Position numbers and translations under genes: made by a program. Below are positions 1 to 59,916 of a stretch of 59,916 bases of DNA, one piece after another. Source of the stretch: an uncultured Muribaculaceae bacterium (GTDB lineage: Bacteria > Bacteroidota > Bacteroidia > Bacteroidales > Muribaculaceae); assembly GCA_947178505.1 (NCBI GenBank), contig CAMWYR010000010.1, positions 1 to 59,916 on the forward strand. Reading direction: 5' to 3'. The notes under the pieces are model-generated. The model searched no databases. It saw only the letters and a program-made list of their open reading frames with translations, and was not told the DNA's origin. The stretch's first letter is position 1; each line of letters begins with the position of its first letter.

Positions 1-2
1 AG

Positions 3-377
3 CCTGATGTCTACGTTCGTACAGCTCGCACACAAGGCGAGTCAACGGTGTTTGGGAGTACCGAAAGCCTCGTGCGCCAGTCCGATATCTTGACCGGCGC
101 CACCACAGGACACACAAACTGGGCGGCGATCCCCGTGACGAAGAAACTTGTAACTGGGACAATTACCGCCGACACGGCCTTGCGGCTTGCGGGCAATATT
201 CCAGTAGGCGAGTCGCTTCACTGCATCATACAAAACAACTCCAGCAAATCTGTCACGCTATCGTTGGCCGCATATCCAATCCGCAACGTTGACTCGCTCG
301 TGCTTCTCGCCGGGCAGCGAGCTGAAGTCAATTTCGTCTATGACGGCGTGAATTACTTTGTAAGGGCAATGAAATGA
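3..377 (+). CDS. Phage protein of unknown function, 5' end outside the window
   Basis: The reading frame is open from base 3 through a GTG at 48 to the stop at 377, so the gene enters from the left and is incomplete. About 124 residues are visible. The visible part is rich in Thr, Ser, Val and Gly with alternating hydrophobic residues, as expected for a beta-rich structural domain such as the end of a tail or fibre protein. I recognise no family. It lies 16 bp upstream of a DUF4376-like phage gene and on the same strand as the lysis genes, so a late structural role is inferred from position only. The GTG at 48 is not a convincing start, because the frame upstream of it reads as normal protein. 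Confidence 0.6.
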   Translation, partial: PDVYVRTARTQGESTVFGSTESLVRQSDILTGATTGHTNWAAIPVTKKLVTGTITADTALRLAGNIPVGESLHCIIQNNSSKSVTLSLAAYPIRNVDSLVLLAGQRAEVNFVYDGVNYFVRAMK

Positions 378-393
378 TTTAATTTAATAATCT

Positions 394-981
394 ATGTATA
401 CGTATCTAAATAAGAATATTCCGGGAAGAATGTTCCGTCCCGAAGAACCGCTGACTGAGGATAACTGCCTGCTTCTGGGTCAAGGTGCTGATGACTATGA
501 GAAAGGCTTATATATCCCTTTGACCAAGGATCAGACGGCCTTTGCTGAGGTGCACCCTGATGCAGATGTGGAGGAGATCCTGAAGGCTGAGATTGATCCA
601 TCCGCTGCGTTGGATCGGGCAAGGAGCAGTAAACTGATCGAACTGGCAGCCTACGATTGTTCAGGGGAGGTGAACAGTTTCCTAATCAACGGAGTATCCC
701 AATGGTTTACGCCGGCCCAACGTGCAAACTATAAGCAATCGGTCGAATCGTCAAAACTTCTCGGTGTGGGGAGCCTTCATTTCTTCGCAGGTGACACCCT
801 TCTGAGCGTCTTAACTGCGGAGGCTGACAGAATGCTTGCTATGATTCAGCTTTATGCAGATGAATGTTATATTACCACGAAAAAGCATCAGACCGCTATC
901 GGGGCTCTGAAGACCGCTGAGGAAGTGGAGGCATACGACATCACGATTGGTTATCCTGAAAAACTGAGTTTCCATGTTTAG
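394..981 (+). CDS. DUF4376-like phage protein
   Basis: A 195-residue protein. The second half has the pattern I associate with DUF4376: a Lys-Leu-x-Glu-Leu-x-x-Tyr-Asp start, then VNSFLING, a tryptophan (SQWF), an Arg-containing helix, a Gly-rich turn, then a long helix ending CYITTKKHQTAIGAL. Proteins of this type occur in phages of gut bacteria near tail genes; their molecular role is not established. The N-terminal 70 residues are not recognised. It starts 16 bp after the previous gene, and its last codons overlap the start of the BspA-like gene by 8 bp, which suggests one late transcript with coupled translation. The family call is from pattern memory. Confidence 0.6.
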   Translation: MYTYLNKNIPGRMFRPEEPLTEDNCLLLGQGADDYEKGLYIPLTKDQTAFAEVHPDADVEEILKAEIDPSAALDRARSSKLIELAAYDCSGEVNSFLINGVSQWFTPAQRANYKQSVESSKLLGVGSLHFFAGDTLLSVLTAEADRMLAMIQLYADECYITTKKHQTAIGALKTAEEVEAYDITIGYPEKLSFHV

Positions 982-1957
982 AAGAAGAATGTTAAATGCA
1001 CAGCAGCCTATCCGCGATGTCATACGGTTCAAATCGTCCGAACCTACATTCAAATACTTTAACAATATGGATGGCCAGGAATCGGAGATCAACGTTACGC
1101 CATATCAGGTAAACGAACTCAAACTCGGCGCCCCATGGACCTCCATGCACTCGACGTTCTCCGAATGCGACGCACTTCTATACGCGGATCTGACAAATTT
1201 CGATACATCTCATGTCTCATCCTTTTACGGTATATTCTTCCAATGCACGAACCTCGAAGAGTTAAGAATAGGTGGTATAGACACTTCTTACGCTACGAAC
1301 CTTAGTCGAATGTTTGCATGGTGTCGTAAACTGAAAACAATCGATACAGGGTCCTTTAATACATATTTTGTCTCTGATATGTCGGAAATGTTTTGGGATT
1401 GCAAATCGCTTGAGCTCCTTGATGTCTCACATTTTGACACAAGTAAAGTTACAAATATGTACCTGATGTTCGCCGGATGCGAAAAGTTGACGTCTCTAAA
1501 TCTACGAAATTTTAACACCGCTCAGGTTACGGACATGACTTCTATGTTCAGAGGCTGCCGTGGCCTTTCATCGCTTGATCTATCAAGTTTCGATACACGG
1601 AAGGTTAAAAATTTCAGATACATGTTCGCAGAATTTGGTTGCCGCGAAACACATCCACCGGAAGACAAACTTGTAAAACTGGATCTTTCAAACTTTCAAA
1701 ACACTTCCGCAGAGTCGTACGAATACATGTTCAGCAACTTTCACGCCCTCAAAGAACTTGATATATCTAAATTCCAACCGACTCCTATCACATCGGACTC
1801 CCAAATAAGATGTATGTTCGACAACTGTTTCAATCTGCGAAAGATAAGATGCACCGGCGCGATGCGCGCCTGGCTCGTTCAAAATGCAGATATCAATTCA
1901 TTACGCCATACACACATGATGCCTGATAATGACGGCGTCTGGGAGTTAGTTGACTGA
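974..1957 (+). CDS. BspA-type leucine-rich repeat protein (DUF285) in the phage late region
   Basis: A 327-residue protein built mainly of about 23-residue repeats with the Treponema-pallidum/BspA LRR signature: MF..C..L..LDLS.FDTS.VT.M. At least seven copies run from about residue 55 to 290, for example LDLSSFDTRKV and LDVSHFDTSKV. There is no signal peptide and no anchoring domain; the N-terminus is short and basic (MFRRRM). BspA-like proteins are usually surface adhesins, but this copy sits between a DUF4376-like gene and the lysis genes, overlapping the former by 8 bp. A role as a virion or receptor-recognition component is inferred from position. An alternative is a moron gene of host benefit. 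The repeat assignment itself is clear. Confidence 0.85.
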   Translation: MFRRRMLNAQQPIRDVIRFKSSEPTFKYFNNMDGQESEINVTPYQVNELKLGAPWTSMHSTFSECDALLYADLTNFDTSHVSSFYGIFFQCTNLEELRIGGIDTSYATNLSRMFAWCRKLKTIDTGSFNTYFVSDMSEMFWDCKSLELLDVSHFDTSKVTNMYLMFAGCEKLTSLNLRNFNTAQVTDMTSMFRGCRGLSSLDLSSFDTRKVKNFRYMFAEFGCRETHPPEDKLVKLDLSNFQNTSAESYEYMFSNFHALKELDISKFQPTPITSDSQIRCMFDNCFNLRKIRCTGAMRAWLVQNADINSLRHTHMMPDNDGVWELVD

Positions 1958-2083
1958 GTTTTAGAATCTCGTTATTTTGCCAATTCCCTGAATACATGAG
2001 AATTAGAAAGATATGCTTATTCAGAAATTGACTGAGATTGTATAATCTGGCAAATCATAATTTAATTTTGGAAAAAAATAACG

Positions 2084-2095
2084 AAAGGAGGTGAT
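2084..2095 (+). promoter_or_regulatory. Extended Shine-Dalgarno sequence of the following lysis-region gene
   Basis: AAAGGAGGTGAT lies directly before the ATG at 2096. It is complementary over 12 bases to the usual 3' end of 16S rRNA. Most genes in this window have no such site, so it stands out and fixes the start of the downstream gene. Confidence 0.85.
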
Positions 2096-2635
2096 ATGAT
2101 AAATCTTGCCGAACTCTCGACTGCCCTTGGAACACTCGTAACGACCTTTACAGCGTTAGGAGGAGTTGGCATCTGGAAATATCGGAAAATGAATAAGCGC
2201 CTGAAAGAGTCCGAGACAAAGTTATCGGAAATCGCAGTGCAGAAAGCGACCCTTGATTTTGAGAAGGAGCGTGTAAATCATCTGCATGAGATTATCGAGA
2301 ATTATAATAAGACCGAGGTTGAACACTCTCAGCGTATTTCGGAGCTCAACCACGCGCTTAACGTAAAGGAGGATGAATTGCGCGACAAGACCGTACAAAT
2401 TCGTAATCTGACCGAAAAGGTCTATAAGTCGGAGCAAGAGGTTAACCGTGTCCAGGATCTACTCAACGATTCAAAGGATGAGATTATAAAACTCACTGAA
2501 GAACGGGATGAAGAGCGTCAGCTCAAAGAGTTCTACAAGCGTTGGCGTTGCGAGAAATCAATCTGCAAGGATCCCGATGGTCGCATACCTCCAAACACAA
2601 AGCTATCATCAGAAACATATATTCACCCCGAATAA
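2096..2635 (+). CDS. Small membrane protein with long coiled coil, lysis region
   Basis: A 179-residue protein. Residues about 7-28 form one hydrophobic segment (LGTLVTTFTALGGVGIW) followed by a basic stop-transfer stretch (KYRKMNKRLK). Residues 33-145 are a continuous charged heptad-like coiled coil rich in Glu, Lys and Leu. The C-terminus is soluble and contains two cysteines. It sits directly before the endolysin gene, with 13 bp between them, so a holin, pinholin-like or envelope-associated role is possible, but I recognise no holin family. The start is fixed by an unusually strong Shine-Dalgarno site. A tail chaperone-like role cannot be excluded. Confidence 0.75.
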   Translation: MINLAELSTALGTLVTTFTALGGVGIWKYRKMNKRLKESETKLSEIAVQKATLDFEKERVNHLHEIIENYNKTEVEHSQRISELNHALNVKEDELRDKTVQIRNLTEKVYKSEQEVNRVQDLLNDSKDEIIKLTEERDEERQLKEFYKRWRCEKSICKDPDGRIPPNTKLSSETYIHPE

Positions 2636-2648
2636 ATCTAAAAATCAA

Positions 2649-3335
2649 ATGCAGACACTAAAAATAGGAAGTAAAGGGTCGGATGTAATTCTTCTCCAGC
2701 AGAAGCTTGGTATCAAAGCAGATGGAATCTTCGGAGCCCAGACAGAAGCATCAGTCAAGAAGTATCAGTCGGAACACGGCTGCACTCCTGACGGGATTGT
2801 CGGTCCTCATACATGGGAGGCGTTAGGTATCCAAAGTGGCGCCGGTAGAGTAATCGATGAGATAATCATCCATTGTTCCGCCACAAAGGAGGGTAAAGAG
2901 GTTAGCTCTGATTCCATCGGCCGATCACACAAAGCGCGTAAATTCTCTTCTTATGTTGCAGGCGGAAAGACTCGTTATATCGGTTATCATTATCTGGTGC
3001 ATCTTGACGGGAGGGTTGAGGAGTGCAGGCCTAACGCCAAGATGGGTTGCCATGCGTCAGGGCATAACGCGCGCTCTATCGGCATTTGCTATATTGGAGG
3101 GCTTGACGCACGAGATATCAATGGCACGATGATTAAGGACACACGCACTACAGAACAAAAGGGGGCTCTTATCAAACTCATCAAGGAGTTAAAGAGAAAA
3201 TACCCGACAATAAAGAGAGTAATCGGGCATCGTGATACTTCTCCGGATCTGAACGGGAACGGGGTTATCGAGCCATTTGAATTTATCAAAGGTTGCCCTT
3301 GTTTCGATGCAAGTGTAGAATATAAAAATCTCTGA
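2649..3335 (+). CDS. N-acetylmuramoyl-L-alanine amidase with peptidoglycan-binding domain (phage endolysin)
   Basis: A 228-residue protein that cleaves the amide bond between muramic acid and L-alanine in peptidoglycan. Residues 1-60 form a PG_binding_1 domain (LKIGSKGSDVILLQQKLG, then DGIFG and GIVGPHTWEALG). Residues 68-225 form an amidase_2 (T7-lysozyme-like) domain with zinc ligands His75 (IIIHCSAT), His194 (VIGHRD) and Cys218 (GCPCFD). There is no signal peptide, so export should depend on a holin-type partner. The frame is open upstream of base 2649, but the ATG at 2649 begins right at the conserved domain and avoids overlap with the previous gene. The candidate spanin gene follows after 3 bp. 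This is a typical endolysin for Bacteroidetes phages. Confidence 0.93.
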   Translation: MQTLKIGSKGSDVILLQQKLGIKADGIFGAQTEASVKKYQSEHGCTPDGIVGPHTWEALGIQSGAGRVIDEIIIHCSATKEGKEVSSDSIGRSHKARKFSSYVAGGKTRYIGYHYLVHLDGRVEECRPNAKMGCHASGHNARSIGICYIGGLDARDINGTMIKDTRTTEQKGALIKLIKELKRKYPTIKRVIGHRDTSPDLNGNGVIEPFEFIKGCPCFDASVEYKNL

Positions 3336-3338
3336 ACT

Positions 3339-3869
3339 ATGAAAGTGATTACATCAATTCTTATACTCTTGGCGCTTATAATGTGCGCATGCCATACATC
3401 AAAGAAAGCTATTTCCTCCCCGCCCGTTATTGTCACCAATACGGATAGCGTCAGGCTGGAATACATCGAGACAGTGCGAATAGACACTGTTATAGTAGAG
3501 GTGCCACTACCGGCTGAATCTGTTTCCCAAGTTGTAAGAGATTCTACCAGTCATGTTGAAACCTCTCTTGCGGAATCCGATGCCTGGATAAATGATGACG
3601 GGACACTCGGCCATTCTATAAAGAACAAGCCACAAAAACTGAAAGCGGAGGTGCCGGTACCGGTGAAGGATACTCAGACCAAGAATACGGCAAGTAGCAT
3701 CAAGGAAATACCTGTTCCATACCCTGAGCCTGTATATGTAGAGAAGAGCCTTACGCTATGGCAGAGCATCCGGTTGGAAGCCTTTTGGTATCTGATAGTG
3801 ATGTTGATTATAGTATTGGGATGGATACTCAGGAAACCCATTTTATCAGTCATACGGAAATTGTTTTGA
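3339..3869 (+). CDS. Candidate one-piece (unimolecular) spanin
   Basis: A 176-residue protein with two membrane-directed ends. The N-terminus is a short signal sequence ending in a lipobox-like MCAC; Cys18, with Ala at -1, is the likeliest lipidated residue. Residues about 149-164 form a C-terminal transmembrane segment (YLIVMLIIVLGW), followed by a basic tail. The middle is Val, Glu and Pro-rich, with repeated VPVP, IPVPYPEP and VPLP motifs, which suggests an extended periplasmic linker. An outer-membrane lipid anchor plus an inner-membrane C-terminal helix is the layout of u-spanins such as phage T1 gp11, which fuse the two membranes in the last step of lysis. The gene is 3 bp after the endolysin and is the last gene before the late terminator. 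Function is inferred from topology and position, not sequence similarity. Confidence 0.65.
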   Translation: MKVITSILILLALIMCACHTSKKAISSPPVIVTNTDSVRLEYIETVRIDTVIVEVPLPAESVSQVVRDSTSHVETSLAESDAWINDDGTLGHSIKNKPQKLKAEVPVPVKDTQTKNTASSIKEIPVPYPEPVYVEKSLTLWQSIRLEAFWYLIVMLIIVLGWILRKPILSVIRKLF

Positions 3870-3890
3870 CTAATGTTGATTAACTAAGAA

Positions 3891-3920
3891 AGAGCCTCGT
3901 TGGGAAACGCGGCTCTTTTT
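3891..3920 (+). terminator. Intrinsic terminator of the phage late transcript
   Basis: AGAGCC (3891-3896) pairs with GGCTCT (3911-3916), with an inner CG/CG extension, and a T run follows. It lies 22 bp after the spanin gene. Confidence 0.8.
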
Positions 3921-3958
3921 ATATCTGAACTTTTTGAAAGGTCTTTAGTAACTTGTAT

Positions 3959-4027
3959 CGGAGCGGCCTTGATGATGTAAAATGATGATGTGTGACGCTC
4001 CGGGCTGTCGTGAGACAGCCTTTTTTT
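3959..4027 (+). ncRNA. Possible small structured RNA or tandem terminator structure
   Basis: CGGAGCG (3959-3965) pairs with CGCTCCG (3996-4002), enclosing 30 bases. The next base starts a second, terminator-type hairpin ending in seven Ts. The two stems abut, so the 3' end would be compact. No TTG/TAnnTTTG promoter lies just upstream. This may therefore be only a second terminator with an accessory stem rather than an independent small RNA. Confidence 0.3.
4003..4027 (+). terminator. Strong intrinsic terminator
   Basis: GGCTGTC (4003-4009), loop GTGA, GACAGCC (4014-4020), then seven Ts. It is the second rightward terminator within 140 bp after the lysis genes. Its T run overlaps the stop codon of the leftward alpha-CTD-like gene. 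Confidence 0.88.
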
Positions 4028-4292
4028 ATTCTGCGAGAGACAACCGATGATAGGCGAGGAAACTCTCCAGCTTCTCCACTGAGGTTTTACCAAGAGATTT
4101 GATTGCCTTGAGGCTTTTTCTGGTCTGCTTAGTCAAATCTCCGAGAGTCCTAATCCCTGCACTTTCAAGAGGGATTAGAATACGGATTGAAATGTCAAAA
4201 TCTATAAGATGAGCCTTTAGAAGTCGCTCCATGTGGAGCCTCGGCTCATCAAACTTTTCAAAATCTTTAATGTTGGGGCGATCGGAATTCAT
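4026..4292 (-). CDS. Phage-region protein resembling the RNA polymerase alpha C-terminal domain
   Basis: An 88-residue protein if started at 4292. Residues 33-88 match the helix-hairpin-helix fold of alpha-CTD along their length: DISIR, LESAGIRTLGDLTKQT, KSLGKTSVEKLESFL and a final RLSLAE that parallels the E. coli ending RGLSLGM. The residue matching E. coli Arg265 (Arg37 here) and the LGK.S turn are kept. The positions of Asn268 and Lys298 are changed to Ile and Thr. It lacks the alpha N-terminal assembly domain, so it cannot replace alpha. It could bind DNA or transcription partners at phage or host promoters (inference). The frame is open to an ATG at 4385, but that extension is encoded by the arms of a terminator hairpin, so 4292 is preferred. 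Confidence 0.75.
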   Translation of the reverse strand: MNSDRPNIKDFEKFDEPRLHMERLLKAHLIDFDISIRILIPLESAGIRTLGDLTKQTRKSLKAIKSLGKTSVEKLESFLAYHRLSLAE

Positions 4293-4312
4293 AATATTTG
4301 AGGTGAGATATG

Positions 4313-4340
4313 AAAAAAGCGGTGGGAACCACCCCACCGC
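4313..4340 (-). terminator. Intrinsic terminator between the integrase and alpha-CTD-like genes
   Basis: Read leftward, GCGGTGGG (4340-4333) pairs with CCCACCGC (4326-4319) across a six-base loop, followed by TTTTTT (4318-4313). It may end the integrase transcript, or act as an attenuator for the promoter located 54 bp upstream. Confidence 0.88.
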
Positions 4341-4393
4341 CAAAGTCAAACCAATAAAACCTATCCAATATTGAAAAGGTCTCATTGACAGTG

Positions 4394-4424
4394 CAAAGAT
4401 AACACTTTATTTGAGATTATCCAA
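4394..4424 (-). promoter_or_regulatory. Bacteroidetes-type promoter inside the integrase 3' end
   Basis: Leftward TTG (4424-4422), a 20-base spacer, then TATCTTTG (4401-4394). It matches the TTG/TAnnTTTG consensus exactly and reads toward the alpha-CTD-like gene. The predicted start near 4389 leaves a leader of about 95 bases that contains the terminator at 4313-4340. Confidence 0.7.
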
Positions 4425-5582
4425 TACCTGACGTACAGCTTTTGTAGCCATTTCTGGGGTTACATAGATATAATTGTAGAGTGACATTCCTCCTTTATCA
4501 ACTCTATGCCCGAGGATGTAATCTATCACGCTTGTACTGATTCCGAGGTCAAAAGCGTGTTGGGAGAATGATTTCCTGGCAGAATAGTAAATTAAGTGCT
4601 TTATGCCGGTAGCCTCCGCAAGTTTCGGCATATTCACAATGAAGAAGAAGTGGCAGTTCGATTTGCGCTGAGAAGGAGTTACAGCAATGTACCCGTCCTC
4701 ACCCTTATAGCGGTTAATGATAATCTTTGCCTCTTCAGGAATAGAGAACTCTACGAACTTATTCTGCTTGGGCCGATCTTCGGTTTTCTTCCTGACGTAG
4801 TGTATGATTTCTGTCTGCTCGTTGAAATTGATGTTAAGCAGGTCTATAATGTTGATTCCTCCAAGATAGTAGGAGAGCATGAAGAGGTCCCGGCACTTCA
4901 TCAGGCATGAGCGTGTCGTCTCAAGGTTCTTAATTTTTTTTATTTCCTCTACTGAAAGCCATGACTGGCGGGCTTCCATCTTCGGCAGCTCATATCCGGC
5001 GAAAGGATCCACTTTGAATTGAACGTATCCGCATCGCTTTGCATAGTTGAGAAGCACCATCAGGAATACGAGATAGTTCCTGACAGTTGAGAGTTTGAGT
5101 CCGCGGTCCCGAAGGAATCTCTCAAGCCCGAGAATGGTGCCGTGCGTTACATTCTCTGCAAGCATCTTAGAGTTGAGATGGCGAGACATTGTGTTCCACA
5201 TATTGATATATCCTTTGCGTGTTCCGTCCTTGATATGGGCGTTGTCCATGTATTCCTCATAGATAGAAAGGAGGGTTCTGTGCTTATAGTTTCCGGCGTT
5301 CTTGAGCTGATACACCAGTTCCGGGCAGGATAGACCATTGAGGTATGCCAACTCATCCACTACGCCTTGATAGCGTTGGAGGATTCCTCTGAGTTTAGTA
5401 TTGAGGAAAGCTGCGTCAGGACGTTTGACGATAGCGCCATTCTTAAACTCCTTGCTGGAGTCGATGATAATGTCAGTGACTATGTATCTGGTTTCTCCAT
5501 TGTGTGCCACTGAGATTCTGACTTTATGCCGGCCACCTTTGAGTACTTTCGCCGGCACAATAACTGCGTTCAATATTGCCAT
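4407..5582 (-). CDS. Tyrosine recombinase / phage integrase
   Basis: A 391-residue tyrosine recombinase that would insert and excise the prophage. Residues 1-85 form a beta-rich arm-type DNA-binding domain. Residues 100-200 form the core-binding (SAM-like) domain. The catalytic domain follows, with Arg231 (CRDLFMLSYYLGGIN), Arg336 within YYSARKSF, His359 (ILGHR) and nucleophile Tyr369 or Tyr371. The position usually occupied by His in HxxR is Tyr333; Tyr is common there in Bacteroidetes integrases, so I do not read it as inactivating. It points leftward, toward the phage genes and against the late genes, and lies next to the host dnaA region. It therefore probably marks the right end of the element. 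Confidence 0.95.
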   Translation of the reverse strand: MAILNAVIVPAKVLKGGRHKVRISVAHNGETRYIVTDIIIDSSKEFKNGAIVKRPDAAFLNTKLRGILQRYQGVVDELAYLNGLSCPELVYQLKNAGNYKHRTLLSIYEEYMDNAHIKDGTRKGYINMWNTMSRHLNSKMLAENVTHGTILGLERFLRDRGLKLSTVRNYLVFLMVLLNYAKRCGYVQFKVDPFAGYELPKMEARQSWLSVEEIKKIKNLETTRSCLMKCRDLFMLSYYLGGINIIDLLNINFNEQTEIIHYVRKKTEDRPKQNKFVEFSIPEEAKIIINRYKGEDGYIAVTPSQRKSNCHFFFIVNMPKLAEATGIKHLIYYSARKSFSQHAFDLGISTSVIDYILGHRVDKGGMSLYNYIYVTPEMATKAVRQVLDNLK

Positions 5583-6197
5583 TTTCGGACAATTTTTAGG
5601 AAATGTTTTTGACTAAAAAGGTCTATTTGACGATTGTCGGCTATTGTCAAATATGGCCACTTACGATAAGGGTTACTAACAAATCCTATTGTAGTTCAGT
5701 TATTTCAGTCAGTTAAGGCGGATACTACAACATATTTACACAAAAATTGTGACATATCCCCATTCATTATAAAAAAATAATAGAGTCGCCACACCTGCCA
5801 CGGTAGGTCCCGGGAGCTTTAGGCCGATTGCCTGCACTGCATTTCAACACGCGGATATATATTTTTTGAGTTTCGATAAATTTATTTTTGTTCCACGCAA
5901 CAGAAATTTTAAAACCTTTTGTATTTGAGTTATTTTGTAGATAAGATGATTTTCTGCTTTTATGACTGTGGAACAAATACTTACCTCAGTGTCTTCTATA
6001 ATTTAATTGTTAAAATTTTGAAATTCAATATATTATAAACAGATTGCTTTTCGATGATGCTTAATAATACTTCCGATTTCTCAAATACCTGAAAATCAAT
6101 CACAAATAAAAAGAATGAATTTACCAAAATATTTTGAATTTTTTTTTTAGAAATTTTTGTTATTATTTTGTAATTGGAAAGAAAAGCCCATCCGATT
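5583..6197. other. Phage-host junction region without a gene
   Basis: This 615-bp region between integrase and dnaA is AT-rich and has no convincing ORF. It holds an inverted repeat (5625-5652) near the integrase and a GC-rich patch at 5786-5850 with three small dyads: ACCTGCCACGGTAGGT (5793-5808), CCCGGG (5809-5814) and AGGC/GCCT (5821-5833). A very AT-rich tract runs from about 5990 to 6170. The right attachment site should lie here, but it cannot be pinned down without the left end. I see no good DnaA boxes (TTATnCACA). Confidence 0.5.
5625..5652. repeat. Inverted repeat upstream of the integrase
   Basis: ATTTGAC (5625-5631) and GTCAAAT (5646-5652) are perfect inverted arms separated by 14 bases. 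The spacer also contains ATTGTC twice in the local sequence. Lying about 45-70 bp upstream of the integrase start, it could be an operator or an integrase arm site. Confidence 0.45.
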
Positions 6198-7589
6198 ATG
6201 GAAGAGTATAAACTGAAATGGAACAAGTGTCTTGAGAAGATTCGCACCAATATCGGTGACGAACGCTTCCGCGTGTGGTTCTCTAAAGTCGAGGCCATTG
6301 ACTTCACGGATAATAAGCTCGTTCTGCTTGTCCCATCTCGGTTTTATATGGAGAAATTCGAGGATGATTTTTATAACATCCTCCGCTCAGCTATCTTCGC
6401 CCACTTCGGGCAGGGCGTACAGCTCGCCTATGATTATTACGTGATTGATGGTGACAAGAATTCTAAGGTCGCAATCCAGAGTCCCGAACACTCTCACCTG
6501 CTCAAGAATAAAATTGAGCAGAAAATTACTGCTAACCGGCCTGTCGACCAGCGTGGTCAGGTGTTTGATTCGCAGCTTAACAGTACGCTCAATTTTGAAA
6601 ACTACTGCGTGGGCCGCAGCAACAAGCTTCCTTTCACAATTGCCGAGCATATCGCCAATCATCCGGAGAAGCCTGACTTCAACCCCTTCTTCCTTTTTGG
6701 TAATGTCGGTGTAGGTAAGACCCACCTCATTCAGGCTATCGGTATCCGTATTAAGGAGAAGAACCCGCGCGCACGTGTGCTTTTCGTTACGATGAGGCAG
6801 TTCCAGAATCTTTATGCTAACGCTACCATCAAGAAGGAGATTCCTGAATTCATCAACTGGTTCCAGAGCATGGATGCCATCCTCTTCGACGATCTTCAGG
6901 AACTTTCCAATAAGACCGGTACTGCCGAGGCGCTCTTCCCGATTTTCAATCATCTTCATCAGAACAATAAGAAGCTCATCTTTACGTGCGATCGTCCGCC
7001 GATGGAGCTTGACGGAATTGCCGACCGCCTTATCGACCGTTTCAAGTGGGGAATCACCGAGCCTCTCGAGAATCCCGACTATGAGTTGAGAAAGTCGATT
7101 CTTGAATTCAAGGCGAAGCGTAACGGGCTCGATCTGAACGATGACATTATTGATTTGATTGCCAAGAGTTCTAACGGTTCGGTGCGTGAACTGGAGGGAA
7201 TCGTAATGGGGCTCTATACACGCTCAATTACTGAAAATTGTCCGATCACTGCGGATCTTGCCGAGAAAGTCATCAGTCATCTCGTCAAGAAAGCGGAGAA
7301 GAAAATTGTCAATTTCGATATGATTGTGGAGAACACTGCTGAATTCTATCGTCTGAATCCGGATGCGATTTTCAGTAAGAGCCGCTTAAGAGATATTGCC
7401 GATGCCCGCCAGATGATCATGTATCTATGCAAGAAGCACACGGGCCTCTCTTCGCCCGCAATCGGCGCCAAACTCAATCGTAAGCATGCGACCGTCCTGC
7501 ACGGCATATCTGCCATCACCGACCGTCTGGAGGTCTCGAAAGAGTTGAGTGATGCGGTGGCTTCAATAGAGAAGGCAATGCTTGGCTGA
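6198..7589 (+). CDS. dnaA: Chromosomal replication initiator DnaA
   Basis: A 463-residue AAA+ protein that opens the origin and loads the replicative helicase. The N-terminal domain I is about residues 1-85. The Walker A motif GNVGVGKT is near residue 168, and the Walker B motif ILFDDLQ near 227. The C-terminal DNA-binding domain IV carries the DnaA signature, ARQMIMYLCKKHTGLSSPAIG then RKHATVLHG. The frame is open to an ATG at 6174, but family members start close to the WNKCLEKI motif, so the ATG at 6198 is preferred. It ends 28 bp before a 16-bp-stem terminator. The prophage end lies just upstream, so its natural upstream neighbour or origin may have been displaced. Confidence 0.97.
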   Translation: MEEYKLKWNKCLEKIRTNIGDERFRVWFSKVEAIDFTDNKLVLLVPSRFYMEKFEDDFYNILRSAIFAHFGQGVQLAYDYYVIDGDKNSKVAIQSPEHSHLLKNKIEQKITANRPVDQRGQVFDSQLNSTLNFENYCVGRSNKLPFTIAEHIANHPEKPDFNPFFLFGNVGVGKTHLIQAIGIRIKEKNPRARVLFVTMRQFQNLYANATIKKEIPEFINWFQSMDAILFDDLQELSNKTGTAEALFPIFNHLHQNNKKLIFTCDRPPMELDGIADRLIDRFKWGITEPLENPDYELRKSILEFKAKRNGLDLNDDIIDLIAKSSNGSVRELEGIVMGLYTRSITENCPITADLAEKVISHLVKKAEKKIVNFDMIVENTAEFYRLNPDAIFSKSRLRDIADARQMIMYLCKKHTGLSSPAIGAKLNRKHATVLHGISAITDRLEVSKELSDAVASIEKAMLG

Positions 7590-7616
7590 TTCCCGGACAT
7601 TAATATATAAAATAAG

Positions 7617-7651
7617 CTGTAACTTACCCGGCATCGCCGGGTAAGTTACAG
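7617..7651. terminator. Strong terminator between dnaA and the convergent TPR gene
   Basis: A perfect 16-bp stem: CTGTAACTTACCCGGC (7617-7632), loop ATC, then its exact complement (7636-7651), followed by a T-rich tract on the plus strand. It ends dnaA and may also insulate the leftward operon that stops at 7689. Confidence 0.92.
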
Positions 7652-7688
7652 TTTATTTCTTTTTGTGCGAGGGTATTTATTAGGCAGT

Positions 7689-9881
7689 TTATTTCCTGAA
7701 TCTTCTGAGGGCGGTCTCAAAAATGAGGAGAGCGGTAGGTCGCGACACTCCAAGACGGACCAATACATCGAGATCATTGCTGAAGGCTATGCGCAGATCT
7801 TCCGCATTTTCCTGGCCGGCGAGAGAATAGTAATTAACAGCCTCCTTAAAATTATTCTCTATAAGAGCCAGATAGCCAAGGTGCATGTAGTCTGAGGAAA
7901 CGGGGTCGATCGACAGCAATTTTCCGTAGATATCCTTGCTCTTTTCTAAGTTACCGTTCAGCAGCTCGGTCCAGGCGAGCCCCCTCATCACTTTCGGAGT
8001 GTCCGGACTCAGATAGTGAGCATGATAATAGTGCTGGAGCGCCTCCGCATAATTTCCGGTTTTTACGAGCAGATGGGCCGTATTCAGCATTGTCGGGATG
8101 CTTTCAGGTTCGGCCTCAAGCACCGACTGATAATATTTCAGCGCCTTCTTTTCATTCCCGGCGAGCTTATTGACATAAGCAAGCTTCCTTAGCAGCCAGA
8201 GCCCGGGAGTATCAAGTAGGGCGGACTGCTCGTAAGCCTCCAGCGCATCCTGAAGATTTCCCTGAGACTGATAGCAGAAGCCTATTTTTTGCAGGATTGT
8301 GGCATCCTGCGGAGCATTCTCCGCCATCAGTCGTAGCACCGGCAATGCTTCTGAATAATATCCACGGCTGAAATAGAACTCCGCCACAAGCTCTACTATC
8401 TCCTCATCCTGCAAAAGTGGTCCGAGCACCGGAAAATCATAGAAATTAAACTCTCTATCAAAAGGACTCCTGAAACCCTCTTTCTTCCTGAAGAGTTTGA
8501 AGAAGCGGTAAAAGTCTCTCACGACTTTCACAATTTCCTTATCAAATGCCGATTTCCTTGTATGCGGCTCCTGAGCCTGCATCTGATCCTTAAGTTGGCT
8601 CAGCTGCATTTTCATTGAGTCGAGCATCATCCTGCGTTGGGACGCCGGCAGCTGGGTAGTGGCAAAGGCAAGTGAATACATGTCGGAATCGCACATTTCG
8701 ATGCCTCCGGTCGACATAAGCTCCATTAATTCTGAAGCATCTTCCTCCAGCTTCAGGGCAGAATGGTGCTCGTCAAAGGGCAGAAACCAGTTGGCGGCAG
8801 AATTAAAGAAGGGGAACTGTTTCAGATTGGAGAATGCCAGCATCATTGTATCAGCCCCCTGCGATACCATCTCGTTCAGTTCCTCCATCTTTTTCGAAAG
8901 TCCTTTCTTTGCCAGCAGTTCTTCCCACTCAGGATTATTCATAAGCTCCTCGGCATCGATCTCACCCTCTTTTGTCTTTTTGAGGATATCCATCATCTCC
9001 GGGCGGATCTTCATCAGATCAGGCATGATTTTATCGCGCAGAGTGTGGGAGAGTCTTTCCGTATCATGGGTTCCCACCATTGTCCGGACAGCCACTTTAA
9101 GCCGGCTGAATGTGGCGATAGAATCATTCCAGAGCGAAAGCCGGTTGACTAATTCCCTGTCTTTTCTAATCCTGTCGGAATGATAAAGGAAAAACATCAG
9201 AATCCCGAAAAGAGCTCTCGCTGACAATGCGGGGTCCTCACTTTTCTCGAACACATCAAGGAGCGTCTTCAGTTTACCCCGGTCGTAAAAGAAGGTTGCG
9301 GAGATGGTGAAGGCGCTCATCACCGATACAGATATCTCGGGATCGGCGTAACCGGAAAGAAGATACCGGCTCAGATCCTCGTATGCGGTAGTTTCCCCTA
9401 ATGCAGTGAGTGCGATATGAAAGATGGTATCGAGCAGTTCTTCCTTATTCTTACGAAGTTCCTTCTCACTTACACTCCCCGAATCAACGAGGGTGAGTTC
9501 GGCGGCTTTCTCGCCATACTCCTTAACAAGCGCAGCCAGGTTATAACGCCGGAAATCAGAGAATCTCAGAGATGAATAATAATAACTGTCGGTCTCTTTG
9601 GCACGGATGGCACGCACCGCGAGATCGGCTAACGTAAGTACATTCTCCTCTATGTCCTTAAGCATCATTTCGCGGCTTTCGTCAGGATAGCCCTTGAGCA
9701 TGTATTCCACCAGCAGACCGAACGTCTCTATCATTTTGGCAGAGCGCTCCTTCATATAGGCAAGTGATGCCTCGTCTAATAATTCATTGACAACTTCTAT
9801 TGCTTCCGGATAGCGCATATTGGCAAGATGATCCTCTATCTTACGACGTTTTCCGGTAATTCGGTCTATATCATTTTTCAT
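7689..9881 (-). CDS. Large TPR protein, last gene of the dxs-trk operon
   Basis: A 730-residue, probably cytoplasmic protein with no signal peptide or membrane segment. About residues 1-480 are helical and charged and match no family I recognise. From about residue 500 the protein carries consecutive tetratricopeptide repeats, visible as ATILQKIGFCYQSQGNLQDALEAYEQ, ALKYYQSVLEAEPESIP, NYAEALQHYYHAHYLSPD and GNLEKSKDIYGKLLSIDP. TPR domains bind protein partners. The partner is unknown. It follows the methyltransferase gene by 101 bp on the same strand and faces dnaA across a terminator. Confidence 0.8.
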   Translation of the reverse strand: MKNDIDRITGKRRKIEDHLANMRYPEAIEVVNELLDEASLAYMKERSAKMIETFGLLVEYMLKGYPDESREMMLKDIEENVLTLADLAVRAIRAKETDSYYYSSLRFSDFRRYNLAALVKEYGEKAAELTLVDSGSVSEKELRKNKEELLDTIFHIALTALGETTAYEDLSRYLLSGYADPEISVSVMSAFTISATFFYDRGKLKTLLDVFEKSEDPALSARALFGILMFFLYHSDRIRKDRELVNRLSLWNDSIATFSRLKVAVRTMVGTHDTERLSHTLRDKIMPDLMKIRPEMMDILKKTKEGEIDAEELMNNPEWEELLAKKGLSKKMEELNEMVSQGADTMMLAFSNLKQFPFFNSAANWFLPFDEHHSALKLEEDASELMELMSTGGIEMCDSDMYSLAFATTQLPASQRRMMLDSMKMQLSQLKDQMQAQEPHTRKSAFDKEIVKVVRDFYRFFKLFRKKEGFRSPFDREFNFYDFPVLGPLLQDEEIVELVAEFYFSRGYYSEALPVLRLMAENAPQDATILQKIGFCYQSQGNLQDALEAYEQSALLDTPGLWLLRKLAYVNKLAGNEKKALKYYQSVLEAEPESIPTMLNTAHLLVKTGNYAEALQHYYHAHYLSPDTPKVMRGLAWTELLNGNLEKSKDIYGKLLSIDPVSSDYMHLGYLALIENNFKEAVNYYSLAGQENAEDLRIAFSNDLDVLVRLGVSRPTALLIFETALRRFRK

Positions 9882-9982
9882 AATATGGTCTTTTCAGTAA
9901 AACGAAACAGTCGAAACTATCTCTGTTATAATAATAACAAAAGTCAGGCCAAAATCTTCGTGGCATTCGTTCAAAAGTCAAT

Positions 9983-11233
9983 TCAGCTTATTCTGCTGCA
10001 TTTCACAAGGGTTGGGTTGCCTTGTTCTCCTGCTCTGAATCCTATGATCCAGATATCATCTCCAGATGTAATTCCAAGTTTTTTTCTCAGTGTCTCCGGT
10101 TTTTCAGGATAGTTACGCACCATTATCTCACCCTTCCTCTTCTTGAGTGATTTCAGTTCCCGCTTATCAGGAACTGACTCAATGCGGAAGATGCGGCCCG
10201 GAAAGTCGGGATAAAACTCTCGGGATATGAAGAGATCAGTGTCGCGGCCTGCTTGAAGGATACCCCGAAAGTCAGTTTCAAGTTTCTTGCCGGCTCGGAT
10301 TTTATGCACTGCGGCATTGGGATCATAGAGGAAGGTGCCCGGAGTGATCTCTTCCCTACTGGCTATCATCGCGCTTCGGCTGATATCGGCCGGCGTGCAT
10401 TTCCATTCAGAACGGATGCGGAAACTGCCGTCGGCTTCATCCTCCAGATCGACGGCTATAATCTCTTTATCATCTGACGAGAAGATTTTTCCGGCAGCCA
10501 CCAGCACCTCCTTGCATTCGCCGCGAAGACACACCAGATGTATAGAGGCTAAGTCGGGGATCTCGCGTAAGGTCTGCACCGGATCGAGCAGGGGAGAGGC
10601 TTTTATAAGTAAGCCGTCGGCGCGCGACGACAATAATTCATAATTCCCAAGCACGTCGGGAACGCAATCGGTGAGTTTGAAAACGCGGTTGCTCGATATG
10701 TCTCTGCGGGCCGGATCAATATATATGATGTCAGCCTTTTCTTCTCCTCGCTCCTTGAGCCAGTCAATGCAATTATGATTCACTACTGTCAACCTCCCGC
10801 CCTTTGTTTCGATATCATCCTTCAGCACCTCTGCATTCCATACAAGACACCCGTAACGGTCAGACTCAAGTTCTACCGCAGTCACATTATTTCCGTTAAG
10901 TGCCATAGTGAACGCATCTATTCCGAGTCCGGCCGTAAGATCATAGATGCGCCGTCCTGTCCCTATAAGAGAAGCGTGATATTCCGATACTGCCTGATTT
11001 GTCGCCTGTTCAGAGGCCAGCAATGTGGGATATCTGAAGTCGGGGAAGGCATTGAATTTCGATAGCTTTCTGCGCGTATGCTGCCGGCATTCAAGCTGAA
11101 CCACGGCATATTTCAGTTCAGCCTGTTCCAGTTCTTTTCCGCATCGCAGGAGAAGATCGTCAGGCCTGTCATTAATATGCCTGACGATAAAATGAGAAAC
11201 TTCTGATTCAGCTTTCCGAGTAGTGCTGGCCAT
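9983..11233 (-). CDS. Class I SAM-dependent methyltransferase with C-terminal THUMP-like domain
   Basis: A 416-residue protein. Residues about 70-290 form a Rossmann methyltransferase with the SAM loop DLTAGLGIDAFTMAL, the acidic residue in VTAVELESD and a DIIYIDPARRD motif in place of NPPY. The C-terminal part (EITPGTFLYDPNAAVHKI, then KSLKKRKGEIMVRNYPEKPE) matches the THUMP-like domain of this Bacteroidetes family. RNA is the expected substrate, but the target is not known. An upstream in-frame ATG at 11263 would overlap trkH by 26 bp, whereas the ATG at 11233 begins 4 bp after the trkH stop and is preferred. It is part of the dxs-trkA-trkH transcript. Confidence 0.85.
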   Translation of the reverse strand: MASTTRKAESEVSHFIVRHINDRPDDLLLRCGKELEQAELKYAVVQLECRQHTRRKLSKFNAFPDFRYPTLLASEQATNQAVSEYHASLIGTGRRIYDLTAGLGIDAFTMALNGNNVTAVELESDRYGCLVWNAEVLKDDIETKGGRLTVVNHNCIDWLKERGEEKADIIYIDPARRDISSNRVFKLTDCVPDVLGNYELLSSRADGLLIKASPLLDPVQTLREIPDLASIHLVCLRGECKEVLVAAGKIFSSDDKEIIAVDLEDEADGSFRIRSEWKCTPADISRSAMIASREEITPGTFLYDPNAAVHKIRAGKKLETDFRGILQAGRDTDLFISREFYPDFPGRIFRIESVPDKRELKSLKKRKGEIMVRNYPEKPETLRKKLGITSGDDIWIIGFRAGEQGNPTLVKCSRIS

Positions 11234-11237
11234 AGCT

Positions 11238-12722
11238 TTATTGCTTCCAGAATGAAGGGACAAAGACGAGGAGAATAGTGAATATCTCGAGACGTCCCAC
11301 GAGCATGATGAAACCCAGAAGCCATTTAGCAGAATCGGGCATTGCGATATAATTATTGGCCGATCCTATCACGCCGGCGTCAAGTCCGGTATTCGAAATC
11401 GCCTGCAATGAATAGAAAAGCCCATCCTTGAGGTCGAGTCCTAACAGTGCGAGTGCGGCTCCTCCGACAATGATAATAATGAAGAACATGAAGAGGAACG
11501 CAAGCACCTTCATCACGACGGGCGAAGGAGTGCCCTTTCCGTTAAGGCATACGGTGGTGACTGCGCCGGGATGCATCATCTTATAAAATTCATTCTTGAT
11601 GAATTTAAAGAGTATGACGAAGCGGTCGATCTTCGCACCTCCCGACGTGCTGCCTGCACATGCTCCCATAATCATCATGATGATCATCACGAGAGCGGCT
11701 ATAGCACCCCATTGGGCGAAGTCCGGTTCACTTATTCCTGTGGATGATATAAGAGATACGCTCTGGAAGAGCGGATCGATCGTGACATCAGATACATCCT
11801 TTACATCCCCGTAGATAACGATGTTGATAGCAAATATCACTGCTCCTATCAGTATCGACATCATATACACCCTTAATGCAGTGTTCTGCATAAGACCCTT
11901 CGGTTTGCCGGTGGCTGCGTTATAGAGCAGAGAGAAGTTCACGCCTCCAAGAAACATAAAGATGATCATTATGATCTTCACGTAATGAGAATGAAGCGTA
12001 TGAATGCCACCGTTTGCTACGGAGAAGCCGCCGGTAGACATTGTAGAGAGGCCATAGCAGATCGCATCGTAGAAATCCATCTCTGAAAAGGAGAGCAGGA
12101 TTATGAGCACTACAGTGAGAGCCGCATAGACACCCCAGAGCCCTTTGGCCGTGAAGCTTACCCGGGGCCGGAGTTTATCGTGTGTAATTCCCGTGACCTC
12201 CGCATTGAACATCTGCATGCCCCCCGACGTGTTGAGCATCGGAACCACAGCAAGTGTGAAGAGTATGATTCCGAGGCCTCCGATCCATTGCGTGATACAG
12301 CGCCATATCAGGATTGACTTAGGCACATCCTCAAGTGATTCCAATACAGATGCTCCTGTTGTGGTGAAGCCGCTGATGGTCTCGAAAAAGGCGTCAGTAA
12401 CGCTGAGATGCACGCTATAGAAAATAAACGGAAGCATCCCGAAGAGCGAAAGAACTACCCAGGTAAATCCGGTGAGCAGGATGGCCTCGCGCTTTCCCAT
12501 ATCTCGCGACTTAAGCTTTATAAGGGTCATCAGAAGGCCCACGACTCCGGTGATTCCCGTACACGCCAGGAAAGGCCAGAAACTCTCATTTTCATTGATA
12601 ATGGCCACAAATGTGGGGAAAACCATGAAAATGGCCTCTATCACAAGAAGACACCCTACGACCCGGAAGAGCATAGGGAAATTTATATAGCTCCTTTTCT
12701 TTATAGTAAAAAATGTTGGCAT
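11238..12722 (-). CDS. trkH: Trk potassium uptake membrane subunit TrkH
   Basis: A 494-residue polytopic inner-membrane protein, the pore-forming part of the Trk potassium system. It has the repeated pore loops of the family: SGFTTTGASVLE near residue 110, LSTMSTGGFSVANGG near 230, SLISSTGISEPDF near 330 and ALQAISNTGLDAG near 450. The MGACAGSTSGGAKIDRF stretch is typical. The regulatory partner TrkA is encoded immediately upstream, with 36 bp between them, so the two form one transport unit. Length and start (MPTFFTIKKRSYINF) fit the family. Confidence 0.96.
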   Translation of the reverse strand: MPTFFTIKKRSYINFPMLFRVVGCLLVIEAIFMVFPTFVAIINENESFWPFLACTGITGVVGLLMTLIKLKSRDMGKREAILLTGFTWVVLSLFGMLPFIFYSVHLSVTDAFFETISGFTTTGASVLESLEDVPKSILIWRCITQWIGGLGIILFTLAVVPMLNTSGGMQMFNAEVTGITHDKLRPRVSFTAKGLWGVYAALTVVLIILLSFSEMDFYDAICYGLSTMSTGGFSVANGGIHTLHSHYVKIIMIIFMFLGGVNFSLLYNAATGKPKGLMQNTALRVYMMSILIGAVIFAINIVIYGDVKDVSDVTIDPLFQSVSLISSTGISEPDFAQWGAIAALVMIIMMIMGACAGSTSGGAKIDRFVILFKFIKNEFYKMMHPGAVTTVCLNGKGTPSPVVMKVLAFLFMFFIIIIVGGAALALLGLDLKDGLFYSLQAISNTGLDAGVIGSANNYIAMPDSAKWLLGFIMLVGRLEIFTILLVFVPSFWKQ

Positions 12723-12758
12723 TGAATAATCAGTTATAGGACGAAACTGAAGGCAGGA

Positions 12759-14093
12759 TCAGTTAAACCACTTCTCTATCTTCTGGAGAGTACCGACAAG
12801 GGAGAATACCACCACACTATCGCCTTCCTCTATACGGGTGTTACCTTTGACGAGCATCACGTCTTTCCCTCTTACGAGTGCCGCAAGCGTCATTCCGAAC
12901 GGAAGACGCAGGTCTTTTACTTCTCCGCGTGTGATTTTTGCACCGGGCTTTACAAAGATCTCTGCAACTTCGGCATCTGCAAGGGCAAAGAAGCGCGAAT
13001 CGCTCTCATCAGCATCAAGCAGGATCTTGTAGATATGGCTTGATGCAAGCAGTTTCTTATTGACGGTATTACCGATGTTGAGATTTTCAGCGAGTCCCAG
13101 GAACTGCAGGTTTTCTACCTCGGCAATCGTTTTAGGTACTCCGAATTCCTTTGCGGTCAGGCAGGTAAGGATATTGGTCTCGGAAGACTCGGTGAGTGCG
13201 AGAAACGCGTCGTACTGATAGATGTTATTCTCGCGAAGCACCTCAATGTCGCGCCCATCTCCATATACAATCTCGCAATCCGGCAGATCTGTGGCAAGCT
13301 GCTCGCAGACGGCCATATCAGTGTCGAGAATCTTGATATGGAATTTATCGTGATACTGCTCGGCAAAACGTCGCGCTATCCTGGTTCCTCCCATAATGAG
13401 CGCCTTCCTTATGACACGCTTCTTCTTACCGCAGAGTTCGCGCACCTCGTCTACATATTGAGGAGTGGTGATGAAGTAGACTACGTCGTCAGGAAGTATC
13501 TCGTCATTACCGTTTGGGATAATAGTCTCATTTCTTCGCTTGATGGCAACGATATGGAAATCGTGCGAAGTTACTGGCAGATCCTTAAGCTTGACATTGA
13601 GCAACACTGAATTATCATGTATCTTGACTCCGATCAGTAATAGTTCGCCATTATGCAGTTCTCCCCAGTAGCGTGTCCAGTTGTGCGACAACGAATTCGC
13701 TATATTGACAGCGGCGAGTTGCTCGGGATAAATCACATGATCTATGCCCATTTCCCGAATAATCTGCCGGTTGTCGGGTATTAGAAACTCATTGTTATCA
13801 ATACGAGCCACCGTTTTCCTTGCACCCATCTTCTTGGCCATGGCGCACGTGGATAGGTTGCGTGTCTCAAAGGGCGTCACGGCGATATAGAGATCTGCAT
13901 CCTTTATGCCGATCTCTCTCAATGCCTCGAATGAGGATGTGGAGCCGTTCCAAGTCATCAGGTTGTAATTGGAGTCTATGACGTCCAGTTTCGACTGATC
14001 ATTATCGATGAGTGTGATATCCTGATTCTCTTTCGAAAGCATCTTCGCCAGATGACTTCCGACTTCTCCCGCGCCTGCAATAATTATTTTCAT
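12759..14093 (-). CDS. trkA: Trk potassium uptake regulatory subunit TrkA
   Basis: A 444-residue cytoplasmic protein that gates TrkH in response to bound nucleotides. It has two RCK units. The first begins MKIIIAGAGEVGSHLA and has ITLIDND; the second has ALIMGGTRIARRFAE near residue 232 and IKILDTDMAV. Each is followed by an RCK_C regulatory segment, the last one ending GDSVVVFSLVGTLQKIEKWF. Its ATG overlaps the dxs stop codon as ATGA, so the two genes are probably translationally coupled. Confidence 0.96.
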   Translation of the reverse strand: MKIIIAGAGEVGSHLAKMLSKENQDITLIDNDQSKLDVIDSNYNLMTWNGSTSSFEALREIGIKDADLYIAVTPFETRNLSTCAMAKKMGARKTVARIDNNEFLIPDNRQIIREMGIDHVIYPEQLAAVNIANSLSHNWTRYWGELHNGELLLIGVKIHDNSVLLNVKLKDLPVTSHDFHIVAIKRRNETIIPNGNDEILPDDVVYFITTPQYVDEVRELCGKKKRVIRKALIMGGTRIARRFAEQYHDKFHIKILDTDMAVCEQLATDLPDCEIVYGDGRDIEVLRENNIYQYDAFLALTESSETNILTCLTAKEFGVPKTIAEVENLQFLGLAENLNIGNTVNKKLLASSHIYKILLDADESDSRFFALADAEVAEIFVKPGAKITRGEVKDLRLPFGMTLAALVRGKDVMLVKGNTRIEEGDSVVVFSLVGTLQKIEKWFN

Positions 14094-15991
14094 TCCTGAT
14101 CCTCTTCCGTTATTGCCTTTATTATTCCTGCGCTGTCAAAGCCGCAATCTTTTCTCAGTTCGGCAACCGAGCCATGGAACACCCATTCATCGGGAATACC
14201 GAGCCTTTTTATGTTCAATTTCTTACCGTTCTGTTCGAGCCATTCCTCTACGGCTGATCCGAAGCCTCCGGTGCGGATACCATCTTCTACTGTCACGATG
14301 CTGTCGTATCTGCCGGCAATCTCCGAAAGCAGTTCCGTATCAAGTGGTTTTACCCAGATCATGTCGTAGACATCCACATCCTTACCATTCGCCGAAAGAT
14401 GATCGGCAGCCGTCAGGGCTTCGCTGAGCACAGGCCCGACTGAAAGAATGGCAGTGCGTGCGTTTTCCCTTTCGGTTATCCGACGCCCTTTGCCTATCTC
14501 TATTCCGACAGGATTCTTAGCGAATGGCGACTCATCTGCTTTGCCCCTCGGATAGCGGATGGCAAGCGGACCATTCCATCCGAGCGACGAATGGATAATA
14601 TTCCGGAGGGAGGAGGCATCTGAGGGAGCGGCTATCTTTATGCCTGGAATTATGCGAAGATAGGCAATATCAAACACCCCGTGATGCGTTACGCCATCTT
14701 CACCAACCAGACCGGCTCGGTCAATACAGAACGTGACGGGAAGTCCCTGTATCGCTACATCATGGATGATATTATCGTAGGCCCGCTGCAGAAACGACGA
14801 ATAAATCGCGACATAGGGTCGCTTCCCGGCGGCTGCCAATCCGCCGGCAAATGTAACGGCATGTCCCTCTGAGATTCCGACATCGAACATCCGGTTGGGG
14901 AAAATCTCCATCTTGTTCATCGACGTACCCGAGGGCATGGCGGCGGTAATACCAACCACTCTTGCATCTTCCTTAGCGATTTCCACAATGGAGTCTCCGG
15001 CCACTTCCTGCCATAACGGCGCGGTGCCGGGAGTCTTGGTGTCGGCCTGCCGCACGCCCGAAGACGGATCAAATTTGCCCGGTGCATGCCAGGGCGCCGG
15101 ATTATTCTCCGCGGGCAGATATCCTTTGCCTTTCTTTGAATGAAGATGAAGGATGCGGGGCCCCTTCATTTCCTTTATATCCTGAAGCACCTGCACTATC
15201 TTCACCACGTCATTGCCGTTGAAGGGTCCGAAATAACGGATGTTGAGGCCCTCGAAGATATTCTGTTGCTGAGCCACAAGTGATTTCAATGCATTCCCGA
15301 ATCGCAGCATCAGTCCTTTGCCCTTATCCGCTATCAGACCGCGCTTGCGGAATGACTTGTAAAGCCGGTAGCGGAGCTTGTTGTAGCGTGCCGAGGTCGA
15401 GAGATCCGACATATACCGGTGGAGCGCACCGACATTGTCATCAATCGACATATCATTGTCATTCAGGATGATGAGAAGATTATTCGGATACTGCGACGCG
15501 TTGTTTATGCCTTCGAAAGCGAGCCCGTTACTGATGGAGGCATCTCCGATGAGAGCCACGGTCTTTCGGTCTTCGTGGCCCGGAGTATTTAAATCAGCAA
15601 TTGCCATTCCGAGAGCGGCAGAAATGGAATTTCCGGCATGACCGCATACGAACGTGTCATACTCGCTCTCCCTCGGGAAAGGGAAGCCGCTTATCCCGTT
15701 TTTTTTCCTCTGATTCTTAAATTCCTCGAATCGGCCTGTCAGCAACTTATGGGCATAAGCCTGATGGCCTACGTCAAAAACAATTCTGTCGGTAGGGGAG
15801 TCGAACACATAGTGCATCGCAACAATGATGTCGACGGCGCCCATACTCGAGCCGAAGTGGCCCGGATTTGACGACAGATTATTGATGAGGTAGGATCTTA
15901 TCTCATCGCATAACGCCGGTAGTTGCTCGATCTTGAGCGCTTTCAGATCGGCAGGTGACTTTATATTCTTGAGCAACGGATATTCTTCCAT
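14090..15991 (-). CDS. dxs: 1-deoxy-D-xylulose-5-phosphate synthase
   Basis: A 633-residue thiamine-diphosphate enzyme joining pyruvate and glyceraldehyde 3-phosphate, the first step of the MEP isoprenoid pathway; its product also feeds thiamine and pyridoxal synthesis. The ThDP-binding stretch is GDASISNGLAFEGINNAS then LNDNDMSI. The pyrimidine domain has GISEGHAVTFAGGLAAAG and FCIDRAGLVGEDGVTHHG, and the transketolase C-terminal domain follows. The usual GDG is GDA here, which I believe is normal in Bacteroidetes. The frame is open to 16066, but the ATG at 15991 (MEEYPLLKNI) matches the family length. It overlaps trkA by 4 bp. Confidence 0.96.
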   Translation of the reverse strand: MEEYPLLKNIKSPADLKALKIEQLPALCDEIRSYLINNLSSNPGHFGSSMGAVDIIVAMHYVFDSPTDRIVFDVGHQAYAHKLLTGRFEEFKNQRKKNGISGFPFPRESEYDTFVCGHAGNSISAALGMAIADLNTPGHEDRKTVALIGDASISNGLAFEGINNASQYPNNLLIILNDNDMSIDDNVGALHRYMSDLSTSARYNKLRYRLYKSFRKRGLIADKGKGLMLRFGNALKSLVAQQQNIFEGLNIRYFGPFNGNDVVKIVQVLQDIKEMKGPRILHLHSKKGKGYLPAENNPAPWHAPGKFDPSSGVRQADTKTPGTAPLWQEVAGDSIVEIAKEDARVVGITAAMPSGTSMNKMEIFPNRMFDVGISEGHAVTFAGGLAAAGKRPYVAIYSSFLQRAYDNIIHDVAIQGLPVTFCIDRAGLVGEDGVTHHGVFDIAYLRIIPGIKIAAPSDASSLRNIIHSSLGWNGPLAIRYPRGKADESPFAKNPVGIEIGKGRRITERENARTAILSVGPVLSEALTAADHLSANGKDVDVYDMIWVKPLDTELLSEIAGRYDSIVTVEDGIRTGGFGSAVEEWLEQNGKKLNIKRLGIPDEWVFHGSVAELRKDCGFDSAGIIKAITEEDQE

Positions 15992-16019
15992 TTCTTTCAG
16001 TGAGTATGGCGAAGACTCT

Positions 16020-16253
16020 CTATCTGCGGGGCTGTTCTCCTCTGTATTTCTTCCATAGCGGCACAAATACTATGATTCCCGACATAATTACCAGAAGCAG
16101 GTTCTTAAATGTTAAGCCTCCGGCTGTCAGTAACAGTACGACCAATGCAACCCATACTGCGGCCAGGAATGTGAGTCCTATGATAGTAGTTGTCTTCATG
16201 CGTGATGTGAGCGGTTCCGGATTATATGTTTCTTTAGAATGGTATTTTTTCAA
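16020..16253 (-). CDS. Small membrane protein, first gene of the dxs operon
   Basis: A 77-residue protein with a polar N-terminus (MKKYHSKETYNPEPL) and two transmembrane segments, about residues 22-44 and 47-65, ending in a basic tail. I recognise no family. It is 28 bp upstream of dxs on the same strand and has a promoter-like element upstream, so it is probably the first gene of the dxs-trkA-trkH transcript. A role with the Trk system or membrane stress is possible, but nothing in the sequence shows it. Confidence 0.65.
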   Translation of the reverse strand: MKKYHSKETYNPEPLTSRMKTTTIIGLTFLAAVWVALVVLLLTAGGLTFKNLLLVIMSGIIVFVPLWKKYRGEQPRR

Positions 16254-16357
16254 TTCCGGTAATGTCAGAAATTGAGATTGGAGTTACTGTATAAGCGGAA
16301 CTGCTTCAATATGCGAATTTACTAAAAATTTTCCAAACTTCACACATAAGCTCCCTA

Positions 16358-16383
16358 CAAATATAGGCTTTCTCCGGCTACAA
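16358..16383 (-). promoter_or_regulatory. Weak promoter candidate for the dxs operon
   Basis: Leftward TATATTTG (16365-16358) matches the -7 consensus exactly. The nearest TTG (16383-16381) is only 15 bases upstream instead of about 20, so the assignment is tentative. Confidence 0.4.
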
Positions 16384-16442
16384 TATAGCGTTGGAAGATA
16401 GCACTGAGATGTGTACAAACCTTACGAGTTGTCCGGAAATAA

Positions 16443-16486
16443 AAAGATGAATCCCGGGAGAAAATTCCTCCGCAGGATTCATCTTT
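16443..16486 (-). terminator. Terminator of clpC
   Basis: AAAGATGAATCC (16443-16454) and GGATTCATCTTT (16475-16486) form a 12-bp stem. Read leftward it is followed by TTTTTATTTCC. It lies 25 bp after the clpC stop. Confidence 0.85.
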
Positions 16487-16510
16487 ATTTTCTTAAGTCC
16501 GGTTACTGAG

Positions 16511-19078
16511 TCATGTAAGAGGCTCGTAAGTTAATGAGAGTTTATCATCGCCTTCGTGATAGGCCACCTTGATCGTGCCGCCTATCTGCCCCTCGGCTCC
16601 GAGCGTCAGCATCAGCTCAGCAAGTTCGTCTTCAAGATATTTCTGGATCGAACGCTTGAGCGGACGCGCACCGAAATTCTTGTCGTAGCCCTTCTCAGCA
16701 ATGAAGTTTCTTGCCTCATCGCTTAGTTCAAGGCGATAACCGAGCTTCTCAACGCGATTTAGGAATTCCTTCAGCTCGATATCGATGATACTAAAGATGG
16801 AATGCTTGTCAAGCTGATCGAACATGATGATGTCGTCAACTCGATTGAGGAACTCCGGAGAGAATGCGCGGTTGAGAGCTTTGGAGATTACGCCGTGCGC
16901 CTGCTCCTTGCTGACATTGGCTGTGTTGAAGCCGACTCCTCCGCCAAACTCCTTGAGTTGACGCGACCCGATATTGCTCGTCATGATGAGTATCGTATTC
17001 TTGAAGTCGATCCTTCGGCCAAGTGAGTCGGTAAGTCGACCTTCATCCATCACCTGAAGCAACAGATTGAAAACATCCGGGTGTGCCTTCTCAATCTCGT
17101 CGAGAAGCACAACGGAGTAGGGCCGACGTCTGACTTTTTCCGTCAGCTGGCCTCCCTCTTCGTAACCGACGTATCCCGGAGGAGCTCCGACAAGTCGCGA
17201 AACGGTGAATTTTTCCATAAATTCACTCATATCCACACGAATCAGAGAGTCTGCAGAATCAAACAGATATTCGGCGATACGCTTAGCGAGTAAGGTCTTA
17301 CCGACACCGGTCGGACCGAGGAACATGAATACACCGATAGGCTTGTTGGGATCCTTAAGTCCGATACGGTTACGCTGAATAGCCTTCACTACCTTCTTGA
17401 TGGCATCATCCTGACCGATAACGGCTCCCTTGAGCGAGTCGCCCATCTTGATGAGACGAGTGCCCTCTGCCTGTGCCACACGCTGCGTAGGAACACCGGT
17501 CATAAGAGCAACGACTTCTGCAACTTTGTCATCATCCACCACCTGACGGTCGGTATTCAGACTTTCTTCCCAGTTTTTCTTAGCCTCTTCAAGTTCTTTT
17601 TTAGTGTTGTTCACCTGATCACGAAGTGAGGCAGCTTTCTCGTAATCCTGGGATTTAGCAGCTTTCAGCTTATCCTGCGTAAGTTGGTCAACTTTCTGCT
17701 CGAGCTTTTCAATCTCCTCGGGCACAACAATATTGGTGATGTGCACGCGGCTTCCTGCCTCATCGAGTGCATCAAGTGCCTTATCAGGAAAATTACGGTC
17801 GCTCACATAGCGGTCGGTGAGTGTCACACATGCCTCAAGAGCCTCATCTGTGTATGTCACGTTGTGATGATCCTCATATTTCTCCTTTACTTTCCGGAGA
17901 ATCTCAAGAGTCTCTTCGGGGGATGTCGGCTCCACCATCACTTTCTGAAAACGGCGTTCGAGAGCACCATCTTTCTCAATGTTCTGACGGTACTCATCGA
18001 GCGTTGTGGCTCCAATGCACTGGATTTCTCCACGCGCGAGCGCCGGCTTAAGTATATTTGCAGCATCCATTGATCCGGGAGCGCCCCCGGCTCCGACAAT
18101 CGTGTGGATCTCATCAATGAATAAGATGATATCCGGATTCTTTGAAAGTTCATCAAGCACTGCCTTAATGCGCTCCTCAAACTGACCACGATATTTTGTG
18201 CCTGCCACCATACCTGTCATGTCAAGGCCTACAACGCGCTTATCAAAAAGAATTCTTGACACCTTTCGCTGCACGATGCGCAGTGCGAGTCCTTCGACAA
18301 TTGCAGATTTACCTACGCCGGGCTCACCGATAAGTACAGGATTATTTTTCTTCCGGCGCGAAAGAATCTGGGCAAGTCGCTCAATTTCCTGCTCGCGGCC
18401 CACTACGGGATCAAGACGCCCCTCTGCGGCAGCCTTGGTCATGTCGTAGCCGTATTTGTCGAGTGCAGGGGTATCGCTCTTTGTTTTCTTACCGCTCCCG
18501 GCTTTACCGGATGATGGCTTCTGGAATGAGGAAGAACCTCCCGGAAATTCCTCGTCTTCATCATCTTCCTCGTCTGAGCCGTTATCGCCCGACACTTCCT
18601 TGTCGATCGGAGGAACTGCTCCTCCGGGACCCATCCCGAAACTCTGAATTGAAATATCAAAATTAAGATATTCCTCCTTAAGATGTTGCAGTATGGTGGA
18701 ATCCATAGCGCGAGGGTCGTGCATCAGGGCAAGCATGATATGCTCGCTACCGATGACGCTCGCGTTCATCTTGCGCGCTTCCGACACGGCAAGCTGAAGA
18801 TGACGGATCGCCGACATACTTATCTGATATTCTTGCTTGAACAGGGTAGTGGTTTCTCCTATCTGGTGAGGTTCCGCAAGATATTCCTCAAGCTCGCCGA
18901 TCATCTTGTCGACAGGCACACTGAGCTGGTTGAGAATTTTGTATGCGTAACCATCCTTCTGTTTCAGCGATCCGAGCACGAAATGTTCGGGCATGATAAC
19001 AGAAGTGTTAAAACGTTTCGCTTCGCCGAGTGCAAGCTCGAGCATCGGCCGAAACTGTTTTGAAAAGTCATTCTTCAT
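16511..19078 (-). CDS. clpC: ATP-dependent Clp chaperone subunit, ClpC type
   Basis: An 855-residue double AAA+ unfoldase that feeds proteins to ClpP and handles damaged proteins. Residues about 1-150 form the Clp N domain. An acidic, Gly/Ser/Lys-rich linker (about 165-205) follows. AAA1 has GEPGVGKS and [17 protein letters not shown]-type coiled segment ([18 protein letters not shown]) is inserted between the AAA domains and argues for ClpC rather than ClpB. AAA2 has GPTGVGKT and [14 protein letters not shown]. The frame is open to 19108, but the ATG at 19078 has GGAGG five bases upstream and starts at the conserved domain. Neither clpP nor mcs genes are nearby. Confidence 0.95.
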
Positions 19079-19083
19079 TAATT

Positions 19084-19088
19084 CCTCC
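19084..19088 (-). promoter_or_regulatory. Shine-Dalgarno site of clpC
   Basis: GGAGG on the minus strand, five bases before the ATG at 19078. It decides the start of clpC and is one of few clear ribosome sites in the window. Confidence 0.7.
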
Positions 19089-19195
19089 TTTTGTTGTTTG
19101 ACTCGCAATCAGAGTTAATTCTCAAATCTTTGACATCGGATCATTGATAATTCTGCAAGTCTGTACATTCTATAACAAATGGCGTGCCAATTATG

Positions 19196-19528
19196 TTAGT
19201 TGCTTAATTTTATATATCTTTTCCAGGTCCACGTTTTTCTGTTGTGGAGATAATCTTTGTTACTTTCGTTTGCGTAGGCCTCCCGTTCAAAGGAGATGTT
19301 GCGGTAGGCCTCGAAGTAGTTTCTGCAGATCAGCAGCCGGATCAGCCATTCTGAAATATAGAGAAGATAGAAGAATACAAATCCGAGTTCGATCATCTGA
19401 CGCGTATGGATGCGCTCGTGATTCAGGAGTTGCTCGTCGCACGGACCTTTTGCAAATAAAACGCCGAATAAATTAATGGCGTAATATCGCTTTCCGAATG
19501 GCAGAATTTTATTGTAGATTATCTTCAT
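19196..19528 (-). CDS. Tiny membrane protein with HExxH zinc-protease motif
   Basis: A 110-residue protein. Residues 37-41 read HERIH, an exact HExxH metalloprotease signature, followed by one hydrophobic segment at about residues 48-67 and then FEREAYANE (80-88), where Glu81 or Glu83 could be the third zinc ligand as in gluzincins. The surroundings resemble a stripped-down M48/M56-type core. It is far smaller than those families, so it may be a minimal peptidase or a zinc-binding protein without activity. It lies between trxA and clpC on the same strand, a redox and protein-quality neighbourhood. I do not recognise a named family. Confidence 0.75.
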   Translation of the reverse strand: MKIIYNKILPFGKRYYAINLFGVLFAKGPCDEQLLNHERIHTRQMIELGFVFFYLLYISEWLIRLLICRNYFEAYRNISFEREAYANESNKDYLHNRKTWTWKRYIKLSN

Positions 19529-19647
19529 TCCGTTATATCAACGATCGGAGGACGAATCTTTTAAGATCCGCCCTCCTTGGTATCATCATTGCCGGCGCAA
19601 CCGGCGACGCTCAGTCTGCTTCTGATCTCTCTTCAAACAGTGTGTTA

Positions 19648-19968
19648 TCAGTCTTCAAGAAGCGGAAGAAGCTTTGATTCAAGTTCGGAATAGCTTACCA
19701 ATCCTACTGAACGCGCCTGCACTTCACCATTCTTGAAGAAGAGCACGGTCGGTATGCTGCGGATACGGTTTTCTGCTACCACTTCTGTCTCTTCATCAAT
19801 GTTGAGCTTACCGATGATTGCCTTGCCTTCATACTTCTCAGCAAGTTCTTCTACCACGGGACCAAGCTGCATGCATGGGCCGCACCAGGTTGCCCAGAAG
19901 TCGATAACTACGACTTTTCCTGACTCAATAGCCTCTCTGGCTGTTGCGTCTGTAAATTGAATTGCCAT
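19648..19968 (-). CDS. trxA: Thioredoxin
   Basis: A 106-residue cytoplasmic thioredoxin with the active site WCGPC (Cys29 and Cys32), the cis-proline stretch IRSIPTVLFFKNGE and no signal peptide. It reduces protein disulfides and supplies electrons to enzymes such as ribonucleotide reductase. It follows dnaE after 77 bp with no promoter of the TTG/TAnnTTTG type visible in the gap, so it may be co-transcribed with dnaE. A partial hairpin at 19556-19576 lies downstream of it. Confidence 0.96.
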   Translation of the reverse strand: MAIQFTDATAREAIESGKVVVIDFWATWCGPCMQLGPVVEELAEKYEGKAIIGKLNIDEETEVVAENRIRSIPTVLFFKNGEVQARSVGLVSYSELESKLLPLLED

Positions 19969-20045
19969 TTCGGTTGATTTTTATTGGGTTTGATTCATTA
20001 TGATTTTTATATACGTATAACGCTCTTTGTTACTCCCGTATTTTA

Positions 20046-23000
20046 TCAGTCTGCATCTTTAACCTTGAAACTGATCTCACACTCTTCGAGCATTGTAACG
20101 AGTTCCCTTGTAATAGGAATCTTCTTCTTGGAATGCACCTTGAGAGTCTGACGCGTGTCGGCATCGAGGAGTTCGATATATAACTCTCCGGGCCGGCTTT
20201 TGTCTTCAAGTTTTTTCATCTGTTCGAAGAAGTCGGGATTCTTATAGTTAAGATCCAGGAAGATTGTAATGCTGTTGGCAATCTTTCCTTTTATTGAATC
20301 AAGGTCGATGATTTCCTCAACTGTCTGGAAACTCTGCGACGGATCAAATTTTGAGGGCTTATAGAAAATTTTGAGCATTATCGGTTGCCCGACTGCAAGC
20401 CGGTTGCTGTATGTCTCATGGTCCTTTCCGTGCAGGAAGATTTCTGCTTTTCCTGTAGCATCCTCAATCTCGAGATATGTATACTCCTTACCTTTCTTCG
20501 AGATACGTTGCATAACATTGGTCACCAATCCTCCGACCGTGACTTTTGTACCCGGTTTTTTCTCATATTTGAATTCGTCGCAGGTTGTGCTGCAGCCGTA
20601 CGTAAGCTCCATATAATATTGGTCGAGCGGATGGGCAGAGAGATACATTGTGACGAGTTCCTTCTCCTTCTCGAGCAGAGCGAGCTGATTCCAGTGCTCC
20701 ACTTCCGGCAGCGGAGGTCGGTTGCATTCGAATGTCTCGATATCCCCGAAGAGTGAGAGCTGAGGTGAATTCTTCTCATTCTGTATGCGCTGACCATATT
20801 TTACAAGCACCTCTGAGTAATTGGAGTCCAGTACTTTTGTAACAAATGTCTCGCGCGGCCATCCGAACGCATCGAACGCCCCTGCGAGTGCCATATTCTC
20901 AATCGCTCCACGGTTGCAGGCGCTCAGGTTTACGCGCTCCACAAAGTCAAACACATCTTTGAAGTGGCCGTTGGCGTTACGCTCGTGGATGATTGCTGCC
21001 ACTGCATTGACGCCTACACCCTTGATCGCTCCAAGTCCGAATCTTATCTCGCCCTTGGCATTGACACTGAATTTCTCGAGCGACTCGTTGACATCCGGCC
21101 CGAGCACCTTAAGTCCCATCCGGCGGCATTCGTCCATCACTTTCTTGATCTTATCAGCTGCCGAAAGATTTCGGCTGAGCACTCCTGCCATATATTCAGC
21201 CGGATAGTGAGCCTTGAGGTAGGCAGTCTGGTAAGCAACCCATGTGTAGCACGTGGCATGACTCTTGTTGAAGGCATACGAGGCGAATTTCTCCCAGTCT
21301 TCCCAAATCTTATTGAGCGCAGCTTCCTTATGACCGTTACCCATGCCTTGCTCCATGAATTTCTTCTTTAGCTTCTGCATCTTGTCAATCTGCTTTTTAC
21401 CCATAGCCTTACGCAGCATATCGCTCTCGCCGCGCGTGAAGTTGGCGAGCAGACGCGACAGGAGCATGACCTGCTCCTGATAGACGGTCACTCCGTAGGT
21501 CTCCTGGAGATATTTCTCCATGATGTCGATGTCGTAGACAATTGGTTCCTCGCCATGCTTTCGCGCGATAAAGGTCGGAATGTAATCCATCGGGCCCGGT
21601 CGGTAGAGAGCATTCATGGCGATGAGATCTTCAAATTTAGTGGGATGCAGGCTCCGGAGGGAGTTCTGCATACCGGGCGACTCAAACTGGAAGGTTGATG
21701 TCGTGTTGCCTTCGCAGTAAAGGTCGAACGTCTTCTGGTCGTCGAGCGGAATGTTCTCTATATCAAGTTCTATGCCGTGACGCTGCTTTATATTGAAGAG
21801 TGCTTCCTTTATGATTGAGAGGGTCTTCAGTCCGAGGAAGTCCATCTTGATGAGGCCCGTGTCTTCGATGATGCTTCCTTCATATTGGGTGGTCATTACG
21901 GTCTCACCGTCTGAGTCGCTCGCGGTCGAGACGGGCACCCAGTCGGTAATGTCGTCGCGGCTGATGATGACGCCGCAGGCGTGTACGCCTGTGTTGCGGA
22001 TGTTGCCCTCGAGCTCCACCGCATATTTGAGCGAGTCGCGGATCAGCGGGTCTGGATTGTGAGTCTCAGCTTCAAGTTCCTTAACGTATTTGAGGCAGTT
22101 CTTAAGATTAACCTTCGGTGCTTTTCCTTCCACCTCGGGGAGACGGTCGGGGATCATTTTGGCCAGACGGTTGGACTCCGGCAGTGGCACTTCCATCACA
22201 CGGGCCACATCCTTGATGGCGCTCTTTGTGGCCATAGTGCCGAAGGTGATGATATGCGCAACCTTTTCCGCGCCATATTTGCGGGTCACGTATTTGAGCA
22301 CTTCATAGCGGCCGTCATCATCGAAGTCAACATCAATATCGGGGAGCGAGATACGGTCGGGATTAAGGAATCTCTCAAATAGCAGGTCATATTTGATAGG
22401 GTCGATTTGAGTGATGCCGAGACAGTAGGCAGCCGCCGAACCGGCCGCCGAACCGCGTCCGGGGCCTACACTGACTCCCAATTCCTTCCTTGCGACGTTA
22501 ATGAAGTCCTGTACGATCAGGAAGTAACCGGGGAAACCCATCGTCTTCATTATGTATAGCTCGAACTTGAGCCGCTCCATAACATCATCCGGAATCGGAT
22601 CGCCATATTTCTCCTTGGCTCCTTCCAATGTAAGCTTCGCAAGATAGTCAGCCTCAAATTTTATGCGGTAGAGTTTATCGTAGCCGCCGAGACGCTCGAT
22701 CTTTTTCTTCGCATCCTCTTCGCTGAGCACGACGTTGCCGTTCTCATCCTGCGTGAATTCGTCAAAGAGGTCTTTTTCAGTAAGTCGACTGCGATATTCT
22801 TCTTCCGTGCCGAATTCTTCCGGAATCTCGAAGAAGGGCATGATGGGAGCGTGGTTGATTGTGTAGAGTTCAACCTTATCCAATATCTCTTGCGTAGCGT
22901 CGAGCGCCTGCGGGACATCCTTGAATATCTCCCACATCTCATCCGGGCTCTTGAGCCATTCCTGCTTCGTATAGTGAAGTCGAGGCTCCGAATATTTCTT

Positions 23001-23735
23001 ATTCATCGCCAGACAGATGAGTCGGTCGTGCGCTTCACCGTCTTCTTCGTTGGTGAAGTGCACATCGTTAGTGGCCACAACCTTGATATTGTGTTTGGCC
23101 GAAAGATTGAGGAGATAATCGTTCACCTTGGTCTGCTCGATGAATACCTCCGTATTGGCATTCTCCTTGAATGTCTGATGCCGCTGGAGCTCAAGATAGT
23201 AGTCGTCGCCGAAGACGCTCTTATACCAGAGCGCACGTTCCTCCGCCTTCTCGTATTCTTCATGCATGACAAACTGAGGCACTTCTCCGCCGAGGCATGC
23301 GGAGCATACGATGAGCCCTTCCTTGTATTTCTCAAGGCTCTCGCGGTCGGTACGGGGCTTGTAATAGAAGCCGTCGGTCCAGGCCTCACTCACGAGTTTC
23401 ACCAGGTTGTGATATCCCTGAAGATTCTTTGCGAGCACGATCAGGTGATAGCCGTTATCCGTACGGTCTTTCTTATCTGTCTTCTTTTCGCGGGCTACGT
23501 ACATCTCACAACCGAGTATGGGCTTGAATTTCTCTTCGTCGCTTTTACCTCCGTTTTTCTTCTCTACGTAGTTGAAAAATTCCTTGATGCCGAACATGTT
23601 ACCATGGTCTGTGAGCGCAAGGCCGCGCATTCCTAATTCAATGCTCTTGTCAACAAGTTCGGGTATTGATGCTTTGCCGTCCTGCAGACTGTACTGCGAG
23701 TGTACATGTAGATGTGTAAACGGATGGTTGCTCAT
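20046..23735 (-). CDS. dnaE: DNA polymerase III alpha subunit
   Basis: A 1229-residue replicative polymerase of the DnaE type. The N-terminal PHP domain starts HLHVHSQYSLQDG. The polymerase core contains VGPGRGSAAGSAAAYCLGI and the catalytic aspartates in LPDIDVDFDDDGR. Next come the finger and tau-binding parts, an HhH motif (GLGAIKGVGVNAV) and a C-terminal OB domain (KVTVGGLVTNVMQRISKKGK). The frame is open to 23894, but the ATG at 23735 lies at the family start and 60 bp downstream of a consensus promoter. That promoter lies inside the upstream extension, which settles the choice. Confidence 0.97.
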   Translation of the reverse strand: MSNHPFTHLHVHSQYSLQDGKASIPELVDKSIELGMRGLALTDHGNMFGIKEFFNYVEKKNGGKSDEEKFKPILGCEMYVAREKKTDKKDRTDNGYHLIVLAKNLQGYHNLVKLVSEAWTDGFYYKPRTDRESLEKYKEGLIVCSACLGGEVPQFVMHEEYEKAEERALWYKSVFGDDYYLELQRHQTFKENANTEVFIEQTKVNDYLLNLSAKHNIKVVATNDVHFTNEEDGEAHDRLICLAMNKKYSEPRLHYTKQEWLKSPDEMWEIFKDVPQALDATQEILDKVELYTINHAPIMPFFEIPEEFGTEEEYRSRLTEKDLFDEFTQDENGNVVLSEEDAKKKIERLGGYDKLYRIKFEADYLAKLTLEGAKEKYGDPIPDDVMERLKFELYIMKTMGFPGYFLIVQDFINVARKELGVSVGPGRGSAAGSAAAYCLGITQIDPIKYDLLFERFLNPDRISLPDIDVDFDDDGRYEVLKYVTRKYGAEKVAHIITFGTMATKSAIKDVARVMEVPLPESNRLAKMIPDRLPEVEGKAPKVNLKNCLKYVKELEAETHNPDPLIRDSLKYAVELEGNIRNTGVHACGVIISRDDITDWVPVSTASDSDGETVMTTQYEGSIIEDTGLIKMDFLGLKTLSIIKEALFNIKQRHGIELDIENIPLDDQKTFDLYCEGNTTSTFQFESPGMQNSLRSLHPTKFEDLIAMNALYRPGPMDYIPTFIARKHGEEPIVYDIDIMEKYLQETYGVTVYQEQVMLLSRLLANFTRGESDMLRKAMGKKQIDKMQKLKKKFMEQGMGNGHKEAALNKIWEDWEKFASYAFNKSHATCYTWVAYQTAYLKAHYPAEYMAGVLSRNLSAADKIKKVMDECRRMGLKVLGPDVNESLEKFSVNAKGEIRFGLGAIKGVGVNAVAAIIHERNANGHFKDVFDFVERVNLSACNRGAIENMALAGAFDAFGWPRETFVTKVLDSNYSEVLVKYGQRIQNEKNSPQLSLFGDIETFECNRPPLPEVEHWNQLALLEKEKELVTMYLSAHPLDQYYMELTYGCSTTCDEFKYEKKPGTKVTVGGLVTNVMQRISKKGKEYTYLEIEDATGKAEIFLHGKDHETYSNRLAVGQPIMLKIFYKPSKFDPSQSFQTVEEIIDLDSIKGKIANSITIFLDLNYKNPDFFEQMKKLEDKSRPGELYIELLDADTRQTLKVHSKKKIPITRELVTMLEECEISFKVKDAD

Positions 23736-23794
23736 ATGTAATAGGAAAGAATCGGTATGTAGTTCCGTTAGGTTCTTGGTTTTCTTAGCAACTG

Positions 23795-23825
23795 CAAATA
23801 TACGAATAAATTCCCAAACATTCAA
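23795..23825 (-). promoter_or_regulatory. Promoter of dnaE
   Basis: Leftward TTG (23825-23823), a 20-base spacer, then TATATTTG (23802-23795). It matches the Bacteroidetes consensus exactly, about 60 bp before the dnaE ATG. Confidence 0.78.
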
Positions 23826-24009
23826 CTGCTCCTCGTAATTCATCGGAGATGTTGATGATAATCTGTCGCATTCAAGGCGGCCTCCCGCTCGCAACGACAG
23901 AGTGCTCTGGCCGATACACTCAGAGCCTGCCGTAACCTTGTCAATACGTACCTGACCTGAATTAGAGGATGGTGGCTTATCATTGCTTGCGCATCAATCT
24001 GTTTTAAAT

Positions 24010-24040
24010 TTGGTTTATCCGCCGTAATGAGTTAAATTTG
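24010..24040 (+). promoter_or_regulatory. Promoter of the AlbA_2-WYL gene
   Basis: TTG (24010-24012), a 20-base spacer, TAAATTTG (24033-24040). The predicted leader is about 75 bases. Confidence 0.78.
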
Positions 24041-24122
24041 TAAGAGCAAATACCTCCCCATCGCAAGATCGATTGCCTAAGAGGTGTTGCATTAATGTTT
24101 TATTATTAACTTTCTTTTTATT

Positions 24123-27095
24123 ATGAATCAACCTGCATTCTGGCTCAAAATTACACCTGCCTACGTTATTGAAAATTTTGAGAGTCTTTTCTCCTACGTT
24201 AACAAATATAATTATTCGGTTCCGGAATATCCTCAAAGTGATTTTAACCGAACTGCTGATTTTCTGAATGAAGTCGCACTTTCCCTTATTGAAAAAGCTA
24301 ATGCTGCTGATCTGGATAGTACGCCCGAATGGGAAATGGGAGTTGAAAAAGCCTTAAGAATTGTCGGTACAGCTATCGTGACTCAAAATAAAAGAGGTAT
24401 CATTCCGCATGAACTTATAATCGGACTGATTAGTATGCTGTCGGCAGTAGGAGCCGTACAGTCAGAGTTTCTCGAGTCGTATATCAGCACGGTGAATGCC
24501 TGCAGCCGCAAACTTGATATCAAAACCTTTTCAATTGGATTTCGCGACCTTATACCGGACGATTTCCAAATTTCAAAACTCGCCCGCAATGTCTCGAAAT
24601 TTGAATGGAAAGATGATGACTCGCTCAAAGCGGATTACGAACAACATGGATCCGTGGCTTTCACTGAATCAGGAATCACTCTCTATCCTCTCAATCTTGA
24701 TGATATGGCGTCCTCGCGGTCAAGAACGAGAACGATTTTTAACACCGACCTTGATATTAAGTTTGCCGACCGTGACCTGAAGAAGATTAATTGCGATCAA
24801 CCTCAGGAAATACTTTCAAATGTGCCCATGTTGCTGACTCAGCTTAAAGGAGTGAAGCCTTCGAAAGAGCACCGACCGAAACAATTCACGGAAGACGGCT
24901 ATGTGGATGTTCGCATCAAATCGATAAGCGGCATCAAGATTACGTGCGAGAGCAGAGACCCTGAGTATGAGAAAATCGCCGGAAATCTGCTGCTTGACTC
25001 CTCCAATGTCGGAGTGGGGCGCGACGCTTTGCTTAATAATCTCAGCGTTGGTGATATTCTCCCTGCTTATTTAAATTATAACCCGAGGGGACAGTCGACA
25101 TTCTCTATTTCGGATGATAGTGATGAAGAGTTGGACTTTAAATGCCATTTATTGGAGAATTTCGATCGTCCCTATATGAAGGCTGTGTACCTGCAGACAT
25201 ATTCTCTTGGCACCCGCTGGATGACGGAAAGTGGAATTCAGGTTAATATACTCAATTCCAATGATCCGACTCTGATCCGTGAGGAACACGGCTATGACGG
25301 AGCGTGCGTTAAGGTCAAGATTAATGAAATTACTACTGACAGGCAAGGAAAGGTCGTAGCCAACGGCTACTTCCTGCCCGAAAGCGAGCAGGATGAGGAG
25401 GATGTTGATCCGGATATTTTCATTCAGAATGCCAATAACGCTCTGGCACGGGCATTGCTAAGCTATATGAAATATAATGATGATCAGCCGGAGGAACCGG
25501 AGGAAAAGTCAATGAAGGTCGACAGCGAGGTCGTGCGTCTTGTCGGTCGCCTGCTTATAAAGAATATTGATAAGGATAAGGGTCTTTCATCCGCAGAGCG
25601 AGCCGCCCGGCTCGCTATGGCCATAGCTTTTTTTGAATGTGTCGGAGATCAGGCAAACCTCAATATCGCCCAGCGGGAAATTTCATTCCTGAATCTCGCC
25701 GTTAACTTCGCAACGGGTCAGACGCCGGCTACTCTTAAGTTTGAGAATGATCCTTCCATTGATATCAACGAGCGCACGCTTGAGTTAAGAAAAGCAGCGG
25801 AGGTGCTCCGTAAGTATAAGGAGCGCGACAACCGTCTCATTACCTCCGAATCGCTCGAAATTGAAATGGATAATCTCGGGTTGGTTGCCGATCTGGTTGA
25901 GGCAAGCAATACGCTCATTGATAAAATTGACCCGGTGGAGATTTCAAGAATAAAGAAGACTATCGCCCGTCGGCTCGGGGTGGCCGATGTATTCAAGGAT
26001 CTTTACCGGCAATATACCAACTATGGTGACGAGAGCGACATCCTCGAATTCAAGAGATCGTGTGTGCAACCTCCGAGAAACCATAAATGCGACACGTTCC
26101 AGGGAAATCTGGATGTGCAGGCCTTCAATATATTAAAGACCGTATGTGCGTTTCTTAATTCACCGACGGGGGGCGATTTGCTTATCGGTGTCGATGATAA
26201 TGGGTATGGTATCGGACTTGATGACGATATTGAGCGTCTCTATACAAACGGAATCATTCAGGAGCGGACTGCCGACCGGCTCAGGATATATATTAAGAAT
26301 AAACTGGATCAGGCTTTCGTCACCAACGACGGCAACACAAGCGGCAATTCCATCACGGTCGGCCACGTGCTGGTGAATGTCGAACCGACCGGCACATCCA
26401 ACCGGCAGATACTGCGGGTGAAGGTGACGCCTTATCCCTATGATGTGGTGAGGATCAAAAAGGATTTCGTGCCATCGTCGTGGGGGAGCGACGTGTTCTA
26501 CCGCACAAGCGGTTCGTCGGAGCCGCTGAAGTCTGACGGTGTGCGCAATATCAAGCTCGAGAAGCTCAACCGGCTCGATCGCAATGAGTCTAAGCTTGCG
26601 ATTATCCTTGAAGCAATCGATCGGAAAAAGCAGTTGCAGCTCTACGGATATCAATCAAGTTCAGGTAGGTCCGACCGCCGAATCGAACCGCATAAAGTAA
26701 TGCCTGATAACATGTCGCTGCAGGCTTACGACCACCGCAGAAACGCAATGCGACTGTTCCGGCTTTCGCGGATCGACCGCATTGAGAAGACTGATCAGAA
26801 CTGGAAATATGAGAAGAAGCACTTCACGCTTGAGGTCGACCTATTCGGAATGAGTCAGTCGGCGGAATACCCCGGCAGTATAGTTCATGTAAAAGTGACT
26901 AATTTTGCACTTATGCTCCTGAAAGAAGAGCATCCGGGATATCAGTCGTGCATACACTTCAAGGAGCAGCAGAATAAGGGTGCGGATAAGGATACATTCC
27001 CCTGGGTATTGGAGATGAAATTGTTCAATCCCTTAGGCCTTAAGCGATTTGCTGCGGGATTACCCGACTATGTTAAGATTGAGGAGGAAATTTAA
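24123..27095 (+). CDS. Large protein with AlbA_2 (Schlafen-type) and WYL domains, function unknown
   Basis: A 990-residue soluble protein. Residues about 633-770 match the AlbA_2/Schlafen nucleic-acid-binding domain: ESDILEFKRSC, then a helix and FLNSPTGGDLLIGVDDNGYG. Residues about 820-900 match a WYL ligand-sensing domain: LAIILEAIDRKKQLQLYGY, RRIEPHKVM, SLQAYDHRRNAMRLFRLSRI. The first 630 residues are not recognised; DGYVDVRIKSISGIKITCES with a later LSVGDILPAYL and GACVKVKINEI look like OB/S1-type strands. AlbA_2 and WYL domains are both frequent in regulators and in phage-defence genes. It is a single gene with its own promoter, back to back with dnaE and followed by recJ. A role in nucleic-acid stress sensing or defence is inference. 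Confidence 0.8.
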   Translation: MNQPAFWLKITPAYVIENFESLFSYVNKYNYSVPEYPQSDFNRTADFLNEVALSLIEKANAADLDSTPEWEMGVEKALRIVGTAIVTQNKRGIIPHELIIGLISMLSAVGAVQSEFLESYISTVNACSRKLDIKTFSIGFRDLIPDDFQISKLARNVSKFEWKDDDSLKADYEQHGSVAFTESGITLYPLNLDDMASSRSRTRTIFNTDLDIKFADRDLKKINCDQPQEILSNVPMLLTQLKGVKPSKEHRPKQFTEDGYVDVRIKSISGIKITCESRDPEYEKIAGNLLLDSSNVGVGRDALLNNLSVGDILPAYLNYNPRGQSTFSISDDSDEELDFKCHLLENFDRPYMKAVYLQTYSLGTRWMTESGIQVNILNSNDPTLIREEHGYDGACVKVKINEITTDRQGKVVANGYFLPESEQDEEDVDPDIFIQNANNALARALLSYMKYNDDQPEEPEEKSMKVDSEVVRLVGRLLIKNIDKDKGLSSAERAARLAMAIAFFECVGDQANLNIAQREISFLNLAVNFATGQTPATLKFENDPSIDINERTLELRKAAEVLRKYKERDNRLITSESLEIEMDNLGLVADLVEASNTLIDKIDPVEISRIKKTIARRLGVADVFKDLYRQYTNYGDESDILEFKRSCVQPPRNHKCDTFQGNLDVQAFNILKTVCAFLNSPTGGDLLIGVDDNGYGIGLDDDIERLYTNGIIQERTADRLRIYIKNKLDQAFVTNDGNTSGNSITVGHVLVNVEPTGTSNRQILRVKVTPYPYDVVRIKKDFVPSSWGSDVFYRTSGSSEPLKSDGVRNIKLEKLNRLDRNESKLAIILEAIDRKKQLQLYGYQSSSGRSDRRIEPHKVMPDNMSLQAYDHRRNAMRLFRLSRIDRIEKTDQNWKYEKKHFTLEVDLFGMSQSAEYPGSIVHVKVTNFALMLLKEEHPGYQSCIHFKEQQNKGADKDTFPWVLEMKLFNPLGLKRFAAGLPDYVKIEEEI

Positions 27096-27097
27096 AT

Positions 27098-27128
27098 TTG
27101 AAAATATCCGTTTTTTTTCGTATATTTG
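27098..27128 (+). promoter_or_regulatory. Promoter of recJ
   Basis: TTG (27098-27100), exactly 20 bases, then TATATTTG (27121-27128). The element starts 3 bp after the stop of the preceding gene. The in-frame ATG at 27126 lies inside the -7 box, which excludes it as the recJ start. Confidence 0.8.
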
Positions 27129-27230
27129 CAAATTGGAGAGATATGTTGCCGAATATGCCTGTCGCGCAACGGGATAGGTATATCCGGCCGACTGAATCTC
27201 CTCTTCAATGATCCAGATAAGCTTACAGCC

Positions 27231-28970
27231 ATGACCAATAAATGGAATTACCAACCCCTGACTCTTCAGCAGAAGGAAGAGGCCGATAAGATGCTTGCGC
27301 GATGCGGCAATAATCCCGTCATTGCAGAGTTGCTAGTGCGCCGCGGCGTCTCTACTGCCGAAGGTGCCGATGCCTTTTTTGCCCCCTCTCTGGCCGGACT
27401 GCACGATCCTTTCCTTATGCCGGATATGGATAAGGCGGTTAGGCGGCTTAATAAGGCGATGGGTGCCAAGGAACGGATAATGATCTATGGTGATTATGAC
27501 GTTGATGGCACCACGGCTGTTGCGCTCGTCTATAAGTATCTCCAGAATTATTATTCAAATGTTGAGTATTACATTCCCACCCGTGATGACGAGGGGTATG
27601 GTATTTCGTTGAAGAGCATTGACTATGCGGCTGAAAATGGAGTCAAGCTTATCATCGTGCTCGACTGTGGCATCAAGGCTATCGATGAGATCGCTTATGC
27701 TAAGTCGAAGGGCATCGATTTCATTATCTGCGATCATCATGTGCCTGATGAGGAATTGCCTGCTGCTGTGGCAATCCTTAATCCTAAGATGCCCGGCAGC
27801 CCTTATCCCTGCAAACATCTGAGCGGTTGCGGCGTCGGCTTCAAGTTCATGCAGGCCTTTGCCGTCAGCAATGGTCTTGGGAGCCATAACGAGCTTGAAT
27901 CAATGCTTGATTTAGTGGCTGTTTCCATTGCTTCCGATCTTGTGCCTATTGTCGGTGAAAACCGCGTGATGGCCTATCATGGCCTGAAGCGTCTCAACTC
28001 CAATCCGAATCTGGGCTTGCGGAGCATAATGCGTCTCTGCAAACTCACGAATAAGGACATCACAATCAGTGAGGTGATATTCAAGATCGGGCCGCGCATA
28101 AATGCGTCGGGAAGAATGCAGAGCGGCATGGAGACGGTAGATCTGCTCGTGAGCCGCGATCTGCATGAAGCATACGAAAAGGGAAAGGATATCGATCAGC
28201 ACAATAAGGAGCGTAAGGAGCTCGATAAGAGGATAACTGAGGAGGCCAACGCTCATATAGAGAAGAATGTGGGAGTGGTGAAAGACCGTCGCTCGATCGT
28301 AATTTATAACCGCGACTGGCATAAGGGCGTGATCGGAATCGTCGCTTCGCGCCTCACCGAACTTTATTATAAACCGGCCGTGGTGCTGTCGCATTCCAAC
28401 GGATTCGCAACCGGCTCGGCCAGGTCTGTTCAGGGCTTTGATATATATGCGGCAGTGAATTCAGTACGCGACCTTCTTGAGAATTTCGGTGGCCATACGT
28501 ATGCTGTCGGTCTCTCCCTGAAGGAAGAGAATATTCCTGAGTTCACGCGCAGATTTGAGGAGTATGTGGGCGCACATATCCTTCCCAATCAGCTTGAACC
28601 GCACATCGACATTGACGCCGATATTGAATTTGCCGACATTACTCCCGAACTGGTAAGTATGCTGAATAAATTCAATCCGTTCGGTCCGGGCAATCAGAAG
28701 CCGGTGTTCCGCACGCGTAATGTGTTTGATTTCGGCACGAGCAAGCTCGTAGGCCGGAATCTCGAACATATCAAGCTCGAACTTGAAGATGACAGCACGA
28801 GCCACGTGATGAATGCCATCGCATTCAATATGGCGCCATATTTCGAGCGGATACATGCACATAAGCCCGTGGATATCTGTTATACTATCGAGCAGAGCCG
28901 GCATGGCAACAATCAGGAGAATATCCAGCTTATGATCCGCGATATACGCCCTTCAGAACCTAAGAAGTGA
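27231..28970 (+). CDS. recJ: Single-stranded-DNA-specific exonuclease RecJ
   Basis: A 579-residue 5'-3' single-strand exonuclease used in RecF-pathway recombination and mismatch repair. DHH-domain motifs are present in order: IYGDYDVDGTTA near residue 84, LDCGIKA, DHHVPDEELP near 170 and the RINASGRM region. The DHHA1 domain (GSARSVQGFD, then ENFGGHTYAVG) and the C-terminal OB part (FNPFGPGNQKPVF) follow. The ATG at 27231 (MTNKWNYQPL) is chosen because the promoter covers the more upstream ATG. The recQ gene follows after 67 bp. Confidence 0.96.
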   Translation: MTNKWNYQPLTLQQKEEADKMLARCGNNPVIAELLVRRGVSTAEGADAFFAPSLAGLHDPFLMPDMDKAVRRLNKAMGAKERIMIYGDYDVDGTTAVALVYKYLQNYYSNVEYYIPTRDDEGYGISLKSIDYAAENGVKLIIVLDCGIKAIDEIAYAKSKGIDFIICDHHVPDEELPAAVAILNPKMPGSPYPCKHLSGCGVGFKFMQAFAVSNGLGSHNELESMLDLVAVSIASDLVPIVGENRVMAYHGLKRLNSNPNLGLRSIMRLCKLTNKDITISEVIFKIGPRINASGRMQSGMETVDLLVSRDLHEAYEKGKDIDQHNKERKELDKRITEEANAHIEKNVGVVKDRRSIVIYNRDWHKGVIGIVASRLTELYYKPAVVLSHSNGFATGSARSVQGFDIYAAVNSVRDLLENFGGHTYAVGLSLKEENIPEFTRRFEEYVGAHILPNQLEPHIDIDADIEFADITPELVSMLNKFNPFGPGNQKPVFRTRNVFDFGTSKLVGRNLEHIKLELEDDSTSHVMNAIAFNMAPYFERIHAHKPVDICYTIEQSRHGNNQENIQLMIRDIRPSEPKK

Positions 28971-29037
28971 TTAATATTGCACTATTGCGCATCTTTCTTT
29001 TAGTTTATCCGGTCACTGCCGGGGAAGGGCAACATCG

Positions 29038-30942
29038 ATGACAGCTCTCGAGACACTAAAAAAATATTGGGGATATGATTCCTTCAGGCCCTTGCAGTCA
29101 GATCTTGTCGGCTCTATCCTTGATGGACGCGACACACTGGGCCTTATGCCTACCGGTGGCGGTAAGTCAATCACTTTTCAGGTGCCGGGAATGATGCTCC
29201 CGGGTGTCACCGTGGTTATCACGCCCCTGATCTCGCTGATGAAAGACCAGGTTGACAATCTGAAGCGCCGCCGTATAAAGGCTGTGTTCATGCATGCCGG
29301 AATGACCCAGCATGAGCGCACGGTTGCCCGTGAGAAACTTATCAACGGTGGAGCAAAATTCCTTTACGTTTCCCCTGAACGCATTTCAAATGAAAATTTC
29401 ATAGCCGATCTCCGCCGCACTCAGGTAAGCCTGATTGTGGTGGATGAGGCTCACTGCATTTCTCAATGGGGTTATGATTTCCGGCCTTCCTATCTGAACA
29501 TCACCCGTCTGCGCAAGCTGAAGCCGGATGTGCCGGTAATGGCGCTGACTGCCACGGCCACTCCTCAGGTGGCGGAAGACATCTGTCGTCAGCTGGAAAT
29601 GGTGAGCCCAGCAATCTGGCGCATGAGCTTCGTGCGGGATAATATCAATTATATCGTGCGGCCATGCCAGACTAAAATCAACGAGGTGCTGCATATCCTG
29701 AGCCGCACGCAAGGCTCGGCAATAGTCTATGTGCGTTCAAGAAAGCGTACCGGAGATATTACCGAATTCCTGACGAGTTCAGGGATAAGTGCGGCCAATT
29801 ATCATGCCGGACTCACCTACGCTCTCAAGGAGGAGCGTCAGAACAGCTGGAAAACGGGCGAGACGCGTGTGATGGTGGCTACCAACGCCTTTGGGATGGG
29901 TATTGATAAACCCGATGTGCGCGTGGTGATTCATTATGACATGCCCCCGAGTCTGGAGGAGTATTATCAGGAGGCAGGCAGAGCCGGCCGTGATGGGCTG
30001 ACGAGCTATGCGGTGCTCCTTACGTCGCGTTCGGATCAGGGCGTGATGCGCCGAAGAGTCACGGAGGCATTCCCTGATAGGGATATTATCCGAAAGGTCT
30101 ATGAGCGCGTCTGCAACCGGCTTAACATTTCAGTCGGGGAGGGCTATGACACTTTAAAGGAATTTGACTTCGAAAAATTCTGCGAAGTTTTCGGTTATCA
30201 GCCCCGGCAATGCATGGCGGCTATCCGCCTTCTTGAGCAGGCCGGCTACCTTGCCTATATGGAAGACAGCGACCGGCGGTCGAGGGTAATGATGACCGTG
30301 CATCGTGAAGAACTTTACGATCTGCGCGGAATAAGCAGTGAGGCTGAGCGGGTGCTTACTGCATTATTGCGCCAGTACACAGGTCTCTTTTCTGAATATG
30401 TGTATATCAATGAAAGCCGGCTTGCATCGGCCTCAGGCATCCGGGAAGCGGACATTTATGGTCTGATGCTTGAACTGGCCCGCGCCAAGATCCTGAGCTA
30501 TATTCCTAAGAGCCGCGTTCCGCTGATGTATCTTCCTACATCCCGGGAGGAACCCCGCTATCTTCAGATAGGTAAGGCGATTTATGAGGATAGGAAGCAG
30601 ATAATGTCGGAGCGTGTGGAGGCGATGATCGACTATGCTTTCAATCCGAAAATATGTCGCGAAAACCGGATGATAGAGTATTTCGGAGAGAAACCGGAGA
30701 TTCCGTGCGGCCGTTGTGATACGTGTCGCGAAAAGCGAAAGCGTAATAAGAAGCTATCCGTGGAGGAGGCCATAGCGGGGATAGTCAGCTATCTGAAGGA
30801 GAAACCTGACGGAGTCGACATGAGGATAATGGGAGCAGCCCTGGCGGGTGAAGGAGAGGCTTTCTCCAAGGCTTTCAACTATCTGCTTTGTGAGAACTAC
30901 ATCACGAATGAAAAGGGTCTGGTAAGACTCTCGGGCGAATGA
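29038..30942 (+). CDS. recQ: ATP-dependent DNA helicase RecQ
   Basis: A 634-residue 3'-5' helicase that unwinds DNA for RecJ resection. SF2 motifs are visible: MPTGGGKS near residue 37, VVDEAHCISQWGYDFRPSYL, ALTATATPQV, TNAFGMGIDKPDVR and QEAGRAGRDG. The RecQ-C-terminal zinc site is formed by cysteines in PKICREN and CGRCDTC. A winged-helix part follows. No clear HRDC domain is present at the C-terminus, which ends soon after a basic stretch (KRKRNKK) and about 60 residues of helical sequence. The recJ-recQ order suggests a functional pair. Confidence 0.95.
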   Translation: MTALETLKKYWGYDSFRPLQSDLVGSILDGRDTLGLMPTGGGKSITFQVPGMMLPGVTVVITPLISLMKDQVDNLKRRRIKAVFMHAGMTQHERTVAREKLINGGAKFLYVSPERISNENFIADLRRTQVSLIVVDEAHCISQWGYDFRPSYLNITRLRKLKPDVPVMALTATATPQVAEDICRQLEMVSPAIWRMSFVRDNINYIVRPCQTKINEVLHILSRTQGSAIVYVRSRKRTGDITEFLTSSGISAANYHAGLTYALKEERQNSWKTGETRVMVATNAFGMGIDKPDVRVVIHYDMPPSLEEYYQEAGRAGRDGLTSYAVLLTSRSDQGVMRRRVTEAFPDRDIIRKVYERVCNRLNISVGEGYDTLKEFDFEKFCEVFGYQPRQCMAAIRLLEQAGYLAYMEDSDRRSRVMMTVHREELYDLRGISSEAERVLTALLRQYTGLFSEYVYINESRLASASGIREADIYGLMLELARAKILSYIPKSRVPLMYLPTSREEPRYLQIGKAIYEDRKQIMSERVEAMIDYAFNPKICRENRMIEYFGEKPEIPCGRCDTCREKRKRNKKLSVEEAIAGIVSYLKEKPDGVDMRIMGAALAGEGEAFSKAFNYLLCENYITNEKGLVRLSGE

Positions 30943-31018
30943 TTCCGGAGATACCAGACGAATACAACGATAGCTACTATTGTAAACACTGCTATAAACT
31001 AACAATATCACTATATTT

Positions 31019-32272
31019 ATGACTGGACTTGTAGACTGCAATAACTTTTTTGTAAGTTGCGAGCGTACCCTCAACCCCTCACTCGAAGGGAGGGCGGTAG
31101 TCGTGCTGAGTAATAACGACGGCTGCGTAGTGGCGCGGAGCAATGAGGCAAAGAAACTTGGAATCCGGATGGGGCAACCTGCGTTTGAAATTAAGGATAT
31201 TATCAATAAGGGGCAAGTGATTGCACTTTCGGGCAATCATCTTCTTTATCGGGCAATCAGTATCCGGCTTCATGATATCTTCAGGGAATATGCTCCCTCC
31301 ACAACTGACTATTCCGTCGACGAAGCATTTCTTGATATGACCGGTATTCCGGTGGATGCCCTTGAGGATATTGGGAAGGAAATGGTTGCGAGGTGCTGGA
31401 ATGATGAGCATATACCTGTCACAATTGGATTTGCCACTACTAAAACACTTGCTAAAATAGCCACGGAATATGGCAAAAAGAATGGAGTGAAGGTCAAGGT
31501 GCTGGTCGACAGGGATGAAATAGGTTCCATACTCGACCGCATGATTATCTCCGACTTGTGGGGTATAGGGCGCAGGCTGGCAAAACGGTTGCATGCAAAA
31601 GGAATCTATACGATAGGAGATTTCGCAAGGTGTCCCCGTCAATGGGTGAGAAGTGAGATGGGGGTCACGGGCGAGAGATCGTGGTGTGAACTGAAAGGGG
31701 AGGCATGTATTGATTTAGATCATGTCGACAGAAATCTTCAGGACTCGGTGAGTGAGTCGCGGACATTCCCGATTGATATTGATGATTTCGATTACATGCG
31801 CTCGCGTATCGCCATCTATTGCAATCATGTTGCCCGGAGATTGCGTGCGATGGGTGGACAGTGTGAAGAAATGTGTGTGTGGTTGACGACAAATCGGTTT
31901 CATCTCGAAAGAGGGTACTCGGCCCCGACGGCTACAACCACTTTCTCGCCACCTACTTCAGATTCCTCGGTCATAGCCACCACTGGAATCGCCCTTCTGG
32001 AGCACATTTTTCAGCCCGGTTGTTTGTACAAACGCGCCGGTGTGGTGCTGAATAAAATTACGCCGGCCACATCTTTCGCTCCTACACTCTTTGAAGACGG
32101 GGAGAGCCAGAGGATAGCAGTGTTACGGTCAAAGCGTCTGATGAATGCCATCGATAAGGTGAACACGAAGAGTAATCCTCAGGTAGTAAGGCTTGCCGTG
32201 GAGCTTACAAAAGGTCACGTAGGCCATAACGACGGCTATTCCAGTTCGTTCGGGCCGGCGAAGCCGCTATGA
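31019..32272 (+). CDS. umuC: Y-family DNA polymerase, UmuC type
   Basis: A 417-residue translesion polymerase. Catalytic motifs are present: LVDCNNFFVSCE at the N-terminus (Asp6) and YSVDEAFLDM near residue 98 (Asp and Glu). HhH elements follow (LWGIGRRLAKRLHAKGI), then the little-finger domain and the C-terminal DUF4113-like end (NPQVVRLA). UmuC needs processed UmuD to form Pol V, but no umuD is adjacent; it may be elsewhere or this enzyme may act alone. Weak LexA-type control cannot be judged from the sequence. It follows recQ by 76 bp on the same strand. Confidence 0.92.
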   Translation: MTGLVDCNNFFVSCERTLNPSLEGRAVVVLSNNDGCVVARSNEAKKLGIRMGQPAFEIKDIINKGQVIALSGNHLLYRAISIRLHDIFREYAPSTTDYSVDEAFLDMTGIPVDALEDIGKEMVARCWNDEHIPVTIGFATTKTLAKIATEYGKKNGVKVKVLVDRDEIGSILDRMIISDLWGIGRRLAKRLHAKGIYTIGDFARCPRQWVRSEMGVTGERSWCELKGEACIDLDHVDRNLQDSVSESRTFPIDIDDFDYMRSRIAIYCNHVARRLRAMGGQCEEMCVWLTTNRFHLERGYSAPTATTTFSPPTSDSSVIATTGIALLEHIFQPGCLYKRAGVVLNKITPATSFAPTLFEDGESQRIAVLRSKRLMNAIDKVNTKSNPQVVRLAVELTKGHVGHNDGYSSSFGPAKPL

Positions 32273-32450
32273 CTACTGATCGCGGCGTCTATTAGGTGAG
32301 TTAGGCAAGGATTGGCAAGGAATATGCTCCAATAATTGCAGGTGTAAAAAATTTAAGTTAAATTAGTGGTGCTTATTACTCATTTGTGCAGGCAATCCGG
32401 GCATAGAGAGTAAAAGTGCAACATATTGAACTAATTTAAATGAATTATAG

Positions 32451-32999
32451 ATGAGAAAGTTTAAAATTTCTGTCGCTGCTATACTAATAGCCGGCACATC
32501 GCTTGCATTCACATCGTGTATCGGGTCATTCGCCCTCACCAATAAGGTGCTCGGATGGAACCGCCAGATAGGGCCGAAGTTCGTAAATGAGCTCGTGTTC
32601 TTTGCGTTCTGGGTGCTTCCGGTCTATGAGATAACAGCATTAGCTGACGTACTGGTGATAAATTCAATAGAATTCTGGAGCGGAGATAATCCTCTGACGG
32701 CCTCAGTAAAGTCTGTCGACACGGAGCATGGCCGATATCTGATAGCCTGCGACGGAAAGGGCTATACGGTGACTCACGAGGCGACAGGCGAGGAAGTGCG
32801 CCTTGATTTCGCAACCGACACTCAGACCTGGAGTGTTATCACGAAGAACGGTGAGAGCCTTCCGCTCATGACCTTTCTTGACGACACGCATGTGCGGATG
32901 GCTACTCCTGATGGTTCAGGGATGGAAGTTGAACTCTCTGAGTATGGTGTGATGGCCTATGAGTTTGCCGTGGGCGCCAACTGTATGGCGATGAGATAA
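32451..32999 (+). CDS. DUF3332 lipoprotein
   Basis: A 182-residue protein with a lipoprotein signal peptide (MRKFKISVAAILIAGTSLAF, then TSC, Cys22 being the likely lipidated residue). It goes on with the DUF3332 pattern: GSFALTNKVLGWNRQIGPKF, then a hydrophobic FFAFWVLPVYEITALADVLV segment and SIEFWSGDNPL. The C-terminal half is a beta-rich periplasmic part. The function of this family is unknown. It stands alone between umuC and the YtxH pair. Confidence 0.9.
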   Translation: MRKFKISVAAILIAGTSLAFTSCIGSFALTNKVLGWNRQIGPKFVNELVFFAFWVLPVYEITALADVLVINSIEFWSGDNPLTASVKSVDTEHGRYLIACDGKGYTVTHEATGEEVRLDFATDTQTWSVITKNGESLPLMTFLDDTHVRMATPDGSGMEVELSEYGVMAYEFAVGANCMAMR

Positions 33000-33116
33000 A
33001 ATTTTTCGTGGAACTAATCTTTTTATCCGTATAAAGTGTTATACTTATGTGCGGATGAGTAAAGGCTCTGTCTGCATATCTCAAAACAAAGTAAAATAAT
33101 TAAAACCGAAGAAAAT

Positions 33117-33320
33117 ATGAAACCCTTACATGTAATTCTCTCAGTGATTGGTGGTGCTGTTGCAGGCGCTGCAGTAGGTCTTCTTCTCGCTCCCGAAAAA
33201 GGCGAGGACATGCGCTCTAAGATCGTTAAGATTCTTAAGGAGAAAGGTATTTCTCTGAAGAAGAGTAAGATGGAAGAGCTCGTAGACGAGATCGAGGACC
33301 AGATTGAAAAGTCAATTTAA
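33117..33320 (+). CDS. YtxH-type small membrane protein 1
   Basis: A 67-residue protein with a Gly/Ala-rich transmembrane segment (about residues 6-24), the YtxH signature LLAPEKGEDMRSKI and an amphipathic charged C-terminus. YtxH-like proteins are envelope or general-stress proteins of unclear mechanism. It is followed after 33 bp by a diverged second copy. Confidence 0.88.
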   Translation: MKPLHVILSVIGGAVAGAAVGLLLAPEKGEDMRSKIVKILKEKGISLKKSKMEELVDEIEDQIEKSI

Positions 33321-33353
33321 TCCCGGCGGAAGCCAATTAAAAAATTATAAAAG

Positions 33354-33548
33354 ATGAAAGCACTGACATTGATATCCGCCTTCTTGGGAGGTGCAATTGT
33401 TGGTTGTGCGTCAGCAATGCTGTTCACTCCTGAAAAGGGTGCCGACGTGCGCTCACGAATCAAAGAAATCCTAAGAAAGCGCGGGATTAAGATCAGCGAT
33501 GACGAGGTAGATGCCCTTGTTGCAGAATTAGCTGCGACAGAGGAGTAA
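33354..33548 (+). CDS. YtxH-type small membrane protein 2
   Basis: A 64-residue paralogue of the previous gene: one Gly/Ala-rich membrane segment, then LFTPEKGADVRSRI and a charged helix ending in Glu residues. The same length, order of motifs and tandem position indicate an old duplication. Its N-terminal segment has a cysteine within the membrane part (GCASAM). A terminator follows at 33590. Confidence 0.87.
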   Translation: MKALTLISAFLGGAIVGCASAMLFTPEKGADVRSRIKEILRKRGIKISDDEVDALVAELAATEE

Positions 33549-33589
33549 ATTCCTCCGATTCGTGAATAATTCCCGGTCAAGAGAATATA

Positions 33590-33621
33590 GGGCTTTCCGA
33601 CAAGTGCCGGAGAGCCCTTTT
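33590..33621 (+). terminator. Terminator after the YtxH pair
   Basis: GGGCTTTCCG (33590-33599) pairs with CGGAGAGCCC (33608-33617) with one wobble, followed by TTTT. The next gene starts 27 bp later, so it may be a partial, internal terminator. Confidence 0.82.
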
Positions 33622-33647
33622 ATGTTGTCAAATTAACAACCGAACAA

Positions 33648-33998
33648 ATGAAAATGAACTTTTTGGAGGAAGTCCGCACCCTGTTCAGCCAGTCGCAGAC
33701 CTGGTTCAAACTGGAGGTGGAATATCTCAAGCTTACCGTTGCAGAGAAAGTCACCCTTCTTCTCGGCACTTTGATAATAGGTTTCATCGCCTTGCTGCTC
33801 AGCATGGTTGTACTGATAATGCTCGCGCTGAGCCTGGCGGAGGTGTTCAAGCTTATCATGCATCCCGGCCTGGCTTATCTCTCCACGGCCGGAGCAGTGT
33901 GTGTGCTGCTACTTTCATTCTATCTGTTGCGTCGTCCGGTACTGATGAATCCTATCGCCCGACTGATCACTAAAATATTCTTTGATAAAAAGCATTGA
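33648..33998 (+). CDS. Holin-superfamily-like membrane protein (PF07332 type)
   Basis: A 116-residue protein with an amphipathic N-terminus (residues 1-35), two transmembrane segments (about 38-65 and 73-92) and a short basic tail. The pattern EVEYLKLTVAEKVTLLLGTL fits the phage_holin_3_6/DUF1469 family, which in chromosomes is encoded with YtxH-type genes and is not a phage holin. It overlaps nothing and is followed 1 bp later by a partner gene. The arrangement resembles the enterobacterial yqjD-yqjE-yqjK group, suggesting an envelope-associated stress role (inference). Confidence 0.8.
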   Translation: MKMNFLEEVRTLFSQSQTWFKLEVEYLKLTVAEKVTLLLGTLIIGFIALLLSMVVLIMLALSLAEVFKLIMHPGLAYLSTAGAVCVLLLSFYLLRRPVLMNPIARLITKIFFDKKH

Positions 33999-33999
33999 T

Positions 34000-34326
34000 A
34001 TGGCAGAAGTAAAGAAGGAGGTTGAGGTGGTCAAGGCCGAACCTCAGCATGAAGAGTTCAAGGGCTATACAATGGCTGAGATCAAGTATCAACGTGCCAT
34101 GCTGGCCCTTAAGAAGGAATACTGCAAGGATAAGATGATGCAGTCGATGGCTCAGTTCAGGCCCAAGAAGAAGGAGCCGTCAAAGAAATCATCGGCATTT
34201 GCGATCGCCACCTCGATGGCATCTAAATTGCTGGGCAATCTGAATACTCTCGATTACATTATGATGGGCATCTCCTTATTCGGTACCGCAAAGAAAGGTT
34301 ACAAACTTATCAGAGGTAAAAAGTAA
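34000..34326 (+). CDS. Small basic protein, partner of the holin-like gene
   Basis: A 108-residue protein. The first 60 residues are charged and helical (MAEVKKEVEVVKAE). A Lys-rich stretch (RPKKKEPSKKS) follows, then a weakly hydrophobic C-terminus with Gly/Ala/Leu. The frame opens at 33982 inside the previous gene, but the ATG at 34000, just after that gene's stop, is preferred. prmA begins 1 bp after its stop codon. I recognise no family; the constant pairing suggests a peripheral membrane partner. Confidence 0.72.
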   Translation: MAEVKKEVEVVKAEPQHEEFKGYTMAEIKYQRAMLALKKEYCKDKMMQSMAQFRPKKKEPSKKSSAFAIATSMASKLLGNLNTLDYIMMGISLFGTAKKGYKLIRGKK

Positions 34327-34327
34327 A

Positions 34328-35182
34328 ATGAACGATTATTATAGCGTCAGGGTTAATGCGACGCCTTGCTCCTCCGACATAACAGATCTGGCGGCTTCTT
34401 TCCTCGCGGACGCCGGTTTTGAGTCTTTTGAGCCCGATGATAAGGGTCTCACCGCCTATGTCAGCGTTGCGGCCGTAGATGCGCTTAAATTGGCCCGTAC
34501 AGCCCTTGAGGACTTCCCAATGGAGGCCCACTTTAATATCAGTTGCCATCTCGTTAAGGGTGAGAACTGGAATGAGGAATGGGAAAAACACTATTTCAAA
34601 CCGATTCTGATCGATGAGGAATGTGTGATCCATTCCTCTTTTCATACAGATGTGCCGCAGGCTCCATATGATATCGTGATCGACCCTAAAATGGCGTTCG
34701 GTACCGGCCACCATGACACGACATCCAACATGGTACGTCTGCTCCTTGAGAGCGATCTGGAGGGTAGGAAAGTGATCGATATGGGCACAGGTACAGGTAT
34801 TCTGGGTATTCTTGCCGCGATGCGCGGAGCAAGCGATGTGACGGGTATTGAAATCGATCTTCCGGCCTTTGAGAATGCGGTGGAGAATATTAGTCTGAAC
34901 GGTGTGGATATGACAGCCGTGCATGGTGATGCGTCGGCTCTTGACCAGCTTCAGGAAGCCGATTTCCTATTGGCAAATATCAACCGCAACATTATTCTCA
35001 ACGATATTGACCGCTATGCAAAGAAAGTAAAGAAAGGTGGGAAAATGTTCTTAAGTGGCTTTTATGAAGAGGATGTTCCTTTGTTGCTTGAGGCCGCCTG
35101 CGTACTCGGATTCAAGGAGGAGAAGAGGCTTGTCACTCCGGCCCGTTGGACAGCGCTTAGCCTCGTCAAAAAAAATGACTGA
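34328..35182 (+). CDS. prmA: Ribosomal protein L11 methyltransferase
   Basis: A 284-residue SAM-dependent enzyme that trimethylates ribosomal protein L11. An N-terminal substrate-recognition domain is followed by the PrmA hallmark ENWNEEWEKHYFKPI and by the methyltransferase core with DPKMAFGTGHHDTT, the SAM loop VIDMGTGTGILGILAA and the catalytic NINRN motif. The length is usual. It begins 1 bp after the preceding stop and is followed after 3 bp by a GNAT gene, so the three are co-transcribed. Confidence 0.95.
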   Translation: MNDYYSVRVNATPCSSDITDLAASFLADAGFESFEPDDKGLTAYVSVAAVDALKLARTALEDFPMEAHFNISCHLVKGENWNEEWEKHYFKPILIDEECVIHSSFHTDVPQAPYDIVIDPKMAFGTGHHDTTSNMVRLLLESDLEGRKVIDMGTGTGILGILAAMRGASDVTGIEIDLPAFENAVENISLNGVDMTAVHGDASALDQLQEADFLLANINRNIILNDIDRYAKKVKKGGKMFLSGFYEEDVPLLLEAACVLGFKEEKRLVTPARWTALSLVKKND

Positions 35183-35185
35183 CCG

Positions 35186-36463
35186 ATGAATGCAATTGAA
35201 CTAAAGAAGAAGTTCAGTCAACTCTGGAAGGATACTTTCCATGACAGCGATGCTTATATTTCGCTGGTTATGGATAACTATTTTCATCCCGAGTACTGCT
35301 TGTACGAGGAGGCGAACGGTGAACTGACAGGGGCCCTGATGGGGGTGCCTTATGAGTTCGGAAACGAGGATAATAAAATATCAGGTTTATATCTTTGTGG
35401 TCTCGCAACGAAGCCTCAGTATAGGTCGCGTGGTATCATGACGCGCTTGCTATCCGCTGTCAATTCCAAGGCGCGTAAGGATGGTTTTGCATTTACGTTC
35501 CTGATTCCTGCCGATGATGGTTTACGTAAGTATTACAGGGATAGAGACTACGTGAATGCATTCTATCGTGTTATTGATAATTATACATCTCTGCATAATT
35601 TCGATCTTGAGTATGAGGCGGATCTGCAGCTTCAGAAAGAGAAAGTGGCAGATATGAAGCGCAGATATTTCAGTTCGCTGATTACCCGTGAATACAACAC
35701 TTCGGAACCTTGTGGCAGTCAGGAAACCGAGAAAGTCGTAAGGATGATTCTCGATATTCAGAACAGACAACTAGATCTTCAGATATATCATTCTGAGGAA
35801 GATCTGCATACCATCATAGCCGAGAACAGATTAAGTGGAGGAAGTATGGTGGTCACCAGTAATTCTCAGGGAATAGTCACGGCCGCCGCATTCATTGGTA
35901 AATCCGAAGAGGAACTGAAGATTGATATCTATAAACTCTACACCACCGACCTCACGAGCAAATTTAAGCTCCTTTCTTACATTAAGGAGAAATATGCCGA
36001 CTACGGTATCAGATTGTACATCTCACTTGTGGATATGGACAGGAAAGCCCTATGGTCGCGCACCTACGGGTCGTATATGGGAGAAGCCCCCCAGGTGGCC
36101 TCCATTTCATCAACAGAGAGTGTCTATTCATTGGCGGCTCACTCGAAAGTGTACGGAATGGCACGAGTGCTTAACCTTTACGAGATTCTAAAATTTCAAG
36201 CCAGACAGAGGCACGATCTAAAATATTCGATTCTCGCGAAAGGGGATGAATTTGATACCTATGACCGCTTTGATGTAAAGGATGGCCATATAAACATAAA
36301 GGAGCTTACCGGTGAGAATCTGAGTCCGTCTCAACTGGCTTATGTCATGTCAAAGCGCGATATCGCTGAAATCGTTTTCAGACGCCGTGATACAGACAAC
36401 CTTGTTACGGAAGCTTTCGGTATTCCTTCAATTAATGGCTCGATCTCCCTTATGCTCGATTGA
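35186..36463 (+). CDS. GNAT-family N-acetyltransferase
   Basis: A 425-residue protein. The N-terminal 150 residues form a GNAT fold with the acetyl-CoA-binding region GLATKPQYRSRGIMTRLLSA. A second, diverged GNAT-like unit and a C-terminal sterol-carrier-like region follow (SILAKGDEFDTYDRF, then LAYVMSKRDIAEIVFRR). The overall size and layout resemble Eis-type acetyltransferases, which modify lysines or small amines; the substrate here is not known. It is 3 bp after prmA and ends the transcript before a strong terminator. Confidence 0.85.
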   Translation: MNAIELKKKFSQLWKDTFHDSDAYISLVMDNYFHPEYCLYEEANGELTGALMGVPYEFGNEDNKISGLYLCGLATKPQYRSRGIMTRLLSAVNSKARKDGFAFTFLIPADDGLRKYYRDRDYVNAFYRVIDNYTSLHNFDLEYEADLQLQKEKVADMKRRYFSSLITREYNTSEPCGSQETEKVVRMILDIQNRQLDLQIYHSEEDLHTIIAENRLSGGSMVVTSNSQGIVTAAAFIGKSEEELKIDIYKLYTTDLTSKFKLLSYIKEKYADYGIRLYISLVDMDRKALWSRTYGSYMGEAPQVASISSTESVYSLAAHSKVYGMARVLNLYEILKFQARQRHDLKYSILAKGDEFDTYDRFDVKDGHINIKELTGENLSPSQLAYVMSKRDIAEIVFRRRDTDNLVTEAFGIPSINGSISLMLD

Positions 36464-36558
36464 GACCCTCTTGCCCCTGATTGACGCCGAAGGCGCTGCG
36501 AGAGTATGAATAAGCATTAGAACGACCGGATATCAGACTACTTGTTTAGAACTTTTGA

Positions 36559-36592
36559 AAAGTAAATGACAGCAATGTCATTTACTTTTTTT
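36559..36592 (+). terminator. Terminator after the GNAT gene
   Basis: AAAGTAAATGACA (36559-36571), loop GCAA, TGTCATTTACTTT (36576-36588), then more Ts. It is a perfect 13-bp stem ending the prmA transcript. Confidence 0.9.
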
Positions 36593-37013
36593 ATGCCCCT
36601 TCTGGCCGGCGAAGTTAACATTGAAGGCCTGAGGTCTAAAAGTTAAATAATGATCGCCATAAGAGATAAAGAATAGGAGAGATGTGAGGATAATGAACAT
36701 CAAAAATTGGGTTTTCTTCTACATTGAAAAGAGAGGTGCAGTTAGATTTGAAAATGTAAATAGCTATTAGTCACGATGCAACGCGGTTTATAATCGCAAA
36801 TTAAGGCTCTGAGAATCTAAAATTATCCAGATTGAATGGAATTACCCGTAAAAAATCAAATTTCAAATCTTATCTCGAAATGTAAGGTCGGCGATAGGGA
36901 ATAACTGCGCATACGGAAATTTCCTAACTATTTAAGATTGGTCAAATTGGGACATGGGTTCCATCTGGCAATGCGAGGAAACTTCGCTTGTTTTAAAACA
37001 CAATCTTTCAATC

Positions 37014-37123
37014 GCAAATTTGCAAATGAAATTGCAAATATCTCTTTGCAAAATTGATAGTTTAGTTGACAATTGCATTGTTCTGTTAGTTCTTTTATAA
37101 TGTAAATTGAGATATTTGCAAAT
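37014..37123. repeat. Upstream cluster of TTGCAA palindromic sites
   Basis: GCAAATTTGC (37014-37023), TTGCAA (37020-37025), TTGCAA (37032-37037), TTTGCAAA (37045-37052) and ATTTGCAAAT (37114-37123). Three cores are 12 and 14 bp apart, close to one helical turn, as expected for a cooperative operator. Confidence 0.6.
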
Positions 37124-37366
37124 ACATATTATGTATTACTAAATGCAATTTCTTCTAATTAACATTTATTTATCTTTAACTTTAAGCATTAGTTATCAGA
37201 TACATAGCTAAATTCTCGTAAATCTACTTCAATAAAATATGATAAATTGGAACTATTTAGCTTCACTCTTTAATTTTGGTGATTATCTTCAGTTATTGCA
37301 GTTTCTTATAATATTGAAGTTAAATTTAGCTTTATTTGAGTAGATTAATGGGATTCTCGAAATTAT

Positions 37367-37425
37367 GCAATTGCAAATTAAAAATCTAAATTGTAAAATT
37401 TGAAGCTGCATAATGTAAATTTGCA
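37367..37425. repeat. Promoter-proximal TTGCAA/TTGCAT sites
   Basis: GCAATTGCAAATT (37367-37379) and AAATTTGCAT (37416-37425). The second contains the TTG of the -33 element of the HTH gene promoter, so a bound repressor would block it. Confidence 0.55.
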
Positions 37426-37451
37426 TATCTCAAATTTAAATGTTATCTTTG
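37421..37451 (+). promoter_or_regulatory. Promoter of the HTH gene
   Basis: TTG (37421-37423), 20 bases, TATCTTTG (37444-37451). It is an exact consensus match with a predicted leader of about 25 bases. Confidence 0.78.
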
Positions 37452-37481
37452 TAAACGCAATTTAAAATTACAAATCATCTG

Positions 37482-38045
37482 ATGGAAGAGCAAAATGTCG
37501 CAATTCGTCTAAAAGGCTTCATAGATTCTATGGGCCTTTCTCCTTCTCAGTTCGCTGATGAGTGTGGAATACCCCGGCCCACCCTCTCTCAGCTCTTGAG
37601 CGGGAGAAATAAGAAGATCAGCGATATTATCGTAGGTCAGATTCATAGGGTATATCCCGATCTCTCTGTTGTGTGGCTTCTTTTCGGAGAGGGTCCGATG
37701 CTTAATCAGAGTCTCTCCACGGAATCAGTAGATATGACGCCGAAGTCTATGGAAAATGGAAAAGATGGTGTTGTCTCTGCAGATCTGACGTTTTCTCCTT
37801 CTAAAAATCCGAGCAACTCTCCATCAAAATTTGAAAATGAAAACGTCAGAGGCTTAACTACCCCCTCGGATGGAGTTCAAAATATTGATTTAAGGTTAAT
37901 TGAAGCTCAAAATCAAATTGTGGATTTGCAACGACAAATAGATAAAATACGTAAAAATCCCCGGAAAGTGAGTCAGATTACGATCTATTATGATGATTCT
38001 ACGTTTGAGACGTTCGTTCCGTTAAGCGAATCATGCAAGCCTTAG
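37482..38045 (+). CDS. HTH (XRE-like) transcriptional regulator, orphan
   Basis: A 187-residue protein. Residues 7-70 form a helix-turn-helix domain (LKGFIDSMGLSPSQFADECG, then PRPTLSQLLSG) ending WLLFGEGPML, a layout common in phage-type and Bacteroidetes repressors. A polar Ser/Asn-rich linker (75-135) follows, then a short coiled coil (IEAQNQIVDLQRQIDKIRK) and a beta-like tail (QITIYYDDSTFETF). Dimerisation through the coiled coil is inferred. It is the only gene on its transcript. The TTGCAA sites overlapping its own promoter suggest autoregulation. The AT-rich setting and lack of partner genes hint at a mobile-element remnant. Confidence 0.85.
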   Translation: MEEQNVAIRLKGFIDSMGLSPSQFADECGIPRPTLSQLLSGRNKKISDIIVGQIHRVYPDLSVVWLLFGEGPMLNQSLSTESVDMTPKSMENGKDGVVSADLTFSPSKNPSNSPSKFENENVRGLTTPSDGVQNIDLRLIEAQNQIVDLQRQIDKIRKNPRKVSQITIYYDDSTFETFVPLSESCKP

Positions 38046-38071
38046 TCGAAATAGGAGGACTTATAAATGAA

Positions 38072-38119
38072 ATCGACGGTACCGATGAAAACTTATTTTC
38101 ACCGGTGCCGTCGATGTTT
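38072..38119. terminator. Terminator between the HTH gene and rarA
   Basis: ATCGACGGTACCG (38072-38084) pairs with CGGTGCCGTCGAT (38103-38115) with one mismatch, and GTTTT follows. It lies between two convergent genes. Confidence 0.75.
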
Positions 38120-38163
38120 TGTGTGATGTGGATAGTATGGTTATGTGCAGTTGATGCGCTTTA

Positions 38164-39435
38164 TTATTTCAGACTGTTGATTCTCTCAACCATCTTTGTC
38201 TCCTGTGGATTATCGCCCGGCCTCCAAAACACGGCGTGCTTAATTTCATCGGGAAGATACTGTTGCTCTACATAGTTTCCCGTATAATCATGCGCATATT
38301 TATACCCTTCATGATAGCCAAGATCCTTCATTAGTTTGGTCGGCGCATTGCGAAGATGAAGCGGAACGGAAAGATTTCCGCTACGTTCCACCTCGCTCAG
38401 AGCATTGGCAATCGCGGCGTAAGCGCTGTTGCTTTTCGGAGAGTTTGCCAGATAGATTGCACATTCAGAAAGTATTATTCTCCCTTCAGGCCAACCAATT
38501 TTTGCAAGAGCATCAAAGGTAGCATTTGCCAGTAGAAGTGCATTCGGATTTGCCAGTCCGATGTCCTCGGCAGCAAGAATAACAAGGCGCCTCGCAATAA
38601 ATTTGGGATCCTCTCCTCCGGCCACCATCCGTGCGAGCCAGTAAACTGCAGCTTGCGGATCACTTCCCCGGATTGATTTGATGAAAGCAGAGATTATATC
38701 ATAATGCAATTCGCCGTTTCTATCGTAGGCGGCTGGATTCTCCTGCAGGCTTCCGGTGACATTCTTATCGTTTATCACCACAGTTTCACCCCGTGGAGTT
38801 GACTGCTCTAAAAGGTCAAGAATATTTAAAAGTTTTCTCGCATCTCCTCCGGCATATCTGAATAAAGCCCCTTTCTCATCTATGCGGATATCACGCCGGG
38901 AAAGGATCTTATCATTCTTCAGCGCGCGCAGCAGCAACTGTTCCATTCCTGCTTCGTCGAGACTCTTGAGAGTATACACCTGTGCACGCGAAAGCAACGG
39001 TCGGATCACCTCAAAGGAGGGATTCTCCGTAGTGGCACCGATCAGCGTGATGATACCCTGCTCAACAGCTCCCAGAAGTGAATCCTGCTGAGATTTGTTG
39101 AACCGGTGAATTTCATCAATGAAGAGGATCGGACGCCCATTCGAAAAGATGCTCTGATGATCCTTTTTAGCTTTTTCAAGCACCTCGCGCACTTCCTTTA
39201 CTCCTGAAGTCACGGCAGACAATGTATAAAACGGCAACTCCGTCGTTGCGGCCACAATCTTGGCAAGGGTTGTTTTACCTACTCCCGGAGGTCCCCAGAG
39301 AATAAACGAATTAATGCGTCCCGACTCTATCATCTTGCGGATGATACCTTCTTTTCCTACCAGTTGTTCCTGGCCGATATAATCCTCAAGAGAAGAGGGC
39401 CGCAGGCGCTCTGCCAATGGTATTGTATTGTTCAT
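38164..39435 (-). CDS. rarA: Replication-associated recombination protein A (RarA/MgsA)
   Basis: A 423-residue AAA+ clamp-loader-like ATPase that acts at stalled replication forks. The N-terminus has LAERLRPSSLEDYIGQEQLV, Walker A GPPGVGKTTLAK, Walker [17 protein letters not shown] and the sensor IGATTENPSF. The MgsA C-terminal tetramerisation part includes YWLARMVAGGEDPKFIARR and the final YLPDEIKHAVFWRPGDN. Its ATG overlaps the HAD gene stop as ATGA, so translation is probably coupled. Confidence 0.96.
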   Translation of the reverse strand: MNNTIPLAERLRPSSLEDYIGQEQLVGKEGIIRKMIESGRINSFILWGPPGVGKTTLAKIVAATTELPFYTLSAVTSGVKEVREVLEKAKKDHQSIFSNGRPILFIDEIHRFNKSQQDSLLGAVEQGIITLIGATTENPSFEVIRPLLSRAQVYTLKSLDEAGMEQLLLRALKNDKILSRRDIRIDEKGALFRYAGGDARKLLNILDLLEQSTPRGETVVINDKNVTGSLQENPAAYDRNGELHYDIISAFIKSIRGSDPQAAVYWLARMVAGGEDPKFIARRLVILAAEDIGLANPNALLLANATFDALAKIGWPEGRIILSECAIYLANSPKSNSAYAAIANALSEVERSGNLSVPLHLRNAPTKLMKDLGYHEGYKYAHDYTGNYVEQQYLPDEIKHAVFWRPGDNPQETKMVERINSLK

Positions 39436-40079
39436 AGCGTCATAAGGGTTTTAATCAGTTTCTCTTTATCAACGGCCCTTAAATCAGGCACGATGATATC
39501 AGCCATATCCCTGAGTGAATTTTCGGGGAGTGTCGTGGTCAGACCGACCACAAATGCTCCTGCCGCACGTCCTGCCGTAACGCCCTGTCTTGAATCTTCA
39601 AAAACCGCGCATCTTACAGGCTTCGCACCAAGTATTCGGGCTCCGAGGAGATATCCCTCAGGATCTGGCTTGGATTTCGAGATTCTGTCTGCTGTCACAA
39701 TATCAGTAAAATAGCCAACAAGTTCAGGAAGTTCTTCACGCAGATGGCGCATCTTCTCCTCATTGCTGCTTGTGACAAGCACGGCTTTATATCCTTGCTT
39801 CTTAAGAAAGTCAAGAAAGTCCTTAGCCCCGGGGAGCCATTCGTATCTCATCTTCTGTTCTCGTTCATTAAGTAGTCCGATCACCTGCTCATGAAGAGAT
39901 GGATGAAAATACTGACCCAGAATTTCACTCAGGGTCGTGCCCTTAATCTTAATTGCAAAATCTTTCACACCGGTAGGAACTATCCGGTCAATCTCATTCC
40001 ATATTCTGGTGTATTCCTTCTCACTGTCGATCAACACGCCGTCTAGATCGAACAGAAATCCAATATTTTCTTTTTCCAT
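39432..40079 (-). CDS. HAD-family phosphatase, beta-phosphoglucomutase-like
   Basis: A 215-residue haloacid-dehalogenase hydrolase. Motif I is FDLDGVLIDSE (nucleophile Asp, acid/base Asp), motif II is VTSSNEEKMR, motif III Lys is in SKSKPDPEGYLLGA and motif IV is CAVFEDSRQGVTAGRAAGA. The helical cap follows motif I, as in the sugar-phosphate phosphatase/mutase subgroup. The substrate is unknown. The start at 40079 (MEKENIGFLF) is chosen over 40112 because it lies directly before the core. The gene is upstream of rarA with an ATGA overlap. Confidence 0.88.
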   Translation of the reverse strand: MEKENIGFLFDLDGVLIDSEKEYTRIWNEIDRIVPTGVKDFAIKIKGTTLSEILGQYFHPSLHEQVIGLLNEREQKMRYEWLPGAKDFLDFLKKQGYKAVLVTSSNEEKMRHLREELPELVGYFTDIVTADRISKSKPDPEGYLLGARILGAKPVRCAVFEDSRQGVTAGRAAGAFVVGLTTTLPENSLRDMADIIVPDLRAVDKEKLIKTLMTL

Positions 40080-40210
40080 TTTTAAGATTGTTAGATTGAA
40101 ACGCAAAAACATCGCTGATTAAACTCCGTTGCACCGAATATCACTGGAGCATGGTTGAGTAGATCAGTCACATCCGTTTCAATGCTTTAAGTAATTTTAG
40201 AACGTTTGTT

Positions 40211-42166
40211 CTATTCTAATAACATTTTCCAAGTCCCTGAGTTCCTCACGGAGTGAGAAGTTATTCCAAGGCTGTCGGCAAGCCATAAAATTTCCTTCTC
40301 ACGCGCTTTGCGAAGCAAGGTGTGGATAACTATCATTTCGGGTCGGTAAAGCGCGGCAGCACGCTTGAAATCCTCTCCATCACCACCAGCCACAATCAGC
40401 ACGTGGCATTTCTGCGTGGTATCAGTCGCTGAAGATACACCCCTTCCCCCTTGCACAAGAAATCTTTTATCCCCGATTGTGAAATCCGACATGCACTGCC
40501 GCGACAGGGCAATTTCGTTCTCCACGCCGTCGTTAAATGTCTTGATCAGTATGCGTGATGAGTCGGCCGGAACGATAACTCCGTAACGAGGGGTATCGTT
40601 ACCGTAAACGAACAGAGAGATTGCACATGCGACGGCTGTTGAGGCTGCGAATGTCCCCCAAAGACCCTTTTTACTGCTGTTGAGCATGAAGGCGAGAAAA
40701 AGAAGCATAAGTAGCCACAGACACACACTCCAGCCGGATGGAGTGAAATTAATAGCCGTATTACCTCCGTCGGTAAGGACACTAAGAAATTCGCCGCACC
40801 ATTCAAAACTCTTGTTCAAAACTTCTACGAGAAATTCTAAGTGAACGCCACAGGCATTCAAGCAGAGATAGATTATTGCCACCACAAGGAAACAAGGCAA
40901 AAGAGGTAGCAATACCAGATTAGCCGGAAGAAACATTATCGGGACGCTTCCGAAGTAATATGCTGAAAGAATCCAGGTGGAGATGCTCGCAACGAGCGAG
41001 GCGATTATTAGTTCTGTTGTCTTATATAGTATAGGCCGGCTCCGATGATCAACAGGATTATAATGGGAAGCAAAGAAAATCAAAGATGCCACGCACACGA
41101 AACTCAATTGGAATCCGACATCGAATAATGCCCTGGGAGTAACCACGAGTATTATCAGCGCTGCAAAAAGCAGAGCATTCCAGGCCGTATTCTTCCGTTC
41201 AAGTAAGATTCCCATTGTTATGGCACACGCCATAAGGACGGCTCTCACTGTTGAGAACGCCCAACCGGTGATGAAGGCATAGAATCCCAAAAGACAGAGA
41301 CTAAATACCCATCTGAGTTTATGGTGACCGGTAAGGTTAAGCGGAAGCAAAAGCCAAAGCATTATTCCGGCCATAATCCCCACGTGCATACCGCTCAGCG
41401 CCAGCACATGTGAAACTCCGGCATCAGAAAAAAGGGCTGTTGTGTCATCGCTAAGGAAGCTTTTTTCGCCCAGCAGAACTGTTATGAGAAAGTGTGAAGT
41501 CTTTGAGTTGAGCCCGCTCTTCTCTATACCTTCTTCCAGTCTTTCTCTTATCCGTCTGCCTGCGCCCGAGAGAGTCGTCTGCCTGCCCGTTATCCGGATA
41601 TCTTCCGGACGACAGATGCTTTTATATTCAAGGCCGTCGATACTGAGCTTCCGCTGATAGGAACTTATAAAAAAAGAGGTTGCTTTGTTTACTATGGGGA
41701 TCAGTTTCAACTGTACGATGATATTATCATCAACTTCAGCCGGAATGTGATCCGAGTTAAGCTGAATTCTAAAACGGGAGGTTTCACGTATGTTACCGTT
41801 CCGATCCCATATTCTCTTAACATCAATTATCGCACGGTCGCCCGATGCGGTCGTTCTGATGGATTCTATCCGTCCTTCAGCCGCACGAATCAGTCCGGCC
41901 CCTTGTCCCGGAGAATAGGGCTCTGTCAGATCGAAACAAAGAATTCCAAGGCCAAAAAACATAAGGGATACCCACACATAGTGCAGGTATCCGGTTTTGT
42001 AGGCCCTAATAGGATTCTTGGATGTTGAAAGGAGATAGAGATATAGGATCAGAGCGCAAGCCACCGATACTGCTGCCCAAACCAGACCGGCCCCTGAGAA
42101 GGCACATACTATTCCTATTGCAAGCGCGGTTACCGGGAAAAAGAGGAGAGAGGAAGTCGGTTTCAT
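40211..42166 (-). CDS. comEC: ComEC/Rec2-family DNA-uptake channel protein
   Basis: A 651-residue polytopic membrane protein. The N-terminal DUF4131 region has about three membrane segments and an OB-like soluble part. The Competence domain carries the hallmark FSDAGVSHVLALSGMHVGIMAG near residue 250. The C-terminal region (about 540-651) is soluble and should correspond to the metallo-beta-lactamase-like domain, but I see no HxHxDH motif, so it seems degenerate or non-catalytic. Family members import single-stranded DNA across the inner membrane. No other competence genes are in the window. It begins 3 bp after aroE. Confidence 0.88.
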   Translation of the reverse strand: MKPTSSLLFFPVTALAIGIVCAFSGAGLVWAAVSVACALILYLYLLSTSKNPIRAYKTGYLHYVWVSLMFFGLGILCFDLTEPYSPGQGAGLIRAAEGRIESIRTTASGDRAIIDVKRIWDRNGNIRETSRFRIQLNSDHIPAEVDDNIIVQLKLIPIVNKATSFFISSYQRKLSIDGLEYKSICRPEDIRITGRQTTLSGAGRRIRERLEEGIEKSGLNSKTSHFLITVLLGEKSFLSDDTTALFSDAGVSHVLALSGMHVGIMAGIMLWLLLPLNLTGHHKLRWVFSLCLLGFYAFITGWAFSTVRAVLMACAITMGILLERKNTAWNALLFAALIILVVTPRALFDVGFQLSFVCVASLIFFASHYNPVDHRSRPILYKTTELIIASLVASISTWILSAYYFGSVPIMFLPANLVLLPLLPCFLVVAIIYLCLNACGVHLEFLVEVLNKSFEWCGEFLSVLTDGGNTAINFTPSGWSVCLWLLMLLFLAFMLNSSKKGLWGTFAASTAVACAISLFVYGNDTPRYGVIVPADSSRILIKTFNDGVENEIALSRQCMSDFTIGDKRFLVQGGRGVSSATDTTQKCHVLIVAGGDGEDFKRAAALYRPEMIVIHTLLRKAREKEILWLADSLGITSHSVRNSGTWKMLLE

Positions 42167-42169
42167 CGG

Positions 42170-43018
42170 CTATGATTTTCTCAATGGCAGAATTGCTCCG
42201 TTAAGTTCAGGATTTTCACGAGTCCATATCTCCCAGGCCTCCTCAGCCTGGATGCGCAGCATCTCAATTCCGTTGATTACTGATGCGCCTCGTAGTGCAC
42301 ATCTCCGCATGAATTCAGTCTGAAGCGGATTATACACCATATCAAAACACACATGCGAAGGAGTGAGCCATTGATATGGAATGTCGGGAGCATCGCTTAC
42401 ATTCGGAAACATCCCGACCGGTGTGGCGTTGACGATAAGCAGATTTTGAGCCAGCAGGTCGGAGGTCATATCCTGATACCGAATAATTCGACGGTTTGCG
42501 TTGCTGCTTTCAGAATTCACAGCTGATCTCCTGCTCACGAACGTGGTCTTAATGCCAAGACTTTGAAGAGCGTAGGCCGCCGCCTTAGCCGCTCCTCCCG
42601 TGCCAAGTATCAAGGCCTTTGAGATACCATGATGCAGTAATGGGCTCAAGCTTCGCAAGAAGCCTACCCAGTCGGTGTTGTATCCTTTCAAAATCTTTTT
42701 TCCGGTAGCCGAGCAAGTGTGGAGGGTTACGACATTCACCGCTCCAATCTCCTTTACATCCTGCGAAAGTGCATCAAGTTGCCCAATTATCACTTCTTTT
42801 AGAGGAATAGTTACATTCAGTCCGGTAAGGGCGAGATGATTATTGAGGATATCCGGAAGCTTAGTGATATTTTCCAGCGGCATTAATGTATATGTAGCCG
42901 GAATTTTCTCTTCATTGAATTTTTCATTGAAGAGTGCGGCTGAAAAGGAATGACCAAGAGGGTATCCGATCAGTCCGAATTCATATTTTATATCGCCTTG
43001 GATTTCTCTGTGCATCAT
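42170..43018 (-). CDS. aroE: Shikimate dehydrogenase
   Basis: A 282-residue NADPH-dependent enzyme reducing 3-dehydroshikimate in aromatic amino-acid synthesis. The shikimate-binding elements are LIGYPLGHSFSAALFN and LNVTIPLKE with the catalytic Lys; the NADP loop is LGTGGAAKAAAYAL. GYNTDWVGF is the family motif. Met1 and Met2 are both possible starts. It lies between the M13 peptidase (30 bp upstream) and comEC (3 bp downstream). Confidence 0.94.
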   Translation of the reverse strand: MMHREIQGDIKYEFGLIGYPLGHSFSAALFNEKFNEEKIPATYTLMPLENITKLPDILNNHLALTGLNVTIPLKEVIIGQLDALSQDVKEIGAVNVVTLHTCSATGKKILKGYNTDWVGFLRSLSPLLHHGISKALILGTGGAAKAAAYALQSLGIKTTFVSRRSAVNSESSNANRRIIRYQDMTSDLLAQNLLIVNATPVGMFPNVSDAPDIPYQWLTPSHVCFDMVYNPLQTEFMRRCALRGASVINGIEMLRIQAEEAWEIWTRENPELNGAILPLRKS

Positions 43019-43048
43019 AATTGCAGGTTAGTCGTTGCGCAAAGATTA

Positions 43049-45040
43049 TTACCAGATCACTACTTGTTCGGATGAAGGGCGGTAGAGCTTATCTTCTTCC
43101 GTCACGTTAAAAGCTCTGAAGAACGGCTCAATGTTACGGAGTGTCACGTTGACTCTATTTTCCGCAAGAGAATGGGGATCGGTCTTAGTCCTAACCAGTA
43201 CTTCTTCCGGACGGATATTATTGGCCCAGACGCCCGCGTATGACAGATAGAACCTCTGTAAAGGCGTAAACCCGTCGGTTCCATTCTCGTCGCTTTCAAG
43301 ATCGGGTGTCACGTGGCTAAGAGCCGTGAGTGCAATGCGGAGACCACCCTGATCGGCAATATTCTCACCTAATGTATACTCCCCGTTTGCAGTTACACCC
43401 GGAGCAACTTCCACAGCATTGAACTGCTCAACGAGCTTTGCTGTGAGTGCATTGAAATTCTTCTCGTCTTGCTCTGTCCACCAGTTATTCAGATTGCCTT
43501 CCTTATCAAGCTGGCGTCCGCTATCATCAAATCCGTGAGTCATCTCATGGCCGATCACAACGCCGATGCCACCGTAATTCACGGCATCATCAGCTTCAAT
43601 ATTAAAGAAGGGGGGCTGGAGGATTGCTGCGGGGAAGCATATTTCATTCATCTGAGGAGAATAATAGGCATTAACTGTCTGCGGATACATATGCCACTCA
43701 TCACGGTCAACCGGCTTTGACAACTTTGAGAAATTGTCGCGGGTGAACCACTCAGAAGCTCTCAGAAGATTTTCCATATACGAAAGCGACGGATCAATTT
43801 CTATCTCAGAATAATCCTTCCATTTGTCGGGATATCCAATCTTTGCATTCATTGATGCAAGTTTATCGAGTGCTTTCTCTTTGGTAGCATCCTCCATCCA
43901 TGAAAGTTCAGTGATATGTTTTTTAAGCGACGTTCTTAGATTCTCCACGAGCTTGAGCATATAATCCTTATTTTGCGGAGGGAAATACTTCCCCACGTAA
44001 AGCTGGCCGATGGCCTCTCCGAAGAGGGAGCCGACGGTGCCCTGAGCGCGCTTCCATAAAGGCCTCTTCTCCTCCGTGCCGGACATTACTCTATCGTACA
44101 TCTCAAAGGTGACATCATAGAATGCCTCGCCTAACGCTCCGGCCGAATTGGCCACCGCACCATAGGCCATCATATCCTTAATTTCCTGTTCGGTAAGGGA
44201 GGGAAGATATTCGTTGATAAATGTCAGGAATCGGGGTGACGAAACATTGATATCGCCGATTCCCTTCAAATCCGTAAGACGGAAGATTTCGCGCCAGGGA
44301 ACGGCGGGATAATCTTTCTCCAGCCCTTCGAGCGAATTGATATTATAGGAGAGCATCGGATTCCTGCGTTCCTCCCGCGTTTTCTTATGCCGTGCCATCT
44401 CAGTCTCGACCTTTACTACAGTGTCGGAAATGCGTTGAGCATCCTCTGGAGAGTATCCTGCAAGAGTCATAAGATCCGCTATATACTTTCTGTAGGCGGC
44501 AAGAATCCGGTCATTGTTCTCATTTCTTTCAAGATAATAATCGCGGTCGCCAAGACCGAGACCTGCTTCGGATATATGAAGGATATTCTTTGAAGAATTG
44601 CCGAGATCCGGACCAACTCCGAAGCTAAAGAAGGTGGAATCAATACCCAAGGAAAGCCATGCCACATATTCTGCCAGTTTATCAGATGTGTATTTTTCGA
44701 TACGGCTTAGAATAGGTTTCAGCGGGGCATTTCCTTCGCGAGCAAGTCTTTCAGTGTCCATGCCGAGGGCATAAAGATCTGCAATCTTCTGCGCAATTGA
44801 GCCCTTTACTTTTGCCTCCGGGGTCTCTCCGAGATTTGCGATAAGTTCTTTCACGTTATCTCGTGCTTCTTCGGCAAGAAGATTGAAAACGCCGAATGAT
44901 GCGTATTCTTTCTCGAGGGGGTGAGCTTTTCTCCAACCCCCGGTTGCAAACCGGTAGAAATCATCCCGCGGATTTGCCTCAGTATCAAGATTCTTTACTG
45001 AGATGCCCTTTTTCATACAATTAGAGTGTTCTGATGACAT
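43049..45040 (-). CDS. pepO: M13-family metallopeptidase (PepO/neprilysin type) without signal peptide
   Basis: A 663-residue zinc endopeptidase for oligopeptides. The M13 N-terminal domain begins ANPRDDFYRFATGGW. The catalytic site is VVIGHEMTHGFDDSGR, with the third ligand in ENIADQGGLRIAL. The Asn-Ala-Tyr-Tyr element (VNAYYSPQMNEICFPAAIL) is also present. Many Bacteroidetes members start with a lipoprotein signal, but this one starts MSSEHSNCMKKGISVKN with no hydrophobic stretch, so it is probably cytoplasmic. A second Met at residue 9 is possible and changes nothing. Confidence 0.94.
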   Translation of the reverse strand: MSSEHSNCMKKGISVKNLDTEANPRDDFYRFATGGWRKAHPLEKEYASFGVFNLLAEEARDNVKELIANLGETPEAKVKGSIAQKIADLYALGMDTERLAREGNAPLKPILSRIEKYTSDKLAEYVAWLSLGIDSTFFSFGVGPDLGNSSKNILHISEAGLGLGDRDYYLERNENNDRILAAYRKYIADLMTLAGYSPEDAQRISDTVVKVETEMARHKKTREERRNPMLSYNINSLEGLEKDYPAVPWREIFRLTDLKGIGDINVSSPRFLTFINEYLPSLTEQEIKDMMAYGAVANSAGALGEAFYDVTFEMYDRVMSGTEEKRPLWKRAQGTVGSLFGEAIGQLYVGKYFPPQNKDYMLKLVENLRTSLKKHITELSWMEDATKEKALDKLASMNAKIGYPDKWKDYSEIEIDPSLSYMENLLRASEWFTRDNFSKLSKPVDRDEWHMYPQTVNAYYSPQMNEICFPAAILQPPFFNIEADDAVNYGGIGVVIGHEMTHGFDDSGRQLDKEGNLNNWWTEQDEKNFNALTAKLVEQFNAVEVAPGVTANGEYTLGENIADQGGLRIALTALSHVTPDLESDENGTDGFTPLQRFYLSYAGVWANNIRPEEVLVRTKTDPHSLAENRVNVTLRNIEPFFRAFNVTEEDKLYRPSSEQVVIW

Positions 45041-45107
45041 AGTCTTCTATTAGAGTTTATTGATAGTGATTAACAGATAATGAGATTATAAGATTGATGC
45101 CCCGGAG

Positions 45108-47057
45108 TTACTTTCTCAGCGACTCGAGATTTTCTGATTCTTCCTCCCATTCCGTCATGGTAGTCTCAAGGTCCTTTCTGAGAGAATCATAATTTCCGAG
45201 AGTGTCTGAGCTGACATCTCCTCCGGCAATTTTCTGTTCGGCCTCGGAAAGAAGGTTCTCGAGCGACTCTATTTTTTCTTCGAGCATCTTTACTTTCTTT
45301 TCCGCCCGACTTATAGCTTTCGCTTTCTCCTTCTGCTCGGCATAACTTAGTTTTGACTCCTTTACCGGGGGAGTACTCACCGGATTTTCCACCGGAGCAT
45401 CTCCGGAAGGACGTTTTTCTAATTTAGAAAGTTCAAGTTCCTGAAGGGATGAAAGCTTCTTTTTTTCAAGAAATTCATAAATGCCTCCGAGATTCTCGCG
45501 AACGCGACCGTTACCGAATTCGTAGACCTTGTCCACAAGCCCGTCAAGGAAATAACGGTCATGGCTTACGATTATGACAGTACCGTTAAAATCGCGTATT
45601 GCCTCTTTGAGAATATCTTTCGTCCGGATGTCAAGGTGATTGGTCGGCTCATCAAGAATAAGAAAGTTAACGGGTTCGAGGAGCAGCTTAATCATTGCCA
45701 GACGGGTTTTCTCACCCCCTGACAACACTTTCACCTTCTTTTCAGAGGCTTCTCCTCCGAACATGAAAGCGCCCAGAATATCACGCACCTTCGTTCGCAG
45801 GTCTCCCGTGGCAACATTATCGATAGTTTCAAAGACGGTAAGCTCACCGTCAAGAAGTTGTGCCTGATTTTGGGCGAAATAACCTATCTGAACGTTATGG
45901 CCAACCTTCAGCGTTCCTGTAAAGGGGATTTCTCCCATTATACACTTCACCATTGTCGACTTACCTTCACCATTTTTACCGACGAAAGCCACTTTCTCAC
46001 CGCGTCGGATAGTGAATTCGGCATGGTCAAACACCTGATGATCTCCATACGCCTTACCTACATTCTCCAAAATCAACGGATAATCTCCTGTGCGGGAAGC
46101 GGGAGGGAATTTGAGCCTCAGACGTGAATTGTCTACTTCATCCACCTCTATAGGAACTATTTTTTCAAGTTGCTTAAGACGACTCTGAACCTGGTTGGCC
46201 TTTGTGGCTTGATAGCGGAAACGCTCCACGAAAGCTTCGATATCTGCTATCTGCTTCTGCTGATTCTCATAGGCCCGGCGCTGCTGCTCAACGCGCTCCT
46301 TCCTTAATTCTACGAAACGCGAATAGTTCACCTTGTAGTCATAAGCCTTTCCGCAGGAAATCTCGATTGTACGTTTAGTTACATTATCAAGGAAAGCACG
46401 GTCGTGGCTGACAAGAACGACAGCTTTGGCCTTTGTCTGAAGAAACTGTTCGAGCCATTGGATAGATTCAATATCAAGGTGGTTGGTTGGCTCATCAAGA
46501 AGCAGCACATCAGGACGACGTAATAATATTTTTGCTAATTCGATACGCATCCTCCATCCCCCCGAAAAAACCTTGGTCGCACGGTCAAAGTCGTCGCGCG
46601 AGAAGCCGAGTCCGATCAGGGTTGATTCGATTTCTGCCTGCATATCATTCAGCCCCGACATCTCAATGCGTTCGTTGAGGAAAGTGAGTCGGTCGATCAG
46701 TGCAATGTATTCCTCAGATTCAAAGTCGGTGGCGTTTGCAATCTGCTGAGTCACCCTGTCTGCTTCCTCTTTAAGGGAAGTCTTGTCGGCGAATGCTTTC
46801 TTAACTTCATTCATCAGCGTGGTGTCGTCGGCCAGTTCCATCTGCTGCGGAAGATATCCGAGCGTAAGATCGTTGGGTTTACCGATTGAGCCGGAAGTAG
46901 GAGAGCAATATCCTGCCAGAATTTTCAATAAGGTTGACTTGCCGGCACCATTTTTACCGGTTAGGGCAATCTTATCATTGTCGTTAATGACAAAACTTAT
47001 ATTTGAAAAGAGTGGGCGTGCTGAAAATTCAACACCCAGATCATTAATCGATACCAT
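45108..47057 (-). CDS. ABC-F family ATPase (ribosome-associated)
   Basis: A 649-residue protein with two ABC domains and no membrane part. The first has GKNGAGKSTLLKIL, FSGGWRMRIELAK and LLLDEPTNHLD. The second has GKNGEGKSTMVKCI, LSGGEKTRLAMIK and LILDEPTNHLD. The interdomain linker is the charged helical P-site tRNA-interaction motif region (ELRKERVEQQRRAYENQQK). A C-terminal coiled coil (about 565-649) resembles Uup/YdiF. ABC-F proteins act on the ribosome in translation factor or resistance roles. The chromosomal housekeeping context favours a translation factor. It is 67 bp upstream of the M13 gene. Confidence 0.92.
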   Translation of the reverse strand: MVSINDLGVEFSARPLFSNISFVINDNDKIALTGKNGAGKSTLLKILAGYCSPTSGSIGKPNDLTLGYLPQQMELADDTTLMNEVKKAFADKTSLKEEADRVTQQIANATDFESEEYIALIDRLTFLNERIEMSGLNDMQAEIESTLIGLGFSRDDFDRATKVFSGGWRMRIELAKILLRRPDVLLLDEPTNHLDIESIQWLEQFLQTKAKAVVLVSHDRAFLDNVTKRTIEISCGKAYDYKVNYSRFVELRKERVEQQRRAYENQQKQIADIEAFVERFRYQATKANQVQSRLKQLEKIVPIEVDEVDNSRLRLKFPPASRTGDYPLILENVGKAYGDHQVFDHAEFTIRRGEKVAFVGKNGEGKSTMVKCIMGEIPFTGTLKVGHNVQIGYFAQNQAQLLDGELTVFETIDNVATGDLRTKVRDILGAFMFGGEASEKKVKVLSGGEKTRLAMIKLLLEPVNFLILDEPTNHLDIRTKDILKEAIRDFNGTVIIVSHDRYFLDGLVDKVYEFGNGRVRENLGGIYEFLEKKKLSSLQELELSKLEKRPSGDAPVENPVSTPPVKESKLSYAEQKEKAKAISRAEKKVKMLEEKIESLENLLSEAEQKIAGGDVSSDTLGNYDSLRKDLETTMTEWEEESENLESLRK

Positions 47058-47149
47058 GTAACAAATTTAATGAAAAATCATGAGATTCGGCGTGCTTCCG
47101 ATGTAAAAAACGATAAGGAAGATATTTTCTTCCGGTTATGCGCAATATC

Positions 47150-49141
47150 TCACTCAGCGTTTTCGTCGTGATGTGCATAAGGAGCATCATTTGATTCTTC
47201 ACGATTACGGGAATGATCAATATAAGCGTGCATCATCCGGAAGAATTTATGATGTCCGAGTGTCTGCATATTACCAATAATGATTAACTTCATGCGTGCA
47301 CGGGTGATGGCAACATTCATACGTCTGTAATCACGTAAAAATCCAATATCACCCTTTTCATTTGAGCGCACGAGGGAAATGATCACTATATCACTTTCTC
47401 TTCCCTGAAACCCGTCAACAGTGTTGACGGTAATAAGTTTCCGAATCAGCTTAAAATCGGGCGAGTGCTTAATGAGTTTTCTAAGATACCCGACCTGTGC
47501 CTTATATGGCGAGATCACGGAGATATCAATTTTTTCCTCAAGCACACGCTTGATTCCGATCTTTTTGAGATAGTCAAGAAGCACGCTGATCGTGAGAAGT
47601 GCTTCGTCGACATTAACGCGGCCACCGTTAGGCCCCCAAAGTTTCTCGGCATACGTTTCGGCCTCGCCACTTTCATTTTCCTTCTCTGAATATGATGAAT
47701 CCGAAATCGCTGAAGCCATCCGGGACGTATCTACCCATTCTACTGCGGAGTCCAGATCAAGAATGCTTCTGTCGGCTACTTCTCGGGCTGCCTCCATCTT
47801 TCCCTGATAAAACCAACGGTTTGGGAACTCCATTATCTCGCTTCTCATTCTGTACTGTACTGTAAGAAGTGATACGGATTCCGGATGGAAATCGGCAATA
47901 CGTTCCATTAACGATACTGAGAGACCTTGACGGAACGCTTCATAACTTTTTACGGTAGGAGGTAACTGGTAATGGTCACCCGCGAGAATAACGCGTCCTG
48001 CCTTATCTATCGGAATCCAGGAGGCGGCTTCAAGTGCCTGTGCAGCCTCATCAATAAATAGTGATGAGAATTTCATTCCGGCAAGCACCTTATGTCCGCT
48101 ACCCACCAAAGTAGCTGCAATGACGCGTGCCTCCCGGAAAATATCATTGTTGATCCTGAATTCGAGTTCGGTCGCACGCGCTTTCAGCCGGTCGAGTTTC
48201 TGATGTATGCTGTCGGTGCGTCGTCGTGAACTTCTAATCTCCCTTATGGCCTTACGTATACTCCAGAGATCTGCATAGTCTGGATGAGATTCAAATCGAC
48301 GTTCATAAGTAGAGGCAAGCATTCGGTCTGTAACCCTTGAAGGATTGCCTATCCTTAGCACATTAATGCCGCGCTCAGCAAGACGCTCGCAGATAAGATC
48401 TACAGCAGAATTGCTCTGGGCGCATACAAGCACTTGACTTTCTTTGCGTAGAGTCTCATATATTGCCTCTACTAATGCGGTTGTTTTCCCGGTTCCGGGA
48501 GGGCCATGAACGATAGCAACATCTTTTGCCCGCAACACATTGTTCACAGCAAGTTGTTGGGAGCGATTAAGGTAAGAGAGGGTTATATCCGGTACTTTAT
48601 ATTCTTCCGGAACCCTTCGGGAATAGATAAGGTCACGGAGCTCTCCAAGTCGGCCCCTGGCATTTTCGAGTCGAGTCAGTGTATCAAACATCATCTTATA
48701 GGATGTTTCATCGAACGATAACATTATTCCCAATTCCCCGTTGGAAGAGGTATTATCCATCATGGAAGTTTCAGAGACGATCACTCCTATATGCCCGTCT
48801 CTTACGTAGCTGATAGTTCCATTGAAGATGATATTTATTTTCCCATCGTCACGCAGCCGGAAGAATGATACGGGGCGTCCATATTCAAAGTGTCTGTCAT
48901 CATCGTCTTCCTCTTCAGAGGAGAATGCCACTTCAAGTATCCGCTGATTTAACGAATTATAAAAATTCCGGCTCCACGCAACAGGAAACTTGGCTACACC
49001 TCTTTCAACCAAGCGCTCTACGCCAACCTTATCCACAGCTTCGGAAAAACTTTTCTTTTCCTGTTCGTACTCAATTGTGAGAAGACGCCGTTGCTCAATT
49101 ATGAAATGAGATGCATTTCTATTAATGATTTTTCGTGACAT
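47150..49141 (-). CDS. SF1 helicase, UPF1/IGHMBP2-like
   Basis: A 663-residue superfamily 1 helicase. Walker A GPPGTGKTTALVEA is near residue 210, motif II is LFIDEAAQALEAAS, motif III is ILAGDHYQLPPTV, motif V is VNTVDGFQGRESDIVIISLV and motif VI is MNVAITRAR. The N-terminal 190 residues include a beta-barrel-like 1B region (FFRLRDDGKINIIFNGTISY). The family unwinds DNA or RNA 5' to 3'. The bacterial role is uncertain. It lies 92 bp upstream of the ABC-F gene and ends in His/Asp-rich residues. Confidence 0.92.
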   Translation of the reverse strand: MSRKIINRNASHFIIEQRRLLTIEYEQEKKSFSEAVDKVGVERLVERGVAKFPVAWSRNFYNSLNQRILEVAFSSEEEDDDDRHFEYGRPVSFFRLRDDGKINIIFNGTISYVRDGHIGVIVSETSMMDNTSSNGELGIMLSFDETSYKMMFDTLTRLENARGRLGELRDLIYSRRVPEEYKVPDITLSYLNRSQQLAVNNVLRAKDVAIVHGPPGTGKTTALVEAIYETLRKESQVLVCAQSNSAVDLICERLAERGINVLRIGNPSRVTDRMLASTYERRFESHPDYADLWSIRKAIREIRSSRRRTDSIHQKLDRLKARATELEFRINNDIFREARVIAATLVGSGHKVLAGMKFSSLFIDEAAQALEAASWIPIDKAGRVILAGDHYQLPPTVKSYEAFRQGLSVSLMERIADFHPESVSLLTVQYRMRSEIMEFPNRWFYQGKMEAAREVADRSILDLDSAVEWVDTSRMASAISDSSYSEKENESGEAETYAEKLWGPNGGRVNVDEALLTISVLLDYLKKIGIKRVLEEKIDISVISPYKAQVGYLRKLIKHSPDFKLIRKLITVNTVDGFQGRESDIVIISLVRSNEKGDIGFLRDYRRMNVAITRARMKLIIIGNMQTLGHHKFFRMMHAYIDHSRNREESNDAPYAHHDENAE

Positions 49142-49234
49142 AAAGATCAGTCGTTATCCTTTGCTCTCATTAATATTATAGAAAGCGCGGGATAGGGGGA
49201 TTGATATTAAACTTAATGGCCGGGCAAGATAAAG

Positions 49235-49272
49235 ACACTGAAAAAGGAGGCACACGGCCTCCTTTTCAGTGT
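49235..49272 (-). terminator. Terminator of the sigma-factor gene
   Basis: ACACTGAAAAAGGAGG (49235-49250) pairs with CCTCCTTTTCAGTGT (49258-49272) with one bulged A. The T tract on the minus strand is short (CTTTATC), so strength is uncertain. Confidence 0.68.
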
Positions 49273-49322
49273 TCAATCAACAATTTCAAAAAGCTGACAA
49301 AACAAACTTGCGTCAGTCTGTA

Positions 49323-49832
49323 TCAATAAGCGTAGTCCTGAAGCTGCTCGCGAAGTTTCTTGCGGGCACAGAAGATACGGCTTTTAATCGTACCGAGGGG
49401 GAGATTGAGTTTTTCTGCGATCTCGTTGTACTTATAACCGGCAACGAACATGTTGAACGGAATACGATACTCATCAGAGAATGAGTTGAGAGCCACAGTG
49501 ATTTCTTCAACAGCATAAGCGCCTTCCGGAGTCTCAAGACCTGAGTCCTGGCTTATGTTGAGGTGATAGAGATCTTCAGTCTGGTCAATAACAGTAGCCT
49601 TTCTTACGTTCTGGCGATAGTTATTGATGAAGATGTTGCGCATGATGGTGAAGATCCAGCCCTTGAAGTTGACATTGTCAACGTATTTATCTTCATTGCT
49701 GAGCGCTTTGAGAGTAGTGTCCTGAAGGAGATCCTCAGCCTGCTCACGATCTGTGGTGAGCTGATATGCGAAATTGAGAAGATTGCTCTGAAGACCAATA
49801 ATGCGTTCTTCGAATGACTTGTTTGCTTTCAT
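49323..49832 (-). CDS. ECF-type RNA polymerase sigma factor
   Basis: A 169-residue sigma-70-family factor with region 2 (LLNFAYQLTTDREQAEDLLQ, then FKGWIFTIMRNIFINNYR) and region 4 (YRIPFNMFVAGYKYNEIAEK, then PLGTIKSRIFCARKKLREQL). The acidic linker in between is short. No anti-sigma gene is adjacent, so control could be transcriptional or by an unlinked partner. The start at 49832 (MKANKSFEERI) is preferred over 49874, whose extension is Asn-rich and non-conserved. The gene stands alone between terminators and a divergent DEAD-box gene. Confidence 0.93.
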   Translation of the reverse strand: MKANKSFEERIIGLQSNLLNFAYQLTTDREQAEDLLQDTTLKALSNEDKYVDNVNFKGWIFTIMRNIFINNYRQNVRKATVIDQTEDLYHLNISQDSGLETPEGAYAVEEITVALNSFSDEYRIPFNMFVAGYKYNEIAEKLNLPLGTIKSRIFCARKKLREQLQDYAY

Positions 49833-50057
49833 GATTGTGCTTTTTGAGTTGTTATTGTTTGTTGTATTGAACACTTATATAACAAGGCGTTTATTCAAAT
49901 TGTTCTGAATGTTTGAAAAAAAAATCTATAATTTTGTAAAACATTGAACTGCAATAAAATAAAATTAAGATATTTAGTAAAGTCCTCCTTAAATATACTT
50001 GTAAATTGCCTTATTGACTCGGCAGCTTTTTTATATGTCTAAAGATTTCAGCTCAAA

Positions 50058-50091
50058 TTGCCTGTTAAGTGAGGAAAATAAAGTAACTTTG
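50058..50091 (+). promoter_or_regulatory. Possible promoter of the DEAD-box helicase gene
   Basis: TAACTTTG (50084-50091) matches the -7 consensus. TTG (50058-50060) lies 23 bases upstream, a longer spacer than the 20 seen elsewhere. The leader would be about 17 bases. Confidence 0.5.
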
Positions 50092-50113
50092 CAGTAGAAA
50101 ACCTAAATAAGAT

Positions 50114-51577
50114 ATGGCAAAGAGATTTGACGAATTGCTGACAAATGATGATGTGCTCGATGGCTTATGGGATATGCACTTTGATGAATGCACCCCGATT
50201 CAGGAGCAGACAATTCCTATAGTGCTTGACGGGCGCGACCTTCTGGCTTGTGCTCAGACCGGAACGGGAAAAACGGCAGCATATCTGCTGCCGGTGATCG
50301 ACCGCCTTGCCGAAGGTGGTTTCCCTGAAGATGCGATCAACTGTATTGTGATGGCTCCTACGCGAGAACTTGCCCAGCAGATCGATAGGCAGTTGCAGGG
50401 TTTTGCATATTTCATGCCCGTAAGCAGTATTGCAATTTACGGAGGCACTGACGGCTACACTTATGAACAACAGAGAAAAGGACTTAAAATGGGAGCCGAT
50501 GTAGTTATCGCTACTCCGGGGCGCCTTCTTGCGCATCTGAGCATGGGATATGCCGACCTGAGTAAAACATCGTTCTTTATACTTGATGAGGCCGATCGAA
50601 TGCTTGATATGGGTTTCTTTGATGATATAATGCAGATATTCTCTCAGCTCCCCCGGAACGTTCAGGTGCTCCTTTTTTCAGCCACGATGCCCCCGAAGAT
50701 TCAGAAACTTGCCGGTAATATCCTCAAAAATCCGGCTGAGATTAAACTTGCTGTTTCGAAACCGGCAGAAAAGATAAAGCAGTCGTGCTACGTTTGCTAT
50801 GAAAATCAGAAGCTCCCGATATTGCAGTCGATATTCTCGCAAGAGCAATTCCGGAAAGTCATTTTGTTCTCTTCGTCAAAACTGAAGGTAAAGACACTCG
50901 CACGCGAGTTAAGAAAACTTAACATCAAAGTAGGCGAGATGCATTCAGACCTCGACCAGACTAAGCGAGAGGACGTTATGCTGGATTTCAAGGCGGGCAA
51001 GTTAAATGTGATTGTCGCTACCGATATCATTTCCCGTGGAATTGATATTGAAGACATTGAGCTCGTGATCAATTACGATGTGCCACGCGATCCGGAAGAT
51101 TATGTGCATCGAATCGGTCGTACGGCCCGTGCCGATCGCGACGGCAGGGCCGTTACCTTTGCTTCCAATGAGGATTTTATACGTCTCTCAAGAATAGAGA
51201 GATTGCTTGAGAAGCCGATTCCTAAGGAATCCGTACCGGAAAATCTCGGAAAGGCTCCGGAGTATGGGGGCTGTTCAAAACGGATACGAATTAATAATTC
51301 CTCTAAAGGTAAAAAGAATTTAACTTCAGTTAAGAAATCCTCTTCAGGCAGAGGTAGATCCGGGAATCGGAATCAGGGTGACGAGAAATCTCAAACAGCC
51401 GTAAAAAGAAATCTGCAAACGACTGTTGAAATGAACCGTCAACCGGCTACCGAAGCGAATGCCGGAATGCATGAGTATGTGAAAGTCCAGACAGCGGTTG
51501 ATCGGAATATCCCGCCTGCGGTTGACACGAATAAAAAGAAACGGCGCAGGTATTGCCGCTCCAATAAAAATAAATAA
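50114..51577 (+). CDS. DEAD-box RNA helicase
   Basis: A 487-residue RNA helicase. Q motif CTPIQEQTIPIVL, motif I AQTGTGKT near residue 47, Ia APTRELAQQ, II LDEADRMLDMG, III SATMPP, and the second RecA domain ending YVHRIGRTARADRDG. From about residue 390 the tail is Lys/Arg/Ser-rich with an irregular repeat of the form TAVxRN...VxxN, ending KKKRRRYCRSNKNK. This basic tail should bind RNA. DEAD-box proteins of this kind help ribosome assembly or cold adaptation. The next gene starts 35 bp downstream. Confidence 0.94.
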   Translation: MAKRFDELLTNDDVLDGLWDMHFDECTPIQEQTIPIVLDGRDLLACAQTGTGKTAAYLLPVIDRLAEGGFPEDAINCIVMAPTRELAQQIDRQLQGFAYFMPVSSIAIYGGTDGYTYEQQRKGLKMGADVVIATPGRLLAHLSMGYADLSKTSFFILDEADRMLDMGFFDDIMQIFSQLPRNVQVLLFSATMPPKIQKLAGNILKNPAEIKLAVSKPAEKIKQSCYVCYENQKLPILQSIFSQEQFRKVILFSSSKLKVKTLARELRKLNIKVGEMHSDLDQTKREDVMLDFKAGKLNVIVATDIISRGIDIEDIELVINYDVPRDPEDYVHRIGRTARADRDGRAVTFASNEDFIRLSRIERLLEKPIPKESVPENLGKAPEYGGCSKRIRINNSSKGKKNLTSVKKSSSGRGRSGNRNQGDEKSQTAVKRNLQTTVEMNRQPATEANAGMHEYVKVQTAVDRNIPPAVDTNKKKRRRYCRSNKNK

Positions 51578-51612
51578 ACTCGGGGAGATTCCCTCGATAA
51601 CTGATAATTATT

Positions 51613-52404
51613 ATGAAGCTTGTTTTAGACGATTTGACAATAGGGTATGCTTCCGGCAGAGAATTAAAAGAAATTCAGAAGCATATCAGCGCATCGATCA
51701 AGCCAGGAGAGTTTACGTGTTTGCTGGGTCCGAACGGTGCAGGAAAAACCACATTGTTGCGGACTCTTTCAGGACTTCAGCCACGACTCAGCGGCAATTT
51801 CCTTATTGACGGGCGCCCCATTGACCTTATTAAGTCTTCAGAGTTATCAAAAATAATCGGGATTGTCCTTACCGAACGGCCCTCTGTATCCTCAATGACA
51901 GTCGAACAGCTTGTTGCATTAGGCCGGAGTCCTTACTCCGGTTTCTGGGGACGCATAGCCGATTCTGACCGAAAAGAGGTGGAGAGGGCTATGGCGGTGA
52001 CTGGTGTGACGTCTTTAAGGTCCCGACTTGTTAACTCGCTCAGCGACGGGGAGTGCCAGAAAGTGATGATTGCCAAGGCGCTCGCCCAGCAGACACCGGT
52101 GCTTTTTCTTGATGAACCCACTGCTTTTCTTGATTATCCTTCTAAGGCAGAGTTGATGATTCTTCTGCGCCGACTGGCGAAAGAAAAAAATATGGCTATC
52201 TTTCAATCTACTCATGATCTTAACATGGCATTGGCCTTGGCAGATAAAATTTGGTTGGTTGACAAGAAAATGGGTATTATAACCGGAACTCCACGTGCGC
52301 TTGCCGAAGCTGGAGAATTGCAAAGGTATTTTCTTCGCCCGGGTCTCACTTTCAATGAGGCAACCATGACTTTCTCTATATCTCTCCCTAATTTAAAACA
52401 ATAA
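51613..52404 (+). CDS. ABC transporter ATPase, iron-siderophore/cobalamin type, without permease
   Basis: A 263-residue ATP-binding subunit. Walker A GPNGAGKTTLLRTL, signature LSDGECQKVMIAKALAQ, Walker B VLFLDEPTAFLDYPSK and the H-loop STHDLNMAL. The Q-loop region ERPSVSSMTVEQLVALGRSPYSGF is typical of BtuD/FecE/FhuC importers. No permease or binding protein is beside it, so it must work with subunits encoded elsewhere. It starts 35 bp after the DEAD-box gene and is followed by an NSS transporter after 20 bp. Confidence 0.88.
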   Translation: MKLVLDDLTIGYASGRELKEIQKHISASIKPGEFTCLLGPNGAGKTTLLRTLSGLQPRLSGNFLIDGRPIDLIKSSELSKIIGIVLTERPSVSSMTVEQLVALGRSPYSGFWGRIADSDRKEVERAMAVTGVTSLRSRLVNSLSDGECQKVMIAKALAQQTPVLFLDEPTAFLDYPSKAELMILLRRLAKEKNMAIFQSTHDLNMALALADKIWLVDKKMGIITGTPRALAEAGELQRYFLRPGLTFNEATMTFSISLPNLKQ

Positions 52405-52424
52405 AATGAAAAAATGAAAACGAG

Positions 52425-53819
52425 ATGCATTTAAATCAAAAAGGTACGGATAAAAAGCAACATGCTTTATTTGCAACGAAGATTGGAGCGATAGCGGCTA
52501 CGGTTGGTTCGGCCGTGGGACTTGGAAATATATGGCGATTCCCTTATGAAGCCGGAGCCCATGGGGGAGGAGCTTTCATGCTCCTCTATGTCTTCTTCAT
52601 CATTGTGCTTGGTGTTCCGGTGCTTTGTGCTGAGTTTACGTTGGGAAAATCAACGCGTCAAGGCATATTCGGTGCTTTCAGGACATTCAAACCGAAATCT
52701 AAGTGGCCGATGGTAGGGTATCTCGGAGTTATCGCCACTGTACTCGTGATGGCATTCTATTCAGTGGTTTCGGGCTGGACGCTGGAATATCTGATGCAGT
52801 CAGTTGCCGGAACGACGGGAGGGATGAATGAAACCGAGCTTTCTTCCCTTTTCAATGAATTCACTTCCGGATGGCGTCCTGTCATGTGGACAATGATGTT
52901 TCTTCTGATCAATTATTTTGTAATCCGCAGAGGTGTGCAGAAGGGAATTGAGAAGATCAGCAGCATTATGACTCCTCTTCTATTCGTTCTTATTCTTGCG
53001 TTCTGTATTAACTCTCTTCAGCTCCCAAAGGCGGGAGAGGGTCTGGAGTTTTTATTCCATCCTGATTTCTCGAAACTAACGCCCGCCGTTATAATCGGTG
53101 CACTGGGTCAGGCTTTCTTCTCGCTTAGCCTTGGCTTCGGAGGTATGCTCACATACGCCTCTTACTTCAGTGACAATACGGATATTGTCAAAAATTCTAA
53201 TATTACTGCCATTTCTGATGTCATCATAGCGGTGATGTCCGGTCTCCTCATTTTCCCGGCAGTTTTTTCATTCGGATTTTCTCCATCCGGAGGCCCCCGA
53301 CTGGTATTTGAAGTGTTGCCTGCGATCTTTACTCAGATGGCCGGAGGGCGTGTATGGGCGTCTTTGTTTTTCTTCATGCTGTTCTTAGCTTCGCTCACTT
53401 CCACAATATCTCTATGTGAGATCATAGTGGCGTTTCTTACAGAAAAAACAGTTATGAAGCGAGGGAAGGCTTCAGCAATATCCATTTCTGTAATTGCAGG
53501 TTTGAGCGTTTTGTGTGCCTTTTCTTTCAGTGTGTTCAAGAAATATAGTGTGCCGGGCATTGGTCAGCTTGATTTCTTCAACTGGTTCGATTACATTTCC
53601 TCAAATATACTTCTGCCTCTCGTTGGCGTGCTGATATGTGTATTTGTCGGGTGGGTGATAGATAAAAAGATTCTTAAAAATATGCTTGCAGTGAGTGAAT
53701 CGGGGAAAGAACATTCAAAATTTAGGCAAGTTGTAAATCAGGGGATCCGGTTCTGCATTCGCTTTGTCGCTCCCGTGCTGATCGCCCTTATCTTCATCAT
53801 CAATCTTGTAGGGATCTAA
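52425..53819 (+). CDS. Sodium-dependent neurotransmitter-symporter family transporter
   Basis: A 464-residue polytopic inner-membrane symporter of the SNF/NSS family. The N-terminus is short and basic, then TM1 carries the Na+/substrate-binding signature GSAVGLGNIWRFPYEAGAHGG. The ALGQAFFSLSLGFGGMLTYASY stretch is the TM6 region. Roughly eleven or twelve membrane segments fit the length. Substrates of bacterial members are amino acids; which one is not evident. It is 20 bp after the ABC ATPase gene. Confidence 0.94.
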   Translation: MHLNQKGTDKKQHALFATKIGAIAATVGSAVGLGNIWRFPYEAGAHGGGAFMLLYVFFIIVLGVPVLCAEFTLGKSTRQGIFGAFRTFKPKSKWPMVGYLGVIATVLVMAFYSVVSGWTLEYLMQSVAGTTGGMNETELSSLFNEFTSGWRPVMWTMMFLLINYFVIRRGVQKGIEKISSIMTPLLFVLILAFCINSLQLPKAGEGLEFLFHPDFSKLTPAVIIGALGQAFFSLSLGFGGMLTYASYFSDNTDIVKNSNITAISDVIIAVMSGLLIFPAVFSFGFSPSGGPRLVFEVLPAIFTQMAGGRVWASLFFFMLFLASLTSTISLCEIIVAFLTEKTVMKRGKASAISISVIAGLSVLCAFSFSVFKKYSVPGIGQLDFFNWFDYISSNILLPLVGVLICVFVGWVIDKKILKNMLAVSESGKEHSKFRQVVNQGIRFCIRFVAPVLIALIFIINLVGI

Positions 53820-53846
53820 ATTGTAATTCTCCCTGAATGACACAAA

Positions 53847-53883
53847 AATAGACCGGCCCGAAAATCGGGTCGGCCTATTTAGT
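53847..53883. terminator. Bidirectional terminator
   Basis: AATAG-CCG-CCCGA (from 53847) pairs with TCGGG-CGG-CTATT (to 53879), with single unpaired bases, and T-rich sequence on both sides. It separates the convergent NSS and TPR genes. Confidence 0.82.
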
Positions 53884-53912
53884 TTATTGGGAAACTATAT
53901 TTCCGGGGTTAT

Positions 53913-55121
53913 TTAGAAATAAGTTTCGAGAGCATAGTTGATGTTATCAAGAATGTACTGCACATCTGTGTCGGCTGCATCAAGCGCCTGAGCGCGTTCT
54001 GCAATTGCCTTCGCTGCTTCAAAGTAGTCAGTCTTCACTTCCATACGCTTATCGCGGTCGTTACCCTCGATGTTGTTCCAGATATGCGTGCCGGCAGTAT
54101 AGATTTTCTTCGACGCATTCTTGAGAGTTTCGATGTCTGCATCATCGAAAGAAGCGGCCTTACGATAATCAGAGAGAGAAGCAGTCTCGTCACCCTTACG
54201 ATCATTCACGTATCCTCGCAGACCATAGAGGAATGCCTTATCGGGAGTTGCGGAGATCTGAGAATCAATCATGGCGATAGCATCATCATACTTTTGATCC
54301 TGAAGCATCGAATTGATAAGGTTGTTGAGGAAGAGAGGATTCTTGATTCCAAACACACGATAGCCATGTTCGGCAATTTCGCGGATTTGATTCTTAGCCT
54401 GAGTTTCGAGTGTAGAATCTCTCATAGCGAGATTCTGCCATGATGCGATCTCATAAACATAGTTCTGCGGATCATTGATGCCTGCAAGACGTGCCTTCTC
54501 AAAGGCCTTCACAGCTTCCTGAAGTGCACTGCCCGAGTAAGCGCCGATACCGGCATAATGATATGCAAGCGCCACTACAGAATCAGGCACAGCCTTCACG
54601 CGCTTGTCGGCCCAGGGCTGCTTGGTCACGTCACCATAGATCATGAAGGCATTGTATGCCTCCGGATAATAATGCTTGTTGTTGAAGAGCTCGCCGCCAT
54701 AGCTGAAATAATCGTTGTGGTGGTCGTTAATCTTTCCAACCATGTCTTTCGACATCTTCGGCTTAACTTCTCCTTTCTCATTGGGCACAGAATCGAGGGG
54801 GAGGGCAAGGATAAAGTAATTGTAACCATTCACAAGCTCATTACCCATATCAATCTTATTGACTGCTGCATCATTGGGATTAATGGCAAGCTTCTTGAAT
54901 GCCTCGTCGAAAGCGTCAAACTCAATTTTACCCGCAACATAGTATGTGCGAGCCTGCTCAGCTGTCTCAGGATTCGAGATAGCCTGCTGGATAAGATTAC
55001 GTGCATCCGCGATCTTATCAATCTTTCCTGAAAGCTTGGCTGCCTGATCGACAGTGGCCTTCTGAGCATTCATCGCTCCGACTGCGCCGAGGCAGAGAGC
55101 AAGGGTCAGAATTTTTTTCAT
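53913..55121 (-). CDS. Periplasmic TPR-like protein downstream of gyrA
   Basis: A 402-residue exported protein. The signal peptide MKKILTLALCLGAVGAMNA is followed by Gln, so cleavage is predicted after Ala19. The mature part is helical with TPR-like segments such as ALQEAVKAFEKARLAGINDP, YDDAIAMIDSQISATPDKA and the recurring acidic/aliphatic helices. Its function is unknown. The ORF is open 9 bases further upstream, but the basic start MKKIL at 55121 fits a signal peptide better. It begins 18 bp after the gyrA stop, so it is probably co-transcribed with gyrA. Confidence 0.85.
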   Translation of the reverse strand: MKKILTLALCLGAVGAMNAQKATVDQAAKLSGKIDKIADARNLIQQAISNPETAEQARTYYVAGKIEFDAFDEAFKKLAINPNDAAVNKIDMGNELVNGYNYFILALPLDSVPNEKGEVKPKMSKDMVGKINDHHNDYFSYGGELFNNKHYYPEAYNAFMIYGDVTKQPWADKRVKAVPDSVVALAYHYAGIGAYSGSALQEAVKAFEKARLAGINDPQNYVYEIASWQNLAMRDSTLETQAKNQIREIAEHGYRVFGIKNPLFLNNLINSMLQDQKYDDAIAMIDSQISATPDKAFLYGLRGYVNDRKGDETASLSDYRKAASFDDADIETLKNASKKIYTAGTHIWNNIEGNDRDKRMEVKTDYFEAAKAIAERAQALDAADTDVQYILDNINYALETYF

Positions 55122-55139
55122 ATCATTCAATTTTAAGGA

Positions 55140-57758
55140 TTATAATTCATTGTCTTCAATCTCATCATTGATTTCCTGAATCTCATCATCGCTGAGGGCG
55201 TCTTCGATGTCGTCTGAGTCCATTAATTCCTCAGCCTCGCGAATCACCTTGTCCTCCGCGCGCTCGATGCGGTCTTCTTCGGTTTCGGCTTCGAGTTCTT
55301 TTTCTACATCCTCTCCGGGATCAGCATCAACCTTGCAGACAGAGGCGATAGTGTCGCCGCGCTTGCCGAGATCTATAAGCTTTACACCCTGCGTGGCGCG
55401 TCCCATCACTCTTACATCCACAACCGGAAGACGGAGTGCGACGCCACTCTCATTAATGATCATCAAGTCGTTGTCATCGTTTACATTCTTGATCGACACG
55501 AGCTCGCCGGTCTTATCAGTCACGTTAAGAGTCTTCACTCCCTTGCCGCCTCTGTTGGTGATGCGGTAATCTTCAAGCAACGTGCGTTTTCCGTATCCGT
55601 TAGCCGATACGACCATTACTGTCTCATCAGGAACTCCTGACATAGTGATCATGCCTATCACCTCATCATCTCCTTCGAGTGACATGCCCTTGACACCAGT
55701 AGACATTCGGCCCATGCTTCTTACGGTGTTCTCGTTAAAACGGATTGCACGGCCCGAACGGTTGGCAAGTATTATCTCGGAGTTGCCGTCGGTGAGACGA
55801 ACGTCGATCACCTGATCATCCTCGCGAATAATGATTGCATTTACGCCAATGGCTCGCGGACGTGAGTATGCAGAAAGGCTTGTCTTCTTTATTATACCTT
55901 TCTTGGTCGCAAAGATTAGATTGTGTGTTGTGTTGAAAGCCGGATTAGTAAGACCCTTTACGCGAACGAAAGCGTTCACACGGTCATCCTGATCCAGCTG
56001 CAAAAGATTCTGGATCGCACGGCCCTTGGAGCTCTTGGGCATTTCAGGGATTTCATACACCTTCAGCCAGTAGCAACGGCCCTTCTCCGTAAAGAAGAGC
56101 ATGTAATTATGATTCGTAGCCGGATAAATATGCTCGATGAAATCTTCGTCGCGTGTGGAGCTTCCTTTCGCGCCGACTCCACCTCTGTGCTGAGCGCGGA
56201 ATTCAGATAGGGGAGTGCGCTTGATATATCCGAGATGCGAGATGGTGATGATCATCTTGTCGTCGGCATAGAAGTCTTCAGAGTTGAAGTCACCGGCGAA
56301 TGGATTGATCTTCGTGCGTCGTTCATCTCCATATTTGTCGCGGATCTCCATAAGCTCCTCTTTGATAACTTCGAGTAGGATATGCTCATTGGAAAGGATA
56401 TCGTTATAGCGTTGGATGAGTTTCATAAGTTCCTCATATTCATTTCGCAACTTATCCATTTCCAGACCGGTGAGCTGACGCAGACGCATCTCTACGATTG
56501 CACGTGTCTGAATATCATCCAGTTCAAAACGTTCCGAGAGACGTTCGCGTGCCTGTTCTGTAGTCTCGCTGCCACGGATGATAGCAATCACCTCATCAAT
56601 ATTGTCGGTAGCAATCATCAGGCCCCGGAGGATATGGGCACGCTCCTCAGCCTTACGCAGTTCGTAGCGAGTGCGTCTCGTAACTATCTCCTTCCGGTGA
56701 GCCACGAAATGCTCAAGGAGTTGCTTGAGGTTGAGGGTCTCAGGACGGCCGTTGACCAGCGCCACATTATTTACGCTGAAAGAAGTCTGCAGTTGTGACA
56801 GTTTGTAGAGTTTATTAAGTACCACCTGTGCATTCGCATCCTTCTTGATGTCGATCGTGATGTTGATCTTTCCTCGGGCAGAGGTGTCGGTAACATCTGC
56901 GATACCTTCAATTTTTTTCTCTTCAGCCAATTGATGGATTGACTTCACGAGTTCGCCCTTCAGCACGCCGTAGGGAATCTCAGATACGACGATCGTATCA
57001 TGATTTCCGTCGGACTCAATCTCGCATTTGGCTCTTACCACAATACGGCCACGGCCGTTCTCAAAGGCATCCTTTACTCCCTGAAGCCCATAGATTTCGC
57101 CACCGGTCGGGAAGTCAGGAGCCTTGATATGCTCCATGAGTTCGGGGATGGTAAGCTCAGGATTGTCAATAAGTGCAATTGATGCATTAAGGGCCTCAGT
57201 CAGATTGTGAGGGGGCATATTTGTTGCCATACCGACTGCGATACCGGCAGCCCCGTTCACCAGAAGGTTGGGGATACGGGCCGGAAGCACCGCCGGCTCC
57301 ATGAGAGTATTATCGAAGTTGGGAACGAAGTCAACCGTCTCCTTATCGAGGTCTCTGAGCATTTCTTCTCCCATGCGCGCGAGCTTTACCTCTGTATAAC
57401 GCATGGCGGCCGGTGAGTCACCGTCGATCGATCCGAAGTTACCCTGTCCGAACACGAGAGGATATCTGAGAGCCCAATCCTGGGCAAGACGCACCATAGT
57501 AAGATAGATCGATGAATCGCCGTGTGGGTGATATTTACCCATGACCTCACCTACGATACGGGCTGATTTCTTAGTATCGCCCGAAAAGTAGTTGCCGAGT
57601 TCGTTCATTCCGAAAAGCACCCTTCTGTGTACTGGCTTAAAACCGTCCCGTACATCAGGTAGCGCACGTGACACTATCACCGACATCGAATAGTCGATGT
57701 AGGCGCTTTTCATTTCCGATTCAATGTTAATCGGAATAATCTTGTCGTCTCCTTGCAT
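55140..57758 (-). CDS. gyrA: DNA gyrase subunit A
   Basis: An 872-residue topoisomerase subunit that cuts and rejoins DNA to introduce negative supercoils. The catalytic Tyr121 is in SPAAMRYTEVKL. The quinolone region reads YHPHGDSSIYLTMVR, with Ser82 at the E. coli Ser83 position but Leu86 where E. coli has Asp87. The C-terminal beta-pinwheel has the repeats ending RAIGVNAI, GRMSTGVKGM (GyrA-box-like) and GRATQGVKLI. The tail is very acidic (EIQEINDEIEDNEL). Length and order are usual. The absence of parC-like features supports gyrA. Confidence 0.96.
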   Translation of the reverse strand: MQGDDKIIPINIESEMKSAYIDYSMSVIVSRALPDVRDGFKPVHRRVLFGMNELGNYFSGDTKKSARIVGEVMGKYHPHGDSSIYLTMVRLAQDWALRYPLVFGQGNFGSIDGDSPAAMRYTEVKLARMGEEMLRDLDKETVDFVPNFDNTLMEPAVLPARIPNLLVNGAAGIAVGMATNMPPHNLTEALNASIALIDNPELTIPELMEHIKAPDFPTGGEIYGLQGVKDAFENGRGRIVVRAKCEIESDGNHDTIVVSEIPYGVLKGELVKSIHQLAEEKKIEGIADVTDTSARGKINITIDIKKDANAQVVLNKLYKLSQLQTSFSVNNVALVNGRPETLNLKQLLEHFVAHRKEIVTRRTRYELRKAEERAHILRGLMIATDNIDEVIAIIRGSETTEQARERLSERFELDDIQTRAIVEMRLRQLTGLEMDKLRNEYEELMKLIQRYNDILSNEHILLEVIKEELMEIRDKYGDERRTKINPFAGDFNSEDFYADDKMIITISHLGYIKRTPLSEFRAQHRGGVGAKGSSTRDEDFIEHIYPATNHNYMLFFTEKGRCYWLKVYEIPEMPKSSKGRAIQNLLQLDQDDRVNAFVRVKGLTNPAFNTTHNLIFATKKGIIKKTSLSAYSRPRAIGVNAIIIREDDQVIDVRLTDGNSEIILANRSGRAIRFNENTVRSMGRMSTGVKGMSLEGDDEVIGMITMSGVPDETVMVVSANGYGKRTLLEDYRITNRGGKGVKTLNVTDKTGELVSIKNVNDDNDLMIINESGVALRLPVVDVRVMGRATQGVKLIDLGKRGDTIASVCKVDADPGEDVEKELEAETEEDRIERAEDKVIREAEELMDSDDIEDALSDDEIQEINDEIEDNEL

Positions 57759-58114
57759 TGTTTTGTCAGTTTCTTATTCTTTGCGGGAGGCTGCTGAAAA
57801 CCGATGTTGTGGCGTCGGTAATCTAAATTCACCCTAAGGGGCCATCCCTGCTCAAGCTTTCTATAGGCGTTTTCTATAGGCCGCTTGACCTACAAAATTA
57901 CAAAAAAATCCTAACATTTCCATCTCTCAGACCATATTTTTAATCTATTACGGCGCGAAAGTGGTATGCTGAGCGGCAATATCCGACTGAATGCCCGTTT
58001 ATCCTTTGTCATGCACCCTGACAGAGCTGTACTGATTGAAATAATCTGTAATGTATCCCCGTTTGTATATAAGGCATATATGATATCTGCCTGTTTCAGC
58101 AATAATTAAGAAAG
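57759..58114. other. gyrA upstream region
   Basis: A 356-bp gap without a convincing gene. It has a direct repeat, TTTCTATAGG at 57859-57868 and again at 57871-57880, and a -7-like TAATTTTG on the minus strand (57900-57893) without TTG at the expected distance. A 63-codon leftward ORF here lacks any supporting feature. Confidence 0.5.
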
Positions 58115-58639
58115 ATGAAAGATTTTGCGGCGATTGATTTTGAAACAGCCAATAGAAACAGTTCAAGCATTTGCAGTGTGGGCGTGGTGATAGTGCGTGG
58201 GGGAGAGGTTAAGGAAAAAATCTATAGGCTCGTGCACCCGACACCTAATTACTACAGCCCGGCTAATGTTTCGGTGCATGGTCTTACGAATGAGGATACT
58301 GATTGTGCTGATTATTTCCCTGAAGTGTGGGCAGAAATTCACCAGTATATCGAGGATCTTCCTCTGGTAGCTCATTTCAGCAGATTTGATGAGGGGTGTC
58401 TGAAGGCAGCATTCCGGCGCTATCAGATGACTTATCCTAACTATTCATTTTACTGCACGTGCAACGCTGCCCGAAGAGTGCTTAGAGGTCAGCTTCCGAA
58501 TTTTAAGCTTCCGACAGTGTCGGCATATTGCGGTTATGATCTGGAAAAGCATCATCATGCATTGGCCGACGCCGAAGCTGCCGCTATGTGCGTTCTTGGA
58601 TTGCAACGCATTACCGGTATGGATTTTGAAGAAATGTGA
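58115..58639 (+). CDS. DEDDh 3'-5' exonuclease (DnaQ-like)
   Basis: A 174-residue exonuclease-fold protein. Exo I is AIDFETAN (Asp8, Glu10), Exo II includes VSVHGLTNEDT and AHFSRFDEGCL, and Exo III is HHALADAEAA with the catalytic His and Asp. It is a free-standing nuclease domain without polymerase or BRCT parts, similar to the proofreading epsilon fold and to RNase T-like trimming nucleases. The substrate is not evident. It is the only gene on this strand between gyrA and the CDF gene. Confidence 0.93.
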   Translation: MKDFAAIDFETANRNSSSICSVGVVIVRGGEVKEKIYRLVHPTPNYYSPANVSVHGLTNEDTDCADYFPEVWAEIHQYIEDLPLVAHFSRFDEGCLKAAFRRYQMTYPNYSFYCTCNAARRVLRGQLPNFKLPTVSAYCGYDLEKHHHALADAEAAAMCVLGLQRITGMDFEEM

Positions 58640-58854
58640 TTGCTTGAAGAATTGGATTATTCAGTCGGATTAATCAGATTGAATGAGGGAAATATGCGGT
58701 CGATGGTAGTGTGTGCGATAAGGCCATAAAGACGGCTATCGGCATTAATTTTGTGGGTAAGTTGAATTATACACTTTACATTACATAATCACTATTATGT
58801 TAAATAGAAAATTCCAAAACCATTATCCCTCCTATTTTCAGATCATTTTGGATT

Positions 58855-59760
58855 TTATTTATTGCTGTCGGGTTCGATGTGAATGTAGATGATCACATCG
58901 TGTCCGAGCTGCCTCTGTATTTCTTTTTCTATTTTGTTGGCAATCGTATGGCCATCCCTGACACTTATTTCAGGGTCTACGTGTACGTTCATCTCTATTA
59001 TTTTGGAATGTCCGTTTCGTCGCCCTCTGAGATTATGAATTTTCCTGACTCCTTCTACCTCATTTGAGATTTTTGCAATCTCACTGATTTCTTTGCCGGG
59101 TAATGAAATCTCAAGAAGTTCATTTAATGCTTCGCGCGAGATTACAACGGCCGAGTAAGCTATCATGATTGAGATGATAATTGAAGCTATGGGGTCGCAG
59201 ATTCTCCAGGATTCCCCTAATGCAAAAGATAAAGTGACTCCAATTACGGTTGCTATTGAAGACACCGCATCACTCCTATGGTGCTCCGCATTAGCGAGCA
59301 ACGCGTTCGATCCTATCTTAAGTCCGTTCTTCCGGGTATATCTGAAGCAATATTCTTTCAGGAATATTGAGACAATCGCAACGACAATTGTAAGCACTTC
59401 CGGCTTGGGTAATGTATGGCCGCGTAAATACTCAGTGATTGTCACCATTCCCTCATATCCGAGGAAAACGGCTACGCCCATAAGTATGATGCCGATTATC
59501 AGAGATGCAAGTGTCTCGAATTTGCCATGGCCATAAGGATGGTCGGTATCTGCCGATTTATAAGCAATACCCGCAAACACGATGACAATGATATCCGTAA
59601 CGAAGTCGCTGACGGAGTGATATCCGTCGGCAACAAGAGCATCACTCTTTCCCCAGTAGCCGAAGAATAGTTTCAGCACCACCAAGAGTGCGTTGATCCA
59701 GAAGCCTACCATTGTGACCTTTCGGATGGTAGCCACCGCAGTTTTGTCTTGACTCTTCAT
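58855..59760 (-). CDS. Cation diffusion facilitator (metal efflux) protein
   Basis: A 301-residue inner-membrane protein exporting divalent metals in exchange for protons. About six membrane segments are followed by a cytoplasmic ferredoxin-like domain (IHNLRGRRNGHSKIIEMNVHV). TM2 has ADGYHSVSD and TM5 has EHHRSDAVS, so the transport site is His-Asp plus His-Asp, which in this family points to zinc (and cadmium) rather than iron or manganese. That preference is inference. The HPYGHGKFE motif of the TM3 loop is present. It is next to the tRNA-Gln gene, transcribed in the same direction after a terminator. Confidence 0.92.
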   Translation of the reverse strand: MKSQDKTAVATIRKVTMVGFWINALLVVLKLFFGYWGKSDALVADGYHSVSDFVTDIIVIVFAGIAYKSADTDHPYGHGKFETLASLIIGIILMGVAVFLGYEGMVTITEYLRGHTLPKPEVLTIVVAIVSIFLKEYCFRYTRKNGLKIGSNALLANAEHHRSDAVSSIATVIGVTLSFALGESWRICDPIASIIISIMIAYSAVVISREALNELLEISLPGKEISEIAKISNEVEGVRKIHNLRGRRNGHSKIIEMNVHVDPEISVRDGHTIANKIEKEIQRQLGHDVIIYIHIEPDSNK

Positions 59761-59831
59761 CTTTCCATTTGGCTTGCGAATAGTATGCGCATAAGCAAAT
59801 ATGCCTGACTATCCTACTCTGAAAAACAAAA

Positions 59832-59859
59832 TAGAGCAACCGATTTCTCAGTTGCTCTA
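59832..59859 (-). terminator. Terminator of the tRNA gene
   Basis: TAGAGCAAC (59832-59840) pairs with GTTGCTCTA (59851-59859). Read leftward it is followed by TTTTGTTTTTC. It stands 3 bp after the tRNA 3' end. Confidence 0.9.
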
Positions 59860-59862
59860 AAG

Positions 59863-59916
59863 TTGCCTTGGAAAGACTCGAACTCTCACAAACGGAACCA
59901 GAATCCGGTGTGCTAC
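59863..59916 (-). tRNA. tRNA-Gln (CTG anticodon), 5' part outside the window
   Basis: Read leftward, the 3' three-quarters of a tRNA are present. The anticodon arm is CCGGA-TTCTGGT-TCCGT with anticodon CTG, followed by a four-base variable loop, the T arm GAGAG-TTCGAGT-CTTTC and the acceptor strand CAAGGCA plus discriminator A. CCA is not encoded. The anticodon stem has one weak outer pair. The T loop TTCGAGT and the terminator behind it support the call. Confidence 0.78.

Follow-up and report, generated by a model that had tools for sequence, protein, structure and literature searches.

A Schlafen-type AlbA_2 domain joined to a WYL-WCX sensor in a patchily distributed Muribaculaceae protein, a candidate nucleic-acid-gated RNase

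Introduction

Human SLFN11 is linked to DNA damage. It shares the AlbA_2 fold with the Schlafen RNases SLFN13 and SLFN14 and with the tRNase domain of SAMD9. Bacterial Schlafen-linked systems are reported to be capable of anti-phage defence, with a Schlafen-family RNase that is said to sense phage signals and to cleave tRNA; in the accessible part of that report, the RNase forms a fusion with a minimal histidine kinase and a winged helix-turn-helix (PMC12839542). Another set of proteins, BrxR, CapW, DriD and PafBC, carries a pair of WYL and WCX domains. These are transcription factors with a helix-turn-helix (HTH), which in PafBC and BrxR is an N-terminal HTH or winged HTH, as far as the accessible text of the two reports goes (PMC11804915, PMC9122601).

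Here we describe a protein of 990 residues that has the AlbA_2 fold of the Schlafen and SAMD9 RNases but, unlike them, joins it to S1-like and WYL-WCX domains, an arrangement that also differs from the kinase-fused systems. It is encoded in a stretch of 59,916 nucleotides from an uncultured Muribaculaceae bacterium (assembly GCA_947178505.1, contig CAMWYR010000010.1, positions 1 to 59,916), hereafter the window. In the literature that we searched, which took in few subscription papers and did not extend to bioRxiv, we found no description of a protein with both Schlafen and WYL parts. From its sequence, its models and the analogy with known systems, we see about an even chance that it acts as a solitary nucleic-acid-gated RNase, switched by its WYL part, which would serve as a translation brake triggered by DNA damage or phage.

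Results

The 990-residue protein is encoded by a complete ORF with an ATG start (24123..27095, plus strand), and it had just one match in its own genome. The first-pass annotation had claimed an exact-consensus promoter, and an exact match to the pattern TTTG-N20-TAAATTTG, which we take to be the Bacteroidetes-type promoter consensus, does lie at 24009..24040 on the plus strand. The window holds three matches to this pattern, compared to 0.49 expected from shuffles, and a scan for sigma-70-type promoters gave no site at 24009-24040. As also annotated, the gene is divergent from dnaE (20046..23894, minus strand; DnaE by Pfam). Downstream, on the plus strand, Pfam identified recJ, recQ and a dinB-type (IMS-family) polymerase gene (27126-32272). 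Since recJ has its own exact TTTG-N20-TAAATTTG site at 27097-27128, the 990-residue gene may be monocistronic. In a PADLOC run on 10 ORFs of the window, the only matches were a Clp-type ATPase (8 models) and a 284-residue ORF (34328-35182) with a partial-length match to mad2 of the MADS system (E 5.7e-19).

Among 397 genomes of the same family, inferred to be Muribaculaceae, 156 had some match to the protein. We grouped the relatives into class A (AlbA_2 and WYL), class B (without WYL) and class C (larger AlbA_2 proteins). Class A was seen in at least 38 of the genomes and class B in at least 13, together at least 51 of the 397; these counts were made by eye from the matches listed, with at most two candidates scored per genome. 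In the other 105 genomes, what matched was mainly the AlbA_2 part of different proteins, often of larger size. Outside the family, 393 genomes of the order held one further near-complete relative among the matches listed (class B, in G741), and 395 genomes of the phylum held no further full-length relative at E up to 1e-12. Of 45 longer database matches, 19 were labelled Muribaculaceae or one of its genera, and the remainder Porphyromonadaceae, Bacteroidales, Bacteroides, Prevotella or others. The architecture was thus found to be patchy within one bacterial family.

Three alignments were used: A1, with 42 of the 51 class A/B proteins (31 A and 11 B; 9 left out); A4, with 26 of these 42; and A2, with 14 class C proteins from the about 105 genomes with partial matches. 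In a tree of residues 440-805, class B was nested in class A, which suggests that class B has lost WYL; class B formed a single clade with a support of only 60/83. Class C proteins, which recur in the same family, have about 1050-1700 residues, mostly near 1340. They are colinear with residues 7-818 of the 990-residue protein (hhalign E 9.5e-58), a span that includes the N-terminal helical domain, AlbA_2 and all that lies between them, and differ from it by about 310 extra N-terminal residues. Each of four segments found its own class C counterpart with a probability of at least 95, given the matching part, and the other segments reached at most 3%. No WYL match was obtained in any of the 14 class C proteins scanned.

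Pfam placed both SLFN_AlbA_2 and WYL in the C-terminal half of the protein, so the two domains that the first-pass annotation had read from the sequence do occur in one chain; the motifs ESDILEFK, GGDLLIGVDDNG and RLFRLSRI start at residues 637, 683 and 877, respectively. No other Pfam family was matched at E up to 10, and no NCBIfam family at E up to 1. The SLFN_AlbA_2 domain (PF04326) spans residues 637-802 (26031..26528, plus strand; E 4.7e-13, 50.1 bits compared to a cut-off of 25.3), and all 42 relatives in A1 also matched it (E up to 1). In the AlphaFold2 model, the domain had the RNase domains of SAMD9 and the Schlafens as its nearest folds. When the AlbA_2 profile was searched against the PDB, SLFN11 (E 2.6e-5) and SLFN5 (E 1.1e-4) were recovered, and SLFN14 (0.0064), SLFN12 (0.012) and SAMD9 (0.27) scored no better than unrelated uL23 chains.

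The domain carries the motif ExxxxExK (E637, E642, K644) together with D692, and these four residues are invariant in 42/42 aligned relatives. The motif has the same spacing in SLFN14, where E206, E211 and K213 are required for cleavage, according to the accessible part of PMC12215978. In contrast, D691, the likely counterpart of SLFN14 D248, is kept as D in just 2 of the 42. A further possible difference from the Schlafens is that Pfam found a single AlbA_2 stretch, with no second lobe identified; in SLFN14, the second AlbA lobe bears the conserved arginine R133. Judged by its model and its motif, the AlbA_2 domain appears to be an RNase domain of the SAMD9/Schlafen type, catalytic motif included.

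The 630 residues before AlbA_2 had been annotated as unrecognised, and structure prediction now explains much of them (AlphaFold2 model, pLDDT 86.5). Residues of about 250-425 (24870..25397, plus strand) were modelled as tandem S1/OB-like folds, although no sequence-profile match to S1 was obtained. Unlike domains D3-D4 of ribosomal protein S1, with which we compared them, these two S1-like domains sit inside a larger enzyme. Residues 430-630 (25410..26012, plus strand) form a second helical domain common to the relatives of 1340 residues (hhalign E 2.5e-14 to the colinear class C segment). Residues 1-245 (24123..24857, plus strand) are a helical, TPR-like domain with an FWL motif (AlphaFold2 of residues 1-248, pLDDT 91.0), for which the fold search gave no confident match. 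Within it, W7, N18 and G176 are invariant in all 42 aligned relatives.

Residues 819-990 (26577..27092, plus strand) make up the WYL-WCX part. Pfam matched WYL at 825-888 (E 5.9e-9, 36.3 bits compared to a cut-off of 21.8) and gave no WCX; the pair was recognised by a profile match to PafC and by its fold, which is that of BrxR, CapW, DriD and PafBC. The PADLOC matches of the protein were confined to this part. In PafB, mutation of R211/R214, R181, R181/R204/R208 or Y196 abolished ssDNA binding (PMC11804915, accessible part). In an alignment read by eye, in which R204 was left unmapped, R852, R877, R880 and R883 corresponded to WYL arginines of PafB, so that most of the ssDNA-binding arginines are kept and the WYL tyrosine is not.

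In the 393 genomes of the order, the WYL part also found stand-alone proteins, most of them about 300-350 residues long (E down to 7.4e-46). At 12 stand-alone loci that we read, a cas6-like gene was next door in three (L092, L093, L113) and a HIRAN-like gene in another three (L089, L095, L098); Pfam confirmed two cas6 and one HIRAN in the three neighbours scanned. All three of the stand-alone relatives scanned bear an HTH by Pfam. This would suit a ligand-responsive DNA-binding regulator, in which WYL senses the ligand and AlbA_2 binds DNA without cutting it, controlling transcription or replication, as would the fact that a SAMD9 domain was solved with DNA (PDB 7ksp). However, Pfam at E up to 10 found no HTH in the 990 residues, which sets the protein apart from BrxR, CapW, DriD and PafBC. 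Moreover, the invariance of the catalytic motif argues against such a regulator, and the S1-like tandem points to RNA. We regard this regulator as quite unlikely, and the RNase reading remains the one that we favour.

RecJ is far more conserved than the 990-residue protein in the genomes that both searches recovered, with identities of 82% and 43% in G360, 79% and 34% in G139, 81% and 31% in G194, and 88% and 28% in G296, respectively. The divergence is uneven along the chain. In a clade of 11 genomes, the median identity was 55% for S1, 65% for the N-terminal domain, 70% for the middle one, 86% for AlbA_2, 83% for WYL and 71% for WCX; two neighbouring genes had 82% and 89%, and the GNAT gene 47%. 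In L036-L046, the sequences of the S1-like part form discrete, allele-like groups, with little variation in AlbA_2 and WYL, and the downstream GNAT is very variable. Thus, the S1 parts were 77.5% identical between L037 and L040 and 51.7% between L040 and L044, compared to 93.7% and 86.8% for AlbA_2 in the same pairs. These groups could be due to exchange of the S1 part or to faster change.

The genomic sites also vary. We read 12 + 11 loci, with gene calls that were longest-ORF picks, some of them not real genes, and most neighbours were housekeeping-like or unknown genes that differed between loci. The neighbours include lepA, prfC, dnaX, rnr and spoT-like genes (named from translations), the gene is syntenic in the 11 genomes of one clade, and in every domain amino-acid changes are much less frequent than silent changes, though the silent sites are saturated. 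These observations would fit a housekeeping factor without a role against phages, which would act as a stress RNase or in translation surveillance: its S1-like part would attach it to ribosomes or mRNA, its RNase would trim RNA when these are stalled or damaged, and its WYL would respond to a nucleotide or to fragments of RNA. Set against it is the spread of classes A and B, seen in only 51 of the 397 family genomes among the matches listed. Moreover, no such gene was seen in G352, the nearest relative by RecJ (92%), at a completeness of 83%, and G296 carries the WYL-less form. On balance, we consider the housekeeping role somewhat unlikely compared to the gated RNase.

The first-pass annotation had proposed coupling to the adjacent dnaE-recJ genes. 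This was not supported: the DnaE of the window had no counterpart in the stretches around 41 other class A/B loci (several ended by contig ends), and no dnaE was found upstream of recJ, at a distance of up to 1.5 kb, in 29 genus relatives. The same results bear on a growth brake that answers to DNA damage only, in which WYL reads ssDNA from chromosome damage and no use is made of the protein in defence. The recJ, recQ and dinB-type genes downstream on the same strand fit this explanation, and DriD and PafBC do respond to ssDNA after damage (for PafBC, PMC11804915, accessible part). Since the neighbourhood is not conserved, however, a role restricted to damage seems very unlikely, and a gated RNase open to either trigger is preferred.

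In the 11-genome clade, the RNase gene follows an acetyl-CoA hydrolase-like gene, and a GNAT gene comes directly after it in 9 of the 11. Around the hydrolase-like gene at 30 loci, the RNase gene adjoined in 7, its place was taken in 10 by a GNAT-like match at a distance of about 30 to 500 bases (31-45% identity over partial length, which leaves its orthology uncertain) and neither was seen in 13, some of which ended at contig ends. This distribution fits the insertion of a single gene. L051, L067 and L069 have a tRNA-Ser(GCT) gene no more than about 0.1 kb downstream of the RNase gene, with L067 and L069 apparently one site, and in L070 such a gene lies about 2 kb upstream of the RNase gene. 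Because other tRNAs were also seen, it may mark an integration site or be there by chance.

Finally, we looked at defence genes around 30 loci, taking ORFs of at least 120 residues within 3 genes as near (134 of 138, four long ones dropped) and those 4 to 8 genes away at the same loci as far (134 of 166, the others dropped by hand). At a PADLOC threshold of E 1e-10, the 134 near neighbours matched 53 families, compared to 40 families for the 134 farther genes. Because these figures count families and not genes, and the family lists covered just the first 25 of each set, they do not allow enrichment for defence to be claimed, and the far set is a weak control since its genes sit in the same loci. 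At L047 (11597-14311), three genes from the class A gene, lies a type II methyltransferase (PADLOC E 9.2e-64). A model of a type II restriction enzyme was matched (E 2.8e-114) by a single gene among the 134 near ones, which is probably the 641-residue ORF beside it. Thus, a probable type II restriction-modification pair stands beside a class A gene at 1 of the 30 loci.

Discussion

The idea that the protein senses through WYL and acts on nucleic acid through AlbA_2, put forward from the sequence alone, agrees with the folds recovered and with the residues that are conserved. We suggest the following sequence of events. AlbA_2 would be the cutter, a putative metal-dependent endoRNase of the Schlafen/SAMD9 type, and the RNA cut would most likely be tRNA or another translation-associated RNA, tRNA being suggested by analogy to SAMD9 and the Schlafens. 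The S1-like tandem may bind or present this RNA, or dock on the translation machinery. The ligand of WYL-WCX would be a single-stranded nucleic acid, and the analogy to PafBC, DriD and CapW makes ssDNA from DNA damage or phage replication the most likely one. Its binding would then free the RNase from restraint, and the outcome would be an arrest of translation, protective for the cell or for its population.

A more specific version, built on analogy, is possible but doubtful: an ssDNA-sensing WYL would directly switch a Schlafen-type tRNase, making the protein a one-protein counterpart of SLFN11. In this version, damage or phage replication would lead to translation arrest without a transcription step, and the fast-diverging S1-like tandem would be a swappable part for target recognition.

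The WYL proteins compared here, BrxR, CapW, DriD and PafBC, are transcription factors, whereas in this protein WYL is joined to a domain that resembles a Schlafen RNase. If the proposed mechanism is true, it would link a nucleic-acid signal directly to the cutting of RNA. The triggering of bacterial Schlafen-type RNases would become testable with one protein, which would parallel human SLFN11 and SAMD9.
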